Below, one piece after another: positions 1 to 55,142 of a stretch of DNA of 55,142 bases. The notes beneath the pieces are model-generated. The model ran no database searches. It was not told the origin of the DNA and worked only from the letters and a program-made list of their open reading frames with translations. Within the stretch, counting starts at the first letter, position 1; each line of letters starts with the position of its first letter. Origin of the DNA: Planctomycetota bacterium (GTDB taxonomy: Bacteria > Planctomycetota > Planctomycetia > Planctomycetales > Planctomycetaceae); the NCBI GenBank assembly GCA_003670925.1, contig QWQG01000017.1, forward strand, positions 1-55,142. The letters run 5' to 3'. The translations under genes were made by a program, and so were the position numbers.

Positions 1-130
1 CGGGTACCGCGTCCAAAATTTCGAGCGTTCTGCCTGCGACCGTCAAGATTTCTCCGGCCTGCAGTGCGCGTCGAGCGACAGCGACGTTGTCGGAAGGATG
101 CAGCAGCAGCAGAGGTTCCAATGCAGTCAC
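1..130 (-). CDS. UxaA-like (altronate dehydratase family) protein, N-terminal fragment cut by window edge
   Basis: The minus strand opens with a GTG at 130 and reads without a stop off the left end. The peptide begins VTALEPLLLLHPSDNVAVAR and continues with ALQAGE. A start of the form LHPxDNVAVA..L..G is characteristic of the SAF domain at the beginning of UxaA/altronate dehydratase-type sugar acid dehydratases, which act in the cytoplasm. Only 43 residues are visible, so the catalytic part is not seen. No ATG occurs in frame upstream, which makes GTG the best start, although no clear Shine-Dalgarno precedes it. The assignment rests on a short motif and is tentative. Confidence 0.5.
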   Translation of the reverse strand, partial: MTALEPLLLLHPSDNVAVARRALQAGEILTVAGRTLEILDAVP

Positions 131-527
131 GGGATATCTTTCAAAGGTGGAAACGTATTGCCTAGCCGTACACGGCGAGGATGGAGAAAAAAGTTTAGGG
201 GAACATTCGTCGGTTTAACCCATGGCCAAAGACCACATTGTTTCGGCGATTATCCACAGCAGCCTAGCCGCTAACCTTGGGTTCAACGATTCCTATTTGA
301 CCTAGCTAAAGATGGATTGGATATTCATCGGATGCGGAAGGTATCACTCTCAATTCAGAATTGTAACCACTGTTTCAAATCTTGACTTAAAAGCACCAGC
401 GGCGATTTTGCCGGTTTTGTCCTCTGATCTTGCCCGCGGCGCGTGCATTCCGGAAGCAATTTTTCGATTGGGGCAAAGCTAACCCAACTGCGCTCAGTGA
501 ATCCTACGCGCAAAATAGCGGCACGCG
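131..527. other. Intergenic region, no gene seen
   Basis: About 400 bases lie between the start of the UxaA-like gene and the end of the DUF1501 gene, both on the minus strand. No convincing open frame, tRNA or palindrome was found. It presumably holds the promoter of the UxaA-like gene. Confidence 0.5.
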
Positions 528-1976
528 TCATGCGAGAACCTTGGGAACCAGTTCGCCGTGGACATCTGTCAGTCGATAATGACGTCCCTGGAACTTGAAT
601 GTGAGCTTCGCATGGTCAATGCCTAAGAGGTGCAAGATGGTGGCATTCAAATCATGGACATGCACAGGATCACGCGTGATGTTGTAACTAAAATCGTCAG
701 TTTCCCCCACGGTGGTCCCCGACCTGATCCCGGCGCCAGCCAGCCAGATCGTGAAACAACGTGGATGATGGTCGCGGCCGTAGTCTTCGGCGGTCAGTTT
801 CCCTTGACAATAGACGGTCCGGCCAAACTCACCACCCCAGACTACGAGCGTGTCTTCTAGGAGTCCTCGTTGCTTCAGATCCTGCACCAGAGCCGCCGTT
901 GGCTGGTCAGTTGTTTGGCATTGCAGCGCGATGTTTTTTGGAAGTTCAAGATGCTGGTCCCAGCCACGGTGAAACAGTTGGACGAAACGGACGCCGCGTT
1001 CAGACAGCCGTCGTGCGAGGAGACAATTCCACGCGAACGTCCCTGGCTTTCTGGCGGCTTCACCGTAAAGCTCAAAGGTTGCCGCGGGTTCGTCGGAAAT
1101 GTCCGTGAGTTCAGGAACAGATGTCTGCATCCGATAGGCCATTTCGTACTGGGCGATCCGCGTCGTGATTTCAGGGTCACCGGTTTCTTGCAGCTGGAGT
1201 TCATTCATCGCCGAAAGGTCGTCCAGCAAGCCCCGCCGTAATAGCCTGTTGATTCCCGGTGGATTGGAAAGAAACAGAACAGGATCGCCCTGCGAACGAA
1301 ACTTCACCCCGGCATATCGCGTCGGCAGAAAGCCACTGCCCCACAGACGGTCGTACAGCGGCTGATCGCCGCTACCCGAGATCATCGCGACAAAGGCTGG
1401 CAGGTCCGTGTTTTCACTCCCCAGCCCATAAGACATCCATGCACCCAAACTAGGACGTCCGGCGAGTTGTGCGCCCGTCTGCATAAATGTGATGGCTGGG
1501 TCGTGGTTGATCGCCTCGGTGTGCATCGATTTAATGAAACAGAGATCGTCTGCAATCTTCGCGGTATGTGGGAGCAGCTCGCTGATCCAAGCACCACTCT
1601 GGCCGTGCTGTGCAAACTTAAACTTCGAGGGCGCGATGGGAAAGTTGGCTTGGCTGCTCGTCATGCCTGTCAGACGCTGTCCCTGGCGAACGGTATCTGG
1701 CAGGTCGGAACCTCGGAGGTTGGCTAGTCCCGGCTTATGGTCGAACAGATCAAGCTGCGAAGGTGCTCCGGACTGAAACAGGTAAATGATGCGTTTGGCG
1801 CGGACCGGCAGATTTGGAAAACCGGCCAATCCCGGACCAGTGGCCGCTTGCTCAGCTCGCGCACTCCCGGGCGTATTGATCAGCGACGCCAGAGCCGCAA
1901 GGCCGACTGCTTGGGCCCCGCGTGCAAAAAAATGTCGGCGATTTTCCGCGAAGAGATGGTCGTAAGTGGTTGTCAT
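528..1976 (-). CDS. DUF1501 Tat-exported protein (alkaline-phosphatase superfamily-like)
   Basis: The 482-residue product has a twin-arginine leader near residues 12-35 ([14 protein letters not shown] followed by a hydrophobic stretch), so it should be exported folded. Family marks of DUF1501 follow: [17 protein letters not shown] near residue 63, the NHDP segment near 157, GGEFGRT near 383 with DHHP shortly after, and [17 protein letters not shown] near the end. DUF1501 proteins resemble sulfatase/phosphatase folds; their substrate is unknown. The gene lies 56 bases downstream of, and in the same direction as, the PSCyt/DUF1553 gene, the usual planctomycete pairing, so the two are probably cotranscribed. 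Length is normal for the family. Confidence 0.9.
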
Positions 1977-2032
1977 AATCAGATGTCCATGCGCTCAAAG
2001 GGACCGTATTGCAATGTGCGTTGTTGTGTTCC

Positions 2033-5000
2033 CTATTTCTTGTTAACCACTTCGTCCAGATTCAGGATCAGACTGGTGACCGTGGTGCATGCGGCGAGTT
2101 CGCAGACGTCCAGTTTCTCATTGACCACGAATTCGCCCACATGCACAAGGTCGTGTGCGGCGGACGGATCATTGCGAAAAATTTCTAAGCTGCGCTGAAA
2201 ACGCCGCACGAGAACAACCAATTCTTCGGGACGAGGTATTCTCGCCGTGGCGGTGAGGAAGGCGTGGGCAAGTTGATCGTCGATCGAGCCATCGACATCT
2301 GTCATCGATCGCTGCGCCAACACGCGCGCCGCTTCCACAAACGTGACGTCATTCATCAGTGCCAATGCCTGCAGCGGAGTGTTTGTGCGCGTCCGCTGGA
2401 CAATGCAGGCTTCGCGACTTGTGGCGTCAAATGTCACCATCGACGGGGGAGCCACCGTGCGTTTCCAATACGTGTATAAGCTGCGGCGATAAAGGTCTTC
2501 ACCATGTGACTGAGTGTACTCCGTGTCCGTGGCGATCTCCTGCCAAAGACCTTCCGGCTGATAGGGTTTGACGGACGGACCACCAACGCGGTCGGTGAGC
2601 AAGCCACTCACAAACAATGCCTGATCTCGGATTGTCTCCGCCGGAAGTCGTTGCCGTGGCCCTCGTGCCAGCAGGCGATTGTCGGGATCGCGCAGAATCA
2701 ATTCTGGTGAAATATGCGACACTTGGCGGTACGTCGCACTCGTTACAAGCATCTTCTGAAGGGCCTTCATGTCCCAGCCGAGTCGGACGAATTCCGTCGC
2801 CAGCCAGTCTAGGAGTTTCGGATGGCTCGGACTTTCTCCTTGAACACCAAAATCTTCGCTCGTACCGACCAACCCGTGGCCAAAGTAGAGCTGCCAGAAA
2901 CGGTTCACGGCGACGCGAGCGGTCAGCGGATGATCCGGGCTGACAAGCCAGCGCGCTAGACCGAGGCGATTCGAGGGGGAATTGGCTGGCATCGCAGGAA
3001 ATGCCGCTGGAACGCCGGGTTCCACTTTGGCTCCCGGCCGATCGTATTGTCCCCGGATTAAGACATGCGTCTCGCGCGGCTGCTCCATTTCCTGCATCAC
3101 CATCACCGTGGGCAGATTTTCGAAGAACGTACGCCGCTGCTGCCGAAGCTCCGTCAACTGCCGGTCAGCATCGCGAATCACATCCGGAGCATGGTGGTCA
3201 AGAAAATAGCGTGTGAGTTTGCGCTGCTGAGCAACATCCCGAGATTCCGCCGGGAGGATCAGGATTTCAGACACTGTTTGAGGAACCGCGAGCAACTGGA
3301 CTTCCATGGCTGCCAAATCTCGCCCATAAATCCGGACGTCATCCATGCCACCGATGAAAGAACGCTGCCCGCCGCCGATTCGCAGTGGCTCGGTGAGCAG
3401 TGCGAATGTCTGATTGAGCCGGTCCAGTTTCACGTCCAGCGGAATTGGCTGACCATCGACGTAGACGCGAATCCCATCCGCCAGACGTGAGCCGTCATAG
3501 GTCACAGCGAGATGGTACCAGCGATCGCGAGGCAGTGATTCGCGACTTTCCACCCGGATTGCATCATCGAGCCAGCGTTTGATAAGGTTCACTTGAAGGC
3601 GGCCATCCCGCAAATGGATGTAATACCCTGCGCCTTCTTCCACCGGAGTCATCCGCGAAATCAGGGTCCCGTTGTCGCCAGAGGCATGCACCCATGCGGC
3701 AATGGAAAATTTGTCGAAATAGCCAAAGTTGGCGCTGTCGCCGGCATTGAAGACGGACGCGCCGTCGAGTTCGAGGGCCTGTCCCAGCTGACCGGCAACA
3801 TACATCACCTGCTTGCCATCTAACGCCGCGTCAGTGTTTTTAACCGAGTCCGTGAGGTTGCCGTCAAAGCCAAAATGGTTCACCAGTCCTGCTGCAACGG
3901 ACCAGTTGACCGGTTGCGTTGGCACGAAACCTGCTTCCCACACGCGTTCTGTTTCAGCGAGTTCGTCCTGCAGAGCTTGCAGGCGGGATTCGGCCGCGCC
4001 AATGTCCGAGTCAAGCTGGATCAACCGCACCTGCTCCTCGGGCAACGGCGCTTTAACAAGCGGTGGTGAGTTGCCTTCCTTGATGGCACGTCCACTCTCA
4101 GGGATGTTGTTGAAGTAAGCAAAGATTTGATAAAAATCTTGCTGCCGAATCGGATCGTATTTGTGATCGTGACAACGGGCACACCCAATGGTCAGGCCTA
4201 GCCAGACTGTGAATGTGGTATCAACACGATCGACGACATATTCAACTTGGTATTCTTCGGGAATAATTCCGCCTTCGGCGTTTCCACGATGATTGCGGTT
4301 GAAGCCGGTCGCGATCCGCTGCTCGAGCGTCGGATTTTCTAAGAGGTCGCCTGCTAGCTGTTCGATCGTAAACTGATCAAATGGCTGGTTGCTGTTGAAC
4401 GCATTGATCACCCAGTCTCTCCAACGCCACATGGACCGCGGACCATCATTCTGATACCCGCTGGTGTCCGCATAGCGCGCAGCATCTAGCCAGCGAACAG
4501 CCATGTGCTCGCCGTATCGCGGTGATGACAGCAGTCGGTCAACGACGGTTTCGTAAGCGTTCGGTGAGGAATCCGCCAGAAAAGTGGCAACATCGTCCGG
4601 CGTCGGTGGCAGTCCCGTCAAGTCGAGAGTCACTCGTCGAATCAGGGTATTCCGGTCTGCTTCGGCGGATGGTTGCAGACCTTCCTGTTCAAGTCGAGCA
4701 AGGATAAAGTTATCCAGCGGATTCCGGTTCCAATTTTTTAATTGCGTCTCCGGCGGATCGTGGCGTTGTGGGGCGATGAACGCCCAGTGTTCGGTCCACT
4801 CGGCTCCTTGGCGGATCCATTCGGTGAGCAACTGAATTTGGGTGTCCGTCAGGTCCCGACCAGAATCCATAGGTGGCATTCGTTGCGCGGGGTCGGATGA
4901 GGAAACTCGCTGATGAAGCACGCTGGCCGCAACGTCGCCAGGCACAATCGCTGGATGGCCCTTGCGATCGGAGAACGCAACTTCCCGAAGATCCAGTCGC

Positions 5001-5179
5001 AGATCATTGACGCGCTGCTGCGCATCCGGGCCATGACAGGTAAAGCAGTTGTCTGCAAGAATCGGGCGGATGTCCCGATTGAAGTCGATCCGCCCGATGT
5101 CTTCCATGCCACAGGCCTGTGACACAAGCACGTGCAAGAGAAAAACGCAGATGAGACAATCGATCTGGTTGGCTCTCAT
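2033..5179 (-). CDS. PSCyt1-DUF1549-LamG-DUF1553 cytochrome-like exported protein
   Basis: A 1048-residue secreted protein. I place the start at the ATG at 5179 because a typical signal peptide (MRANQIDCLICVFLLHVLVS) follows directly and GAGG lies upstream; the frame is open 11 codons further. Domains in order: PSCyt1 with a CFTCH haem-type motif near residue 45; DUF1549 (PSCyt2) from about 130, with GLPPTPDDV and a second CARCHDHKYDP motif; a LamG/concanavalin-like domain near 445-625 (FDGNLTDSV to IYGRDL); and DUF1553 (PSD1) to the end, with VAVNRFWQLYFGHGLV. Such proteins are planctomycete hallmarks of unknown biochemical role, possibly extracellular polysaccharide handling linked to electron transfer. 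It heads a two-gene unit with the DUF1501 gene downstream. Confidence 0.9.
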   Translation of the reverse strand: MRANQIDCLICVFLLHVLVSQACGMEDIGRIDFNRDIRPILADNCFTCHGPDAQQRVNDLRLDLREVAFSDRKGHPAIVPGDVAASVLHQRVSSSDPAQRMPPMDSGRDLTDTQIQLLTEWIRQGAEWTEHWAFIAPQRHDPPETQLKNWNRNPLDNFILARLEQEGLQPSAEADRNTLIRRVTLDLTGLPPTPDDVATFLADSSPNAYETVVDRLLSSPRYGEHMAVRWLDAARYADTSGYQNDGPRSMWRWRDWVINAFNSNQPFDQFTIEQLAGDLLENPTLEQRIATGFNRNHRGNAEGGIIPEEYQVEYVVDRVDTTFTVWLGLTIGCARCHDHKYDPIRQQDFYQIFAYFNNIPESGRAIKEGNSPPLVKAPLPEEQVRLIQLDSDIGAAESRLQALQDELAETERVWEAGFVPTQPVNWSVAAGLVNHFGFDGNLTDSVKNTDAALDGKQVMYVAGQLGQALELDGASVFNAGDSANFGYFDKFSIAAWVHASGDNGTLISRMTPVEEGAGYYIHLRDGRLQVNLIKRWLDDAIRVESRESLPRDRWYHLAVTYDGSRLADGIRVYVDGQPIPLDVKLDRLNQTFALLTEPLRIGGGQRSFIGGMDDVRIYGRDLAAMEVQLLAVPQTVSEILILPAESRDVAQQRKLTRYFLDHHAPDVIRDADRQLTELRQQRRTFFENLPTVMVMQEMEQPRETHVLIRGQYDRPGAKVEPGVPAAFPAMPANSPSNRLGLARWLVSPDHPLTARVAVNRFWQLYFGHGLVGTSEDFGVQGESPSHPKLLDWLATEFVRLGWDMKALQKMLVTSATYRQVSHISPELILRDPDNRLLARGPRQRLPAETIRDQALFVSGLLTDRVGGPSVKPYQPEGLWQEIATDTEYTQSHGEDLYRRSLYTYWKRTVAPPSMVTFDATSREACIVQRTRTNTPLQALALMNDVTFVEAARVLAQRSMTDVDGSIDDQLAHAFLTATARIPRPEELVVLVRRFQRSLEIFRNDPSAAHDLVHVGEFVVNEKLDVCELAACTTVTSLILNLDEVVNKK

Positions 5180-5419
5180 ATCTGAATCCTCGCGAAACTT
5201 GCCATTGGACAATCTTCGGCGGAGCGTATCAGAACGTTCTAGGATTCTCTAATAAGACCTACACGACCCCAGACCGTCGGTGATCACGGTTACCAAAGTT
5301 GCCATGCGGTCGCCCGCAGCGGAACTGGTCCGAAACAATCCGTTTTTCTGCCCACATCGCCCGCTAACGGTATCACTCTGCAGATCTGCGGCTCTCTTCT
5401 TTCGCAGAGGCTTGACGAG

Positions 5420-5901
5420 TCACCGCACTCCAAAGAGTACTTTTAACGCATCTTTGCGGACGGCGTGTTCAAAGGCGGTAGCGGCAGCTTCAAGCGGATA
5501 GGTGGCGGTTAGAAGTGGTTTGACGGAAATCGCACGGCTACTAAGCAACTCAAGGGCGGCGGCGAAGGGGCCGCAGCGGGAGCCCAAGAGTTTAATTTCA
5601 TCGATCACAAACGGCGCCATGTGCAGTGTCTGATCGGCAGCGACGGTTGTCTTGAGCACAATGGTGCCGCACGGCCGCACGAGCTGCAACGCGGTAGTCA
5701 GTCCCGTCGGTGAACCAGTGCAATCCCAACGAACTCATGTCCCAGCGTTCCGGCAAACCCCATGTAACCTTTGCAAAGCTGCAGGTCTGTTTCGCAGATC
5801 CCGGCTTGGATGACATCCACGATGACTTCATCACTGCCGGGCGACCGGAGTACAACATCGCTGCGGAACTGCAGCGTTTGATCAAATACGATGGCGCGCA
5901 T
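5420..5901 (-). pseudogene. Zinc-type alcohol dehydrogenase (MDR family), internally deleted
   Basis: The first 60 or so residues are a clear medium-chain dehydrogenase N-terminus: [26 protein letters not shown] and GHEFVGIA, the zinc-site region. At about 5705-5715 the frame changes, and the sequence continues directly as the C-terminal region ([20 protein letters not shown], then KPLLTATYPLEAAATAFEHA). Roughly half of a normal 340-residue enzyme, including the nucleotide-binding Rossmann core, is missing, and the two pieces are out of frame. The remnant starts 6 bases after the end of the DUF1080 pseudogene on the same strand, so they were probably one operon. An active product is not expected. 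Confidence 0.8.
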
Positions 5902-5907
5902 TGAGAA

Positions 5908-6585
5908 TTATCCCGAAATGTAGATCCGCACATTGTCGAAATTGCCGATGTCGTCAAAGGACCCGAAGCCGATTCGGCCTTCACCGAACGTCCTGTCCGT
6001 CGCCGTCATAGCCGGAGTCTGCATGTCGTCGAAGTAGACCAGGACTTCGCCGCTCTCGATGTAGCGGGAAAGGCGGACGTTGTGCCATTCATCCGTCCAC
6101 GGCGTGCCTTTGGTTGTCTTCGTGGAGATCTTTGTGCGTGGCTTCTCATTGACGATGAAGATCTGATTGGCATGGTCATCCGCCTCCTTGCCCAGATGGA
6201 CGTAATAGAGATGACTGTCGTCCTGATATCCGAAGAACAGGCACAAATCGCGGTGGCCATAATCCGGGATTGTGGACTGCACGCGGACGTCCATCGTAAA
6301 CGTTCCCAGCTTCAGGTCTCAGATCAGACTGCGATTGAAAGGTGACCGAACCGGTGGCTCAAACTTGCTGTCTTTGCGAATGAGTGACGCAAAATGATTG
6401 CCCTTTGCTTCACCCAGTTTCCATGCGGTGGCATCTGTGGGTTCATAACGATCCATGCTGCTGTCTTCAAAGTCGTGCTGATAAATCAAACTCATGCCGT
6501 CGGGTTTCGGCACGTCGTCCGCGACGACCGGCACAGACAGGGTGGCAAGGCAAACCAAGGTCGGAAATAAGAGTCGGTGGTACAT
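5908..6585 (-). pseudogene. DUF1080-type (laminin-G-like) secreted protein interrupted by in-frame TGA
   Basis: The frame starts at ATG 6585 with a signal peptide (MYHRLLFPTLVCLATLSVPVV) and reads to SPFNRSLI, where a TGA at 6319-6321 interrupts it. The same frame then continues without any shift as DLKLGTFTMDVRVQST and YGHRDLCLFFGYQD to the end. The two halves form one DUF1080-like beta-sandwich protein of about 225 residues; in relatives a charged residue stands where the TGA is. A single base change could account for it. Selenocysteine use is unlikely, because no selenoprotein family is involved. It could be a sequencing error, but the neighbouring dehydrogenase is also broken, which favours real decay. 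Confidence 0.75.
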
Positions 6586-6667
6586 GTGACGAACTTTCCG
6601 GAGAATGAAGTGTAAATGCGTGTTTCAGTAGGCGAGCGGCAGCAATGAATCTACCGTAGCTGAATTT

Positions 6668-6708
6668 GCAAGAATTCACACTGTTTGCTCGAAGAACTGA
6701 ATTCTTGC
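6668..6708. repeat. 11-bp inverted repeat between divergent genes
   Basis: The arms GCAAGAATTCA (6668-6678) and TGAATTCTTGC (6698-6708) are perfect reverse complements separated by 19 bases. They lie between the divergent DUF1080 pseudogene and the GNAT gene, where an operator or a cruciform would fit. A third GCGAATTC copy follows immediately. No T-run follows, so a terminator is less likely. Confidence 0.45.
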
Positions 6709-6813
6709 GAATTCAGCGACGACTTTCGTAAGAAAACTGCTGTCGCTCGCCCAAATTCGACGCGGACTTCTTGTCATATCCACTCCCCAACGACAGCAAG
6801 GTATCAAATTCCC

Positions 6814-7215
6814 ATGAACGTTGACTATCAACTGGAGCCAGCACTGTCTGCGGATGAGTTTATCGATGTGCTGCGGCGATCGACGCTGGCGGAACGTCGT
6901 CCTGTGGAAGATCATGAACGCATCGAGCTGATGCTGCGGAATGCCGACGTGATCGTGACGGCTCGGGCGGGAAAATTGCTGGTCGGCGTGAGTCGCGCGA
7001 TTACGGATTTTAGTTTTTGCACGTATCTTTCGGATCTGGCGGTTGCTGTCGAATTTCAGAAGCTGGGGATTGGCCGTGAGCTGATCGTCAGAACTCATGC
7101 GGCCGCCGGTCGCGCGACGCGGCTCTTGCTGATTGCGGCACCGAAGGCTCGATCGTACTATCCGCACATTGGCATGCAGCCGCACGACTCGTGCTGGATG
7201 CTGGAACCCGTTTGA
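6814..7215 (+). CDS. GNAT-family N-acetyltransferase
   Basis: A 133-residue protein, the usual size for a small GNAT enzyme, which transfers an acetyl group from acetyl-CoA to an unidentified amine. The core signature is [20 protein letters not shown], where QKLGIG is the acetyl-CoA pyrophosphate-binding loop (Q/RxxGxG/A), followed by a beta strand with LLLIAAPKA and the typical YYPHIGM end. I chose the ATG at 6814 because the motif order then begins with the standard N-terminal strand and AAGGT lies upstream; the frame itself is open further back. It stands alone between a pseudogene on the other strand and a palindromic repeat that begins at its stop codon. Confidence 0.8.
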
Positions 7216-7284
7216 AAAAGGGGCCAGGAACGAATAGTGCAGAGCACCCGTTGGGCCATTTGGCTATTAGTTCCCGACCCCTTT
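7215..7284. repeat. REP-like palindromic element, copy 1
   Basis: About 70 bases directly after the GNAT stop codon form an imperfect palindrome: AAAGGGGCCAGGAAC on the left against GTTCCCGACCCCTTT on the right (13 of 15 pair). A diverged copy in the opposite orientation sits at 19071-19140. Its position immediately 3' of a gene is typical for REP elements and could also give transcription termination or mRNA protection. Confidence 0.7.
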
Positions 7285-7365
7285 CGTGCTTCCTCCAACA
7301 GTACTGATGAGGTTAACTCGACGCCGACGACGCAGGGCCAGTGGCTGGATCAGACTTGAGGTTTA

Positions 7366-8139
7366 TCAGGGAGTCTTCTCGCCAGTCTTCGCAACTGGTG
7401 GATCAACGGATACTGCATCGTTCTTCGGAGTTGCGGCCTTCTTCTCGAATTCTGCGTACGCCGCCGGAAACCGTTTCTGGAAGATCGAAACGAATCGAGA
7501 AAGTCTTTCCGAGCCGTTTGTCCCTGCGGGCACTCCCAGCGTGACCTCGCCGTCACCAGCCGCCTCCTGAAACTCGCGTCTGACGTCTTTTGATTGGAGA
7601 CCGCTATCGCCGTATGTGGCAGGATATTCGGTAACCATGAGTGAATGTCGAACAAACATCATGTCTGCAGCCAATTCCTTCATGGGCGTGTCTTCACTTC
7701 GATGAAGCAGAAGCCGAGCACGAAACTCTTTGGCCGTCGATACAAATTCTTGTTGACGAAGAGGTTTAGAGAAGAAATACGCCAAACACAATTCGTCGCC
7801 GATATCCAGTATTTCCTTGTACGGAAAATACTTCGGGTTGTTCCACATCGCCTCCATGGCCGCAAGGTACTCTTTATCTTCGGGCCCCGAAGATCGATTG
7901 CGTAATGACTCTCGAAGCAATGAAATTTTCCGGCCGATTCCCATATCAGATGATTGAACGATGCGATCCACAGCCTTTGAATATTTCTTAAAAGCCTCAA
8001 GATCCCCTCGCTCTTTGGCAAACGTCGCCAACTTGCGATTTGCGTTCAATGCAAAAGAGGGATCAACAGCCTCAGCCCCTCGCTGACGCTTCGGGTTACA
8101 AAGTGAGTGCCATTGGGCTAGCGCCCTGCGGCTGAGCAT
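7366..8139 (-). CDS. Hypothetical protein, 5' end overrun by an interspersed repeat
   Basis: No family is recognised. The credible part of the product runs from about 8076 to the stop: a soluble, mostly helical, charged sequence (LATFAKERGDLEAFKKYSKAV, then DIGDELCLAYFFSKPLRQQE) ending in a lysine- and threonine-rich tail. Upstream in the same frame lies the peptide CNPKRQRG, the translation of a planctomycete dispersed repeat (8072-8135), so the authentic N-terminus is lost or displaced. The ATG at 8139 sits at the outer edge of the repeat and is only a candidate start; the frame is open to 8556, but that part looks non-coding. It may be a truncated gene. Confidence 0.4.
   Translation of the reverse strand: MLSRRALAQWHSLCNPKRQRGAEAVDPSFALNANRKLATFAKERGDLEAFKKYSKAVDRIVQSSDMGIGRKISLLRESLRNRSSGPEDKEYLAAMEAMWNNPKYFPYKEILDIGDELCLAYFFSKPLRQQEFVSTAKEFRARLLLHRSEDTPMKELAADMMFVRHSLMVTEYPATYGDSGLQSKDVRREFQEAAGDGEVTLGVPAGTNGSERLSRFVSIFQKRFPAAYAEFEKKAATPKNDAVSVDPPVAKTGEKTP
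8072..8135. repeat. Dispersed planctomycete repeat (encodes NPKRQRG)
   Basis: The segment contains CCCTCGCTGACGCTTCGGG followed by TTAC, and then GGGCTAGCGCCCTGCGGCTGA. Read on the minus strand it encodes CNPKRQRG, a peptide I know from many spurious or extended planctomycete protein predictions. It lies at the 5' end of the hypothetical gene at 7366. Confidence 0.6.
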
Positions 8140-8708
8140 AACAACTGTTATCAAAAACCATAAATTGTCAACAAGCCGTTCTCGGGAAGCGGCAAGATTG
8201 GTGCAATTCCGCATTGCGTGTGACAGATTCAGTGTTTTTACGGGGTTTTGCGTAGGTTTGAGAAGCGGTTCAGATTTGGCGGTGATGAGTGTGGGGGGGG
8301 CCAGGTTCCAGTCAGCAAGGTCGCCGTGGAACCTTGAAACCGTCGATCCTGATTTTCGGCAGAGGATGACCGACAGCATCCTTGGTTTTTCGATCAAGAT
8401 TGAATCGATGCAAAGATGCTGGAAACTCAACCAGCACCATTCAGAATCCCGCCGCGCTGGCGCGCTCACCGGGCTCAGGACACGAGCAGCCGGGGACGAC
8501 CTTGAAATCGCGGATTTGATGGAAGCGGCAATCCGACGCTGACACGATGGCAGCAATTATCGCTTCATTGCACAGGAATCCACGCGAGTCATTGCGGGAA
8601 CTGACAATCCGGCGTCAATAGCGTTTGTCGTGGAAGCAAAGGCGGTTATCCTTCCGCAGCCGAGAGCTTTCGTACTTTTTAACACTGACTGATGGTTGCA
8701 GACCGATC
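8140..8708. other. Intergenic region upstream of ftsY
   Basis: Frames are open on both strands here, but their translations look random and match no family I know. A G-rich tract (eight G at about 8292) is present. The region presumably holds the ftsY promoter. Confidence 0.4.
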
Positions 8709-9650
8709 ATGGGATTGTTCGACAAACTCAAACGCGGACTGGAAAAGACGAAACAGATTCTGCGAACCGATGTTCGGGACTTGTTCCGGGCCGGGCAGAT
8801 TCTGGATGACAAACTGCTGCAGGATTTCGAAGCTCGCATGATCCGCACCGATATGGGTGTGAAGGCGGCCAGCCAGATCGTGGAACGGATAAGAACGGAT
8901 CATGGCGGACGAACCATTGATGTGGATGCCGTCTGGAAGACGATTCACGACGAAATGGTCGAGCTGCTGAAGGGCCACGACGCCGTTCGCTGGGACCTGA
9001 GCAATCCGCTGTCACCGCTGGTCAAGGTGGCCTCCGGACCGACCGTGATCCTGGTTGCCGGTGTGAACGGCGTTGGCAAGACGACATCGATCGCCAAGCT
9101 GGCAAACCTGCTGCAGAAGAACGGCAACAAAGTCGTGCTTGCTGCCGGCGACACGTTCCGCGCGGCGGCGGTGGAGCAGCTTACGTTGTGGAGCGAACGC
9201 CTGGGCTGCACGATTGTCCGCAAGGAAAGCAATTCCGATCCGGCGGCTGTCGCTTACGACGGCGTTCAGAAAGCAGTCGAGATTGGAGCCGACTATCTGA
9301 TCATGGACACCGCCGGTCGCCTGCAGACTCAGAAGAATCTGATGGATGAACTCGAAAAAATCCGCCGTGTCATGCGGAAGATCATTCCCGATGCACCGCA
9401 CGAAAGCCTGTTGGTGCTTGATGCCACAACCGGCCAGAATGGACTGAGCCAGGCCAAGAGTTTTTCACAGGCCATCGGCTGCACAGGACTCATTCTGGCC
9501 AAGCTCGACGGCACAGCGCGTGGCGGCGTGGTGATCGCCATCCGGCAGGAAATGGGATTCCCTGTGAAGTACATTGGCGTCGGCGAACAGATCGATGACC
9601 TTGAACTCTTCGACCCGGACAGCTTTGTGGATGCGTTGTTTGCGAAGTAG
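8709..9650 (+). CDS. ftsY: Signal recognition particle receptor FtsY
   Basis: A 313-residue SRP-type GTPase that docks ribosome-nascent-chain complexes at the membrane and hands them to SecYEG. The helical N domain opens with MGLFDKLKRGLEKTK. The G domain shows the P-loop GVNGVGKTT near residue 119, DTFRAAAVEQL, the DTAGR switch near 201, the DATTGQNG region, the TKLD-equivalent AKLDGTARGG, and the closing GVGEQIDDLELFD signature. The long acidic A domain found in enteric FtsY is absent, as in many phyla. I start at ATG 8709, where similarity begins; the frame is open 28 codons further up. Its stop codon is part of a hairpin shared with the convergent DUF1080 gene. Confidence 0.96.
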   Translation: MGLFDKLKRGLEKTKQILRTDVRDLFRAGQILDDKLLQDFEARMIRTDMGVKAASQIVERIRTDHGGRTIDVDAVWKTIHDEMVELLKGHDAVRWDLSNPLSPLVKVASGPTVILVAGVNGVGKTTSIAKLANLLQKNGNKVVLAAGDTFRAAAVEQLTLWSERLGCTIVRKESNSDPAAVAYDGVQKAVEIGADYLIMDTAGRLQTQKNLMDELEKIRRVMRKIIPDAPHESLLVLDATTGQNGLSQAKSFSQAIGCTGLILAKLDGTARGGVVIAIRQEMGFPVKYIGVGEQIDDLELFDPDSFVDALFAK

Positions 9651-9666
9651 TGCAGCAGCTACTTCG
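9643..9666. terminator. Convergent hairpin covering both stop codons
   Basis: CGAAGTAG (9643-9650) and CTACTTCG (9659-9666) are perfect 8-bp arms around an 8-base loop. The left arm contains the ftsY TAG and the right arm, read on the minus strand, contains the TAG of the DUF1080 gene. A bidirectional terminator is inferred; no U-tract follows. Confidence 0.5.
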
Positions 9667-10414
9667 ATGCATCTTTCTCAGCTGGTTTCTCTTCCGTCTT
9701 TGGCAGCGGTCGCAGTTTGACGTTACGGATTTTCGCGGTGGTTTGCCATGTGGCGAATCCGAATGGCTTCGAGCGATCGACTTCAAAGCGTGTGCTGATT
9801 CGCTGGCCGGTGGTATCGACATCGACGATCTGTTTGTCGTTGATCCATGCGCTAATGTGGTCGTCCGTTACGACCAGACGAATCTTGTACCATTGACCCT
9901 TTTTGAAGTCGCCGTAGCTGGTGGTTTCATTCTCGGACGCATCCATGCCGCTCAGGCTGGACAGCCCGCAAACGCCGCCACCCCAGCCTCCCACGATGAG
10001 TGAACAAAAGCTGTCTTTGACAGGAAATGTGAGACCCGCAAAGAAGTCACTACCCGCTGCCCGCTGGGCTTCGAACTGGACTTCGTAGTTGGATTTTGGC
10101 AGTTCTTGTTCTGTGTGAATTCCTGACAAGTCTGATCCCTGCGAAATCACGACGGCTCCCTCTTCGATGTAGATATCGCCTTCACCGCCGAATTTGGTGA
10201 CTTTCCAGCCTGCCAGATCCTTGCCGTTGAAGAGCGATGTCCAGCCCTCTTTGTCCACGGCGGCGTCTTTGGGCGGTGTGTCTTCAGCTTTTGCTGCGGG
10301 CTTGGGTTTGTCAGCCGCTGGCTTTTTGTCGTCGGCCGCGTGGACTTGTGAAAGCGTTAAGCTCAACGTCACAATTGACGCGGCGAAAAGACAGGCGTGG
10401 AATATGCGGATCAT
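9659..10414 (-). CDS. Secreted DUF1080 (3-keto-disaccharide hydrolase-type) protein
   Basis: A 251-residue protein with a signal peptide (MIRIFHACLFAASIVTLSLT) and a lysine/alanine/proline-rich linker near residues 28-55, followed by one DUF1080 domain. The domain starts with the diagnostic GWTSLFNGKDLAGWKV and ends with KIRNVKLRPL, the fold being a laminin-G-like beta sandwich. DUF1080 members are abundant in planctomycetes, and some hydrolyse 3-keto-glucosides; the substrate here is unknown. I chose ATG 10414 because GGAG lies 8 bases upstream and the signal peptide follows; the frame is open upstream. A short Lys/Glu-rich tail ends the protein. It converges on ftsY with only 8 bases between stop codons. 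Confidence 0.88.
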   Translation of the reverse strand: MIRIFHACLFAASIVTLSLTLSQVHAADDKKPAADKPKPAAKAEDTPPKDAAVDKEGWTSLFNGKDLAGWKVTKFGGEGDIYIEEGAVVISQGSDLSGIHTEQELPKSNYEVQFEAQRAAGSDFFAGLTFPVKDSFCSLIVGGWGGGVCGLSSLSGMDASENETTSYGDFKKGQWYKIRLVVTDDHISAWINDKQIVDVDTTGQRISTRFEVDRSKPFGFATWQTTAKIRNVKLRPLPKTEEKPAEKDASK

Positions 10415-10546
10415 CGTCGTTTCTCCGAAAGTCTGCGGACACGGTTTGAGTGTCATCTTGCCAACGATCAACATGTTACCGTGCGCGGCAGGTTGAGGGA
10501 AACGATTTTGTAACCGTTCACACCTCAGAACGAAACCTGTGCAAGC

Positions 10547-10621
10547 AACCACAGATAAACACAAATTTACACAGATAGAAATCAATGATCAATCTGTGTT
10601 CATCCGTGTCCATCTGTGGTT
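10547..10621. repeat. CACAGAT-type dispersed palindrome
   Basis: AACCACAGAT at 10547 and ATCTGTGGTT at 10612 are perfect 10-bp ends, with inner ACACAGAT/ATCTGTGT arms. This family of palindromes built on ACCACAGATGAACACGGAT is widespread in bacterial genomes, planctomycetes included. It lies between the minus-strand gene at 10689 and the start of the DUF1080 gene. Confidence 0.75.
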
Positions 10622-10688
10622 CAAACTGTCATTCTCGAAATGTCGTGACGTTTACACGATTTTGAACCGAGGCTGCAAACCATTCAGC

Positions 10689-12755
10689 CTAGCGTAGGAC
10701 ATTCAGCAGATTGTTGCGATCGTCGGTCCAGTAGACAACGCGGTGTGGTGCTTTGGAAGTATCCGGACCGCAGATCACGTCCAGAGAATGCACATCATGC
10801 GACAGGAGCATCCAGACGGAATCGAATGCGACGCCGGCATCCGCTCCACAATTACACTCCTGTACGCGGGCATCGAGACCGGAATCTTCAGCCAATGCAC
10901 GTACGACGGGTTCAAGGTCGAAGTACGAATTGGAAATATGCACCGCCAAGATTCCGTTGTCGGTCAGGTGTCTTGTGTAGATCTGCATGGCTTCCGACGT
11001 GAGCAAATGCACGGGGATCGCATCACCGGAAAAGGCATCCAGCACAAGGACATCGAAGTGCTGATCCGATTCGCGTTCCAGAACCAGACGAGCATCGCCG
11101 GGAACAACGTCGATCTGTGCCTTACAGTCGCCAAGAAACGTGAAGTGTTTTCGAGCCAGCGAAATCACATCCGGGTTGATCTCGTAAAATCGCATCGCAT
11201 CACCTGTGCGACCGTAGACCGCAAGGGTTCCTGCACCCAACCCCACCACACCGATACGTCGCGGCTTGTTTTCGTCGCTGGCCTGCAGGGCTTTGCCGAT
11301 GCCGGAAGAATGCGAATAGTAAGTTGATGGTTCGCGACGACCCTGCTCGTCCGTAAACTGGCGTCCGTGGACGACGCGGCCATGCACCATGTCGCGCATC
11401 GGTCGTATGGGAGATTCCAGCACATCATCTTCCACACGCAGCACGCCGTAGAAGTTTCGTTCCACGTCTTTCACGGTGTCTGAATGCTGCGCGAAAAATG
11501 CAAAATAGACGAAGAACAGGCTCACCAGCGTCATGCCGAATTTCAGCGTCGTGGCCTCGGGAACTCGCAATTGAAACTGCTTGTCGTCCCGCAGATACGT
11601 TCCGATGCAGACCAGCAGGCAGGCCAGAATCGCCAAGGGAAGTTCGAAGTAACCTTTGAAAACAAATGGTGCCAACAAACCAACCGCCAGACCGCCGGCC
11701 GCTCCACCGGCTGACATCGTCAGGTAGAACGAGGTCAGATGTTTGGGACTGGGCTTCAGCCGGACGAGTTCACCGTGGCACAACATGCAGACCGCGAACA
11801 GATTGGCGAAGAACAGAATAATCTGCACGACGACACCAAAAGGGCAATCCATGGAAAGCATGATCATCGTTGAGATCAGGCTGACGGCGGTGATTGTGGT
11901 TGTCAGGCGACGGCGATAAAAGCGATCGGATTCGAACGTCAGGATGAAGCTCAACAGGTACAACGTTAAGGGAATGATCCACAGGAACGGAACAACAGCG
12001 ATGTCCAGACAGACTTCGTTCGTGGTCGCCAAGAGCATGATGGATGGCAGCATCGACAACATAAACCAGCGGGCGCGTGGCAGTCGAACGTCGCAGTCGG
12101 TTGGTGCTGAGCAGGATGCGTCATCCGAAGGTCCGCTGATGACTGCTGAATTTGCCGTTTTCCAGCCGCACATGAGGCATGACAGAGCGAACACCAGAAA
12201 CAGCACCGACCACAACCATGCCTGGGCGGTCGAGGAAAAGACTGGTTCAAAGGCAAACGGATAAGAGACCAATGCCAGCAACGATCCGGTGTTGGACAGA
12301 GCATACAAGCGATACGGCGATGATCCCGGACAAGCCGTGCTGAACCACTTTTGCAGCAGCGGGCCTGTCGAGGAAAGCAAAAAATAGGGCACGCCGACGG
12401 TCGCCAGCAGCAGCAGCGTAATCCGCAGGCCCGGAGCTTCGTCGCCAACCGGTTTCCACTCAGCACCCGGCACGATCGGCAGGGTCAACGCAGCAATCGC
12501 CAACAACGCCGCATGAATACAGGCTTGGCGCGAGACGCTTTTGAGGGATGACAGCAGGTGCGCATAGGCGTAACCGCCGAACAGCAGCATCTGGAAGACC
12601 AGCATGCACATCGTCCAGACGGCAGGTGTGCCGCCAAACCAGGGCAGAATGAATTTCGCCAGCAGTGGTTGCACCTGAAATAACAGGAACGCACTGGTAA
12701 AAATCGTGACGGCGAACAGTACGGAACCGCTCTTGCTAGGTTGCCGGTTTTCCAT
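10689..12755 (-). CDS. Membrane protein with C-terminal spermidine-synthase-like domain
   Basis: 688 residues. The first two thirds form a polytopic membrane domain of about 12 predicted helices (AVTIFTSAFLLFQVQPLLAK; FVYFAFFAQH), the arrangement found in fused MFS/SpeE-like proteins. The cytoplasmic C-terminal third is Rossmann-like: GVVGLGAGTLAVYG is the SAM-binding glycine motif, followed by FYEINPDVISLA, DARLVLE and LDAFSGDAIPVHLLT, the last being the spermidine synthase active-site region. These fusions are common in bacteria but their product is rarely known. Polyamine aminopropyl transfer is possible but not shown. Start ATG 12755 is chosen because the membrane domain begins at once; the frame is open 38 codons upstream. 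Confidence 0.85.
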   Translation of the reverse strand: MENRQPSKSGSVLFAVTIFTSAFLLFQVQPLLAKFILPWFGGTPAVWTMCMLVFQMLLFGGYAYAHLLSSLKSVSRQACIHAALLAIAALTLPIVPGAEWKPVGDEAPGLRITLLLLATVGVPYFLLSSTGPLLQKWFSTACPGSSPYRLYALSNTGSLLALVSYPFAFEPVFSSTAQAWLWSVLFLVFALSCLMCGWKTANSAVISGPSDDASCSAPTDCDVRLPRARWFMLSMLPSIMLLATTNEVCLDIAVVPFLWIIPLTLYLLSFILTFESDRFYRRRLTTTITAVSLISTMIMLSMDCPFGVVVQIILFFANLFAVCMLCHGELVRLKPSPKHLTSFYLTMSAGGAAGGLAVGLLAPFVFKGYFELPLAILACLLVCIGTYLRDDKQFQLRVPEATTLKFGMTLVSLFFVYFAFFAQHSDTVKDVERNFYGVLRVEDDVLESPIRPMRDMVHGRVVHGRQFTDEQGRREPSTYYSHSSGIGKALQASDENKPRRIGVVGLGAGTLAVYGRTGDAMRFYEINPDVISLARKHFTFLGDCKAQIDVVPGDARLVLERESDQHFDVLVLDAFSGDAIPVHLLTSEAMQIYTRHLTDNGILAVHISNSYFDLEPVVRALAEDSGLDARVQECNCGADAGVAFDSVWMLLSHDVHSLDVICGPDTSKAPHRVVYWTDDRNNLLNVLR

Positions 12756-13205
12756 CTTCGTGAATCTCGCCTGATGAGTTTGCCAGATGATTGCGTTGCT
12801 TGGGAGATAACGGAACTCTCGTCCATTCCTGTTAAGACAAGTTAAAAAATGGGAGTCACCTGAACCCATTGTTCCCTAAACGAAACCTAGCTTCTAGAAT
12901 GCAACATGTCGGAAAAATCTGCATTCCAGGCGCAGATTCACGCTGGAGACCCCCCATGCGGCACGACTAGCCCAGTCCCACCTGCGGGAAGATTCGGTCT
13001 GCAACACGTATGACGATCGTATGAATCACTTAAGCTCATGCACGTTCCGATTTTCGTCGCTGTGGCAGAAAATCCACGTGCGTGCCACTCCACGTGCCAA
13101 GGTTCATTCAGCGGCGTTGTGCGTTTGCACGGCATGCCGCAGGCATCTGTGATTCAAATTCGCCGAGTGCTCTGATGCGGTCAAAATTACGAGGCCCATG
13201 GACCT
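12756..13205. other. Divergent intergenic region
   Basis: About 450 bases separate the divergent SpeE-like and TMTC-like genes, so both promoters should lie here. A small inverted repeat is visible: GAATGCA at 12897 and TGCATTC at 12920. No gene was found. Confidence 0.45.
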
Positions 13206-14657
13206 ATGTCTGAGTTGTTGAAACGCCATCAAACGCTGTTCCAGAATGCCACGTTAGTCGTGCTAGGGCTTGTCACGCTCTGGCAGTCGGTGGCATTCGA
13301 CTTTGTCAACTGGGACGACGTATCGTACGTGCAGCAGAACGACCTAATCAGGAGTTGGTCGCCGGCCAATTTGTGGGGCATTGCAACTGAAACGGTCACT
13401 CGCAATTATGCACCTCTGACAATCCTGTCATTTCTGATCGATCATACAATCTGGGGTAATATTCCCAGCGGTTACCATGCTACTAACGTGCTGCTGCATT
13501 TGCTGAATGGGGTGCTCGTGTTCCTGCTCTTGAAGCAGTTGACTGGTAACTTGTTTATCGCATGGCTGACTGCCGCATTATTCTTGGTGCATCCCGTTCA
13601 GATCGAAAGCGTCGTCTGGATTTCATCACGCAAAGGGCTCTTATGCAGTGCGTTCATGCTGTGGGCTGCAATCGTGCGACTGCGTCCTGAAGTGACGGCG
13701 AGGCAGGACGCGTGGTATTTCGGGCTCCTGATCGCGGCCCTCCTGTCGAAGGCATTGGCCATCGTCTTTCCGCCGATCGTGCTCCTGTACGACGTCCTTA
13801 TTCGCCGTGAAAAAATGGCTCCCGCGATCGCGCGGCAGGTCATTCCGGGATTGCTGGCACTGCTCCTGCTGTTTTACACGGCCGGAGTGCAAAACACGGT
13901 GTTAGGCGGCGTGCGTGGTCACATGGGCTTTAGTCTGCTGCACATCATGGCGATTGACGTCACGATCCTGTGGCAGTACGTCGCGATGCTGTTTTGCCCG
14001 ACGGAGCTCTGCGTACTGTACGATCCGCCGACCAGTGGCATTGGCATGAAAGTGCTCGTCGGCAGTGTCGCTTGGGCGGCTGTGGGCTATGCATTTTGGC
14101 GAGTTCGAAAATCGCAACCGCTGTCGATTCTGGGCGCTCTCAGTTTTCTACTGTTGCTCTTTCCAGTGCTCAATTTTTTTCGCATCACGACTCTGATGAA
14201 CGATCGTTATCTGTATCTGCCATGCATCGTCTTCTTCGCGATGGCTGCCAGTATTGTGCAGCGCATCGTGACATTTGCCGAATCAGAATCGGGCAGACTC
14301 GGACGGATCATCGGCAACAGCCTGCGTGGCATGGTTGTTGTCGTGTCACTTGCTGCATGTCTCACACTCACATGGCAGCATTTGCCAGTGTGGCAAAATT
14401 CCCAGACGCTTTGGACACACGCGATTCAGCAGTATCCAAAGCTGACCGTGCTCCGAATTCAGATGGCGCTCACCGTTCACGCGCAGGGACAGGAACGCGA
14501 AGCCATTCGACAGTTGCAGCTTGCACTGCTGGAATGCCAGCCAGACGATCAGGATCGCGAACGGATGGGCGGTATGACCGACGAATGGCAGGCACAAATC
14601 ACGGCACGCCAAGAAATCGCGACGAGCGGCAAGCGGCAGAACGACAGTTCGAACTAG
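13206..14657 (+). CDS. Polytopic membrane protein related to TMTC/GT-C glycosyltransferases
   Basis: 483 residues with about 10-11 membrane segments. The first extracytoplasmic loop carries FDFVNWDDVSYV, resembling the DD motif of GT-C-fold mannosyltransferases of the TMTC group. HPVQIESVVWISSRKGLLC is a further family mark, and ITTLMNDRYLYLP follows near residue 336. The last 80 residues are soluble with a helical repeat (ILRIQMAL-like, REAIRQLQLALLECQP) like a single TPR pair; full TMTC proteins carry many TPRs, so this is a short version. It would transfer a lipid-linked sugar to a protein or glycan outside the membrane; that is inference. The final codons and the stop lie in a palindromic element end, so the original C-terminus may be altered. 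Confidence 0.75.
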   Translation: MSELLKRHQTLFQNATLVVLGLVTLWQSVAFDFVNWDDVSYVQQNDLIRSWSPANLWGIATETVTRNYAPLTILSFLIDHTIWGNIPSGYHATNVLLHLLNGVLVFLLLKQLTGNLFIAWLTAALFLVHPVQIESVVWISSRKGLLCSAFMLWAAIVRLRPEVTARQDAWYFGLLIAALLSKALAIVFPPIVLLYDVLIRREKMAPAIARQVIPGLLALLLLFYTAGVQNTVLGGVRGHMGFSLLHIMAIDVTILWQYVAMLFCPTELCVLYDPPTSGIGMKVLVGSVAWAAVGYAFWRVRKSQPLSILGALSFLLLLFPVLNFFRITTLMNDRYLYLPCIVFFAMAASIVQRIVTFAESESGRLGRIIGNSLRGMVVVVSLAACLTLTWQHLPVWQNSQTLWTHAIQQYPKLTVLRIQMALTVHAQGQEREAIRQLQLALLECQPDDQDRERMGGMTDEWQAQITARQEIATSGKRQNDSSN

Positions 14658-14786
14658 TGCTCTGTCAACCTTTAAAGTTGGGGTTGAATTGTATTTGAAC
14701 GACGGACTTCCAGTCCGTCGGCGGTAACCTTTGGCGACGGACTGGAAGTCCGTCGTACCCGAAAATTGAGCCTTGACAGAGCACTA
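14655..14786. mobile_element. MITE-like palindromic element 1 (AGTGCTCTGTCAA ends)
   Basis: Perfect 14-bp terminal inverted repeats, TAGTGCTCTGTCAA at 14655 and its complement ending at 14786, enclose two 21-base near-palindromes at 14700-14720 and 14735-14755 that are exact reverse complements of each other. CTAG occurs at both borders (14654-14657 and 14784-14787), consistent with a 4-bp target duplication. There is no coding capacity, so mobilisation would have to be in trans. Confidence 0.7.
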
Positions 14787-14912
14787 GTTCGACTGTCCCA
14801 TTTTGTTCGTAGTCCCGCCTTTAGGCGGAAATTCAGCCTGCACCCCATGAACATTCAGCCCATTTACCGGCTAAAGCCGGGACTACAAGCGAATCTCGTA
14901 CAGTCGAACTAG
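14784..14912. mobile_element. MITE-like palindromic element 2 (CTAGTTCGACTGT ends)
   Basis: Perfect 13-bp ends, CTAGTTCGACTGT (14784-14796) and its complement (14900-14912), enclose arms GTAGTCCCGCCTTTAGGCGG and CCGGCTAAAGCCGGGACTAC, which pair at 18 of 20 positions. A third near-copy of the end lies at 14644-14657 inside the upstream gene, so element 1 appears to have landed at the CTAG centre of an older palindrome. Confidence 0.65.
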
Positions 14913-14928
14913 CATCTTTTCGGTTTCA

Positions 14929-15327
14929 CTACGCCGCATCGCGTAAGACATCATCCACGACTCTGCGACGTTTCATCCGGCGCCGCAACTTATGCAGCCA
15001 ACGGTCTTCATTGTCACTGGTTTCATTGAAAAATGAGCCCGAAAGTAAGCGGTAGAAGAACAGCAACGCAAACGCGCCGAACACTGCAGCAAAAAATCCT
15101 TTGAAGCTAATGGGATCGATTGACATGTCGCGCCAGAAGAACAACGCGATGCCACAGCCGACCACACTGCCGCCGATCCCTGTGAGCATCGTGGCAATCG
15201 CACCCCCAGGATCGCGACCGGGCATGATGGCTTTGGCCGCGAGTCCTGTCAGGGTCCCGAATCCGACCCAGCGCAAGAGTTCATTCAGGCTGCTCCGCAG
15301 GATTTCTACGACTTCTACTTCTGTCAT
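14929..15327 (-). CDS. GlsB/YeaQ/YmgE-type small membrane protein
   Basis: 132 residues with three hydrophobic segments. The glycine-rich pattern GLAAKAIMPGRDPGGAIATM, then LTGIGGSVVGCGIALFF, is the signature of the transglycosylase-associated (YeaQ/GlsB) family, small inner-membrane proteins often linked to stress. The C-terminus is basic (HKLRRRMKRRR) and longer than usual, probably cytoplasmic. Start ATG 15327 is fixed by a strong AGGAGG about 8 bases upstream; the frame is open further but without coding character. The gene stands alone between the palindromic elements and the divergent PSCyt gene. Confidence 0.75.
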   Translation of the reverse strand: MTEVEVVEILRSSLNELLRWVGFGTLTGLAAKAIMPGRDPGGAIATMLTGIGGSVVGCGIALFFWRDMSIDPISFKGFFAAVFGAFALLFFYRLLSGSFFNETSDNEDRWLHKLRRRMKRRRVVDDVLRDAA

Positions 15328-15665
15328 CGATGAGCCTCCTGCCCAAACCTTCGCCCATCGCATGCGGATCAAGTTCCTTGTCGCACACTGCTGGTAAACG
15401 TCGCCATTCTTCATGAACGCATGCCGCCCCGGCCGCCATCTTGCCTCTGCTCTTTTCGGCAATTTAGGACCAGCGATCCCAGTCCGAAAAGTGATCTTTT
15501 GAGACTCGCGTTGCATTGGCATCAACGGGGCGGCCTCTCGGCGGTTTCTGCCGGTCTATTATTAATTAAGATATTTGTAAAAAGGCCATCGCGCCGCCGT
15601 TGCCAAATGATTGCTGCCGCCCGATAACGCCATCTGCCGTCATTAAATCGCGGAAGTTCATTTCT
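15328..15665. other. Divergent intergenic region
   Basis: This separates the YeaQ-like gene from the divergent PSCyt gene and must carry both promoters. An AT-rich stretch (TATTATTAATTAAGATATTT near 15557) stands out from the surrounding sequence. No gene was found. Confidence 0.4.
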
Positions 15666-18600
15666 ATGACATTTGATTCGCGCAACTTGTCCACCCACAC
15701 GATCGTGGCCTTTTTGGTTGTGATTATGTTGCCTTTGGTGACTTGGGCACAGCCTCCATCTAGCCGTGTAGGAGAGGGACTGATTGGCCTGTATAATTTT
15801 TCGGAAGGCAGTGGACGGCTCATTCATGATCGCTCGGGCAGCCCAGACCCTGTCGATTTGCTGATCGAAATTCCTGACAGTGTACGTTGGTCAACGACAG
15901 GCCTGACTATGGTTTCGTCGACGGCCATCGTTTCGCAAAAATCAGCGAGACGATTTGCTGAGGCGATCCGAAAATCCAACGCATTAACCATCGAAGCATG
16001 GATCACTCCGGCCACGGTGGACCAAAGCGGTCCCGCTCGAATTGTCTCGTTGTCGTCCAATCCGGGTTCTCGCAATTTTACGCTCGGACAGGACAAAGAC
16101 CGCTACGATGTGCGATTGAGAACCACGAGCACGGACGAAAATGGTAACCCGTCTACTCCTAGTCCCGCGAAATCAGGGGAACCTGTTCTGACACATGTCG
16201 TCTTTACACGTGATTCCTCAGGCTTGGCAGTGATCTTTCTCGATAGCCAGCAAGTGGCCAGCAGGAATGTTGAAGGTGACTTCGGGAATTGGGAGATGGG
16301 CCATCGGTTGTCACTGGGCAACGAAGTCACACGTGATCGTCCGTGGTTGGGGCAGCTTCATTTTGTGGCTATCTACGATCGAGCCCTGACTCCGAGCGAT
16401 GTTGATCAGAATTTTGCGGCCGGACAGACCCCCGTCCTGCCTGCCAGTTCAGTTGTTGTAACAGACATGAAAGCGGCCACGAATGAGTCCGCATATCACA
16501 CGCGCATTCAGCCTCTGCTGGTAGCCAAGTGTGTGAAGTGCCACGGGCCGGAAAAGCAAAAAGGGGGATTGCGACTGGATGATAAGTCAGCGGCATTCAA
16601 GGGAGGTGAATCAGAAATGCCGGCCATCGTGCCGGGGCATTCCTCTGCAAGCCGGCTGGTTCAACTGGTGACCTCAGCCGATGACAACGAACGCATGCCG
16701 CCTGAGGGTGAAGGCGAACCTTTGACGGAAGAGCAGATCGATCTGCTCAGGCACTGGATCGAGGCCGGCGCGAATTGGCCGGACGCGGATTCGACATCGG
16801 CGAAGTCCGGCCGTATGGAGATGGTGGTCACTGACGAGGATCGAAACCATTGGTCGTTCCGCCCATTGCAGCACATTTCCCCGCCCGAAGTCACCGACAA
16901 GGCGTGGGTTCGCACTCCGGTCGATCAGTTCATTCGACATGCGCAGGAAGTTAAAGGGCTGACACCTGCTGCAACTGCCGATGCCCGAACCCTGATTCGG
17001 CGCGTCTATTTTGACGTGATCGGTTTGCCGCCGATTCTTAAGGATGAAGGAGGAATGCTGAAGGAAGAATTGCTGGGGATCGAGCTGGATCCTTCTGCCC
17101 TCCTCCTTCAGCCTTCTGCCTTTGCCGCGCTGGTTGATGAACTACTGGGATCGCCGCATTACGGCGAACGATGGGCACGGCACTGGCTGGATGTCGCCCG
17201 GTACGCGGACAGCAATGGTCAGGAAGGCGATGCGGATCGCCCCAATGCGTACCAATTCCGCGACTTCGTGATTCGCACGCTCAATGAAGATCTGCCGTAC
17301 AACACGTTTGTCCGCTGGCAACTGGCGGGGGATGAAATTGCACCGGACAACCCGCTGGCGATTGCCGCAACAGGATTCATTGTGGCGGGCAACAGCACCG
17401 TATTGAACGTGCCGATGGAAGAAGAAAAGCTGCGCAACCGTGCGAATGAACTCGACGACATGGTGTCCACGACCGCTCAGGCGTTTCTGGGATTGACACT
17501 GGCCTGCGCTCGGTGCCATGACCACAAGTACGATCCGCTTCCGACTCGCGACTATTATCGGATGATGTGTGCTTTCAACGGAGGCGATCGCATGGACGTG
17601 CCGCTGGCGGGTCCGGCAGCGGTAAAGGCCAGTCAGGAGGCGATGGACGCATGGCAAAAGGAATTCAACGAGGCGGAAAGGGAACGTAACGACTGGCTGA
17701 AGGAAGCTCGCAAACCGATTGCCCGCCAGGTGCTGGCCGAGAGAGTCTCGAAACTGTCGATCTCCGACGACGAAAAAAAACTTCTGCTCGACAAACCGGA
17801 TGATCCGGACGCGAAGAAACTGTCTGACGGGTTTAAGAAAGAACTCAGAATCGAAGCCAGCGAGTATGTTGCTGCGCTGTCATCGGACGAGCAGTCGCGG
17901 TGGAAGGATCTTGACGCAGCCGTCGAAGCGATCGTCGATCGAAAGCCGGCCAGTCTTGCGCAGGGATTTGCGTTTTCGGATGATGCCGCAGAGCCGCGTG
18001 AGACGTGGCTCTTTGAACGTGGCGATTTCATGGCCCGCAATGAACGTCTGAGCCTGGGATTTCTGACTGTGATGATGCGGGACAGGACAGCAGACGATTA
18101 CTGGAATGCAGCTCGCAAAACTAAACTCCGCGACGACAGCACGCAGCAGCGACATGCGATCGCCGACTGGATCACCGACACGGATCATGGAGCCGGCGTC
18201 CTGCTAGCCCGCGTCATGGTCAATCGTGTCTGGCAACATCACTTTGGAAATGGAATTGTTCACACGGTCAGTGATTTCGGCACGCGCGGCGATGCCCCGA
18301 CTCATCCGGAGTTGCTGGAATGGCTGACCGGCGCGTTGATCCGCAGTGGCTGGAGCCTGAAGCACCTGCATCGGCTGATCCTCAACAGTGCCGCCTATCG
18401 TCAGGGTACCGCGCCGAACGAACCCAATCACGCAATCGATCCGAGCAATCATCTGTTATGGCGTCGTCGTCCACAGCGGCTGGAATCGGAACTTTTTCGG
18501 GATGCAATGCTGACCGTGGCTGGTTCCTTGAATCTAGAGATGTTTGGGCCGAGCTTCAAGCCACCGATCCCAAGCGAAGCGATGCAGGCGCGCAACGTCA

Positions 18601-19061
18601 AAGATCCGTATCCAAGTGATGTGCAGGACTCACCAACTTCGCGACGACGATCGGTATATATGTTCCACAAGCGCGTCGTGCAGTATCCGCTCATGATGGC
18701 GTTTGACGCGCCTGATGCACAGGTCGGCTGTGGTCGCCGCACCAACACGACCGTTGCGCCGCAGGCGTTGGCGCTTTTGAATGATCCGTTTGTGCGGATG
18801 CGTGCAAGTGAACTCGCCAATCGTCTCGTCGCGGAAGCTGGGAAAGATGCGGATGCCCAGGTTCGACTCGCGTTTCAACTTGGTCTTGCGCGGGAACCCA
18901 TGGCAGCAGACATGACCGATGCCAGCTCATTTCTAGTTGAACAAACCGTAGCTCGACAGCAGCAGGCAGGGCGGATTTCGGAAGAGACTGCGCAAACCTT
19001 GGCATTGACGGATTTTTGTCAGATGCTATTTTCGTTCAATGAATTCATGTACATCGATTAG
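15666..19061 (+). CDS. LamG-PSCyt1-DUF1549-DUF1553 cytochrome-like exported protein
   Basis: 1131 residues. ATG 15666 is followed by a signal segment (STHTIVAFLVVIMLPLVTWA). A LamG domain comes first here (GLIGLYNFSEGSG to VAIYDRAL, about 38-260), unlike the paralogue at 2033, where it is internal. PSCyt1 with KCVKCHGPEKQKGGLRLD lies near 288, DUF1549 with RTLIRRVYFDVIGLPP from about 430 and CARCHDHKYDP near 613, and DUF1553 with VMVNRVWQHHFGNGIV to the end. Residues near 458-486 are encoded by a purine/pyrimidine-rich repeat inserted in frame, lengthening the loop between GLPP and LLGSPHYGERW. The gene is followed after 103 bases by a DUF1501 gene in the same direction, forming the standard pair. 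Confidence 0.9.
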   Translation: MTFDSRNLSTHTIVAFLVVIMLPLVTWAQPPSSRVGEGLIGLYNFSEGSGRLIHDRSGSPDPVDLLIEIPDSVRWSTTGLTMVSSTAIVSQKSARRFAEAIRKSNALTIEAWITPATVDQSGPARIVSLSSNPGSRNFTLGQDKDRYDVRLRTTSTDENGNPSTPSPAKSGEPVLTHVVFTRDSSGLAVIFLDSQQVASRNVEGDFGNWEMGHRLSLGNEVTRDRPWLGQLHFVAIYDRALTPSDVDQNFAAGQTPVLPASSVVVTDMKAATNESAYHTRIQPLLVAKCVKCHGPEKQKGGLRLDDKSAAFKGGESEMPAIVPGHSSASRLVQLVTSADDNERMPPEGEGEPLTEEQIDLLRHWIEAGANWPDADSTSAKSGRMEMVVTDEDRNHWSFRPLQHISPPEVTDKAWVRTPVDQFIRHAQEVKGLTPAATADARTLIRRVYFDVIGLPPILKDEGGMLKEELLGIELDPSALLLQPSAFAALVDELLGSPHYGERWARHWLDVARYADSNGQEGDADRPNAYQFRDFVIRTLNEDLPYNTFVRWQLAGDEIAPDNPLAIAATGFIVAGNSTVLNVPMEEEKLRNRANELDDMVSTTAQAFLGLTLACARCHDHKYDPLPTRDYYRMMCAFNGGDRMDVPLAGPAAVKASQEAMDAWQKEFNEAERERNDWLKEARKPIARQVLAERVSKLSISDDEKKLLLDKPDDPDAKKLSDGFKKELRIEASEYVAALSSDEQSRWKDLDAAVEAIVDRKPASLAQGFAFSDDAAEPRETWLFERGDFMARNERLSLGFLTVMMRDRTADDYWNAARKTKLRDDSTQQRHAIADWITDTDHGAGVLLARVMVNRVWQHHFGNGIVHTVSDFGTRGDAPTHPELLEWLTGALIRSGWSLKHLHRLILNSAAYRQGTAPNEPNHAIDPSNHLLWRRRPQRLESELFRDAMLTVAGSLNLEMFGPSFKPPIPSEAMQARNVKDPYPSDVQDSPTSRRRSVYMFHKRVVQYPLMMAFDAPDAQVGCGRRTNTTVAPQALALLNDPFVRMRASELANRLVAEAGKDADAQVRLAFQLGLAREPMAADMTDASSFLVEQTVARQQQAGRISEETAQTLALTDFCQMLFSFNEFMYID
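17038..17123. repeat. In-frame purine/pyrimidine dispersed repeat inside the DUF1549 domain
   Basis: A purine-rich arm (AAGGATGAAGGAGGAATGC at 17040) is followed by a pyrimidine-rich arm (CCTTCTGCCCTCCTCCTTC at 17091, then AGCCTTCTGCC), an imperfect inverted repeat of a type dispersed in planctomycete genomes. It stays in frame, adding roughly 13 residues net relative to the paralogue at 2033. Confidence 0.55.
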
Positions 19062-19070
19062 GACTTCTAA

Positions 19071-19140
19071 CAAAGGGTCAGCGACGGATAGTCAAATGGC
19101 TCAGAGGGTGCTCCGCACTCTTCGTTCCTGACCTTTTTTT
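19071..19140. repeat. REP-like palindromic element, copy 2 (opposite orientation)
   Basis: Read as reverse complement, this aligns along its whole length with 7215-7284; by eye about three quarters of positions match, including CAGGAACGAA, AGTGC, GAGCACCC and GCCATTTG. It lies between the PSCyt gene and its DUF1501 partner, in the space where a partial terminator could act. Confidence 0.65.
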
Positions 19141-19164
19141 AGAGTGATTGAAGGGCCGTCGGCC

Positions 19165-20589
19165 ATGCACCTACTTCGGCAACACTGCGGACGTTTTCAG
19201 TCCAATACAAATCGCCGTGACTTTCTGACAAGAGCGGGCGGAGGTCTCGGGATGCTCGCGTTGGGAGACCTGCTGGGGAAGAACAATCTTCTCGCAAATG
19301 ATGAGTCACTAGGATCAGGCAACCCGCTGGCTCCCCATGACGGACATTTCCCGGCGAAGGCGAAATCCGTGATCTGGCTGTTCATGGAAGGCGCGCCAAG
19401 TGCCATCGATATGTTCGATCCAAAACCGGAACTCACGAAACGCGACGGCCAGAAGATTGAGATCGATGTCTTCAATGGCAACCCAGGGCCGTTGATGAAG
19501 TCACCGTTTTCGTTTAAGCAGTACGGAGAGTCGGGAGCATGGATGTGTGAGCATTATCAGCATGTCGCAAAGCATGTGGACGATTTCGCGTTCGTAAAAT
19601 CTTTTTACAGTGAATCCAATGACCATGTCCCTGCGCTGTACCAGATCAACACGGGGATTCCGCGGCCAGGATTCCCCAGCGCTGGTGCCTGGGTCACTTA
19701 CGGACTGGGATCAGAAAACGACAGCCTGCCGGGCTTTGTTGTGCTGGGGAATAATCAGGGCGTCAAGGGTGGCAATCTGAACTGGAGCTCCGGATTTCTG
19801 CCCACGACATTTCAGGGGACACTGTTTCGGCCAGAAGGCACGCCGGTGATTAATCTCAATCGACCGGCCGATGTGACACGCGCAGATCAACGCAGGCAAC
19901 TCGACCTGCTGGCAAAGATGAACGCGAGGCACATGGAAGAACGTCCAGGCGAAGCGGAATTGCTGGGGCGAATTGCGAGCTTCGAACTGGCATATCGCAT
20001 GCAGATGGAGGCGACGGAATTGGTGAACTTCAGTTCCGAAACTGCCGCGACGCGCGAGATGTACGGGGTTGATCAGAATGAAACACGTTCGTTTGGTTCT
20101 AAATGCCTGATGGCGCGCCGCCTTGTGGAACGTGGGGTGCGTTTCGTACAGGTTTACAGCGACGGCGAATGGGATGCCCACAACGATCTGGATGGCAATC
20201 ACAAGGGACATTGTCGTGCCACCGACAAACCGATTGATGCCTTGTTGACTGATCTCAAGCAGAGCGGTTTGATCGACAGCACGCTGGTGATCTGGGGCGG
20301 AGAGTTTGGCCGGATGCCGGTTTCGCAGGGCAACGGCGGACGTGATCATAATCCTCACGGGTTTGGGATGTTCATGACGGGTGCGGGAATTCGCAAGGGA
20401 ACCAGCTACGGTGAACTCGATGAAATCGGCTTCCGCGCCGTCACAGATCGCGTCTCCGTGCATGACCTGCACGCGACGATGCTGCATCTGCTTGGCGTTG
20501 ACCACAAGCAACTGACATACTTCCACAACGGTCGCCGGTACCGATTGACCGATGTCGCCGGAGACGTGCTTCACCACATATTGGTTTGA
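19165..20589 (+). CDS. DUF1501 Tat-exported protein
   Basis: 474 residues from ATG 19165; an in-frame GTG at 19144 is an alternative start. Tat leader: NRRDFLTRAGGGLGMLALGD near residue 17. DUF1501 signatures: SVIWLFMEGAPSAIDMFDPKP, SNDHVPALYQINTG, WGGEFGRMPVSQ with GRDHNPHGF, and SVHDLHATMLHLLGVDH at the end. Closest in arrangement to the DUF1501 at 528, as both follow a PSCyt/DUF1553 gene. The pair probably acts together outside the cytoplasmic membrane after Sec (PSCyt) and Tat (DUF1501) export. The REP-like palindrome separates the two genes. Confidence 0.9.
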   Translation: MHLLRQHCGRFQSNTNRRDFLTRAGGGLGMLALGDLLGKNNLLANDESLGSGNPLAPHDGHFPAKAKSVIWLFMEGAPSAIDMFDPKPELTKRDGQKIEIDVFNGNPGPLMKSPFSFKQYGESGAWMCEHYQHVAKHVDDFAFVKSFYSESNDHVPALYQINTGIPRPGFPSAGAWVTYGLGSENDSLPGFVVLGNNQGVKGGNLNWSSGFLPTTFQGTLFRPEGTPVINLNRPADVTRADQRRQLDLLAKMNARHMEERPGEAELLGRIASFELAYRMQMEATELVNFSSETAATREMYGVDQNETRSFGSKCLMARRLVERGVRFVQVYSDGEWDAHNDLDGNHKGHCRATDKPIDALLTDLKQSGLIDSTLVIWGGEFGRMPVSQGNGGRDHNPHGFGMFMTGAGIRKGTSYGELDEIGFRAVTDRVSVHDLHATMLHLLGVDHKQLTYFHNGRRYRLTDVAGDVLHHILV

Positions 20590-20959
20590 CAGATTCACGC
20601 CATCCGCTGATGTGCTGAATTTGCATGATGCGGCTAATCGATCCTGCATCCGGCCGCTTCGCTTGATTTCGATGGCCATCCTGTTCGTCGTGGACGCCTG
20701 CTGCTGCCGGAGCAGAGGTGCATGCTCGTGGAGACGATCCTGCCGATTGTAATCAGAATATGCATTTTAACGTGTGACGCACACGTGTTGAAATATTCGG
20801 ATCCTCCCTCATGCATGCGGCATATTCGTTTCAGAACAATAAAACGTCCGCGAACGAGTTCCAGCGAAGTGGATTATCGCTTTCTGGGCGACGAGCATGA
20901 CCTACGTTTTCTTGAGCAGAATCGGTCTCAGGTACATTTTTTGCGTTGTAAAGACAAAA
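20590..20959. other. Intergenic region before the kinase-tubulin operon
   Basis: About 370 bases, AT-richer than the neighbouring genes, containing a palindrome at 20770-20786. The frame of the FHA-EAL gene is open back to an ATG at 20897, so the last 63 bases might be coding. It must carry the promoter of the three-gene operon. Confidence 0.5.
20770..20786. promoter_or_regulatory. Operator-like palindrome ACGTGTG-ACG-CACACGT
   Basis: Perfect 7-bp arms around ACG, about 190 bases before the FHA-EAL start and just after an AT-rich stretch (AATCAGAATATGCATTTTAA). The shape fits a dimeric repressor or activator site; the regulator is unknown. Confidence 0.35.
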
Positions 20960-22144
20960 ATGAACACAGACATTGGTCAGCTAAAAAACTCAAATAACAC
21001 CGTGATTCTCGATGATATGCTGCTGCACGTCGGCTCCAGCATTATTAACGAGACATGCTCTACAAAAGCCCAACCGCGAGGCCAGTGGACGTTATCACGA
21101 ACTTGTGGAGTAAATGAAACCCAGCAAAGTGTGCATGTGGTGGGGCCGTTATTTACGATTGGGCGATACAAGTATGGTACTTTGCATATTGCAGATCCGA
21201 CGGTTTCCGGACGTCATGCAGAAATCTTGATGATCGATCGTGACATCTTCATCCGCGACCTTAACAGCACTAATGGTACGCTGCTGAACGGTCGCAAGCT
21301 GCATAACTTGACGGGACTTCGTTCTGGTGACATCCTGCATTTCGGCAGTGTGATGTTTGTGTTGCACTCGTCCACGGACGAAAACACGACTTCCACCATC
21401 GCGGCTGATTCGGACAACGAAGTGATCGCTCAAACGCAATTTGAAAGACTCCTGCGACCGCCTGCGTTACGACCCTATTACCAGCCGATCATTCGTTTGA
21501 GCGACAATGTTCGCGTAGGCTATGAAGTTCTGTCACGCAGCTATCTGCTGGGATTGGAAACACCCGATAAGATGTTCCGCATTGCCGCCATCCGTAAAGT
21601 GGAAGCCCAATTGAGCCAGGCTTGCCGCACCGAAGGTCTCCGCATCGGCGCAAGCCTCGGAAACATGCCTTTTTATCTCAACACACACCCGGCTGAACTC
21701 AAGGGCACAGAACTCTTTAAATCTCTGGAACAACTTCGGGCAGATTTCCCGGATGCGGAAATCGTGCTGGAAGTTCACGAGGGAGGGATGGTCTCCAGCG
21801 CGATGCTGCAAGATATTCGCATGGTGACTCAGGGCTTGAACATGAGACTGGCCTACGACGACTTCGGAGCAGGACAGGCTCGCCTGCAAGAACTGTTTGC
21901 AGTTCCGCCGGACATCTTGAAATTCGACGTGAAGTTCGCCCAAGGGTTGGCATTCAGTCCGCCCCAGCATCGTGCCGCAATAGCATCTTTGATTCGGATC
22001 GTGCGGAATTTGAACGTGATACCGCTCGCTGAGGGTGTTGAGACAATGGAGGAGGCTGTCGCCTGCCAAGATTTGGGCTTCGAACTTGCCCAAGGTTACT
22101 TGTTCGGTCATGCCGAGCCGGTTCGACACTGGACTACTACCTAA
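20960..22144 (+). CDS. FHA-EAL protein (phosphothreonine-binding c-di-GMP phosphodiesterase)
   Basis: 394 residues from ATG 20960 (an in-frame ATG at 20897 is possible). An FHA domain at about 60-137 shows FTIGR, then SGRHAEI and DLNSTNGTLLNG, the phosphothreonine-binding residues. An EAL domain at about 165-394 begins YYQPIIRL and keeps the catalytic set: EVL (E189), N241 in LNTH, E271/E274 in EVHE, DDFGAG (D300, D301), K321 in LKFD, and E358 in AEGVET. It should therefore hydrolyse c-di-GMP rather than merely bind it. Cytoplasmic, no membrane segments. It is first in an operon with an AAA+ ATPase (12 bases on) and a Ser/Thr kinase fused to a tubulin-like domain, which is the obvious source of the phosphothreonine ligand. 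Confidence 0.9.
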   Translation: MNTDIGQLKNSNNTVILDDMLLHVGSSIINETCSTKAQPRGQWTLSRTCGVNETQQSVHVVGPLFTIGRYKYGTLHIADPTVSGRHAEILMIDRDIFIRDLNSTNGTLLNGRKLHNLTGLRSGDILHFGSVMFVLHSSTDENTTSTIAADSDNEVIAQTQFERLLRPPALRPYYQPIIRLSDNVRVGYEVLSRSYLLGLETPDKMFRIAAIRKVEAQLSQACRTEGLRIGASLGNMPFYLNTHPAELKGTELFKSLEQLRADFPDAEIVLEVHEGGMVSSAMLQDIRMVTQGLNMRLAYDDFGAGQARLQELFAVPPDILKFDVKFAQGLAFSPPQHRAAIASLIRIVRNLNVIPLAEGVETMEEAVACQDLGFELAQGYLFGHAEPVRHWTTT

Positions 22145-22156
22145 GAACCCAAACCC

Positions 22157-23497
22157 ATGCTCAAAGGACGTTCCCCACAGGGAAACAATCCCGATTCCGC
22201 CCTGCTTGCAGCATTATTGGCCGGCGAGAATTTTTGGCCATCTGATCCTGCTTCGTTGCATGAGCTGGGTCTGAATGAACCTTTTATTGAAGGTCTCATC
22301 TGTCGTTTGCTGCGATCAGCGGGAAATCAGACTGGGCGTAAGATAGCGAGTGCCGTCTGCATTCCCTTCCGCATGATCGAAGGCTTAATGGAGCGTCTGA
22401 AATCTAAACGTATGGTGCTGCATTGTGGAAGTGCCAGCCTGAATGACTATATCTTTGGGCTGACCGACGAAGGTCGTCGCCGTGCGGAAACATCTCACTC
22501 CGAATGCGCCTACACAGGACCAGCACCGATCCCGTTGAACGATTATGTCATTTCCGTCGAGGCGCAGGCAATCTGTGATCAGCCGATCCGCCGCGAGGAA
22601 CTGGACGATGCATTTTTCAACGTATCGATGTCCGAAGAACTCTTCGACATGATTGGCCCGGCAGTCAACTCTGCCAGCGGGCTTTTTCTGTATGGCGCGC
22701 CGGGGAATGGGAAATCGACTATCGCCCGCTGCCTGACTCAGTGTTTCGGGCAGGAGATTTGGATTCCGTATGCGATCATCGAAGGACAAGAAATCATCAT
22801 TCTGTTTGATCCTGCGTATCACGAGATTATCGAGCAACCGCATGAAGGACTGCCGTTTGATCGCCGCTGGGTTCGCGTTCGCAGACCCACGGTCATCGTC
22901 GGTGGCGAACTGACACTGGACAGTCTGGAAATCCGACATGATCCCGCGAGCAACATCAGTGAAGCGCCTTTGCAGATGAAAAGCAACTGTGGATGCCTGC
23001 TGATCGATGATTTTGGTCGCCAGCGTGTGTCACCCGAGCAACTGCTCAACCGCTGGATCGTGCCGCTGGAAAACAAGTACGACTATCTCACGCTGCCCAA
23101 CGGTAAGAAGATTCAAGTTCCATTCCAGCAGCTGATTATTTTCTCCACAAATCTGGACCCTGCCGATCTGGTGGATGAAGCATTTTTGAGACGTATTCCG
23201 TACAGGATTGAAGTCACTGATCCGCAGGAAGTAGAAATGCATCGGTTGTTTCAGATCGCATCTGATAACCTCGGCTGCGCATACAATCTGGAATCGATTG
23301 AGCACCTGCTGGAAAACTACTACCGCGAGCAAGACCGCCCAATGCGGCGGTGTCATCCGCGAGATTTGCTGTTGCAGCTCCGGAATTTCTGTATGTACCG
23401 TGGTATTCCATTCGAAATGCACCCTGATCATTTCGACCATATCGCCCAATCGTTTTTTGCGCGAGTGCGCACTCGTCCCTTGAATGCGTCACTTTGA
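22157..23497 (+). CDS. AAA+ ATPase with N-terminal winged-helix-like region
   Basis: 446 residues. Residues 1-140 look like a helical/winged-helix adaptor (FRMIEGLMERLKSKRMV, FGLTDEGRRRA). The AAA+ core has Walker A GAPGNGKS at 180-187, Walker B LLIDDFG at 281-287, a sensor-1-type strand IIFSTNLDP and an arginine-rich box FLRRIPYRI. A C-terminal lid with RRCHPRDLLLQLRNF follows. Stand-alone ATPases of this type occur near secretion and signalling loci in planctomycetes; the substrate is unknown. It sits 12 bases after the FHA-EAL gene and 34 bases before the kinase-tubulin gene, so it probably remodels or loads something in that system. Confidence 0.82.
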   Translation: MLKGRSPQGNNPDSALLAALLAGENFWPSDPASLHELGLNEPFIEGLICRLLRSAGNQTGRKIASAVCIPFRMIEGLMERLKSKRMVLHCGSASLNDYIFGLTDEGRRRAETSHSECAYTGPAPIPLNDYVISVEAQAICDQPIRREELDDAFFNVSMSEELFDMIGPAVNSASGLFLYGAPGNGKSTIARCLTQCFGQEIWIPYAIIEGQEIIILFDPAYHEIIEQPHEGLPFDRRWVRVRRPTVIVGGELTLDSLEIRHDPASNISEAPLQMKSNCGCLLIDDFGRQRVSPEQLLNRWIVPLENKYDYLTLPNGKKIQVPFQQLIIFSTNLDPADLVDEAFLRRIPYRIEVTDPQEVEMHRLFQIASDNLGCAYNLESIEHLLENYYREQDRPMRRCHPRDLLLQLRNFCMYRGIPFEMHPDHFDHIAQSFFARVRTRPLNASL

Positions 23498-23531
23498 GAA
23501 GTCTTGACAACACGTCTGTAAAAGAAGTCTT

Positions 23532-26500
23532 ATGAGCGACACCGACGTCAGTTCGACACAGTTGTGCAGCGATGTGGTACCCAATATGATGCTCCGTGGC
23601 GTCACCGAAATTGCCGGTTACCGAATGCTGGAATGCATCGGGGTGGGTGGATTTGGAGAAGTCTGGCGCGCAGTGGGGCCGGGCGGTTTTCCGAAAGCCG
23701 TCAAGATTCTGTTCGGACTTATGGATGGTCCTCAGGCTGATACCGAACTCGAGTCGCTGAGTCGTATTCGTGAACTACGGCATCCATTTCTGCTCAGTAT
23801 CGAACGGGTGGAAGTCATCGATGGGCGCGTCATCATCGTGACCGAACTTGCGGATCGCAGTCTGGACCAACGATTCCGTGAACTGGTCGCTTCCGGACAA
23901 CGCGGAGTCTCGCGCGACGAACTGTTGTGTTACCTCCGTGACGCAGCTGATGCTCTGGACTTCATGTTCGAAGAACACGGCCTGCAGCACCTCGATATTA
24001 AGCCCGAAAACCTGCTGCTGCAGGGCGTTCATGCGAAAGTAGGTGACTTTGGTCTGACGAAAACTGTTGGCGCGGCGCGACATTCACAGGTCAAAGGTTT
24101 CACGCCGATGTATTCACCGCCAGAACTGTTCGACGGCTGCCCGGATCGTGGCAGCGATCAATACAGTCTAGCTATTGTGTATCAAACGATGCTCACTGGA
24201 ATTCCTCCGTTCAATGGACGGACACCTTCACAACTGATGGCTCAGCATCTCAAAAGTTCGCCGGATCTGAGCAGTCTGCCCCCGTCGGACCGAGCGGTTG
24301 TAGCGCGGGCTCTCTCGAAGAATCCACGCACACGGTTTACAAGCTGTCGGCAGTTTATTGAAGAATTAACGAAACGCCGCCCGCAGCCGTCGCTCAGTCG
24401 TGGTGAATCTAGAGGCTCGGGCTTCGCAAATCATGAATCGCCAATAATCTTTGGCAGCACGGAAAATATCGCAACCAATCATAGGATCCTGCACGGCATG
24501 GCGAGGCCTTTGGCCCCTGTCAAAAGCCTACCGGAAGACACGCAGTTTCGCCCAACTTTGTTTGTCGGATTCGGAGGACTTGGTTGCCAGACGATTACAT
24601 TGCTAAATCAGAAAATCCAAAAGCGTTTCCCACATGCCACTCTGCCGGCAATCCAGTTTTTGTGCATCGATACAGACCCTAGCGCGATGTCAGATCTTAA
24701 GCGACTCAGTGCCATAAATCACCGGGCCGTAACCACCGTCTGCGTCCCATTGCGGACGACTCAGGACTATCGCAAAACGTCATCTGACCATCTGGGATGG
24801 CTTAGCCGACGCTGGCTGTTCAATCTTCCCCGCAGTGGGCTTGTTGAATCCATGCGGCCTTTGGGACGTCTGGCTTTTGTGGACCATGTGGCGAGCATCC
24901 GCATCGCACTGAAGGACAGGCTAAAAGTTCTCGTGGATTCCGCTTCGGCCGACACCTCGACGTCTGAAACCGGATTGCAGTTCGAGACACTCGGCATCGA
25001 CGTATGTCTTGTTGGTTCAACTTCCGGAGGGACAGCAAGTGGTTCCCTAATAGATCTGGCGTGGCTGGTTCGTGAACTTCTGAGCAATGGTCGGATGCCG
25101 CCCGCGCGGGTGACGTCCATGCTGCTGCACGGCACGAGCGGCGATCGCCAAGTCATCGACCTGCAGGATGCCAACACGGTCTGTTTCTTGCAGGAGCTTC
25201 AGCATTTCTCGGTACTTGGCGTGCAACGCCCCGGGCTGACCTCGCGATTTTCTGGTTCTGAAATGGCAAAACCGTTCGACGAAACGACGTTTGTGCATTT
25301 CGGTGACGACCTTTCGGATCTCGCCTTTTTCGAAGGCGTGAATCGCACGGCTGAATACCTCGAATTACGCACACTCACGTCGGCTCGTCGAGAAATGAAT
25401 GCATGGCGTAACCCGGAGCGAACACAGATCTTCGCAAGCCATGAAGCCTCGTTGCGTTCATTCGGGCTCTCATCGATAAATGCGGAAGCGTGGGAAATCG
25501 CTCATCGCGAAGCTGGCCAACTGGCTGCCGCTGCCATCACGCATTGGACGCAGCCAGCGGCCGGTGAACCTAATTCGCCCGAATGGATGGCGCTGCTTGA
25601 TCAACTGGGCATCAGCAGTGAAGCTGGACAGCAGGTCATTCCACGCCTGCTTGATGTCGGCCGCACGCGGCGGATGGATGAATATGCGAACAGTATCTGG
25701 CAGCGATTGTCGCGAGATTCTGACGTGTCAGTCAGGGAGCAGGTTTCCGCAATCATCCGGCAGGACGCACTTCCAGCGAATGCGCATAATTCTATTACCG
25801 CAGTTAGCGAAGAAATTCGTACGGAACTGGCCGTGCGGCGACCGTTGGATTTACAGTTCGTAGAATCCTTCCTCCTGCAATTGCTCGATACCCGCATGCG
25901 ACCGGGCTTGACGATTCAGGCTTTCACGTCTCTGAGACAGTGCACCGATCAGGCATTAGTCGCATGTCGGTGTCAGCAAAGCCATCTGCAGTTTGCATTC
26001 AATGAATTGTGTGCCTCGTATTCAGTCAGAAAGCCCGAACAGACGACGGATGCTGGGCACGCTGCTCTCCGCAGTGTCTGCCGGCAGTATTGTATGCTAT
26101 TCACTTGCCAGACGATCTGCCAAACATTGCTCGAACACTTACAGTCCCTTCAGGCCGCATTGCCAAATATTTTGGCAGAACGGTACATGATTCTCGGCAA
26201 CCGGCTACAAGCACTTGCGTTGCAGGTGAACGATGGAGCTCCTTGTTCTGTGATCATCCCCGAACAAATGATCTCGGCTTTTGAAGCCTATCTGCAGACG
26301 TCCGGTCGATTTAAAGTCAGTTCGTTGAGTCAAGAGATCCTACTGGCCGATGCCGCAACGCTGCTCGCAGAAGCCGCGGACTTCCTCCTGCTGAGTATGT
26401 GCCGCAGCCCGGAGTTCGCAGATAACGAACATCTGCCGCAACACCATGCCATATTTCCAGAGAATGCCAAACCGAAACTTCAGAATGTCGGCGGCGGGCA

Positions 26501-26735
26501 ACGTGTGCTGGCCGTGCTTCCTGAGCCGCAGCCGACTGAGGTCTGGGAGTCCATCTTAACGCCTGCTTTCGGCGAATGCGTCTCGACCTGTTCGACAGAA
26601 ACAGTCGATATTTGTGTCGTCTGCGAAACCGAAGGCATCGCTATTTCGGCGACCGTCGATGCCCTGACCCACATGCGACCTCACATCCTAGAACTTGCCG
26701 GCCGGCTTCACGCGCGGCAGGACGTTCCATGGTAG
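23532..26735 (+). CDS. Ser/Thr protein kinase fused to a tubulin/FtsZ-like GTPase domain
   Basis: 1067 residues. A Hanks kinase occupies about 29-282: GVGGFGEVW (37-45), AVKIL with Lys58, HLDIKPENLL with Asp155, Lys157 and Asn160, DFG at 172-174, and SPPE. All catalytic residues are kept, but the usual HRD arginine is leucine. After a linker, residues from about 340 match the bacterial tubulin-like family (Tubulin_2): TLFVGFGGLGCQTITLLNQ, FLCIDTD, and GSTSGGTASGS at 495-505 in the position of the FtsZ/tubulin GGGTGTG phosphate loop. The last 500 residues are mainly helical with no recognised domain. No membrane segment. Planctomycetes generally lack FtsZ, which makes a tubulin-fold protein notable. 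Partners: the AAA+ and FHA-EAL genes just upstream. Confidence 0.85.
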   Translation: MSDTDVSSTQLCSDVVPNMMLRGVTEIAGYRMLECIGVGGFGEVWRAVGPGGFPKAVKILFGLMDGPQADTELESLSRIRELRHPFLLSIERVEVIDGRVIIVTELADRSLDQRFRELVASGQRGVSRDELLCYLRDAADALDFMFEEHGLQHLDIKPENLLLQGVHAKVGDFGLTKTVGAARHSQVKGFTPMYSPPELFDGCPDRGSDQYSLAIVYQTMLTGIPPFNGRTPSQLMAQHLKSSPDLSSLPPSDRAVVARALSKNPRTRFTSCRQFIEELTKRRPQPSLSRGESRGSGFANHESPIIFGSTENIATNHRILHGMARPLAPVKSLPEDTQFRPTLFVGFGGLGCQTITLLNQKIQKRFPHATLPAIQFLCIDTDPSAMSDLKRLSAINHRAVTTVCVPLRTTQDYRKTSSDHLGWLSRRWLFNLPRSGLVESMRPLGRLAFVDHVASIRIALKDRLKVLVDSASADTSTSETGLQFETLGIDVCLVGSTSGGTASGSLIDLAWLVRELLSNGRMPPARVTSMLLHGTSGDRQVIDLQDANTVCFLQELQHFSVLGVQRPGLTSRFSGSEMAKPFDETTFVHFGDDLSDLAFFEGVNRTAEYLELRTLTSARREMNAWRNPERTQIFASHEASLRSFGLSSINAEAWEIAHREAGQLAAAAITHWTQPAAGEPNSPEWMALLDQLGISSEAGQQVIPRLLDVGRTRRMDEYANSIWQRLSRDSDVSVREQVSAIIRQDALPANAHNSITAVSEEIRTELAVRRPLDLQFVESFLLQLLDTRMRPGLTIQAFTSLRQCTDQALVACRCQQSHLQFAFNELCASYSVRKPEQTTDAGHAALRSVCRQYCMLFTCQTICQTLLEHLQSLQAALPNILAERYMILGNRLQALALQVNDGAPCSVIIPEQMISAFEAYLQTSGRFKVSSLSQEILLADAATLLAEAADFLLLSMCRSPEFADNEHLPQHHAIFPENAKPKLQNVGGGQRVLAVLPEPQPTEVWESILTPAFGECVSTCSTETVDICVVCETEGIAISATVDALTHMRPHILELAGRLHARQDVPW

Positions 26736-26737
26736 CC

Positions 26738-26752
26738 TGACTCTCCGAGTCA
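26738..26752. terminator. Small hairpin after the kinase-tubulin stop codon
   Basis: TGACTC-TCC-GAGTCA begins 3 bases after the TAG. Perfect 6-bp arms, but no T-run follows, so termination is only a suggestion. Confidence 0.3.
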
Positions 26753-26859
26753 CGTGCGATGATGGAGGTGGGCAATTCAAACCTGGAGTGGTTTCCCTGC
26801 TGCTGAAGTGATCTGATAGACTGAAAGGCTACAGGAAATTACGACCTAGGAGCCAACTG

Positions 26860-28335
26860 ATGCCTCAATTCGGATGTCAACGCTCAGACCATCCAACGCT
26901 TGGTCGACGGACGGCCGTGCAGATCGGCGCGGTGGGTTTGTTGGGACTGGGGATGAACCATGTTGTCGGGCTGCGCGGCCTCGCGGCGGACAACGGCGTG
27001 CCTGCAGTAACGCCGCGGGCGAAGGCGGTAATCTATATTTTTCTTTCTGGAGGTCTGGGTCAGCACGACAGCTTTGATATGAAGCCTGACGCACCGCTGG
27101 ACATTCGGGGTGAATTCTCGCCGATCGCGACACGAACACCCGGTGTTTCCATCTGTGAGCACCTGCCGTTGCTGGCGTCTCGCAGCGACCAATGGGCACT
27201 TGTGCGTTCGCTCACGCATCCTTACGACGCACATTCGCTGGGGCACCATGTGATGCTGACCGGTCGAACGCCTACGCCGCCGGGATTCAACGACAGCAAG
27301 CCAAAGTCCACGGACTTCCCGTCCATCGCGTCCGTGGTCACCGGTGTCGTGGCGCCGAGGAACAACTTGCCTCCGGCAGCCATCCTGCCGGAAAAACTCA
27401 TTCATGTGACGGGTCGCACAATCCCCGGACAATTCGCCGGTGAGATGGGTCCGAAGCACGAACCTTGGTTTATCGAAGCTAGTCAGTATCGAGACACAAG
27501 TTACATTCATGGTGCGTTTCCGGAATATGGATTTCAGCGCCAGAAGGGACATACCACGCCGCCGGGCTATCACTTTGAAGCTCCTCGGATTGAACTTGCG
27601 GAGGGCGTGCTGCGGGATCAGTTTCAATCTCGCGTCCGACTTCTTAATTCGATTCAACAGCAACGACAGCGGCTTGATCAGACAGCACAGGTTCGTGAAC
27701 TGGACCGTTATCAGCAGACTGCGGTGACGATGCTGATGGAAGGTCAGGTGCATCGCGCGTTGGATGTGCATGCTGCGGACGCGAAGATTCAGGATCGCTA
27801 TGGTCGCAATTCGTTCGGCTGGTCGCTGCTGATGGCACGTCAACTGGTGGAAGCAGGCGTGACTATGGTGCAGGTGAATCTGGGAAATAACGAATCTTGG
27901 GATACTCATGAGGCCGCCTTCCGGAGCCTGAAGAATTTTCTGTTTCCTCCGACGGATCGTGCGGTCTCTGCCCTTTTGGATGATTTGTCAGAGCGGGGCA
28001 TGCTCGATGACGTCTTGATCGTGATGGCGGGCGAATTTGGGCGAACACCTAAAGTGTTTACGTTCCCCGGTGCGGAAACGAAGCTGCCTGGCCGTGATCA
28101 TTGGGGCGCAGTGCAGTCCGTTTTCTTTGCTGGCGGTGGCGTCAAGGGTGGTACGGTGATCGGAGAATCGGATGCCCAAGGAGCGTATCCAAAAGCGGAT
28201 CCACAAAAACCAGAAAACATGGCCGCCACGATCTATGAGGCCTTGGGGTTGCCCCCGACAATCACTTGGAAAGACTCATTGGATCGACCGCATCAAGTTT
28301 ACCAAGGCGATCCTATTCCAGGGTTAACCGGATGA
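26860..28335 (+). CDS. DUF1501 Tat-exported protein (no PSCyt partner)
   Basis: 491 residues; start ATG 26860 has AGGAG 8 bases upstream. Tat leader GRRTAVQIGAVGLLGLG near residue 16. DUF1501 marks: AVIYIFLSGGLGQHDSFDMKP, SLTHPYDAHSLGHHVMLTGR, MAGEFGRTPKV with GRDHWGAVQS, and the ENMAATIYEALGLPP end. It belongs to the subgroup with SLTHP and GRDHW, like the gene at 36265, and differs from the two DUF1501 genes paired with PSCyt proteins. The next gene, 66 bases on, encodes another Tat-exported protein, so the two may be cotranscribed. Confidence 0.88.
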   Translation: MPQFGCQRSDHPTLGRRTAVQIGAVGLLGLGMNHVVGLRGLAADNGVPAVTPRAKAVIYIFLSGGLGQHDSFDMKPDAPLDIRGEFSPIATRTPGVSICEHLPLLASRSDQWALVRSLTHPYDAHSLGHHVMLTGRTPTPPGFNDSKPKSTDFPSIASVVTGVVAPRNNLPPAAILPEKLIHVTGRTIPGQFAGEMGPKHEPWFIEASQYRDTSYIHGAFPEYGFQRQKGHTTPPGYHFEAPRIELAEGVLRDQFQSRVRLLNSIQQQRQRLDQTAQVRELDRYQQTAVTMLMEGQVHRALDVHAADAKIQDRYGRNSFGWSLLMARQLVEAGVTMVQVNLGNNESWDTHEAAFRSLKNFLFPPTDRAVSALLDDLSERGMLDDVLIVMAGEFGRTPKVFTFPGAETKLPGRDHWGAVQSVFFAGGGVKGGTVIGESDAQGAYPKADPQKPENMAATIYEALGLPPTITWKDSLDRPHQVYQGDPIPGLTG

Positions 28336-28401
28336 AGGGCGGATATTTCGCCTGCTCGTTTATCACGTCACTGAAACTCATGGGGTAAGGTAAAAATTTT
28401 A

Positions 28402-29676
28402 ATGACAACGACGCGGCGCGACATTCTAAAAGCCTGCCTTGCCGGGGCTGTGGCATCGACAGTTCCGCAACCATTCTCGCTCTTTGCGGACCAGAAAGCC
28501 CGCCCGCGCCGCAGACTGCCGGTGGCCGCTGTCGTCTCCGTGTACACACCGAGCAGCCATGCGGATGTGATTGTGGGGAAGATTCTGGAAGGGTATCAGC
28601 AGGATGGCGGAAGAGGACCAGACCTCGAAGTCGTGTCGGTCTTCACTGATCAGGTTCCGGCTGAAGACATGAGTCGTGAGAAGGCAGTCAAGCACGGCTT
28701 TCGAATCTCACCCACGATCCGTGACGCCCTCACTCTGGGCAGCGATCAGCTTCAGGTGGCTGGTGTGCTCTGCATCGGAGAACATGGCGATTACCCTCGC
28801 ACGCCGGATACCGAACAGAAGATGTATCCTCGCCGCCGATTCTTTGATGAAGTCGTCGATGTGTTTCGCGATTGCGGTGAAGTTGTTCCCGTGTTCAATG
28901 ACAAGCACCTTGGATATCGCTGGGAGGATGCCACGGCGATGGTTGAGACCGCTCGGCAACTGGAGATTCCCTTCCTTGCCGGTTCATCACTCCCCGTCGC
29001 ATGGCGGATGCCTGCGTTGGAGTTGCCACGCGACTGTGAAATTGAGGCAGCGCTGACGATCGGTTATGGGGGATTTGAAGATTATGGATTCCATGCCCTT
29101 GAAGCCCATCAGTGTCTTCTCGAGCGCCGAGGTGGTGGTGAGACCGGCGTGGCGGCAGTTCGTACGGTACGTGGAGACATGATTCGAAAGTCGGAACTGG
29201 CCGGTGATTGGTCCCCCGAACTGTTTGCAGCCGCACGTCGCCAGATGCCTAGTGCTCCAGAGGACACTCTGGCGTGGAAGCCAAGTTCTGAAGCGGCCGC
29301 CTATCTCATTGAGCACCGTGATGGGTTGCGCTCGGCAGTCGTGATGGCCAACGGCCTTGCCGGTCACTTTTCCACGGCACTCTTGATTAGAGGCCGAACC
29401 GAGCCTGTGGGGACGTGGTTCAAGCTTCAGGAAGGCCCGCCATTCGGTCATTTTGCTTATCTCGTGCGTGCGATCGAAGAAACGTTTCACACGGGCAAGT
29501 CTGCCTATCCGGTGGAACGTACGTTATTGACAACCGGAATCCTTGACCGCGTGATGCACAGTCTGGCAAGTGAGGGTCAACGCTTCGAAACCCCTGAACT
29601 CGCCGTTAACTATGCCGCTGCTGAATGGCCATTTGCCAATCATCCGGACTCGCCCCTGCACCTGCCCAATGACTAA
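28402..29676 (+). CDS. Tat-exported protein of unknown function
   Basis: 424 residues with a twin-arginine leader at the very start (TTRRDILKACLAGAVAS). No catalytic family is recognised. Recurrent features: VAAVVSVYTPSSHADVIVGK early, VLCIGEHGDYPRTPDTEQKM near 120, and PVFNDKHLGYRWEDATAMVE. The fold looks like alternating beta/alpha with a Rossmann-like beginning. Exported planctomycete proteins of this kind are commonly annotated hypothetical. It follows a DUF1501 gene in the same direction. A 96-base internal piece (29073-29168) recurs almost unchanged at 36057-36153, suggesting a second, now lost, copy of the gene existed nearby. Confidence 0.75.
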   Translation: MTTTRRDILKACLAGAVASTVPQPFSLFADQKARPRRRLPVAAVVSVYTPSSHADVIVGKILEGYQQDGGRGPDLEVVSVFTDQVPAEDMSREKAVKHGFRISPTIRDALTLGSDQLQVAGVLCIGEHGDYPRTPDTEQKMYPRRRFFDEVVDVFRDCGEVVPVFNDKHLGYRWEDATAMVETARQLEIPFLAGSSLPVAWRMPALELPRDCEIEAALTIGYGGFEDYGFHALEAHQCLLERRGGGETGVAAVRTVRGDMIRKSELAGDWSPELFAAARRQMPSAPEDTLAWKPSSEAAAYLIEHRDGLRSAVVMANGLAGHFSTALLIRGRTEPVGTWFKLQEGPPFGHFAYLVRAIEETFHTGKSAYPVERTLLTTGILDRVMHSLASEGQRFETPELAVNYAAAEWPFANHPDSPLHLPND

Positions 29677-30079
29677 ATTTCGGCAAAGGGTAGTGTCTCG
29701 AAATAACAGCCCGAATCAATTCCGCGAACGTTTCCAACGTGGACTTCAGAACACAATTTCTTTCAATTGATTCCTTCATTTGCGAGGCCACAATTTCACA
29801 GTCTTCAGGTCAACAAGGCGTTCTTGACCGCTCGTGAACTTACTTTCCTCCGGCGTCGCTGGCTTCGTATGCATGCCAACATCTGACGCTGGACGGGTTG
29901 AAAACTGTCCGATATTCTATCGCTTCTCAAGACATTCTGATTGGCCCCAAGATTCACACTATTATGGATGGCCCCGATGTTCACACTCGTTGATGTGCCA
30001 GCAGCGATCCATTACAGAGTTCTCATACGTCATCTCATAGCTGTTCTAAGTCGTGCCTTTTGAACCCCCTGTTGCTTGA
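29677..30079. other. Intergenic region with a short direct repeat
   Basis: No gene seen. Two 19-base copies of TGGCCCC-x-x-x-x-TTCACACT stand at 29942-29960 and 29969-29987 (period 27), possibly a binding-site pair or an IS-end remnant. The promoter of the serine-hydrolase-like gene should be here. Confidence 0.4.
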
Positions 30080-31669
30080 ATGCTGCCAATGCTCTCTCGA
30101 CCCTCGCGATTCTTTATGGTTATCGGACTCGTGATGGCCATGAGCACCGGCGCTCACGCCGAGCGAGGCAACCCCAACGTGCAGTTGGATGGGCAGACCA
30201 TCGACATGATGGTTGGTGAATTCATGCGGGAACACCATATCCCCGGCATGACTCTCGCCATCGTGCAAGCACCGTATATCTCCCGCCTTGTGGGCTACGG
30301 CGTCTGTGACGTGGAGAAGGGACTGCTGGCTTCTCCGAAGACGCTCTGGAACGTCGGCCAGATGACGCAGGCCTACACCGCCGTGGCAATCATGCAACTT
30401 GTCGAAGCTGGCAAGCTGACGCTTGATGACCCAGTGGGCAAGCATGTTGCGAGCCTGCCCGCGGCATGGCGAGAGATACCGCTCCGGCAACTGATGGCGC
30501 ATACCTCAGGATTGCCGAATTACACAAAACAGGCGGCGTTTCAGCCCGCAGGCGAATACCGCCCTGAGGAAGTGATTGCCTTGGTCAAAGATCTTCCACT
30601 CACCAGTAAGCCTGGAACGCGAGTCGCCAACAGCGACACAGACTTTTTTCTTCTCGGACTCGTGATCGAGCGCGCCTCCGGAACCAGTTACGAGGAGTAT
30701 GTCACGCGCAACCAAATAGAAAGGCTTGGCCTCAAGAACACCAGCTTTGCATCGGGTTTTGCGGGACGAAAGTCAGAGGTCGAAGCCAAGGGCGGAAAAC
30801 ACCGTAAATTCCTGACAGACCGCTCTTCAATCGACCCCACCGAAGTAGCAGTCGGCACCGCTATGGAGGGCGGCGCACCGGCAGTTGTGTCGGCCAACAG
30901 CCAGAGCGGGTGGTTTGCGAACGGCGCGGTGTGGGCTTCGGCCGAAGACATCAGCCTGTGGGATGTTGGCCTCGCAGGCAACATGCTGATCAACCAGAAA
31001 GAGAACCGAGATTTTCTCTTTCACGCGGTGCAGCTCAACGACGGCACGGCCACGCCGGGCCACTGTGGCTGGCGATTTCTCGGTCACAAAGGTGCGATGG
31101 ATATTCGCGGTGATGTGCCCGGCTTTTCCTGCCAGCTCAGCCGTTTTACAGATCCGTCGGAACTGCTCTGCGTTACCTTGTGTTGCAATAAGGGCGGCGT
31201 GGAATTGTCGGAATTGGCCCGCCGTATTGCTGGGGCATTCGACCGCAAACTAGGCCCTCCAGTCAGTACGAAAGTAATGAAGTGCATGGAAAGTGCCTAT
31301 TCGGCGAAGACGACGAGTGACCGGCTCATCGACGCCTTCAAGTCGCGAGGCGTTGGCTTGACGGCACGCCTTTCCCTCGCCGCAACTGCAACAAAAGCCG
31401 GGCATGAACTTCCACTCGTAGCCGAACAATTGATCTTTGAAAACACGGAGGCCGGCGTGCAGTTGATGCTCCGTCATCCGACGACGGCCATGGTCCTTCA
31501 GACAAAGATTCTCGTATGGCAGGAACCTTCCGGCGAGGTCTGGGTGGGCACGCACGATACAACAGAGGCGGCCGCAGCATCTGTCAACGACGGTGCGGAC
31601 GACGCACTTCAGCGGATCGAGAATGAAATAGAAGCTGCGATGGCGTATGCAACGGGGGCACGTTTGTGA
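30080..31669 (+). CDS. Catalytically degenerate serine hydrolase (beta-lactamase class C fold) fused to DUF302
   Basis: 529 residues with a signal peptide (FFMVIGLVMAMSTGAHA). Residues about 35-395 have the class C beta-lactamase/D-aminopeptidase framework: QLVEAGKLTLDDPV, LMAHTSGLPNY and LLGLVIERASGTSY are standard. Yet the SxxK active site reads QMTQ (94-97), the YxN motif reads NSD (184-186), and the third motif is HKG, so nucleophile, general base and tyrosine are all lost. The C-terminal ~125 residues form a DUF302 domain (LIDAFKSRGVGL; LPLVAEQLIFENTEAGVQLM; TKILVWQEPSGEVWVG). A binding or scaffolding role outside the membrane is inferred. No neighbour shows an obvious link. Start ATG 30080 lacks a strong ribosome site. 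Confidence 0.8.
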   Translation: MLPMLSRPSRFFMVIGLVMAMSTGAHAERGNPNVQLDGQTIDMMVGEFMREHHIPGMTLAIVQAPYISRLVGYGVCDVEKGLLASPKTLWNVGQMTQAYTAVAIMQLVEAGKLTLDDPVGKHVASLPAAWREIPLRQLMAHTSGLPNYTKQAAFQPAGEYRPEEVIALVKDLPLTSKPGTRVANSDTDFFLLGLVIERASGTSYEEYVTRNQIERLGLKNTSFASGFAGRKSEVEAKGGKHRKFLTDRSSIDPTEVAVGTAMEGGAPAVVSANSQSGWFANGAVWASAEDISLWDVGLAGNMLINQKENRDFLFHAVQLNDGTATPGHCGWRFLGHKGAMDIRGDVPGFSCQLSRFTDPSELLCVTLCCNKGGVELSELARRIAGAFDRKLGPPVSTKVMKCMESAYSAKTTSDRLIDAFKSRGVGLTARLSLAATATKAGHELPLVAEQLIFENTEAGVQLMLRHPTTAMVLQTKILVWQEPSGEVWVGTHDTTEAAAASVNDGADDALQRIENEIEAAMAYATGARL

Positions 31670-31919
31670 TGCCTCGAATTGAATCAGCGGCAACCCATTT
31701 CATTCCCTGACACTCGATCAGCCGGCGAGTCGATTCTCAATTCACCTCCGGCTCTGGTAGTGCCCACCTCGCCCTGCCACCAACCCCAGCCACTCGACCT
31801 TCTCGCGAATCCATCCTGGGCCTGCCTGGCGCAAGACATTGTCCGGAAGCCTAGGTGCGTAAAGGCTTCGATTTTTTCGCCCGCAGTGACAGCCACCGGA
31901 ACGACATTCGTGTTCGTTG

Positions 31920-32107
31920 AGTGACCTGCCCCCCCTTCAACGGCACCACTCCCAGAGAGGGAATCTGGTGGTGTCACAACCAAAGGAGGGCATTCAATGC
32001 CATGCGGAAAGAAAGAACTGGCCGAGCAGATCACTCCCTATGCAGCGAGAGATCGAAGTCGAGGTGGGGCGAGGCAAGACCGTTGCCGAGGCGGTCAAGA
32101 AGATCGT
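31920..32107 (+). mobile_element. IS3-family remnant: left end and start of orfA
   Basis: TGACCTGCCCCC at 31920 resembles an IS3-type terminal repeat. An orfA-like start at 31997 encodes KKELAEQI and, after a frameshift near 32035, continues as EIEVEVGRGKTVAEAVKKI, the helix-turn-helix region of IS3 OrfA. The match ends abruptly near 32107, where IS4-derived sequence begins. It is inactive. Confidence 0.65.
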
Positions 32108-32952
32108 CCTTTCCGAGACGTTCGCCTTTGCGAAAATCCGACTTCCGCTTGTGATGCAGTCGCGCACACACATCGACTCCCTGGAGTTGCAGCAGAGCGA
32201 TCATCATGAACGAGCAGTAGTAGCGATCAAACACGGCGATGTCACCCGCCAGCAGCGACGGCAGCAAAGATCGCAGCAGTGCCGATTCACCAGTCTCCTT
32301 ACCCTGATACGGACCAATCGCAGCGTCCATCACGGCGGCTGTTGCCAGTGACAGAATGGCCACCACCCGAGCAATCGGCAGACCAACGCCCTTTCTTCTG
32401 TGTTTTCGGATGCGGAAACTCGGCCTCATTCTTAAGTTCGGCAGGCATCGTGAACGTGAATCCATCGACCAATTTCGTAGAGCGGTTTTTCCACGACCAA
32501 GTTTCAATTGCCTCCTCTTCCAGGTCGGCGGCGACTTCGTTGCTCAGTTCGTGCAGCGCCTTCAACGACAACTTTGCCCGAGCTTTGCAGGAGTCTCCGG
32601 TATCCTCTGTAGGCCAGCTCAACACCGACTGCAAGACAATGGCCGACAACCCGCGCGACTGCCGCCGGGCATGACGCTTCCTTGCCATCCTTCAGCACCT
32701 GAGACAGAAATGCCCAGACCACGATCATTGTCGAATATACGTCGTCCAGCCCAAAGAGTCCGCCGTTGCGGCCGAAGACGTTCTGGATTTTCTCCGCCGT
32801 CAGCACTTCGGAAAACGGCAGCCCGTCCTGAGACAAAAACGCGTCGGTGATTTGCCGAAAACTGCCACTGCGTGAATCGGCGTTCTCTGGTATGTCATGC
32901 ACTCATGAAAAAACCCTCCCTGGCAATTTCTCGGCAAGAGAACCAGGGAGGG
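32108..32952 (-). mobile_element. IS4-family remnant: truncated, twice frameshifted transposase
   Basis: Three minus-strand frames in succession give one transposase. Frame 1 from 32902: FRQITDAFLSQDGLPFSEVL through VVWAFLSQVLKDGKEASC. Frame 2: PTEDTGDSCKARAKLS through ETWSWKNRSTKLVDGFTFTM, with the first catalytic Asp. Frame 3: VGLPIARVVAILSLATAAVM and DIAVFDRYYCSFMM, with the second Asp, ending at RKGERLGKDD. The C-terminal part with the catalytic Glu is missing at the junction with the IS3 remnant. Beyond the start lies a hairpin CCCTCCCTGG/CCAGGGAGGG (32914-32923, 32943-32952), probably part of the IS end. Confidence 0.75.
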
Positions 32953-33177
32953 CTTCCAGATCATCACCAGAAGCGGGCTTTTACACAATACCCACTCTCA
33001 CGGAACAAAAATTTACAAAACTCTCCACTCCGTCGATAGATGACATTGCGCGCCGACAAAATTCTGACAGTGCCATTCGTGTCAGAGACCGTTCAGTTGA
33101 CGCGGCTGTGAGCTTCGATTAATTTCTCATGCGGCATTCCCCGGAGAGCAATCGTGTCATTCAAAGGAGCCGTATCC

Positions 33178-35754
33178 ATGTCGACCCGCCGCGCAGGTGT
33201 ACGCTGGAAGTTGCATCCGATTGTGACGATCACTCTCGGCCTAACGACTGCTTGGCAGTTGGGTTGCGGCGGAAGGGCCGACCAACCAGTAAAAGACCAA
33301 CCGCTTGCCGAACAAGTGGCGTCCGAAAAATCTGAAGACGGAAGCGAACCGGCCGGTGATGCAACATCCGACAGCACGGTGAGCATCGCGACTCCGGCGA
33401 ACTTCGATTTGCTCTGGGAAGTCGATAGCAGCGAGCATGGCGATCTTTATGCGATCGATTTCGCACCACGGGGCGACACGTTGGCCGTCGGCGGACGATT
33501 GGTCTCGCTGTGGCATCCCGGCGAAACAAAGCCGTTTGCTGAGTTGAACGAGGCGACCGTCGATTTCAATTTTTTGCAAACCGTCAAGGCTCTTGGCTAT
33601 TCGCCGGACGGTGCGTTGCTCGCGATGGGTTGCGATGACGGGTCGCTGCGAATCTGGTCGTTCGCGGAAGAAAAGCTGACGGTTCGAATCGATGCTCACA
33701 GCGAAGGAGTCACGGGGTTGGCGTTTTCGCCCGATGGACTCCACGTTGCCACGACCGGGCAAGACCGCGAAGTGCGGATTTGGCGCGCCGACTCCGGCGC
33801 ACAGGTGACCGCCCTGACGACCGACGACGACCGGCTCTCGGCAGTGGCGTATTCGCCCAAGGGAGGCCTTCTTGCAGCCTGCGGAAAGGTGGCCACGGTT
33901 TGGAGCCTGGCCGATGGCAAAGTCCTGCACGTCTATAAAGACGACCTTGCGTTTCGAATTCCCGATGTGGCGTTTTCGCCAGACGGAAACCAGTTGGCGA
34001 TTGCGGAGATGGCCATGAAGGGGACTCTCTGGGACGTGGCCGCATGGGAGATGAAGGCGACGCTCACGGGACACGAGGGTCCGCTGTCACTCGTGGCCTA
34101 CTCTTCCGACGGCACGTTGATCGCCACGGCCGCGCAGGAATATACAGTGCGGATTTGGGGCGCTGGCGACGGAGCACTCATGCAGACGATCAGCACGGAA
34201 ATTAATGGGACCACAGAAACTCCACGCGATCTGGCATGGTCGGCAGACGGATATTTGCTGGCGGTCGTAACGGACATGGGCAAGATCCGAATTTGGGGTC
34301 CAGCGAAGGCGGCCTTCAGTAGCCGGCCGGTCGAGGATTCGGTCCCCGCCAAATCGACTTTTCCAGACCCGCCAGCGGAAGTCATATCCGTCGAATCCGT
34401 CGGCCCAGAACCGGCTACGACGTACGATGCACTCCAAGTCATCGACCTGCGGACGTTTCCGCGACCCAAAGGTCTAGAGGAGGCGAATGCCACTGGCACG
34501 CAACTCTTTTACTCGGGCGAGAACGACGCGGAACAAATTCGTGGCTTTTATGCGGACGAACTGACCAAGGCTGGCTGGACCGCTGCGACAGCGCCAATCG
34601 AGGGAGGCGTCGAGGTCGGACATCGCACGTTCGAGAAGGACGGTTATCGACTTGAACTTCACGCCGGCGGCAGCACGGTCAGCCTCCGCAACGTGGGCAA
34701 CTATGGCGTGAGCCGTTTGCCGAGATACCCCGATGCCGAAGACGTCACTGCTGACGGATCGATGAACGCGACGAAGGCCACGATCGTCGACGTTGAGGCG
34801 TTTCTTTATCGCGAACTGCGGGCGCAGGGCTGGATCGCGCGCACGCGATTGAATTCGAGTGGAACGGAAGAACCAAATGACAGGAGCCTTCGCTTCAGCA
34901 GGAACGGGACGCTGGCGGATTATTTTATTTCCGCTCATTCCCGCGGCTATCCCGACAAGACGCTGGTTCAAGCTTCGATCAGTTTGGCGGAGGATTCGCT
35001 GCCTGTTCCCAGCGAGGCGGAGTGGATTGAAGTCGACGACACGAATCGTGCAATGTGCTTCAACTGCCCCCTGAGCGTCACGCAACTCGCGGACTATTAT
35101 CGGGCGCAGATGCCGACAATCGGCTGGACGCCTTTGGGAGACGGTCAGCAATCGGACAGTGGCGCCAGTCTGAGTTACCTCCGTGGGGACGACCTGCTCG
35201 AAGTCCGTCTGACCGCGACGCCTGAGGGCACGCGCGCCCAAGTGGGCGACGTCCGCAACCATCTTTCGTGGATCATGCAAGTTGCAGGCGGGCGCACGTC
35301 GGTCGTGGACAACACGGTCGGCGCCGACGAACCCAAGAATGGGGGCATCGAGGCCGCGGACGTGCCGATACCCCAAGATGCAACCAAAGTGAAGCGGAAG
35401 CGGCAGTCTGGCGTGATCCAATTCGAAACGGCACTGTCGCCAAAGGAGGCGGCAGCGTTTTATCTCGAGGCGATGAAGGCTCTGGGCTGGAAAGAGAGCG
35501 ACAACAATCTCGTAGACGACAACTTCGTGCGCATCGGGTGGACGCAAGGAGACGCCGAGTTGGGAATGCGAGCCAGCACATCCGGCGTGAACCTCAGCGG
35601 CAACGGGGTCTTGTGGAGCAAAGCGATTCCGGACGACGAGTTGCTGATTTCTTTCGAACTCTGGCTCAAGCGAAACGGCCACATGCCCGGACTCGAGCGA
35701 CTCGACGACTACGTTCAAGAAATGAAGCCGCGAACGCTGAAAGAAGAACGCTGA
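33178..35754 (+). CDS. WD40 beta-propeller lipoprotein with four C-terminal FY...GW repeats
   Basis: 858 residues. Start ATG 33178 has AAGGAG 9 bases upstream. A hydrophobic leader ends LTTAWQLGCGG, a plausible though imperfect lipobox, so it may be anchored in a membrane. About seven WD40-like blades span 70-400, each with SPDG and RIW signatures (LAFSPDGLHVATTG, VRIWRADSG). The C-terminal half holds four copies of a 85-120 residue unit centred on FYADELTKAGW (near 456), FLYRELRAQGW (541), YYRAQMPTIGW (639) and FYLEAMKALGW (760); I do not know a name for it. Function unknown; a protein-interaction platform is likely. It follows the IS wreckage and has no clear operon partner. Confidence 0.8.
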   Translation: MSTRRAGVRWKLHPIVTITLGLTTAWQLGCGGRADQPVKDQPLAEQVASEKSEDGSEPAGDATSDSTVSIATPANFDLLWEVDSSEHGDLYAIDFAPRGDTLAVGGRLVSLWHPGETKPFAELNEATVDFNFLQTVKALGYSPDGALLAMGCDDGSLRIWSFAEEKLTVRIDAHSEGVTGLAFSPDGLHVATTGQDREVRIWRADSGAQVTALTTDDDRLSAVAYSPKGGLLAACGKVATVWSLADGKVLHVYKDDLAFRIPDVAFSPDGNQLAIAEMAMKGTLWDVAAWEMKATLTGHEGPLSLVAYSSDGTLIATAAQEYTVRIWGAGDGALMQTISTEINGTTETPRDLAWSADGYLLAVVTDMGKIRIWGPAKAAFSSRPVEDSVPAKSTFPDPPAEVISVESVGPEPATTYDALQVIDLRTFPRPKGLEEANATGTQLFYSGENDAEQIRGFYADELTKAGWTAATAPIEGGVEVGHRTFEKDGYRLELHAGGSTVSLRNVGNYGVSRLPRYPDAEDVTADGSMNATKATIVDVEAFLYRELRAQGWIARTRLNSSGTEEPNDRSLRFSRNGTLADYFISAHSRGYPDKTLVQASISLAEDSLPVPSEAEWIEVDDTNRAMCFNCPLSVTQLADYYRAQMPTIGWTPLGDGQQSDSGASLSYLRGDDLLEVRLTATPEGTRAQVGDVRNHLSWIMQVAGGRTSVVDNTVGADEPKNGGIEAADVPIPQDATKVKRKRQSGVIQFETALSPKEAAAFYLEAMKALGWKESDNNLVDDNFVRIGWTQGDAELGMRASTSGVNLSGNGVLWSKAIPDDELLISFELWLKRNGHMPGLERLDDYVQEMKPRTLKEER

Positions 35755-36264
35755 AAGGTGGGCGCTGCGAAGTACTTTCTGCAGCGTCTTCTGCATCTCG
35801 TTTGAAAGCGTTATAGTTCGACGCGACCAGCAATGAGTCCGGTGGCGTGAGCCCAATGGTATCTCGTTTTTGTACCGGCAAGCTGCCGCATGCCGCTCGC
35901 CAATTCTCTCCAGCATGACTGCGTGGAGTAACAGTTGGCTATCCTTGAACACGTCGCTCGCAGTGTAAATATAGAAATCGATAAAGCTCCGATTCTTGTT
36001 AAGAGGGGATGTCGAGTTCGTGTCTGAAATAGGTTCTCACAGGCCCCGTAAACTTCATTTGAAGATTATGGCATTCCATGCCCTTGAAGCCCATCAGTGT
36101 CTTCTCGAGCGCCGAGGTGGTGGTGAGACCGGGGTGGCGGCAGTTCGTACGGTCCTGCAACTTCTGGCTGACTAAAGATTGTCTAGCTAACCGCTTCTCG
36201 GTAAGCTGAGGCGCGTGCGCGACTGGGCGGGCAATAAGGATGACAAAACCACGGCTCATGATTT
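35755..36264. other. Intergenic region with a gene fragment
   Basis: About 510 bases between the WD40 lipoprotein gene and the next DUF1501 gene. Apart from the duplicated 97-base fragment at 36057-36153, no coding sequence, palindrome or RNA gene was found. A long minus-strand frame entering from 35952 is the antisense shadow of the WD40 gene. Confidence 0.5.
36057..36153 (+). pseudogene. Duplicated fragment of the Tat protein gene at 28402
   Basis: The segment matches 29073-29168 with one inserted base (an extra C after GATTATGG) and one substitution near its end; the rest is identical, including CCTTGAAGCCCATCAGTGTC. In the intact gene it encodes FEDYGFHALEAHQCLLERRG and the residues after it. 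The insertion breaks the frame, and nothing on either side continues the match. Confidence 0.8.
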
Positions 36265-37752
36265 ATGCTTCGATTGCTGGGTAACTCGAAGGTCTTATGC
36301 AATGGCACCTCGCGCCGCGATCTGCTTCAGATTGGCGGACTGGGGGCGTTTGGCTTGGCGTTGCACAATATCCCCGGTTACGCACAGGCACAAGCAGGGA
36401 TCACTGATGTCAGACCAAAGTTCGGACAGGCGAAATCCTGCATCCTGATTTATAAATACGGTTCGCCTCCACAACACGAAACGTTTGATCCTAAGCCTCA
36501 GGCACCCGTTGAGATTCAAGGCGAAATGAAAGCGATTCCCACCAATGTGTCGGGAATCCAGATTGGCGATCATCTGCCGAAGATTGCGCAGATCATGGAC
36601 CGGCTGACGGTGGTCCGTTCGCTCACGCATCCTTATCCGCTGCACGGCACGGTCTACGCCACAACCGGAATTCCTGAAGTCGATACGAAGATCGAGTCGC
36701 AACCGCGGCACCGGCGGCAATGGCCATTCATTGGTTCGCTGGTGGACTACTTTGAGGATCGGCGAACGGGAGTCGCGCTGCCCGAGATGCCGCGGAACGT
36801 GGCGCTGCCCTTCGTGATGGGATCGAAGAACGAGATTCCTCCACTGGCCGGATTGTACGGTGCAATGCTTGGCATGCGCTATGACCCGATTTACACCGAC
36901 TTCCTGCCCGAAGGGACGGCCTTGGCTCCAGAGATCCGACCAAGCCGTGCTTTTAAAGATCCGCTGCGCGGGATTCGCGCTACCGATCAACTTTCCTTGT
37001 TCGGCACCGACGTGCCGAGCTTCACTTCGCCACAGCTTGACCTTCGCCGTTCGTTGTTGCAACAGTTCGATCGAGCACGGCGTGATCTGGATGCTGTGGC
37101 CCGGATTCAAACCTTCAGCCAGCAGCAGCAAACAGCATTTTCGCTGCTGACGTCCGGCCGGATGTCGGATGCCCTAGATTTTGCCCGTGAGCCGCTAGCG
37201 GTGCGCGAAGCCTATGGGATGACGCTTTTCGGTCAGTCATGCTTGGCGGCGCGGCGACTGGTCGAGGCGGGTTCAAAATTCGTGACCGTGATCTGGGACG
37301 CCTATGGTCTGAACGCCGGTTCTTGGGATACGCACCACAACCATTATGGGCGACTCAAAGAGTTCCTGCTGCCGGTCTTTGACCAGTCGTTCAGCGCGCT
37401 CATCCTCGACCTCGAACAGCGCGGAAGATTGGATGAGACGCTGGTGCTAGTTCTGAGCGAACATGGCCGCACGCCGAAGATTGATTCCAAGCCATTCGGC
37501 GCAGGTCGAGATCACTGGTCGCGCGCTTACTCCCAAGTCTACGCCGGCGGCGGCATGGGCCGTGGCCATGTCGTCGGACGAACCGACAAACATGCGGGCG
37601 ATGTCGAAGAAAATCCCGTGTCGCCAAAAGATGTGCTCGCGACCGCGTTCCATCTGCTGGGCATCGACCCGGAAAGCACGTTTCCCGATCCCGAAGGCCG
37701 CCCACTTCCGATCACCGGTACCGGGCGTTTCCGGGCGGAACTGCTGGGTTAA
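36265..37752 (+). CDS. DUF1501 Tat-exported protein (no PSCyt partner)
   Basis: 495 residues, ATG 36265 with no clear ribosome site. Tat leader TSRRDLLQIGGLGAFGLAL near residue 15. DUF1501 marks: SCILIYKYGSPPQHETFDPKP, RSLTHPYPLHGTVYATTG, LSEHGRTPKIDSKPFGAGRDHW and DVLATAFHLLGIDP. GEFGRT is replaced by SEHGRT, a variant seen in this subgroup. It resembles the gene at 26860 in its SLTHP and GRDHW segments. It stands alone, preceded by the gene-fragment region and followed by a TolB-like gene 314 bases on. Confidence 0.88.
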   Translation: MLRLLGNSKVLCNGTSRRDLLQIGGLGAFGLALHNIPGYAQAQAGITDVRPKFGQAKSCILIYKYGSPPQHETFDPKPQAPVEIQGEMKAIPTNVSGIQIGDHLPKIAQIMDRLTVVRSLTHPYPLHGTVYATTGIPEVDTKIESQPRHRRQWPFIGSLVDYFEDRRTGVALPEMPRNVALPFVMGSKNEIPPLAGLYGAMLGMRYDPIYTDFLPEGTALAPEIRPSRAFKDPLRGIRATDQLSLFGTDVPSFTSPQLDLRRSLLQQFDRARRDLDAVARIQTFSQQQQTAFSLLTSGRMSDALDFAREPLAVREAYGMTLFGQSCLAARRLVEAGSKFVTVIWDAYGLNAGSWDTHHNHYGRLKEFLLPVFDQSFSALILDLEQRGRLDETLVLVLSEHGRTPKIDSKPFGAGRDHWSRAYSQVYAGGGMGRGHVVGRTDKHAGDVEENPVSPKDVLATAFHLLGIDPESTFPDPEGRPLPITGTGRFRAELLG

Positions 37753-38066
37753 AGTTGGCAGTCCCCCGCTGTCCTGTAAAGATTCATTTTCACACGGAGC
37801 CATCACGCACGAAGCACGAGCAGGCGGGGGCCAAGACATTGGAATGGGCGGCGATTTCAAATTAGCGAGTAGCGTCGCCAATCGCGTTAATGCCAAGCAG
37901 CCATGCTCGATAAGAATGCAACTGCAACTCTGGCCTGCATTCAATTGTGACCCATTCGGCTGTTTTTATTGGTCGAATGGATAGAATTGACGAGATTCGC
38001 ACTCTCGCTCAGGCCTGTAGTTGTTATGAACAACCGAACCGACAGCTTTGATCTCGGAGATTTTCT
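37753..38066. other. Intergenic region
   Basis: 314 bases between the DUF1501 and TolB-like genes, read in the same direction. No gene, palindrome or RNA gene was seen. Confidence 0.4.
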
Positions 38067-39248
38067 ATGCGTTTCCCGTTTGGCGTCATCATCTGCGTTT
38101 GTCTCTTAAATCTCAGCCAGTTTGCCAACGCAGCCGAACCGGAACTGCCGAAGCTCTTGATCGGTTACAATGAGCATCGCACGAATCTTCCGGGCGGAAG
38201 ATATGCCAACATCGTCACCAATCGGGCGATGATCGTGCAGGCAGATGGCACTGATCGTCGTCTGTTGGCAGCTGAACTGGCGGACGTAGATGGCTCATGG
38301 ACGCAGTTTGCGGGCTGGTCGCCCGATGGCAGGATGGCGGTTGTTGGTCGCGGCTGGGAAAACGCGGCGAACGCGGAATGGGAGGAGCAGCACAAGACGT
38401 TTCGCTTCACGGCAGAGGGTTGGTTGTACGATTCGTATCTCGTTGATGTGGCGGCTGGAATAACTGAGAACGTCACGATGGTAGATCGAGTGAGCTTCTA
38501 CAACTCGGGTTTGTTTTTCTGGCAAAATGACGCGACAAAACTTGGATTCACAGCGTTGATTGACGGAAACTCGAAGCCATATCGCATGGATCGCGATGGC
38601 CGCAATAAGACTGATCTCACACAGGATTCCAAAGGCTTTGCGTACGGGTTCAGTAGTTCGCCCGATGGTTCGCGGATCTCGTATCACGAGAACTACCAAG
38701 TCTATCTGGCCGACGCCGATGGCACGAATCGTGTGCACGTTGAGACGGGTCACCCGTTTGTGTTCGCACCTTCTTGGTCACCCGATGGAAAATGGCTGCT
38801 GTTCGTTTCCGGAGAACACTACAACTGCCATCCGCACATTGTGCGGGCTGACGGGACCGGACTGAAGAAGCTGGCAGACAGAGGTGGCTACCCAGGCGTG
38901 ATTGAGTTTCTGGATGTGCCTGATTACCACGGCGGCAGCAGTGATGTCCCCATCTGGTCGATCGACAGCCAGTCTGTCTTCTACACGGCGAAGATCGGAG
39001 ACAATATCGAGATGTTTCAGATCCCGCTGGATGGTCAGGCCAAGCAACTGACGCACACCGCCGAGGGAACACTGCACTATCATCCAAAGCCTTCTCCCGA
39101 CGGCAACTGGATGGTGTATGGCTCGAAACGTAACGGTGTGCGGAATCTGTTCCTGATGCGGTTATCCGATCGAAAAGAGGTGCCGCTCACGGACGTTCCG
39201 ACGGGCCATGCTGCGATGCATGCGTACTGGCAGACGAGACAACGTTAA
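38067..39248 (+). CDS. Secreted TolB-like beta-propeller protein
   Basis: 393 residues with a signal peptide (FGVIICVCLLNLSQFANA). Repeated blades of the PD40/WD40-like type: FAGWSPDGRMAVVG, GFSSSPDGSRISYHEN, APSWSPDGKWLLFVSG, PIWSIDSQSVFYTA and PKPSPDGNWMVYGS, each ending near IVRADGTG or YLADADGTN. These make a six-bladed propeller like TolB's C-terminal half, without TolB's N-terminal domain. GGAG lies 8 bases before ATG 38067. The role is probably binding or sensing outside the membrane; no catalytic residues are evident. No operon partner. Confidence 0.8.
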   Translation: MRFPFGVIICVCLLNLSQFANAAEPELPKLLIGYNEHRTNLPGGRYANIVTNRAMIVQADGTDRRLLAAELADVDGSWTQFAGWSPDGRMAVVGRGWENAANAEWEEQHKTFRFTAEGWLYDSYLVDVAAGITENVTMVDRVSFYNSGLFFWQNDATKLGFTALIDGNSKPYRMDRDGRNKTDLTQDSKGFAYGFSSSPDGSRISYHENYQVYLADADGTNRVHVETGHPFVFAPSWSPDGKWLLFVSGEHYNCHPHIVRADGTGLKKLADRGGYPGVIEFLDVPDYHGGSSDVPIWSIDSQSVFYTAKIGDNIEMFQIPLDGQAKQLTHTAEGTLHYHPKPSPDGNWMVYGSKRNGVRNLFLMRLSDRKEVPLTDVPTGHAAMHAYWQTRQR

Positions 39249-39266
39249 ATCCGATTCAGACGGCGG

Positions 39267-39401
39267 TCAGCATTTTTTCGACGGTGCCTTAGGGATGGAG
39301 ACGTTCAGCTCCTGGCCAAACGGAGTGCCATAGGGCGTGGGAGTTGCAGCTGACGGAAAATCGCTGTCGCGTGCCTGAGCATTGCGATGCTTGTTAGTCA
39401 C
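39267..39401 (-). CDS. Possible 44-residue protein
   Basis: GTG at 39401 is preceded closely by AGGAGG and opens a 44-residue frame (begins VTNKHRNAQARDSDFPSAAT, ends IPKAPSKKC). It lies 116 bases downstream of the helicase-nuclease gene on the same strand and converges on the TolB-like gene. The spacing to the ribosome site is short (2 bases) and no homologue is known to me, so it may not be real. Confidence 0.25.
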   Translation of the reverse strand: MTNKHRNAQARDSDFPSAATPTPYGTPFGQELNVSIPKAPSKKC

Positions 39402-39517
39402 ACCCTCCTAAAAACTGGGTTAGTTGGCGGGGGCCTGCTTGCCCTCTTCGCGGATTTGCTGGAAATATTTTGTTGTCGCCACTGGTGCTCGCGCGGGTGC
39501 GAATTGCCGTCAGGAGT

Positions 39518-42500
39518 TTACGGCGTCGAGATCACGGCGTCGGCTTCGAGCAGGAGCAAGCGGGTGCCGATATGCTGGATCGGGACGCCGAAACATTGTG
39601 CTACAGCGAAACGGTACTCTTCTAACTGTGGTCCGTAGTGCAGGCGGCGGGCTTCGATCCAACGGCTGCGGTCTCCGGAAAAACGGTCGGTTTTGAAATC
39701 GATAATATCGGCGGCAATCGGTCGCCCGTTCTGGATCAGGAGCACGAGGCGGTCGATAGATCCAAGGACCAGTTCATTCTGATGCAGGAGGGCAAACGTT
39801 CGTTCGCGTTCGACTTTCGTCGTCGCTTGTCCAGATTCAATCGCCGTGCGAAATGCGGCAAACGACTCTACGGTGCCGATTACATTTCGCTGAAATACGC
39901 GCCGTGTTTCCGGACGCTGGATGGCCACATAAAAGTCTGTCAGCAGACGATCGATCGCCGCGTCTGGCACGGTCAACTCGGATGCTCTGCGCCGCAGCAA
40001 AAATTCGTCCGGCATTGCCTTCGCGTCGTCGAGCCATTCGATACATTCGAACCACGCATGCATCACCGTCCCGCGTGTTTTCGGATCGACGACGGTTGTG
40101 ACACCGGCTTCCGCCACATCAGTGGAGGCCGGCATCGTTTCGCGCTGCGCGATCAATGACGTCACGGCGGGAAGATACAGACGCGTTTCATCATGTCTTG
40201 AGGGGGCGCGTCGCTTTAAGCCACGCCGCCGTCCGTCGGTCATCGGAGCCAGTCGCACATGCGGCACGATGTGAGATCTGGACTGCCGTTTTTCCGTCTC
40301 GATTGTTGTCATCTTTGACTCGGACTTGTACCAGTCAGGATCGCCGGTTTCGTACAGCATGACTGAGGCTTCAGCCTGCGACTGGTCAGTCAATGACGCC
40401 AGCAGCAGGCCCGCGAATGTCTTCGGTGGCTGCTTACTGGTAATGGGCCTCGTCAACAGATGCATCGCATGCACGGCCCGGGTCACGGCGACGTAAAACA
40501 CCGACAGATTATCCGAGATTTGCCGAGCGACCGTGTCCCGAAACGCGGCCTGCAGGCCTGGCGGCAGCATCGGCCACAGTGCTTTGTTGCACCAGACACA
40601 CACGTGATCCGGCACTTCGCCCGCGCTTGGTCCCGTGAATGCGGCATCCGGTGCCTTGAAAATCGGCACCTCCAGATCGGGCAGGACGACAACATCGAAC
40701 TCCAAGCCCTTGCTTTGATGAATCGTCATGACGCGAACCGGTGCGGGTTCAGATTTTTGAAATTTGCTGTTTTCCAGCAGCCGCACGAAGTCGCAGGGAT
40801 TGAGCGAACCTGTCTGATCAAACTGCCATCCCTGCGCCACGATCTGCTGAAGTCGCAATCGATCGCGAGCCGTGCAGACGTCGCGGACGGATTCCGACAG
40901 CGTCTGCAATGTTCTGCCGTAACCTTCGTCCATCAATCGGCTTCGCAAATTCGCAGCGACGGCTTCGGACTGCTCTGAATTCTTCCAGTCGCGCAGCCCG
41001 GTGATTGACCCCAGCGGCGAATTGGCTACGTGATACCGCGACACCTGACAACCGGGATGTGACGTCAATTGCAGCAGCGAAAGCATCGCAAGCACTGCCG
41101 CGCTGTCGGTCGGTGGCGTTCCTCCTTCTTCGCTGGCCGGGACATTGAGTTGCGACAGCTCATGGACAATTCTGGCAACCGCGTTGTTGGTCCGCGTCAA
41201 GACGCCGATCGTCGCACCCGGAGTCTGCAGGTGCAGCTCACGAATCTGTTCGGCTACCCAACGATGCCACGGGCCACGACGTTCGTCCGCCGAATCACCT
41301 TCCATCACGGGCGACGAACGAAAGCAGACGTACCCAGGCATCGTTTCGTTGGCGGTGGAATGCTCAGGAAATCGATTGGACCATGCGACACACGGTGCGT
41401 GATAGTCTTCCAGATTCGAATGCCGCGCGATGTGCTGGAAGATCGTGTTGACAGCGTGCATCACGGCCGGAGCTGACCGACGACTCTTGTCCATCGGTTC
41501 ATCAACAATTCCCGGCACCGCGTCCGGCACGGCATCCAAAATCTCCGCCACACCGCCACGCCATCCGTAGATCGCCTGCTTCGGGTCACCGACACAGAAG
41601 AAGCTGTGCTTTTCGTGACGATCCAGATTTTGAGTCAGTCGTTTCAGAATCTTCCACTGATCGGCCGACGTGTCCTGGAACTCGTCGAGTAACAGGTTGC
41701 GGATCGAACTATCCAAGCGAAAATTCATGCGATCACCGCTGGCCGCATCGACAGACTTTGCCAGCGTCCGCGTCACGTCGCCAAAGCCCATCCAGCCGTG
41801 ATCGGCCCGCAGACGTGAGTATTCGCGATCAAAGCGCGTGATCAGATTGCGGATAGCACGCATCTGCAGTGCCAAGCGGTCGAGCAATTCGGCTTTGGCA
41901 TGATTGAGCAACGGACGGTAGGCGGCGATCAGTTCATCGCTGATCTCTTTGCGACTGAATGTCGTTTCCCCCGCCAGCACTTTTGCGGCGATGCCGATCG
42001 TGACGAATTCATCCCACTGCTGAGTCTCGAAGCGGTTCGCATCCGCTGCGCGGGCCTTTTGGTAATTCTTGTCCTCTGGCAGCGCACACGAGTTGAGATC
42101 AAGCAGTGCCTGCTGGAATTGTTCCGTTGTCAGACGCGGATATTTTGGCAGTTTGTTCCATGCTTCGTCATCGGTCAGCAGGAACAGTTCGTGGAAGCTC
42201 TTGACAGTTTCATCGATCAGGTCGCGGACGCTGCGTTTCGATCGACCCTTCGCCAGCATATGCATCAGGTTCTGAGCATCTTCAGGCACCTGCTGCGACA
42301 GGACGGCATCGATTGCCTGTTCGCGGAGTTCTGCGTTCGTGTGTTCATCGATGATGCTCCAGCCCGGTGGCAACCCAAGTTCTAGGGTCAGACTGCGGGC
42401 GACCTGCTGGAAAAAACTGTCCAGCGTACAGACGCGCAGCCGATGCAGATTCCGAGTCACCTGAACCAGCAAGTCACGCGCCTTCAGGATTGTGATGTCC

Positions 42501-42724
42501 GGCAGTTCGAGGAACTCGGCCAATTTCATGGCGGCCTGCGTGTTGTCCGCCGCATCTGCCAGACGCAAGAGCACGCGTCCCAGAATTTCTCCGGCAGCTT
42601 TGCGCGTAAATGTGGTCGCTAGAATCGTTTCCGGCGCATGGCCTTCAAACAACTGCCGCAGAAAATGCGACGAAAGTTGAAATGTCTTGCCACTGCCCGC
42701 AGAGGCTCGAATAAGTTTTCGCAT
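39518..42724 (-). CDS. UvrD/RecB-type helicase with C-terminal PD-(D/E)XK nuclease (AddA-like)
   Basis: 1068 residues. Superfamily 1 helicase motifs in order: ASAGSGKT (8-15, Walker A), TTFTRKAAGEI, CTLDSFFQQVA, LLLDEFQDTSADQW (Walker B), FCVGDPKQAIYGWRGG, MTIHQSKGLEFDVVV and FYVAVTRAVHAMHLL. The C-terminal 150 residues carry a nuclease: GTVMHAWFECIEWL and IIDFKTDRF, with QLEEYRFAV. This is the layout of AddA/RecB, which resects double-strand breaks for recombination. The usual AddB partner is not in the window and may lie elsewhere. Length is normal. ATG 42724 directly precedes the Walker A motif. Confidence 0.9.
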   Translation of the reverse strand: MRKLIRASAGSGKTFQLSSHFLRQLFEGHAPETILATTFTRKAAGEILGRVLLRLADAADNTQAAMKLAEFLELPDITILKARDLLVQVTRNLHRLRVCTLDSFFQQVARSLTLELGLPPGWSIIDEHTNAELREQAIDAVLSQQVPEDAQNLMHMLAKGRSKRSVRDLIDETVKSFHELFLLTDDEAWNKLPKYPRLTTEQFQQALLDLNSCALPEDKNYQKARAADANRFETQQWDEFVTIGIAAKVLAGETTFSRKEISDELIAAYRPLLNHAKAELLDRLALQMRAIRNLITRFDREYSRLRADHGWMGFGDVTRTLAKSVDAASGDRMNFRLDSSIRNLLLDEFQDTSADQWKILKRLTQNLDRHEKHSFFCVGDPKQAIYGWRGGVAEILDAVPDAVPGIVDEPMDKSRRSAPAVMHAVNTIFQHIARHSNLEDYHAPCVAWSNRFPEHSTANETMPGYVCFRSSPVMEGDSADERRGPWHRWVAEQIRELHLQTPGATIGVLTRTNNAVARIVHELSQLNVPASEEGGTPPTDSAAVLAMLSLLQLTSHPGCQVSRYHVANSPLGSITGLRDWKNSEQSEAVAANLRSRLMDEGYGRTLQTLSESVRDVCTARDRLRLQQIVAQGWQFDQTGSLNPCDFVRLLENSKFQKSEPAPVRVMTIHQSKGLEFDVVVLPDLEVPIFKAPDAAFTGPSAGEVPDHVCVWCNKALWPMLPPGLQAAFRDTVARQISDNLSVFYVAVTRAVHAMHLLTRPITSKQPPKTFAGLLLASLTDQSQAEASVMLYETGDPDWYKSESKMTTIETEKRQSRSHIVPHVRLAPMTDGRRRGLKRRAPSRHDETRLYLPAVTSLIAQRETMPASTDVAEAGVTTVVDPKTRGTVMHAWFECIEWLDDAKAMPDEFLLRRRASELTVPDAAIDRLLTDFYVAIQRPETRRVFQRNVIGTVESFAAFRTAIESGQATTKVERERTFALLHQNELVLGSIDRLVLLIQNGRPIAADIIDFKTDRFSGDRSRWIEARRLHYGPQLEEYRFAVAQCFGVPIQHIGTRLLLLEADAVISTP

Positions 42725-43082
42725 GGTGAAATTTGTTTGGTGGAGTCCTGCTTAACGCACGGCCGCCAGCACAATCACGAAATAAGGTTCTCGCGGGAAT
42801 AAACTCATCGATATCGTACGCTTTCCAATCCCCGAATTGAAGCCGCTGGCGTCGTGACCGTTGTTGCTAGTGCAACTGTGATTTCCATCGATGCACATCG
42901 CCTAAAGCTGCGATCCCTGTAGCTTGGACATTCTTGTCCGAGTGCTTCGCCAGACAGCGTCTCTACGACATAAGACTTTCTATGCATAACCATCTCGACG
43001 TCGGCAGCGTTTTTTGGCAATCCGACGGACAAGAATGTCCATCCTATCGCATGAAGAAGGCTGCCCAATAACACCGGAGAGT
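42725..43082. other. Intergenic region with a long inverted repeat
   Basis: No gene seen. TGGACATTCTTGTCCG (42925-42940) and CGGACAAGAATGTCCA (43026-43041) are perfect 16-bp reverse complements 85 bases apart, and each arm is itself partly palindromic (GGACA..TGTCC). It looks like another dispersed palindromic element lying between two minus-strand genes. Confidence 0.55.
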
Positions 43083-44045
43083 CTAACGCCGCCCAGGTCG
43101 TTCGACCCACTTGTACGCCTGTTTTGCATTCAGTGAACAGAATTTTTGGGTGGCCGCATCCCCTTTCAGAGCTGCATATTCCAGCACAATCCGCTGCAGT
43201 GTGTTGTAGTCGGCAGCGCCATCAGACACGGGCCAGTTGCTACCATAGATGACACGCTCGTCACCGAATGCGTTCCAGACAACGTCGATGTACGGTTTGT
43301 AGAACGCAAGGTCGCTAGGGGTCGATTTGCCATCGCGGGCCGCGCCTTCGACAAGGGCTGAGATTTTTGCGAACACATTGGTATGCTTCGCCGCTGATTG
43401 AATGCCCGTCTCCCAGTCGAGTGGTGGTTTTTCGGAGGTGATGCGCACGTTGCCGATGTGATTCAGCACGATCCGCAGCGACGGTAGCAACCCAGCCAAC
43501 TGCGCAAGAGTGGTTGCCGTGTCGGGGCCGCCGTTTACGTCGAGTTCCAGATCGTGATCGGCCAAGAGTTTCAGGTCTTCTATTTTGTCCTTTTGCAGCA
43601 GGTCTTGCAGTAACTGGACGGAGATTCGAATTCCTCGGAATAATGGATCCGCTGCGAACCGTGTGACGTGGTTTTTGAAGCCGGGCATACCGGGCGTCAG
43701 ATTGCCGACGATGCCGACGATAAAAGGATCGTCTTTCGCCAATTCCAGTAACCACGCATTGTCCTCGATGCGATCGCTAGCTTCGACGATGACCGTGCCT
43801 GTGACAGGTCGGGATGTTTTCAGTGCACGCAGATCCTGCGGCAAGACTGTCCGATACAGCGGCGAATCTTTGGGTGGCCAAGGAATGCCGTCGGGCCGCG
43901 TGGGATCATAGAAGTGCGTGTGGCAGTCAATGATGTCCAGTTCTCCAGCGGGTTCTGCGGCGGGTAAGGGACGCAATCCCAGTCCCACGGTTCCAGCGAC
44001 ACCGCTGATGATCCATTGTCTGCGACTGATAGGAGTGGTTGTCAT
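43083..44045 (-). CDS. Tat-exported amidohydrolase (TIM-barrel, amidohydrolase 2 family)
   Basis: 320 residues with a Tat leader (SRRQWIISGVAGTVGLGL). Metal-site and family marks: DCHTHFYD near residue 40 (HxH on strand 1), a LNHIGN histidine near 195, and YGSNWPVS near 267, where the usual GSDWP aspartate is asparagine, a variant I have seen in this family. Relatives are lactonases and dicarboxylate decarboxylases; the substrate is unknown. The export signal makes it unusual next to cytoplasmic relatives. Downstream of the aminotransferase on the same strand, 27 bases after its stop. Confidence 0.82.
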   Translation of the reverse strand: MTTTPISRRQWIISGVAGTVGLGLRPLPAAEPAGELDIIDCHTHFYDPTRPDGIPWPPKDSPLYRTVLPQDLRALKTSRPVTGTVIVEASDRIEDNAWLLELAKDDPFIVGIVGNLTPGMPGFKNHVTRFAADPLFRGIRISVQLLQDLLQKDKIEDLKLLADHDLELDVNGGPDTATTLAQLAGLLPSLRIVLNHIGNVRITSEKPPLDWETGIQSAAKHTNVFAKISALVEGAARDGKSTPSDLAFYKPYIDVVWNAFGDERVIYGSNWPVSDGAADYNTLQRIVLEYAALKGDAATQKFCSLNAKQAYKWVERPGRR

Positions 44046-44072
44046 GTTGTGGCACTCTCTGCTTCAATGTCG

Positions 44073-45230
44073 TTATGCGTGAGCAGCGATTTCTCGAACG
44101 GCTTGGACGGCATGTGCAATATCGTCTTCAGTTGTGAACACACCCGGGCTCAGCCGGATCGTACCGTGACTGGACCGAGGATCAAGCGTCTGGTGCAGAA
44201 GCGGAGCACAATGGAGACCCGCCCGGGACTGAATGTCAAAGGACTGATCCAGAATCATCGCCACGTCCTGACAGTCCATGTGGCCAATATTGAACGACAC
44301 AATGCCACAGTTGGAAGATTCCAGGCATGGCCTGAGGACACTCACGTTTTGGAGGCGTTTCAGTTCTTCCAGCAACTGCGCCGTCCGAGCATGAATCTGT
44401 GACCGGAGTTTTTCAACGCCCTGCGTCAGAATCCATTTTGTCGCCGCGTGCAGGCCCACAATGCCCGGCAAATTGAGGTTACCGCTTTCGAAGCGTGTAG
44501 GCATGTCGGAGGGTTGCACCAATGATTCACTGGCGGTCCCTGTGCCGCCAAATCGCAACGGCGGCAACTGAGTTTCCAGTCCACGCCGGAGACACAGGAT
44601 GCCTGTGCCCAGTGGCCCAAGCAATCCCTTATGTCCCGCAGCAGCGAGAAAATCCACGTCTAGTTCTGCCATACTCAATGGCCAATGCCCAGCTGTCTGC
44701 GCGGCATCGAGCAGCACGGACGCGCCATGCGCATGAGCCACGCGCGTCAATTCGGCTACGGACTGCACGCGCCCAGTGACGTTGGAGGCGTGGTTCAGAA
44801 CGACAAGCCGGATCTTTTTCTCTGCTAGGACTTGGGTAAAACGCGGTGCATCAATCAATCCCGTGACAGGATCGAACGGAATAATTTCCACCGCGATTCC
44901 GATGCGTTGCCTGAGTGCTTCCAGCGGACGCAGCACGGAATTGTGATCCAAGGCGGTGGCCACGACCGCATCGCCTGGCTCCAGAAATCCTTGCAGCACG
45001 GTATTCAAACTATCGGTGCAGTTTAGCGTGAAGACAATCTGCGCGGGGATCGACACACCCAGCAACGTGGCCAGTTGGCGACGACATTCATCGATCATCC
45101 GGTCGGCAGCTTCAGCCTTGCGATGTGTTCCACGCCCTGCCGCAGCCGCTCCGCCACGCATCCAAACATCGACCGCGTCACAGACACTGTCGGGTTTTGG
45201 AAAGCTAGTGGCGGCATTGTCTAAATACAA
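44073..45230 (-). CDS. PLP-dependent cysteine-desulfurase-like aminotransferase class V
   Basis: 385 residues. YLDNAATSFPKP opens the protein; DHNSVLRPLE, DAAQTAGHWPL and AAGHKGLLGPLGTGIL (PLP lysine after His) follow. The C-terminal SRAGLHCAPLLH supplies the catalytic cysteine, and GTIRLSPGVFTTEDDI ends the fold. The cysteine loop matches the SufS-like subfamily often annotated as cysteine desulfurase family protein rather than IscS. I place the start at TTG 45230, 4 bases after the stop of the SEC-C gene with AGGAA upstream, because family members begin at this point; the frame is open 28 codons earlier inside that gene. Close spacing implies cotranscription. Confidence 0.88.
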   Translation of the reverse strand: MYLDNAATSFPKPDSVCDAVDVWMRGGAAAAGRGTHRKAEAADRMIDECRRQLATLLGVSIPAQIVFTLNCTDSLNTVLQGFLEPGDAVVATALDHNSVLRPLEALRQRIGIAVEIIPFDPVTGLIDAPRFTQVLAEKKIRLVVLNHASNVTGRVQSVAELTRVAHAHGASVLLDAAQTAGHWPLSMAELDVDFLAAAGHKGLLGPLGTGILCLRRGLETQLPPLRFGGTGTASESLVQPSDMPTRFESGNLNLPGIVGLHAATKWILTQGVEKLRSQIHARTAQLLEELKRLQNVSVLRPCLESSNCGIVSFNIGHMDCQDVAMILDQSFDIQSRAGLHCAPLLHQTLDPRSSHGTIRLSPGVFTTEDDIAHAVQAVREIAAHA

Positions 45231-45234
45231 CAGA

Positions 45235-47388
45235 CTATTCCTGACCGGGCATCCAGAGTTTCCCTGTTCCCGCGGGTTCAGCGTCTGCACCCGGAGTCCA
45301 GAGCGACGAACCAACTCCGACAGACATCAGGCCACCGTCGAGTTCGGAAGCCAGCTGCGGACAACCGGCGATCTGCAGTTGCTCGCGGATCACTCCTTCG
45401 ATCTCGGGAATCTTGTGCAGGTAGCGATCACGAATACGATGCAACAGGCCAATCAATTCTGGATCTGTCGGATCATCAAGGCGATACGAGAGTTCACGGA
45501 TGTCGAGCTCCAGTTGGTGGCGAAAGGCATCGGGTGCTGCCGCGGCAGATTCTCGCGCACGATTCAGGCTGTGGTATGCCAGATCATAATCCTGTTCAAC
45601 GCGTGCGATCGCGGCCCGCATGAGCCAGCCACGCCGGGCATCGTACTCTTTAATGCCTTCCGGGCGTTTCGTCAGTTCATCTAGGCCCGCACGGATCTGA
45701 TGCCGCAGCCCGAGCACCGAACAGCGATTCGTGAACTCATGCAATTGAGTATCGGTCAGTTTGACGACATCAATGCGTTCGTAATCGACGGCGGGGATCG
45801 CGGCCATCACCATATATTCCGGCACCTCACGAGGAGCAGGTACCGGCACATTCAGACGCTGCCGAACTGCCGTGAAATCGGGTGCCAGATCATTGCGGGC
45901 CGCGATGACCATCAGGCCGATCACGCAGGCCGCGCGTTTGATCCGGAACGAATCGTCCTGCGTGACATCTAAGACGGATCTTCCGCCCAATGCCGTCTGT
46001 GGCATCTGCAGCCATGCTTCGATCGCGAGCGGAGCACGCTGAGTCGTGAATTCACGGAAACGCTTTTGCGTCATGCCGGCCGGACAGAAAAATCGATGAT
46101 CGAACGGACGTGTTTCCGGTCGATCAAAACTGACAAGCTCTCTTTTTTCTTCATCACCCGAAGTCAGAATTAGATCACCTGCGATCGCCCGGATTCTGAC
46201 CAACGCGTCGTCGATCAAGCCTTCGGAGGCAGAAATCTGCAAGAACGGATGCTGAATGCCGGCCGCCACAGCCTCGTCCAAGTCAGTGATATCAAACAGA
46301 TCGATGTCAGCAGTGGATTCCGGCAACAGCGAAGCGTCGTGTAACTCTTCGCCAGTAATCGCGGATGACAACAGAATCATTTCTGCCGCATGACTAGTCC
46401 CGTCTGGATGATCACAGTGCTGGTGATCGTGCGAATTGTTGCGATGCAGCAGCGGTTCGGCATCCAGACGGCTTAGGAGTTCTGAGACCGAATGCACATT
46501 CAATGAAACTGCGTAAGAGTTATAGCGTTCAGCACTCAACTGCCCATCAATCTGCTGTGCCAACGCTTCCGCAGTCACGGCCTGATCAAAATCGCTTAAG
46601 AGCGTTGCGGCGTGATGCAGCGAACCAGCGGATTCGGCAAGCCGTCCGTCCCAGCTCTGACAAAGTCCCAAGTTGTACCAGATCGCACCTTCGGTCGGGT
46701 ACGCATCCGCGAGACGGTTGTAAATAATCGCAGCGGGTTCCCAGCATCCCAGCAGACTTAACTTGCGCGCGCGGACATCTTGCTGTGCAGCTTGTTCGCT
46801 GCAGTTAACTGGCAGGAGAGGATACGTGCTGCGAAAGAGAAATGGCAAACTGGATTCTGATTCAAAGCGGACCAACTGCAGCACCAGATTTTTTTGGCGT
46901 TCACCGGACGCCATGCGGACAGCCAATGAGAGGTGTTCCCGCGCCGCCATCAGGCAACCCACACGGCCCATTTCAGCAGCGATCATTGACGCCAGAAACG
47001 AGATCGCGGCAGGTTGTGAACGTGAACAGATTTGAAAAGTACGGTGTAGAATTCGTCGGGATGCCTCAAAGCCGTCCTCTTGCAGGCAGATTTCCGCCAT
47101 CGAAAGCAACGCGGTAGGTTGGTCGGGGTGTGATTTCAGAAATTCGGCAACCGCTTGGCGAGCTTCGACGGTCATCCCCAGCTCGTGCAGTGTCAGCGTC
47201 AGTTCACGCAGAATCACATCTTTGTCAGGATGTTGGCGGAGCAAATCTCGAAAGAGCTTGACGGCTGCTTCAGGTTGATTTTCCCGTAGCCGATAGGCGC
47301 GCTGCAGCTCAGGTAGGAAATCGCCGCAACAGAATTTCAGCTTCTTTCCGCTGCCGCAGGGGCACACGGAGTACGGATCATTAGCCAT
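45235..47388 (-). CDS. SEC-C zinc motif and TPR protein
   Basis: 717 residues. A SEC-C zinc-binding motif occupies the N-terminus (CPCGSGKKLKFCCGDF, residues 9-24). TPR-like helical repeats follow to about 300 (AVKLFRDLLRQHPDKD, AEFLKSHPDQPTALLSMAEI, NRLADAYPTEGAIWYNLGL). The middle contains a histidine-rich stretch (NNSHDHQHCDHPDG near 320). The last 250 residues are helical without a known domain. SEC-C appears in SecA and in many stand-alone proteins, where it binds zinc and partners. Cytoplasmic. Its stop lies 4 bases before the aminotransferase start. The function is unknown. Confidence 0.78.
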   Translation of the reverse strand: MANDPYSVCPCGSGKKLKFCCGDFLPELQRAYRLRENQPEAAVKLFRDLLRQHPDKDVILRELTLTLHELGMTVEARQAVAEFLKSHPDQPTALLSMAEICLQEDGFEASRRILHRTFQICSRSQPAAISFLASMIAAEMGRVGCLMAAREHLSLAVRMASGERQKNLVLQLVRFESESSLPFLFRSTYPLLPVNCSEQAAQQDVRARKLSLLGCWEPAAIIYNRLADAYPTEGAIWYNLGLCQSWDGRLAESAGSLHHAATLLSDFDQAVTAEALAQQIDGQLSAERYNSYAVSLNVHSVSELLSRLDAEPLLHRNNSHDHQHCDHPDGTSHAAEMILLSSAITGEELHDASLLPESTADIDLFDITDLDEAVAAGIQHPFLQISASEGLIDDALVRIRAIAGDLILTSGDEEKRELVSFDRPETRPFDHRFFCPAGMTQKRFREFTTQRAPLAIEAWLQMPQTALGGRSVLDVTQDDSFRIKRAACVIGLMVIAARNDLAPDFTAVRQRLNVPVPAPREVPEYMVMAAIPAVDYERIDVVKLTDTQLHEFTNRCSVLGLRHQIRAGLDELTKRPEGIKEYDARRGWLMRAAIARVEQDYDLAYHSLNRARESAAAAPDAFRHQLELDIRELSYRLDDPTDPELIGLLHRIRDRYLHKIPEIEGVIREQLQIAGCPQLASELDGGLMSVGVGSSLWTPGADAEPAGTGKLWMPGQE

Positions 47389-47872
47389 GACATTCCCTTT
47401 TGTTTCAGTAATCGTTTGAAGTCAGCACCGCCGATGGCACAACTGCCATGCGGCTGGTCCCGTTATCTGTATTTTTTTTGATCCAGTTTCCGCAAACATC
47501 CTGCGACCGGAGCAACGAAAATTTCCACTCAAAGGCCCGATTCAGCCGCACCATGTTAACATCTTTCCCAGATTCTGGCAGTCACGAGTCGAGTGACCTA
47601 GCGCCGGAATTGCAAGAATTCGCGGTTTGCCAGATGATTTGCCCCGAAGCTGCAGATTTTCGGCTTTAAGAGCCTGCTGGCAACGCACTGCTCGTGGATT
47701 CAATGACTTGCACAGAGTTTCCGCATCTGCAACCGAGCGATTCAATTTCCGCGTGGGTGATTATCTTGACGAAATCCGGGGCGGCCGCGGGCCATGCGTC
47801 GAGCGGGCCGCGGTTCATGCGTATCCACCACGACAGTATGGCGGCCGCAGACTGCTTCAAATAAATTTCAGG
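47389..47872. other. Intergenic region
   Basis: About 480 bases between minus-strand genes. It contains GC-rich tracts (GCGGCCGCGGGCC near 47782) but no coding sequence, RNA gene or convincing terminator was found. Confidence 0.4.
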
Positions 47873-48829
47873 CTACGGCGTGCGGTAGAGTGGTTTACCC
47901 GAGATTGTTGGGTAAATCACAATTGCCGGCAACTCAGCTGGTTGCAGCTGAGGACCAGCGATGCCGCGAACAGAAGGCTTCGCATTGCCACTGCGATACG
48001 ATAACGTACGGGCTGCGCTGGATAAGTCGCGGCTTTGCGTCGCCTGCACCAAGGGACCCTGCGGACTCGAATTCAACGCCGGATTTTGCGGAGCGGCAGA
48101 GATCTGCGGAGCGGCATTCAACTGCTGCGAAGACCGCGCATGCCCATACCGGCTTCCCGCAGGCGATGCCACCTGCAGAAATGGAGTGTCCGCGAGGACC
48201 GTGTTTGTGAAGGAAACGGCAGACACCTGAGCCACTGTCGTCGCGGGTAACACGGATCGCCCGACGCTGCCATAACGAGAACTGTGCGGCATGGGTGTCG
48301 TCGAGGCGGAAACCGGGCGGGCGATCAATTGACGATTCGTCCCCTGCATGATGTTCGGCATTTGCAGCGAAGAATGTCCAAGTGCTGGCAACCCTGGTGC
48401 TGGCTGTGGCGGAAGCGTGGACGGGACATTCGGAATTGGCATCGCAGGCATCCCGTCAAGTTCGGTTTGGGGTGGCGTAGTCGGGAAGACATTGGCCGGA
48501 GCCTGCGAATTGCCATACTTCGGCGTAACGATTTGTGAGTCTAGTCGTAGTAACGCATTCTGCGGCGCATAAAGCAACTGCTGCGACGGTTGATTTGCAT
48601 CACCTTCCGGTATGAAATCATAACCAGTTCTGACACAACCCGGCACGGGTGGAAAACGACTCCAACAGGTCTGATTGAAGCCCCAGTTGGGAGCATCAGC
48701 GGCAGACACATGTGGTCGCGTTGGCTGTTCGTACGAGTAATGTCCGGCGAGGGCTGCGGTCGATCCTAGCAGGATGAGCGACCCCTGCGCGGCAATCCCT
48801 ATTAGTCGTGTCAACTGACGCACGTCCAT
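47873..48829 (-). CDS. Secreted planctomycete protein, Pro/Gln/Ser-rich
   Basis: 318 residues from ATG 48829, chosen because AAGGAA lies just upstream and a signal segment (RLIGIAAQGSLILLGSTAALA) follows; ATGs at 48850 and 48880 are alternatives. The segment WSRFPPVPGCVRTGYDFIPE, then GDANQPSQ, is a conserved patch in secreted proteins of planctomycetes, probably structured by its cysteines. The rest is low complexity, rich in Pro, Gln, Ala and Ser, with no catalytic motif. It is last in a three-gene unit after the Wza-like lipoprotein gene, so it may be a component or cargo of that exopolysaccharide or envelope system. Confidence 0.65.
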   Translation of the reverse strand: MDVRQLTRLIGIAAQGSLILLGSTAALAGHYSYEQPTRPHVSAADAPNWGFNQTCWSRFPPVPGCVRTGYDFIPEGDANQPSQQLLYAPQNALLRLDSQIVTPKYGNSQAPANVFPTTPPQTELDGMPAMPIPNVPSTLPPQPAPGLPALGHSSLQMPNIMQGTNRQLIARPVSASTTPMPHSSRYGSVGRSVLPATTVAQVSAVSFTNTVLADTPFLQVASPAGSRYGHARSSQQLNAAPQISAAPQNPALNSSPQGPLVQATQSRDLSSAARTLSYRSGNAKPSVRGIAGPQLQPAELPAIVIYPTISGKPLYRTP

Positions 48830-48903
48830 GTCTTCTTTCCTTGCGTTCATCCGTGTTCTCGATTTGCAATTCTGTGACATTGCGATTGACCGAAAATCGT
48901 CGT

Positions 48904-49368
48904 CTAACGTCCTGTGCGGTACGTGTTGCCAATTCCACCAAACTGAGGCATATGTCCGGAGACTCCACCTACCCCCGAACTCACGCCGCCACTGCCCCCA
49001 CTTCCCAGGTAACCACCGGAAAACTGGCTATTGCCAATCGAGTTAAAAATCACTGGATGACCTGTCATTCCAAGCTGCGAATAGTTGTTGCTGCCCGTGT
49101 TGATCTGCATCTGCGGTGCCTGCATTTGCATGTTCAGAATGCCTTGTCCTAATTGCTGATTCTGGATCGCGAAATTCTGTTGCGGTCGCACAATCCCATA
49201 GTAATTTAACCCAACATTTCCCCGCCGCAGAAGATTGACGTACGGACTGATGGTCGGCGAATTCGCCTGAGAATTGTTCCCGCCGCCGAACTGGGCCCTC
49301 GCGCTCGATGACCAGCCGCAGACAACTGTTAAGACGAGAGTCAGCTGAAGCCAATTCCGCTTTGACAT
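48904..49368 (-). CDS. Small secreted Gly/Asn/Gln-rich protein
   Basis: 154 residues. Start ATG 49368 has AAGGA 8 bases upstream; an in-frame TTG further up overlaps the preceding stop. A signal peptide (NWLQLTLVLTVVCGWSSSARA) is followed by a segment ISPYVNLLRRGNVGLNYYGI and a Gly/Ser/Asn-rich tail (GSGGSGGVSSGVGGVSG). Cysteine occurs only in the leader. Such PYVNLLR-type small secreted proteins recur in planctomycetes; the role is unknown. It is the middle gene of the three-gene unit, 30 bases after the Wza-like gene. Confidence 0.65.
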   Translation of the reverse strand: MSKRNWLQLTLVLTVVCGWSSSARAQFGGGNNSQANSPTISPYVNLLRRGNVGLNYYGIVRPQQNFAIQNQQLGQGILNMQMQAPQMQINTGSNNYSQLGMTGHPVIFNSIGNSQFSGGYLGSGGSGGVSSGVGGVSGHMPQFGGIGNTYRTGR

Positions 49369-49397
49369 GTTGATGATCCTTGTTGGATTAAGATTGT

Positions 49398-50534
49398 TCA
49401 ATTGTTCTGATTTAAGTTCTGCCCCTGCAACGACTGCACGGTCCCGTTGCCAAGGATCGTAAGGCCCAAGAGTCGTTCAATCGGCGCTGTCAGTCTGGCA
49501 AATTTCGTGTCAAATGTTACGAGCGGCAATGCTTTCACGTAAATTCGGTCACCAGGCAGTACTTGATAATTTGTGCCCGCCTGTGCCCCCTGAGCGATTG
49601 CGTCCCAATCGACGGTCAGCACTTGGTCCGGACCGCATTGATTCGGTGATGGCCGCGCGAGCCAGATGGAACCCTTCGATGCGACCGTCGGGAGTCCGTT
49701 GATCCCAGCGATCGCATCCAACACCGTTTCGTTTCCTGTCGCCGGAATGCGATAGACCTGTTCTCCGGCACCTCCCCCGTCGGTAATGACGTAATAGACT
49801 TTGCTGTTGTAGGCCAGCACGTCAATCGAAACTTCCGGGCGATAAATATATTGGCTTAAATGCTGTTCAATTTGAGTACGTGCTTGCTGCAATGTGAGTC
49901 CCGAAACATACACTCCGCCGTAGACGCCAAGGCCGACTGTTCCATCAGGACGTACCAGATGTGGGCCGGCAACGAACTGTTTGTTCTGAGGTACCGGCAG
50001 TGTGACCAGAACTTGGGGATTCGTCAGGACTTGCCGCAGGTGCGAATCAACCCGTTGCTGAATCACTTCCATTGATAGATCGGCGACCAAAACCTTCCCA
50101 TACTCGGGGCCCAGATTTAGATAACCGTCTGCCCCAATGGTGTACATCCCGTTGATCGTCTTGAACTGCGCGGCGACAGATTCCTCGGTCTGACTGAGCG
50201 GGATTGTGCGATTCACTTGCACCAGCAAGGCTTCACCCACATGGACAGGTGCCGTCGCGGGACGAATGTTGTTGACCGTTTCAATCAAAAGCACGTCAGG
50301 CGGTTCGACGACGTACTCCGGCAATGAAACTTTCCGCAGTTCGCAAGGTGCGTCATTCTGGCCTGCTCCACCGTACATTTCTCCGCTGCAGGGCTGCCCG
50401 AAGATGCCAGAACTGTGACAAACCGTGGGGGACGTGGACACACAACCGCTCAGACTGAAGGCTGCCAGCCAAACAACAGTTGGAGTCAGAAGTCTCCAAA
50501 ACGATTCCATGCACACTTGGTGTGATGGTCGCAT
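49398..50534 (-). CDS. Wza-like polysaccharide export lipoprotein
   Basis: 378 residues. Start ATG 50534 is fixed by GGAGG 5 bases upstream. A lipoprotein signal ends at LAAFSLSGC. A poly-export domain follows: PPDVLLIETVNNI, then VSVNRTIPL-like VQVNRTIPLS, GADGYLNLGPEYGKVLVADL and LTNPQVLVTLPV. Two SLBB-like beta-grasp segments come next (HLVRPDGTVGLGVYGGVYV; YRIPATGNETVLDAIAGING), and the protein closes with YQVLPGDRIYVK. This is the architecture of outer-membrane export channels such as Wza, acting with a capsule or exopolysaccharide pathway whose other genes are not in the window. First of three co-oriented genes. Confidence 0.85.
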   Translation of the reverse strand: MRPSHQVCMESFWRLLTPTVVWLAAFSLSGCVSTSPTVCHSSGIFGQPCSGEMYGGAGQNDAPCELRKVSLPEYVVEPPDVLLIETVNNIRPATAPVHVGEALLVQVNRTIPLSQTEESVAAQFKTINGMYTIGADGYLNLGPEYGKVLVADLSMEVIQQRVDSHLRQVLTNPQVLVTLPVPQNKQFVAGPHLVRPDGTVGLGVYGGVYVSGLTLQQARTQIEQHLSQYIYRPEVSIDVLAYNSKVYYVITDGGGAGEQVYRIPATGNETVLDAIAGINGLPTVASKGSIWLARPSPNQCGPDQVLTVDWDAIAQGAQAGTNYQVLPGDRIYVKALPLVTFDTKFARLTAPIERLLGLTILGNGTVQSLQGQNLNQNN

Positions 50535-50964
50535 ACTACCCTCCATGGTGGCCCACAAATAATACGCTTGCCCGAAAGTAAGCCCATCCCTAGGCAACTT
50601 CGCGTCGTGCGCAACTGTCATCGAAGTGTCGATTTTGACGATTTTTCCACCGGTCATCTACTATTGATACGCGGCGGACTCCTGCATCTCTCCATCGGAT
50701 CACAATGCTTTCGCTCGTTCGCATTTCTAATGTATCGATCGTGCGTTGTCGCGCTTCGCTGAGAGTTGTTCGGCGCATACCGATTTGTCTGCTTGTACGA
50801 GCCGGGTGCAGTGCCTTCCGCTGACTCTATGCGTTTCTGTGTCTTGGTTGAACCGGCAACACCTGCCGATCGACGCAGCGAGCTCTGGAAGTTATCCTGC
50901 CTCAGGGCGCGCGGTGCGGCGTTAGTCCAACGGATCTGGGAACCAAACCTCGCAGGTGGAAGCT
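50535..50964. other. Divergent intergenic region
   Basis: About 430 bases between the Wza-like operon (minus) and the TRASH-domain gene (plus), so promoters of both should lie here. Open frames exist but their translations resemble no family. No palindrome stood out. Confidence 0.4.
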
Positions 50965-51774
50965 ATGAAAACTCAGCTCATTTTTATGTGCATGACACCG
51001 CTGCTCATTGTCGCCTCAGGCTGGAGGTTTGACGAGCCACAGGGCTCATTGCCGCACGCACCTGTTGCGATTCTGCCGCAGGCCGAGACGAACCGGGAGA
51101 AAGTCGTCTCCGGACTTTCCGCGTTGTCGTTTCTGGTCGGTGACTGGAAGGGTGTGGCGCAGCCAAAACGTGGTTCGAATTCCGGAGCATGGTCTGAAAA
51201 AGCAAATATCGTCTGGCGCTTTGACGAAAAGATCGCGTGCCTGCTGCTGCAATTTGAACCGGGCGAAAAATCGACCCGGATCTTTTTCGCAGTCACTTCC
51301 CAAACGGGGCGACCGATCATCGAACTTCATCAGCCGCAAAAGGCTGTGATTGCGCTGGAAATGAAAGAACCGGAAAAGTCACCGGCACCGGATTCTATCG
51401 CTCTGACCGATAAGTCCGCACAGGATCATTGGGTCTTTGAGTCCGTCTCAAAGCCCGGCGAACCTCGCTTGCGGTTCACGGTGCGGAAGATTAATGATCT
51501 TCGTCTAACAATGCTTTTCGAAGAAAGTGTCAGCCCTGAGGCCGCTTTTCGGCGGCAATATGAAATCGGGATGACTCGGGCTGGGGCACGACTGGCAAAC
51601 GGAAACACGGGCGAACGACAGTGTATTGTGACTGGCGGCCTCGGCACCATTTCCGTCGCCCACGCCGGAAAGACCTACTACGTCTGCTGTGAAGGCTGCA
51701 AACAGGCGTTCGAAGCTGATCCCGCAGGCACTCTCGCCGCCTATCGTGAACGATTGAAACAGAAGTCACCATAA
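50965..51774 (+). CDS. Secreted protein with C-terminal TRASH/YHS metal-binding domain
   Basis: 269 residues from ATG 50965, with AGGTGG 7 bases upstream. Leader: MKTQLIFMCMTPLLIVASGW. Residues about 45-205 resemble a lipocalin-like beta-barrel (FLVGDWKGVAQPKRG; RLRFTVRKINDLRLTMLFEE). The last 50 residues are a TRASH/YHS-type cysteine domain (QCIVTGG, YYVCCEGCKQAFEADP), which binds metal ions such as copper or zinc. A periplasmic metal-sensing or metal-handling role is inferred. It reads in the same direction as the SPLDKIR-repeat gene 116 bases on and larC beyond. Confidence 0.75.
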   Translation: MKTQLIFMCMTPLLIVASGWRFDEPQGSLPHAPVAILPQAETNREKVVSGLSALSFLVGDWKGVAQPKRGSNSGAWSEKANIVWRFDEKIACLLLQFEPGEKSTRIFFAVTSQTGRPIIELHQPQKAVIALEMKEPEKSPAPDSIALTDKSAQDHWVFESVSKPGEPRLRFTVRKINDLRLTMLFEESVSPEAAFRRQYEIGMTRAGARLANGNTGERQCIVTGGLGTISVAHAGKTYYVCCEGCKQAFEADPAGTLAAYRERLKQKSP

Positions 51775-51890
51775 ACCTGCACCGGCTCCGGGGCGGAGAT
51801 CTTCATCCTACGCACGAGAGTCCTCGACAACGCCCTGAACACCGCTTGAAAGACTGCTGCGGTTGTCACAGAATACAGGGAGAAGGCGAA

Positions 51891-52565
51891 ATGCTGTTAC
51901 GGTCCACGTCACAAACTCAGGAACATCGAATCGTGTCCACCATCGAAAAAGCTGAGCGGCTGAAAAAAGAACTGACGGACAAGTGGGTGGTTGTCGCTGC
52001 CAACGCGCCGGAATTGAAGCGGTTTGCGAACCTGACAGGAAAAGTGAAAACCGTCAACATGAGTTGTCGGGCCCTTGTGGAATTCGATGGGCCCGTTGAT
52101 ATCGGCTGGTATGATATCGACACCAGCTATCTGACGGTTGTTGATGCGCCGCAACCAAAGAAGGCCGCCGCGCACGCGGAAGCAAAACCAGTGGCCACGG
52201 CAGCCCCTGCTGCCAAAGCAGCACCTGCCACCGGTGGCGGTTCGCCGCTTGATAAAATTCGTGGCGCCAGTGCGAAGCCCGCTACGACGACTGCAGCCGC
52301 CTCAGCAACCGGTGGTTCACCGCTGGATAAAATTCGCGCTGCAGGCTCTAAACCTGCTGCGCCTGCAACTGGCGGTGGTTCACCGCTGGATAAAATTCGC
52401 GCCGCGGCAAAGCCAACTGCCGCTGCTGCACCTGCTCCGGAAGCTGCTGTCGCACCGATAGCTCCGGAAGAGGCCCCCAAGCCGGGTGTTCCAAAGCCTG
52501 CAGCGCCGATGAGTGGCTCTCCCATGGATCGGATTCGTGCCATGGGCGCGGCCAAGAAGGAATAG
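51891..52565 (+). CDS. Protein with SH3-like N-terminus and four SPLDKIR repeats
   Basis: 224 residues from ATG 51891 (AAGG 6 bases upstream); a GTG at 51936, where similarity to a helical start (STIEKAERLKKELTDKW) begins, is a serious alternative. Residues 16-85 form a compact domain (VVVAANAPELKRFANLTGKV; ALVEFDGPVDIGWYDIDTSY) like an SH3/KOW barrel. The remainder is an Ala/Pro/Lys linker punctuated by GGGSPLDKIRGA (115), GGSPLDKIRAA (141), GGGSPLDKIRAA (161) and a variant SGSPMDRIRAM (208). These look like short linear binding motifs presented in series. No signal peptide. I know no name for the family; function unknown. Confidence 0.65.
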   Translation: MLLRSTSQTQEHRIVSTIEKAERLKKELTDKWVVVAANAPELKRFANLTGKVKTVNMSCRALVEFDGPVDIGWYDIDTSYLTVVDAPQPKKAAAHAEAKPVATAAPAAKAAPATGGGSPLDKIRGASAKPATTTAAASATGGSPLDKIRAAGSKPAAPATGGGSPLDKIRAAAKPTAAAAPAPEAAVAPIAPEEAPKPGVPKPAAPMSGSPMDRIRAMGAAKKE

Positions 52566-52690
52566 TCGTTCGACGTCCCCGTACACGATCATGTCTTAAA
52601 TTTAAGTTGGACATGCTGATTCGACTGCGAGCAGGCGGGCAAGAACGCCCATCGTACCGCAAATCAAGCGTAGCCGGAGCTGAGGTTAAA

Positions 52691-53989
52691 ATGCGAATTG
52701 CTTGGTTGGAATGTGCAACCGGACTTAGCGGCGACATGACGCTGGCCGCGTTGCTTGATGCTGGAGCCGACATCGCCAGCGTGCGGAAAGCAATTGCGTC
52801 ACTCAATCTGCCGGATGTCGTTCTTCGCGTAGAAACGGTCATCAAGGGTGGGTTCCGCTCACTGCATGTCTTGGTCGATCATCCCGAACAGCATGCTCAC
52901 CGGCACTTCACCGACATTCGCCGCATTGTCGAACAGGCCACTGGCCTGACTCCGCGGCAGAAACAATTGGCGCTGCAGATGTTTTTGGCGGTGGCCGAAG
53001 CTGAAGCCCGCGTTCATGGATCGACGGTCGAAAAAATCCATTTCCATGAAGTCGGGGCGATTGATTCGATCGTCGATATCGTTGGCGTGGCTGTCGCATT
53101 TGATCTGTTGGGAATTGACCGAGTCGTCTGCAATGCCATTCCGACCGGGCGTGGATTCGTGAAAATTGATCATGGAATCTGTCCGATTCCGGCACCCGGC
53201 ACGGCGGAGATCCTCAAAGGAATTCCGCTGGCTGACATTCCGATCGAATCTGAATTGACGACGCCGACAGGTGCTGCGATCGCGAAAACTCTGGCAGACA
53301 GTTTTGGCCCGATGCCCGCGATGACGATCGAGGCTATCGGCTGCGGTTGTGGCACTAAGACGTTTCCGGAACGCGCAAACGTGCTCCGAATCTTCATCGG
53401 CATGGCGACCATTTCAGCCGAGACGGAACACGTTGTGATGCTGGAAACGACTCTCGACGATGTCCTAGGCGAAACTATCGGCCACGTCCGCGAACGATTG
53501 CAATCTGCCGGTGCTCTCGATGTTTTTGTGACCGCTGTGCAGATGAAGAAAGATCGTCCCGGAGTTGTCTTGAGCGTCCTCTGCCGTCCCGAATTGGTCG
53601 CACGCTGCGAAGACATCGTGTTCACCGAAACCGGCACGCTGGGCATCCGCCGCCTGCAAATCCAACGCAGCGTGCAACATCGCGATTTCGTCGAAGCTGC
53701 AACGCCTTGGGGCAAGGTTCGTGGCAAACGCGCTTGGCGCACCGGGCGACAACCGACGTTCGCGCCCGAGTTCGAAGATTGCGCCCGCCTCGCACGCGAG
53801 ACGGGAGTGCCACTCCGCGACATCTATCGCGCCGCCGAGTCAGCATTCGTACCTAGTCCCGGCAGTGAGGTTCCCGCACAACTGCCGCTCGACCACATGC
53901 ATGATCACGACCACATGCATGACCACGACCACATGCATGACCACGACCACATGCATGACCACGACCACATGCATGATCATCAGCATTAG
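52691..53989 (+). CDS. larC: LarC, nickel-pincer cofactor biosynthesis protein
   Basis: 432 residues from ATG 52691 with GAGG 6 bases upstream. LarC inserts nickel into the pyridinium-dithioate pincer cofactor used by lactate racemase-type enzymes. Family marks: CATGLSGDMTLAALLDAGAD at the start, KIHFHEVGAIDSIVDIVG, NAIPTGRGFVKIDHGICPIP, ELTTPTGAAIAKTL and ETTLDDVLGETIGHV. Homologues also carry histidines, but here the C-terminus is a tail of five DHMHDH units (from 53891) that could store or deliver nickel. LarB, LarE and a LarA-type enzyme are not seen in the window. The frame is open 28 codons upstream without coding character. Confidence 0.93.
   Translation: MRIAWLECATGLSGDMTLAALLDAGADIASVRKAIASLNLPDVVLRVETVIKGGFRSLHVLVDHPEQHAHRHFTDIRRIVEQATGLTPRQKQLALQMFLAVAEAEARVHGSTVEKIHFHEVGAIDSIVDIVGVAVAFDLLGIDRVVCNAIPTGRGFVKIDHGICPIPAPGTAEILKGIPLADIPIESELTTPTGAAIAKTLADSFGPMPAMTIEAIGCGCGTKTFPERANVLRIFIGMATISAETEHVVMLETTLDDVLGETIGHVRERLQSAGALDVFVTAVQMKKDRPGVVLSVLCRPELVARCEDIVFTETGTLGIRRLQIQRSVQHRDFVEAATPWGKVRGKRAWRTGRQPTFAPEFEDCARLARETGVPLRDIYRAAESAFVPSPGSEVPAQLPLDHMHDHDHMHDHDHMHDHDHMHDHDHMHDHQH
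53891..53980 (+). repeat. Five 18-bp tandem repeats encoding DHMHDH
   Basis: Units GACCACATGCATGAYCAY at 53891, 53909, 53927, 53945 and 53963 are identical but for third-position C/T changes in the first and last. Near-identity implies recent expansion by slippage or unequal recombination, at the 3' end of larC and wholly in frame. Confidence 0.9.
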
Positions 53990-54098
53990 CCATGTTGCCG
54001 TGTCGGATGCGTCAAGCGGATCACAACCACCCTGTGGGGGACAAATCACAGCTAGATTGCTGTGTTCAGTTGCCCACGTCCCCCGGTTGATTGCCAGT

Positions 54099-55142
54099 CT
54101 AGCCAGTGACAAGTTTGCTGGCGTCTCGAAGACTGCCAGCACTTCGAAACGCGTGTTCGAAGCGAGTTTGGAGTTCACGAATCGGTTCGATGCCGACGCT
54201 GATTCTGAGGAGCCAGCGGGAGACGCCGCACTGTTCGACGAAATCCAGTTCGGTAAAATGTGCGAGGATTGTGTAGGGACAGCAGAGTGTAAAATTTGTT
54301 CCCAAATTTGGCCCTTTACAGATTTCGAGATGATCGAATACGGCGGGCGTTGTCACGGCAGGGTTCTTGAGCACGATGGATAACAGTCCGCCGTTGTGAT
54401 CGGTCGAATGCGCATTCATCCAGTCGAAGCGCTTGGCGTCAAGGCTTGGATGATACACCGTTTCAACTTCCGGTTGGGTGGTCAGCCATTGGGCCAATTG
54501 ATTGGCATTGCGATTCATTGTTTCGACGCGCATCCGGACATCTCGGGAGTTTTGTTCCAGAATCTCCACGTCAGCATCGATCAGCAGTTCTTCGAAGTTG
54601 TCAGCCAGCGCTGCTCGCAGCCAGTCTGCGTATCGACTGGCTGGGTTTAACGTCACAGAACCTGCAAGCACATCACCATAACCGCTAAAATATTTTGTCA
54701 AACTTGTCACAACCACATCCGCAAAAGGCAGGACGTCGTGATTAATGCAGGCAGCCAGCGTGTCATCAATCACAAGCAGAAATCCGTGTGCGTCTGCCAG
54801 TTGCCGGAGGGATTGCAAATCGAGGGAAGTGAGCAACGGATTTGTGGTAGATTCACAGAAAACGCTCGCGATTTTCTGGGTGCGGAGCAACTCCGCAAGT
54901 TGCTGGAGATCAGCGGGATCACCGACGGGATAGAATCGCACATCCGCCGGCGCAAAGCGTTGCTGGAGCTTGAGCGTATCGACGTACGGAAATCCAAACT
55001 GCACACTTGGATCGGAGGGATCGTGTTGTCGCAGGGCACGCCAGACGGCAGCGATCGCCGCCATGCCGCAGGGATACAGCCAGATTTCAGCATGAGGGTC
55101 GGTTCTGAACTCACGCAATCGTCGGCGCACGGTTTCGCGCGC
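54099..55142 (-). CDS. Cys/Met-metabolism PLP enzyme (cystathionine gamma-synthase-like), 5' end beyond window
   Basis: The minus-strand frame is open to the right edge, so the N-terminus is missing; 347 residues are visible. Class signatures: CGMAAIAAVWRAL near the cut end, CESTTNPLLTSLDL, VIDDTLAACINHDVLPFADV and VVTSLTKYFSGYGDVLAGS, the lysine there being the PLP Schiff-base residue. The C-terminal SRWLLRISVGIEPIRELQ is typical for cystathionine gamma-synthase/lyase enzymes of the transsulfuration pathway. In that family this loop is often SLTKFFSGDSN. The exact reaction cannot be decided from the fragment. It converges on larC with about 110 bases between stops. Confidence 0.85.
   Translation of the reverse strand, partial: ARETVRRRLREFRTDPHAEIWLYPCGMAAIAAVWRALRQHDPSDPSVQFGFPYVDTLKLQQRFAPADVRFYPVGDPADLQQLAELLRTQKIASVFCESTTNPLLTSLDLQSLRQLADAHGFLLVIDDTLAACINHDVLPFADVVVTSLTKYFSGYGDVLAGSVTLNPASRYADWLRAALADNFEELLIDADVEILEQNSRDVRMRVETMNRNANQLAQWLTTQPEVETVYHPSLDAKRFDWMNAHSTDHNGGLLSIVLKNPAVTTPAVFDHLEICKGPNLGTNFTLCCPYTILAHFTELDFVEQCGVSRWLLRISVGIEPIRELQTRFEHAFRSAGSLRDASKLVTG

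Follow-up and report, generated by a model that had tools for sequence, protein, structure and literature searches.

A conserved three-gene set of FHA-EAL, AAA+ and kinase-tubulin proteins in Planctomycetia with an inferred link to c-di-GMP signalling

The window analyzed here is a stretch of 55,142 nucleotides (positions 1 to 55,142, forward strand, of contig QWQG01000017.1, assembly GCA_003670925.1) from a Planctomycetota bacterium of the family Planctomycetaceae. Three genes lie head to tail on its + strand with gaps of 12 and 34 bases, encoding an FHA-EAL protein (an in-frame ATG at 20897 would add 21 aa), an AAA+ protein and a kinase-tubulin protein, while the neighbours are DUF1501 and PSD1-type genes. 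The features of the locus are the following:

20960..22144 (+), FHA-EAL protein, 394 aa
21155..21346 (+), FHA domain (residues 66-129), with G68, R69, S83, H86, N105 and G106 kept in 72 of 72 FHA genes near a kinase-tubulin gene
21395..21397 (+), codon of Thr146 in the FHA-EAL linker, a conserved Thr and candidate phosphosite (alignment-dependent)
21443..22111 (+), EAL domain (residues 162-384) with all nine scored catalytic/metal residues present
22157..23497 (+), winged-helix AAA+ ATPase, 446 aa
22256..22561 (+), predicted N-terminal winged helix (residues 34-135)
22694..22720 (+), Walker A loop (residues 180-188), eight of nine positions invariant in 29 of 29 relatives
23532..26735 (+), kinase-tubulin protein, 1067 aa
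23619..24350 (+), Ser/Thr kinase domain (residues 30-273), with K58, E72, H153, D155, N160, D172, G174 and E198 in 59 of 59
24558..25529 (+), Tubulin_2 domain (residues 343-666)
25026..25043 (+), T4-type glycine loop GGTxSG (residues 499-504)
25578..26483 (+), predicted helical insertion (about residues 683-984) inside the tubulin fold; that it splits the fold is inferred
26496..26732 (+), C-terminal strand-helix segment (residues 989-1067) inferred to complete the tubulin C-terminal domain; R1062 and D1064 invariant, W1067 in at least 90%

The three genes reported by the first-pass annotation, and their spacing, were thus confirmed. Pfam searches placed EAL (1e-32), FHA (1.2e-15), Pkinase (8.5e-26) and Tubulin_2 (PF13809; 7.9e-28, 98.2 bits against a cut-off of 27) over their cut-offs, whereas the AAA+ protein had no family over cut-off in Pfam (best AAA_16, 18.4 bits against 32.6) or NCBIfam. 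Nevertheless, its P-loop, DD Walker B, STN, RR and HxRD motifs were invariant in 29 relatives, with the exception of one P-loop Ser kept at 90% or more. The residues that define Hanks-type kinases (K, E, HxD, N, DFG, PE) were present in 59 of 59 sequences each, except for F of DFG and P of PE (58 of 59), and those of an FHA phosphothreonine reader (G-R, S-x-x-H, N-G) in 72 of 72. Promoter and terminator scans were at chance level, and no membrane segment stood out in the three proteins (best 19-residue hydropathy 1.76).

The tubulin part was predicted by AlphaFold with confidence (pLDDT 87.4, pTM 0.80). The best Foldseek hit was CetZ2 (7.7e-8), and structural alignment gave Z 25.3 with CetZ (3zid; rmsd 4.0, 300 aligned residues) and Z 22–23 over about 320 residues with tubulins, spanning model residues 5 to 733 and nearly the whole target. 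As the model has about 300 mostly helical residues between 349 and 650, we infer that the tubulin C-terminal domain is present but split by this insert, although the aligner reports only first and last residues. The loop glycines were kept in 59, 58 and 54 of 59 sequences, Thr in 48 and Ser in 52, while no canonical T7 motif (NxDxxD-like, carrying the catalytic acid) was seen in the aligned region, so GTP-driven polymerization is uncertain. The conserved C-terminal motif was also considered as a free tubulin-like tail, but this was dropped since many relatives run on past it. The genome holds one Tubulin_2 and no match to FtsZ/tubulin proper (PF00091) at E 0.001, while the control search gave a match in 13 of 14 genomes.

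The AAA+ structure model was poor (pLDDT 62), and its fold search therefore speaks only for the N-terminal winged helix (block pLDDT 80–93 except the last five residues), for which the best Foldseek hits were MarR-type, with a plasmid centromere-binding protein (4rs8) among the hits. A weak PDB match to spastin, the microtubule-severing ATPase (E 2.4e-7, profile positions 134–207), is tempting beside a tubulin but was given little weight, as it covers only the region around the P-loop; Msp1 and VCP-like ATPases follow at 4e-4 to 9e-4.

In order to investigate if the three genes are conserved together, which had been named beforehand as the point on which the proposal would fail, 170 genomes of the order were searched with Tubulin_2 alone (loci and genomes are numbered with L and G, respectively). 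A match was found in 35 genomes, and all matched places were retrieved or lie in the window. Of these genomes, three (G123, G126, G156), together with a second copy in G012, had no kinase domain; these non-kinase Tubulin_2 genes (L032, L047, L057, L060) lack AAA+ and FHA-EAL next door and were not counted with the module. The other 32 genomes hold 33 kinase-tubulin loci (two contig ends of G020, L065 and L067, were taken as one gene), with AAA+, whole or cut, adjacent in 32 of 33 and FHA-EAL, whole or cut, in 29 of 33. FHA-EAL was overlooked by gene calling in L034, L043, L055 and L063, where other frames were longer, but was recovered by tblastn. The four loci without it are L061, L062 and L064, where the contig ends first, and L066, where the kinase-tubulin frame is in pieces and AAA+ is missing too. 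The kinase-tubulin of G021 (L064) is also in pieces, and G131 keeps FHA-EAL beside an AAA+ fragment in a 90-residue frame, which looks like decay of the locus. The refuting condition did not hold: the three genes recur together across Planctomycetia.

In addition, a collection of 84,980 species was scanned with the AAA+ alignment and the best 80 loci were kept, of which 43 had hits to all five domains; as these were found through the AAA+, its presence there is by selection. Pooling the loci, we counted 103 kinase-tubulin genes (85 distinct at 97% kinase identity), of which 67 of the distinct ones had at least 4.5 kb upstream. Of these 67, 63 had an FHA gene within 6 kb, 60 an AAA+, and 58 both. 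The four without FHA are L066, L260 (the same genome has FHA-EAL and AAA+ on another contig, L092), L111 and L117; FHA genes were found by profile, so a badly decayed FHA would be missed. The linkage survives rearrangement, as the EAL gene may lie upstream on the same strand, divergent (L033, L048, L051) or downstream (L094, L108, L110, L115), or the whole order may be reversed (L122). Beyond the three genes, the commonest neighbour family was found in 9 of 71 loci, and 7 of these 9 were tested with Pfam and are GGDEF proteins, so the flanking DUF1501 genes look unrelated, as the first-pass annotation had suggested.

Unlinked copies were also followed. In three Rhodopirellula-type genomes without FHA-EAL at the locus (L111, L116, L117) the gene lies elsewhere, and its sequence (L199, L196, L197) falls inside a module clade. 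Of 27 loci of the AAA+ scan with no kinase hit, 12 whose AAA+ looked module-type, but which had no whole kinase-tubulin gene in the fetched locus, were traced, and all 12 genomes have one: 11 on other contigs and that of L123 some 4 kb from its FHA-EAL on the same contig. An FHA gene is near it in 9 of the 12, only an EAL piece at a contig end in 2 (L257, L258), and none in 1 (L260). However, in a control search of the other 15 genomes, 6 also had a match to the tubulin region, irrespective of a kinase; one of the six is L131, whose AAA+ is sister to the module one of L128, and another, L136, comes from the same assembly as L126, which holds a module. The contrast of 12 of 12 against 6 of 15 is thus not a clean one and weakens this line of evidence, while our assessment rests mainly on the order set found by Tubulin_2 alone and on the phylum sample. 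In the latter (392 genomes, apparently the same draw in both searches), AAA+ over 700 bits was found in 10 genomes and kinase-tubulin in the same 10, with the fusion checked, although the 700-bit line was drawn after seeing the gap (701 to 592 bits). None of the 30 genomes with only lower-scoring AAA+ relatives shows the fusion, and two of them (G156, G247) have a Tubulin_2 without a kinase hit. Eight genomes outside the class have Tubulin_2 with no kinase hit in the 1.5 kb fetched upstream, one of them (G205) cut at its contig start. As these genomes are related, the counts are not probabilities.

FHA-EAL is the loosest member of the set. A match to the alignment of FHA-EAL relatives at 1e-25 was found in 84 of the 170 order genomes (at least four of them, G026, G027, G030 and G073, EAL-only) against 32 with the fusion, the genome of the window has a second FHA-EAL (G000:C172), and G007, G144 and G062 keep a module-type FHA-EAL with no Tubulin_2 found. 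AAA+ paralogues are common too, with one in the genome of the window (G000:C123). For 48 complete loci, pairwise distances correlated between kinase and AAA+ (0.83), kinase and EAL (0.81), AAA+ and EAL (0.75), kinase and tubulin (0.73, fused and used as the control), kinase and FHA (0.62), and tubulin and EAL (0.58), and none of 500 permutations reached any of these six values. The kinase-AAA+ and kinase-EAL values are as high as that of the fused pair; nevertheless, shared ancestry explains part or all of this signal.

While the six FHA residues were kept in 72 of 72 FHA genes near a kinase-tubulin, the nine EAL residues were all kept in 56. Sixteen genes scored five or fewer, of which L031 is only cut by its contig end, leaving 15 with a degenerate, dead-looking EAL among the 71 that could be scored. 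Next to most of these, a gene divergent from the FHA gene encodes a REC-GGDEF-CBS protein, or one in which only some of these domains are still recognized, and its GGDEF motif was lost in all 17 copies examined (some of them near-identical). In the branch of the window, the adjacent GGDEF gene, where present, had an intact motif in 8 of 8 examined. The c-di-GMP enzymes thus seem to be kept or lost as a pair while the FHA reader is kept. On a kinase tree built with a quick method, 14 of the 15 degenerate rows fell in one set of 18, with two active rows (L122, L262) inside and L254 apart, so one origin is not shown. The genome of the window has 5 GGDEF and 3 EAL domains, which makes it likely that c-di-GMP is produced.

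The first-pass annotation had interpreted the genes as a phospho-signalling system in which the kinase makes phosphothreonine, the FHA domain reads it, the EAL domain degrades c-di-GMP, the AAA+ enzyme remodels and the tubulin domain could polymerize. This interpretation is only partly supported. The module is real and conserved, and the kinase, FHA and (in the window) EAL residues are those of working domains, but c-di-GMP turnover appears as a feature of one branch and not of the module, whose core is the kinase-tubulin, the FHA reader and the AAA+; the winged helix means that plain remodelling is not the only reading of the AAA+; and parts of the association were already in print in 2010 (PMC2875224).

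Our preferred explanation, held as about as likely as not, is a phospho-signalling module built round a tubulin-family kinase. What the sequences themselves show is a conserved, largely co-inherited set of kinase-Tubulin_2, FHA reader and winged-helix AAA+, while the functional steps, including GTP binding, polymerization, phosphorylation, c-di-GMP hydrolysis and the signalling link, are inferred without experimental evidence. In this view, the tubulin part would bind GTP and change its assembly state, bringing kinase domains together; the kinase would write phosphothreonine on itself or on the FHA-EAL linker; the FHA domain would bind it, rearranging the EAL domain and, in the branch of the window, changing its c-di-GMP phosphodiesterase activity; and the AAA+ would reset the complex by remodelling the tubulin or the FHA complex. 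In the other branch, the EAL and, where examined, the neighbouring GGDEF protein have lost their catalytic residues and probably act as binding or adaptor domains. Thr146 was found in 70 of 72 rows of one alignment, in an otherwise variable linker, but smaller alignments place other residues there in part of the rows. A precedent exists in DgcB, an FHA-gated c-di-GMP enzyme that binds its own pThr tail (PMC6733907). A more far-reaching version, not excluded but unlikely on present evidence, is a tubulin-family receptor kinase, in which the GTP-driven assembly state of the only tubulin relative found in an FtsZ-less planctomycete genome would be written as phosphothreonine, read by the FHA domain and turned into a c-di-GMP level, with the AAA+ taking the assembly apart, while in a sister branch the c-di-GMP synthase/hydrolase pair would have decayed into pseudo-enzymes with the reader intact.

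Among the alternatives, a conflict (anti-phage or self-limiting) system, in which the kinase-tubulin would sense invasion and assemble and the FHA/AAA+ parts would execute the response, is unlikely but survives best. It would fit the patchy presence (32 of 170 genomes), PADLOC hits of the kinase domain to mad6 (8.5e-36) and PD-T4-6 and of the AAA+ to IetA (9.5e-8), and the tubulin-bearing conflict systems predicted in other phyla (PMC7159879). However, the PADLOC kinase hits cover the kinase domain only, the IetA hits are 30 bits or less, several groups in the trees follow genera, as expected of vertical descent with loss, and no GAP1, MoxR or vWA family was over cut-off among the seven window proteins scanned (the AAA+ scored 14.4 bits against a cut-off of 27 for bpMoxR). 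A cytoskeletal role of the tubulin part in budding or membrane remodelling, with c-di-GMP as a cell-cycle cue, is less likely still: it would agree with the absence of a PF00091 match from the genome, with the membrane remodelling proposed for FtsZl1 (PMC2875224) and with the lack of FtsZ and the unknown budding mechanism in planctomycetes (PMC6952346), but a fusion found in only 32 of 170 genomes of the order is not a general division protein, and no membrane segment stood out. Least likely is a positioning or partition machine in which the AAA+ winged helix binds DNA moved by a tubulin-like filament, with kinase and FHA as regulators, since, despite the MarR-type winged helix and the predicted tubulin/CetZ fold, no iterated repeats were found near the genes (only two- or three-copy matches of 14–27 bases, 74–93% alike), the AAA+ model is weak, and winged helices often bind proteins.

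FtsZl1/Tubulin_2 proteins were left without an experimental role in 2010 (PMC2875224), and no paper that we recognized as an experimental study of one, or as describing the three-gene set, was found in open-access literature searches, although the set may be in print elsewhere. A conserved partner set with a kinase, a phospho-reader and an enzyme of known chemistry offers a concrete, assayable output (phosphotransfer and c-di-GMP hydrolysis). It also answers a published exchange, as the phosphodiesterase link was set aside for lack of genomes and is now seen in dozens, and it provides one cytoskeletal candidate in bacteria that divide without FtsZ, although its patchy spread argues against an essential division role.

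The closest known systems are the FtsZl1/Tubulin_2 operons of Makarova and Koonin (PMC2875224), which share the Tubulin_2 domain (PMC9871819) and often a kinase in the operon. Four planctomycete proteins with an N-terminal kinase were reported there, a remark repeated in PMC9871819, and a referee noted the diguanylate phosphodiesterase Psta_0487 beside one in Pirellula staleyi, which the authors set aside as present in one or several close organisms; FHA has no mention in the main text and AAA one, for chelatases. The authors could not identify the T6-H7 elements or any C-terminal similarity. Most of those operons hold a vWA gene and often a GTPase gene (typical, not obligatory), whereas none was found among the seven window proteins. 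DgcB of Bdellovibrio (PMC6733907) likewise has an FHA domain that reads phosphothreonine fused to a c-di-GMP enzyme, but this is a GGDEF synthase instead of an EAL, and no tubulin or AAA+ partner appears in the text consulted. In the GarA/OdhI switches, named in PMC6733907, the FHA domain binds a phosphothreonine in its own chain; these are not known to carry a c-di-GMP domain. The GAP1-N2 systems of firmicutes and actinobacteria (Kaur et al. 2020, PMC7159879) also place a tubulin-family protein with a coiled-coil or helical C-terminus in a multi-gene NTPase system, but with GTPase/vWA partners, and no kinase-tubulin fusion or EAL in the text consulted. TubZ-TubR partition systems, for which centromere-like iterated repeats had no counterpart near the genes, similarly combine a tubulin-family protein with a winged-helix protein, while here the winged helix is on an AAA+ and a kinase and FHA-EAL are added.

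A second AAA+ of this family and a second FHA-EAL were found in the window's genome (G000) on separate contigs, and neither locus showed kinase-tubulin:
8941-10326 of locus L178 (contig C123), AAA+
7652-8779 of locus L207 (contig C172), FHA-EAL

In L207, a kinase-like gene is present about 1.3 kb upstream. In locus L211 (7655-11654) an FHA-EAL with no kinase-tubulin or AAA+ beside it lies next to a 953-aa frame with a kinase match, so FHA-EAL may pair with other kinases too. Within the window, the protein downstream of the second DUF1501 gene had no Pfam match up to E 1:
28402-29676, 424-aa protein

Tubulin_2 proteins of about 890-1050 aa without a kinase domain were identified in genomes of the same order, in different surroundings (loci L032, L047, L057, and L060). 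One genome (G012; loci L060 and L042) carries both a kinase-tubulin module and a separate kinase-less Tubulin_2, while another (G060; loci L043 and L062) carries two kinase-tubulin copies. In addition, six genomes first reached through a paralogous AAA+ also hold a match to the tubulin region of the module (loci L267-L273). Two MAGs classified only as 'bacterium' (loci L122 and L123) carry a diverged module, and in L122 the gene order is kinase-tubulin, AAA+, FHA-EAL.
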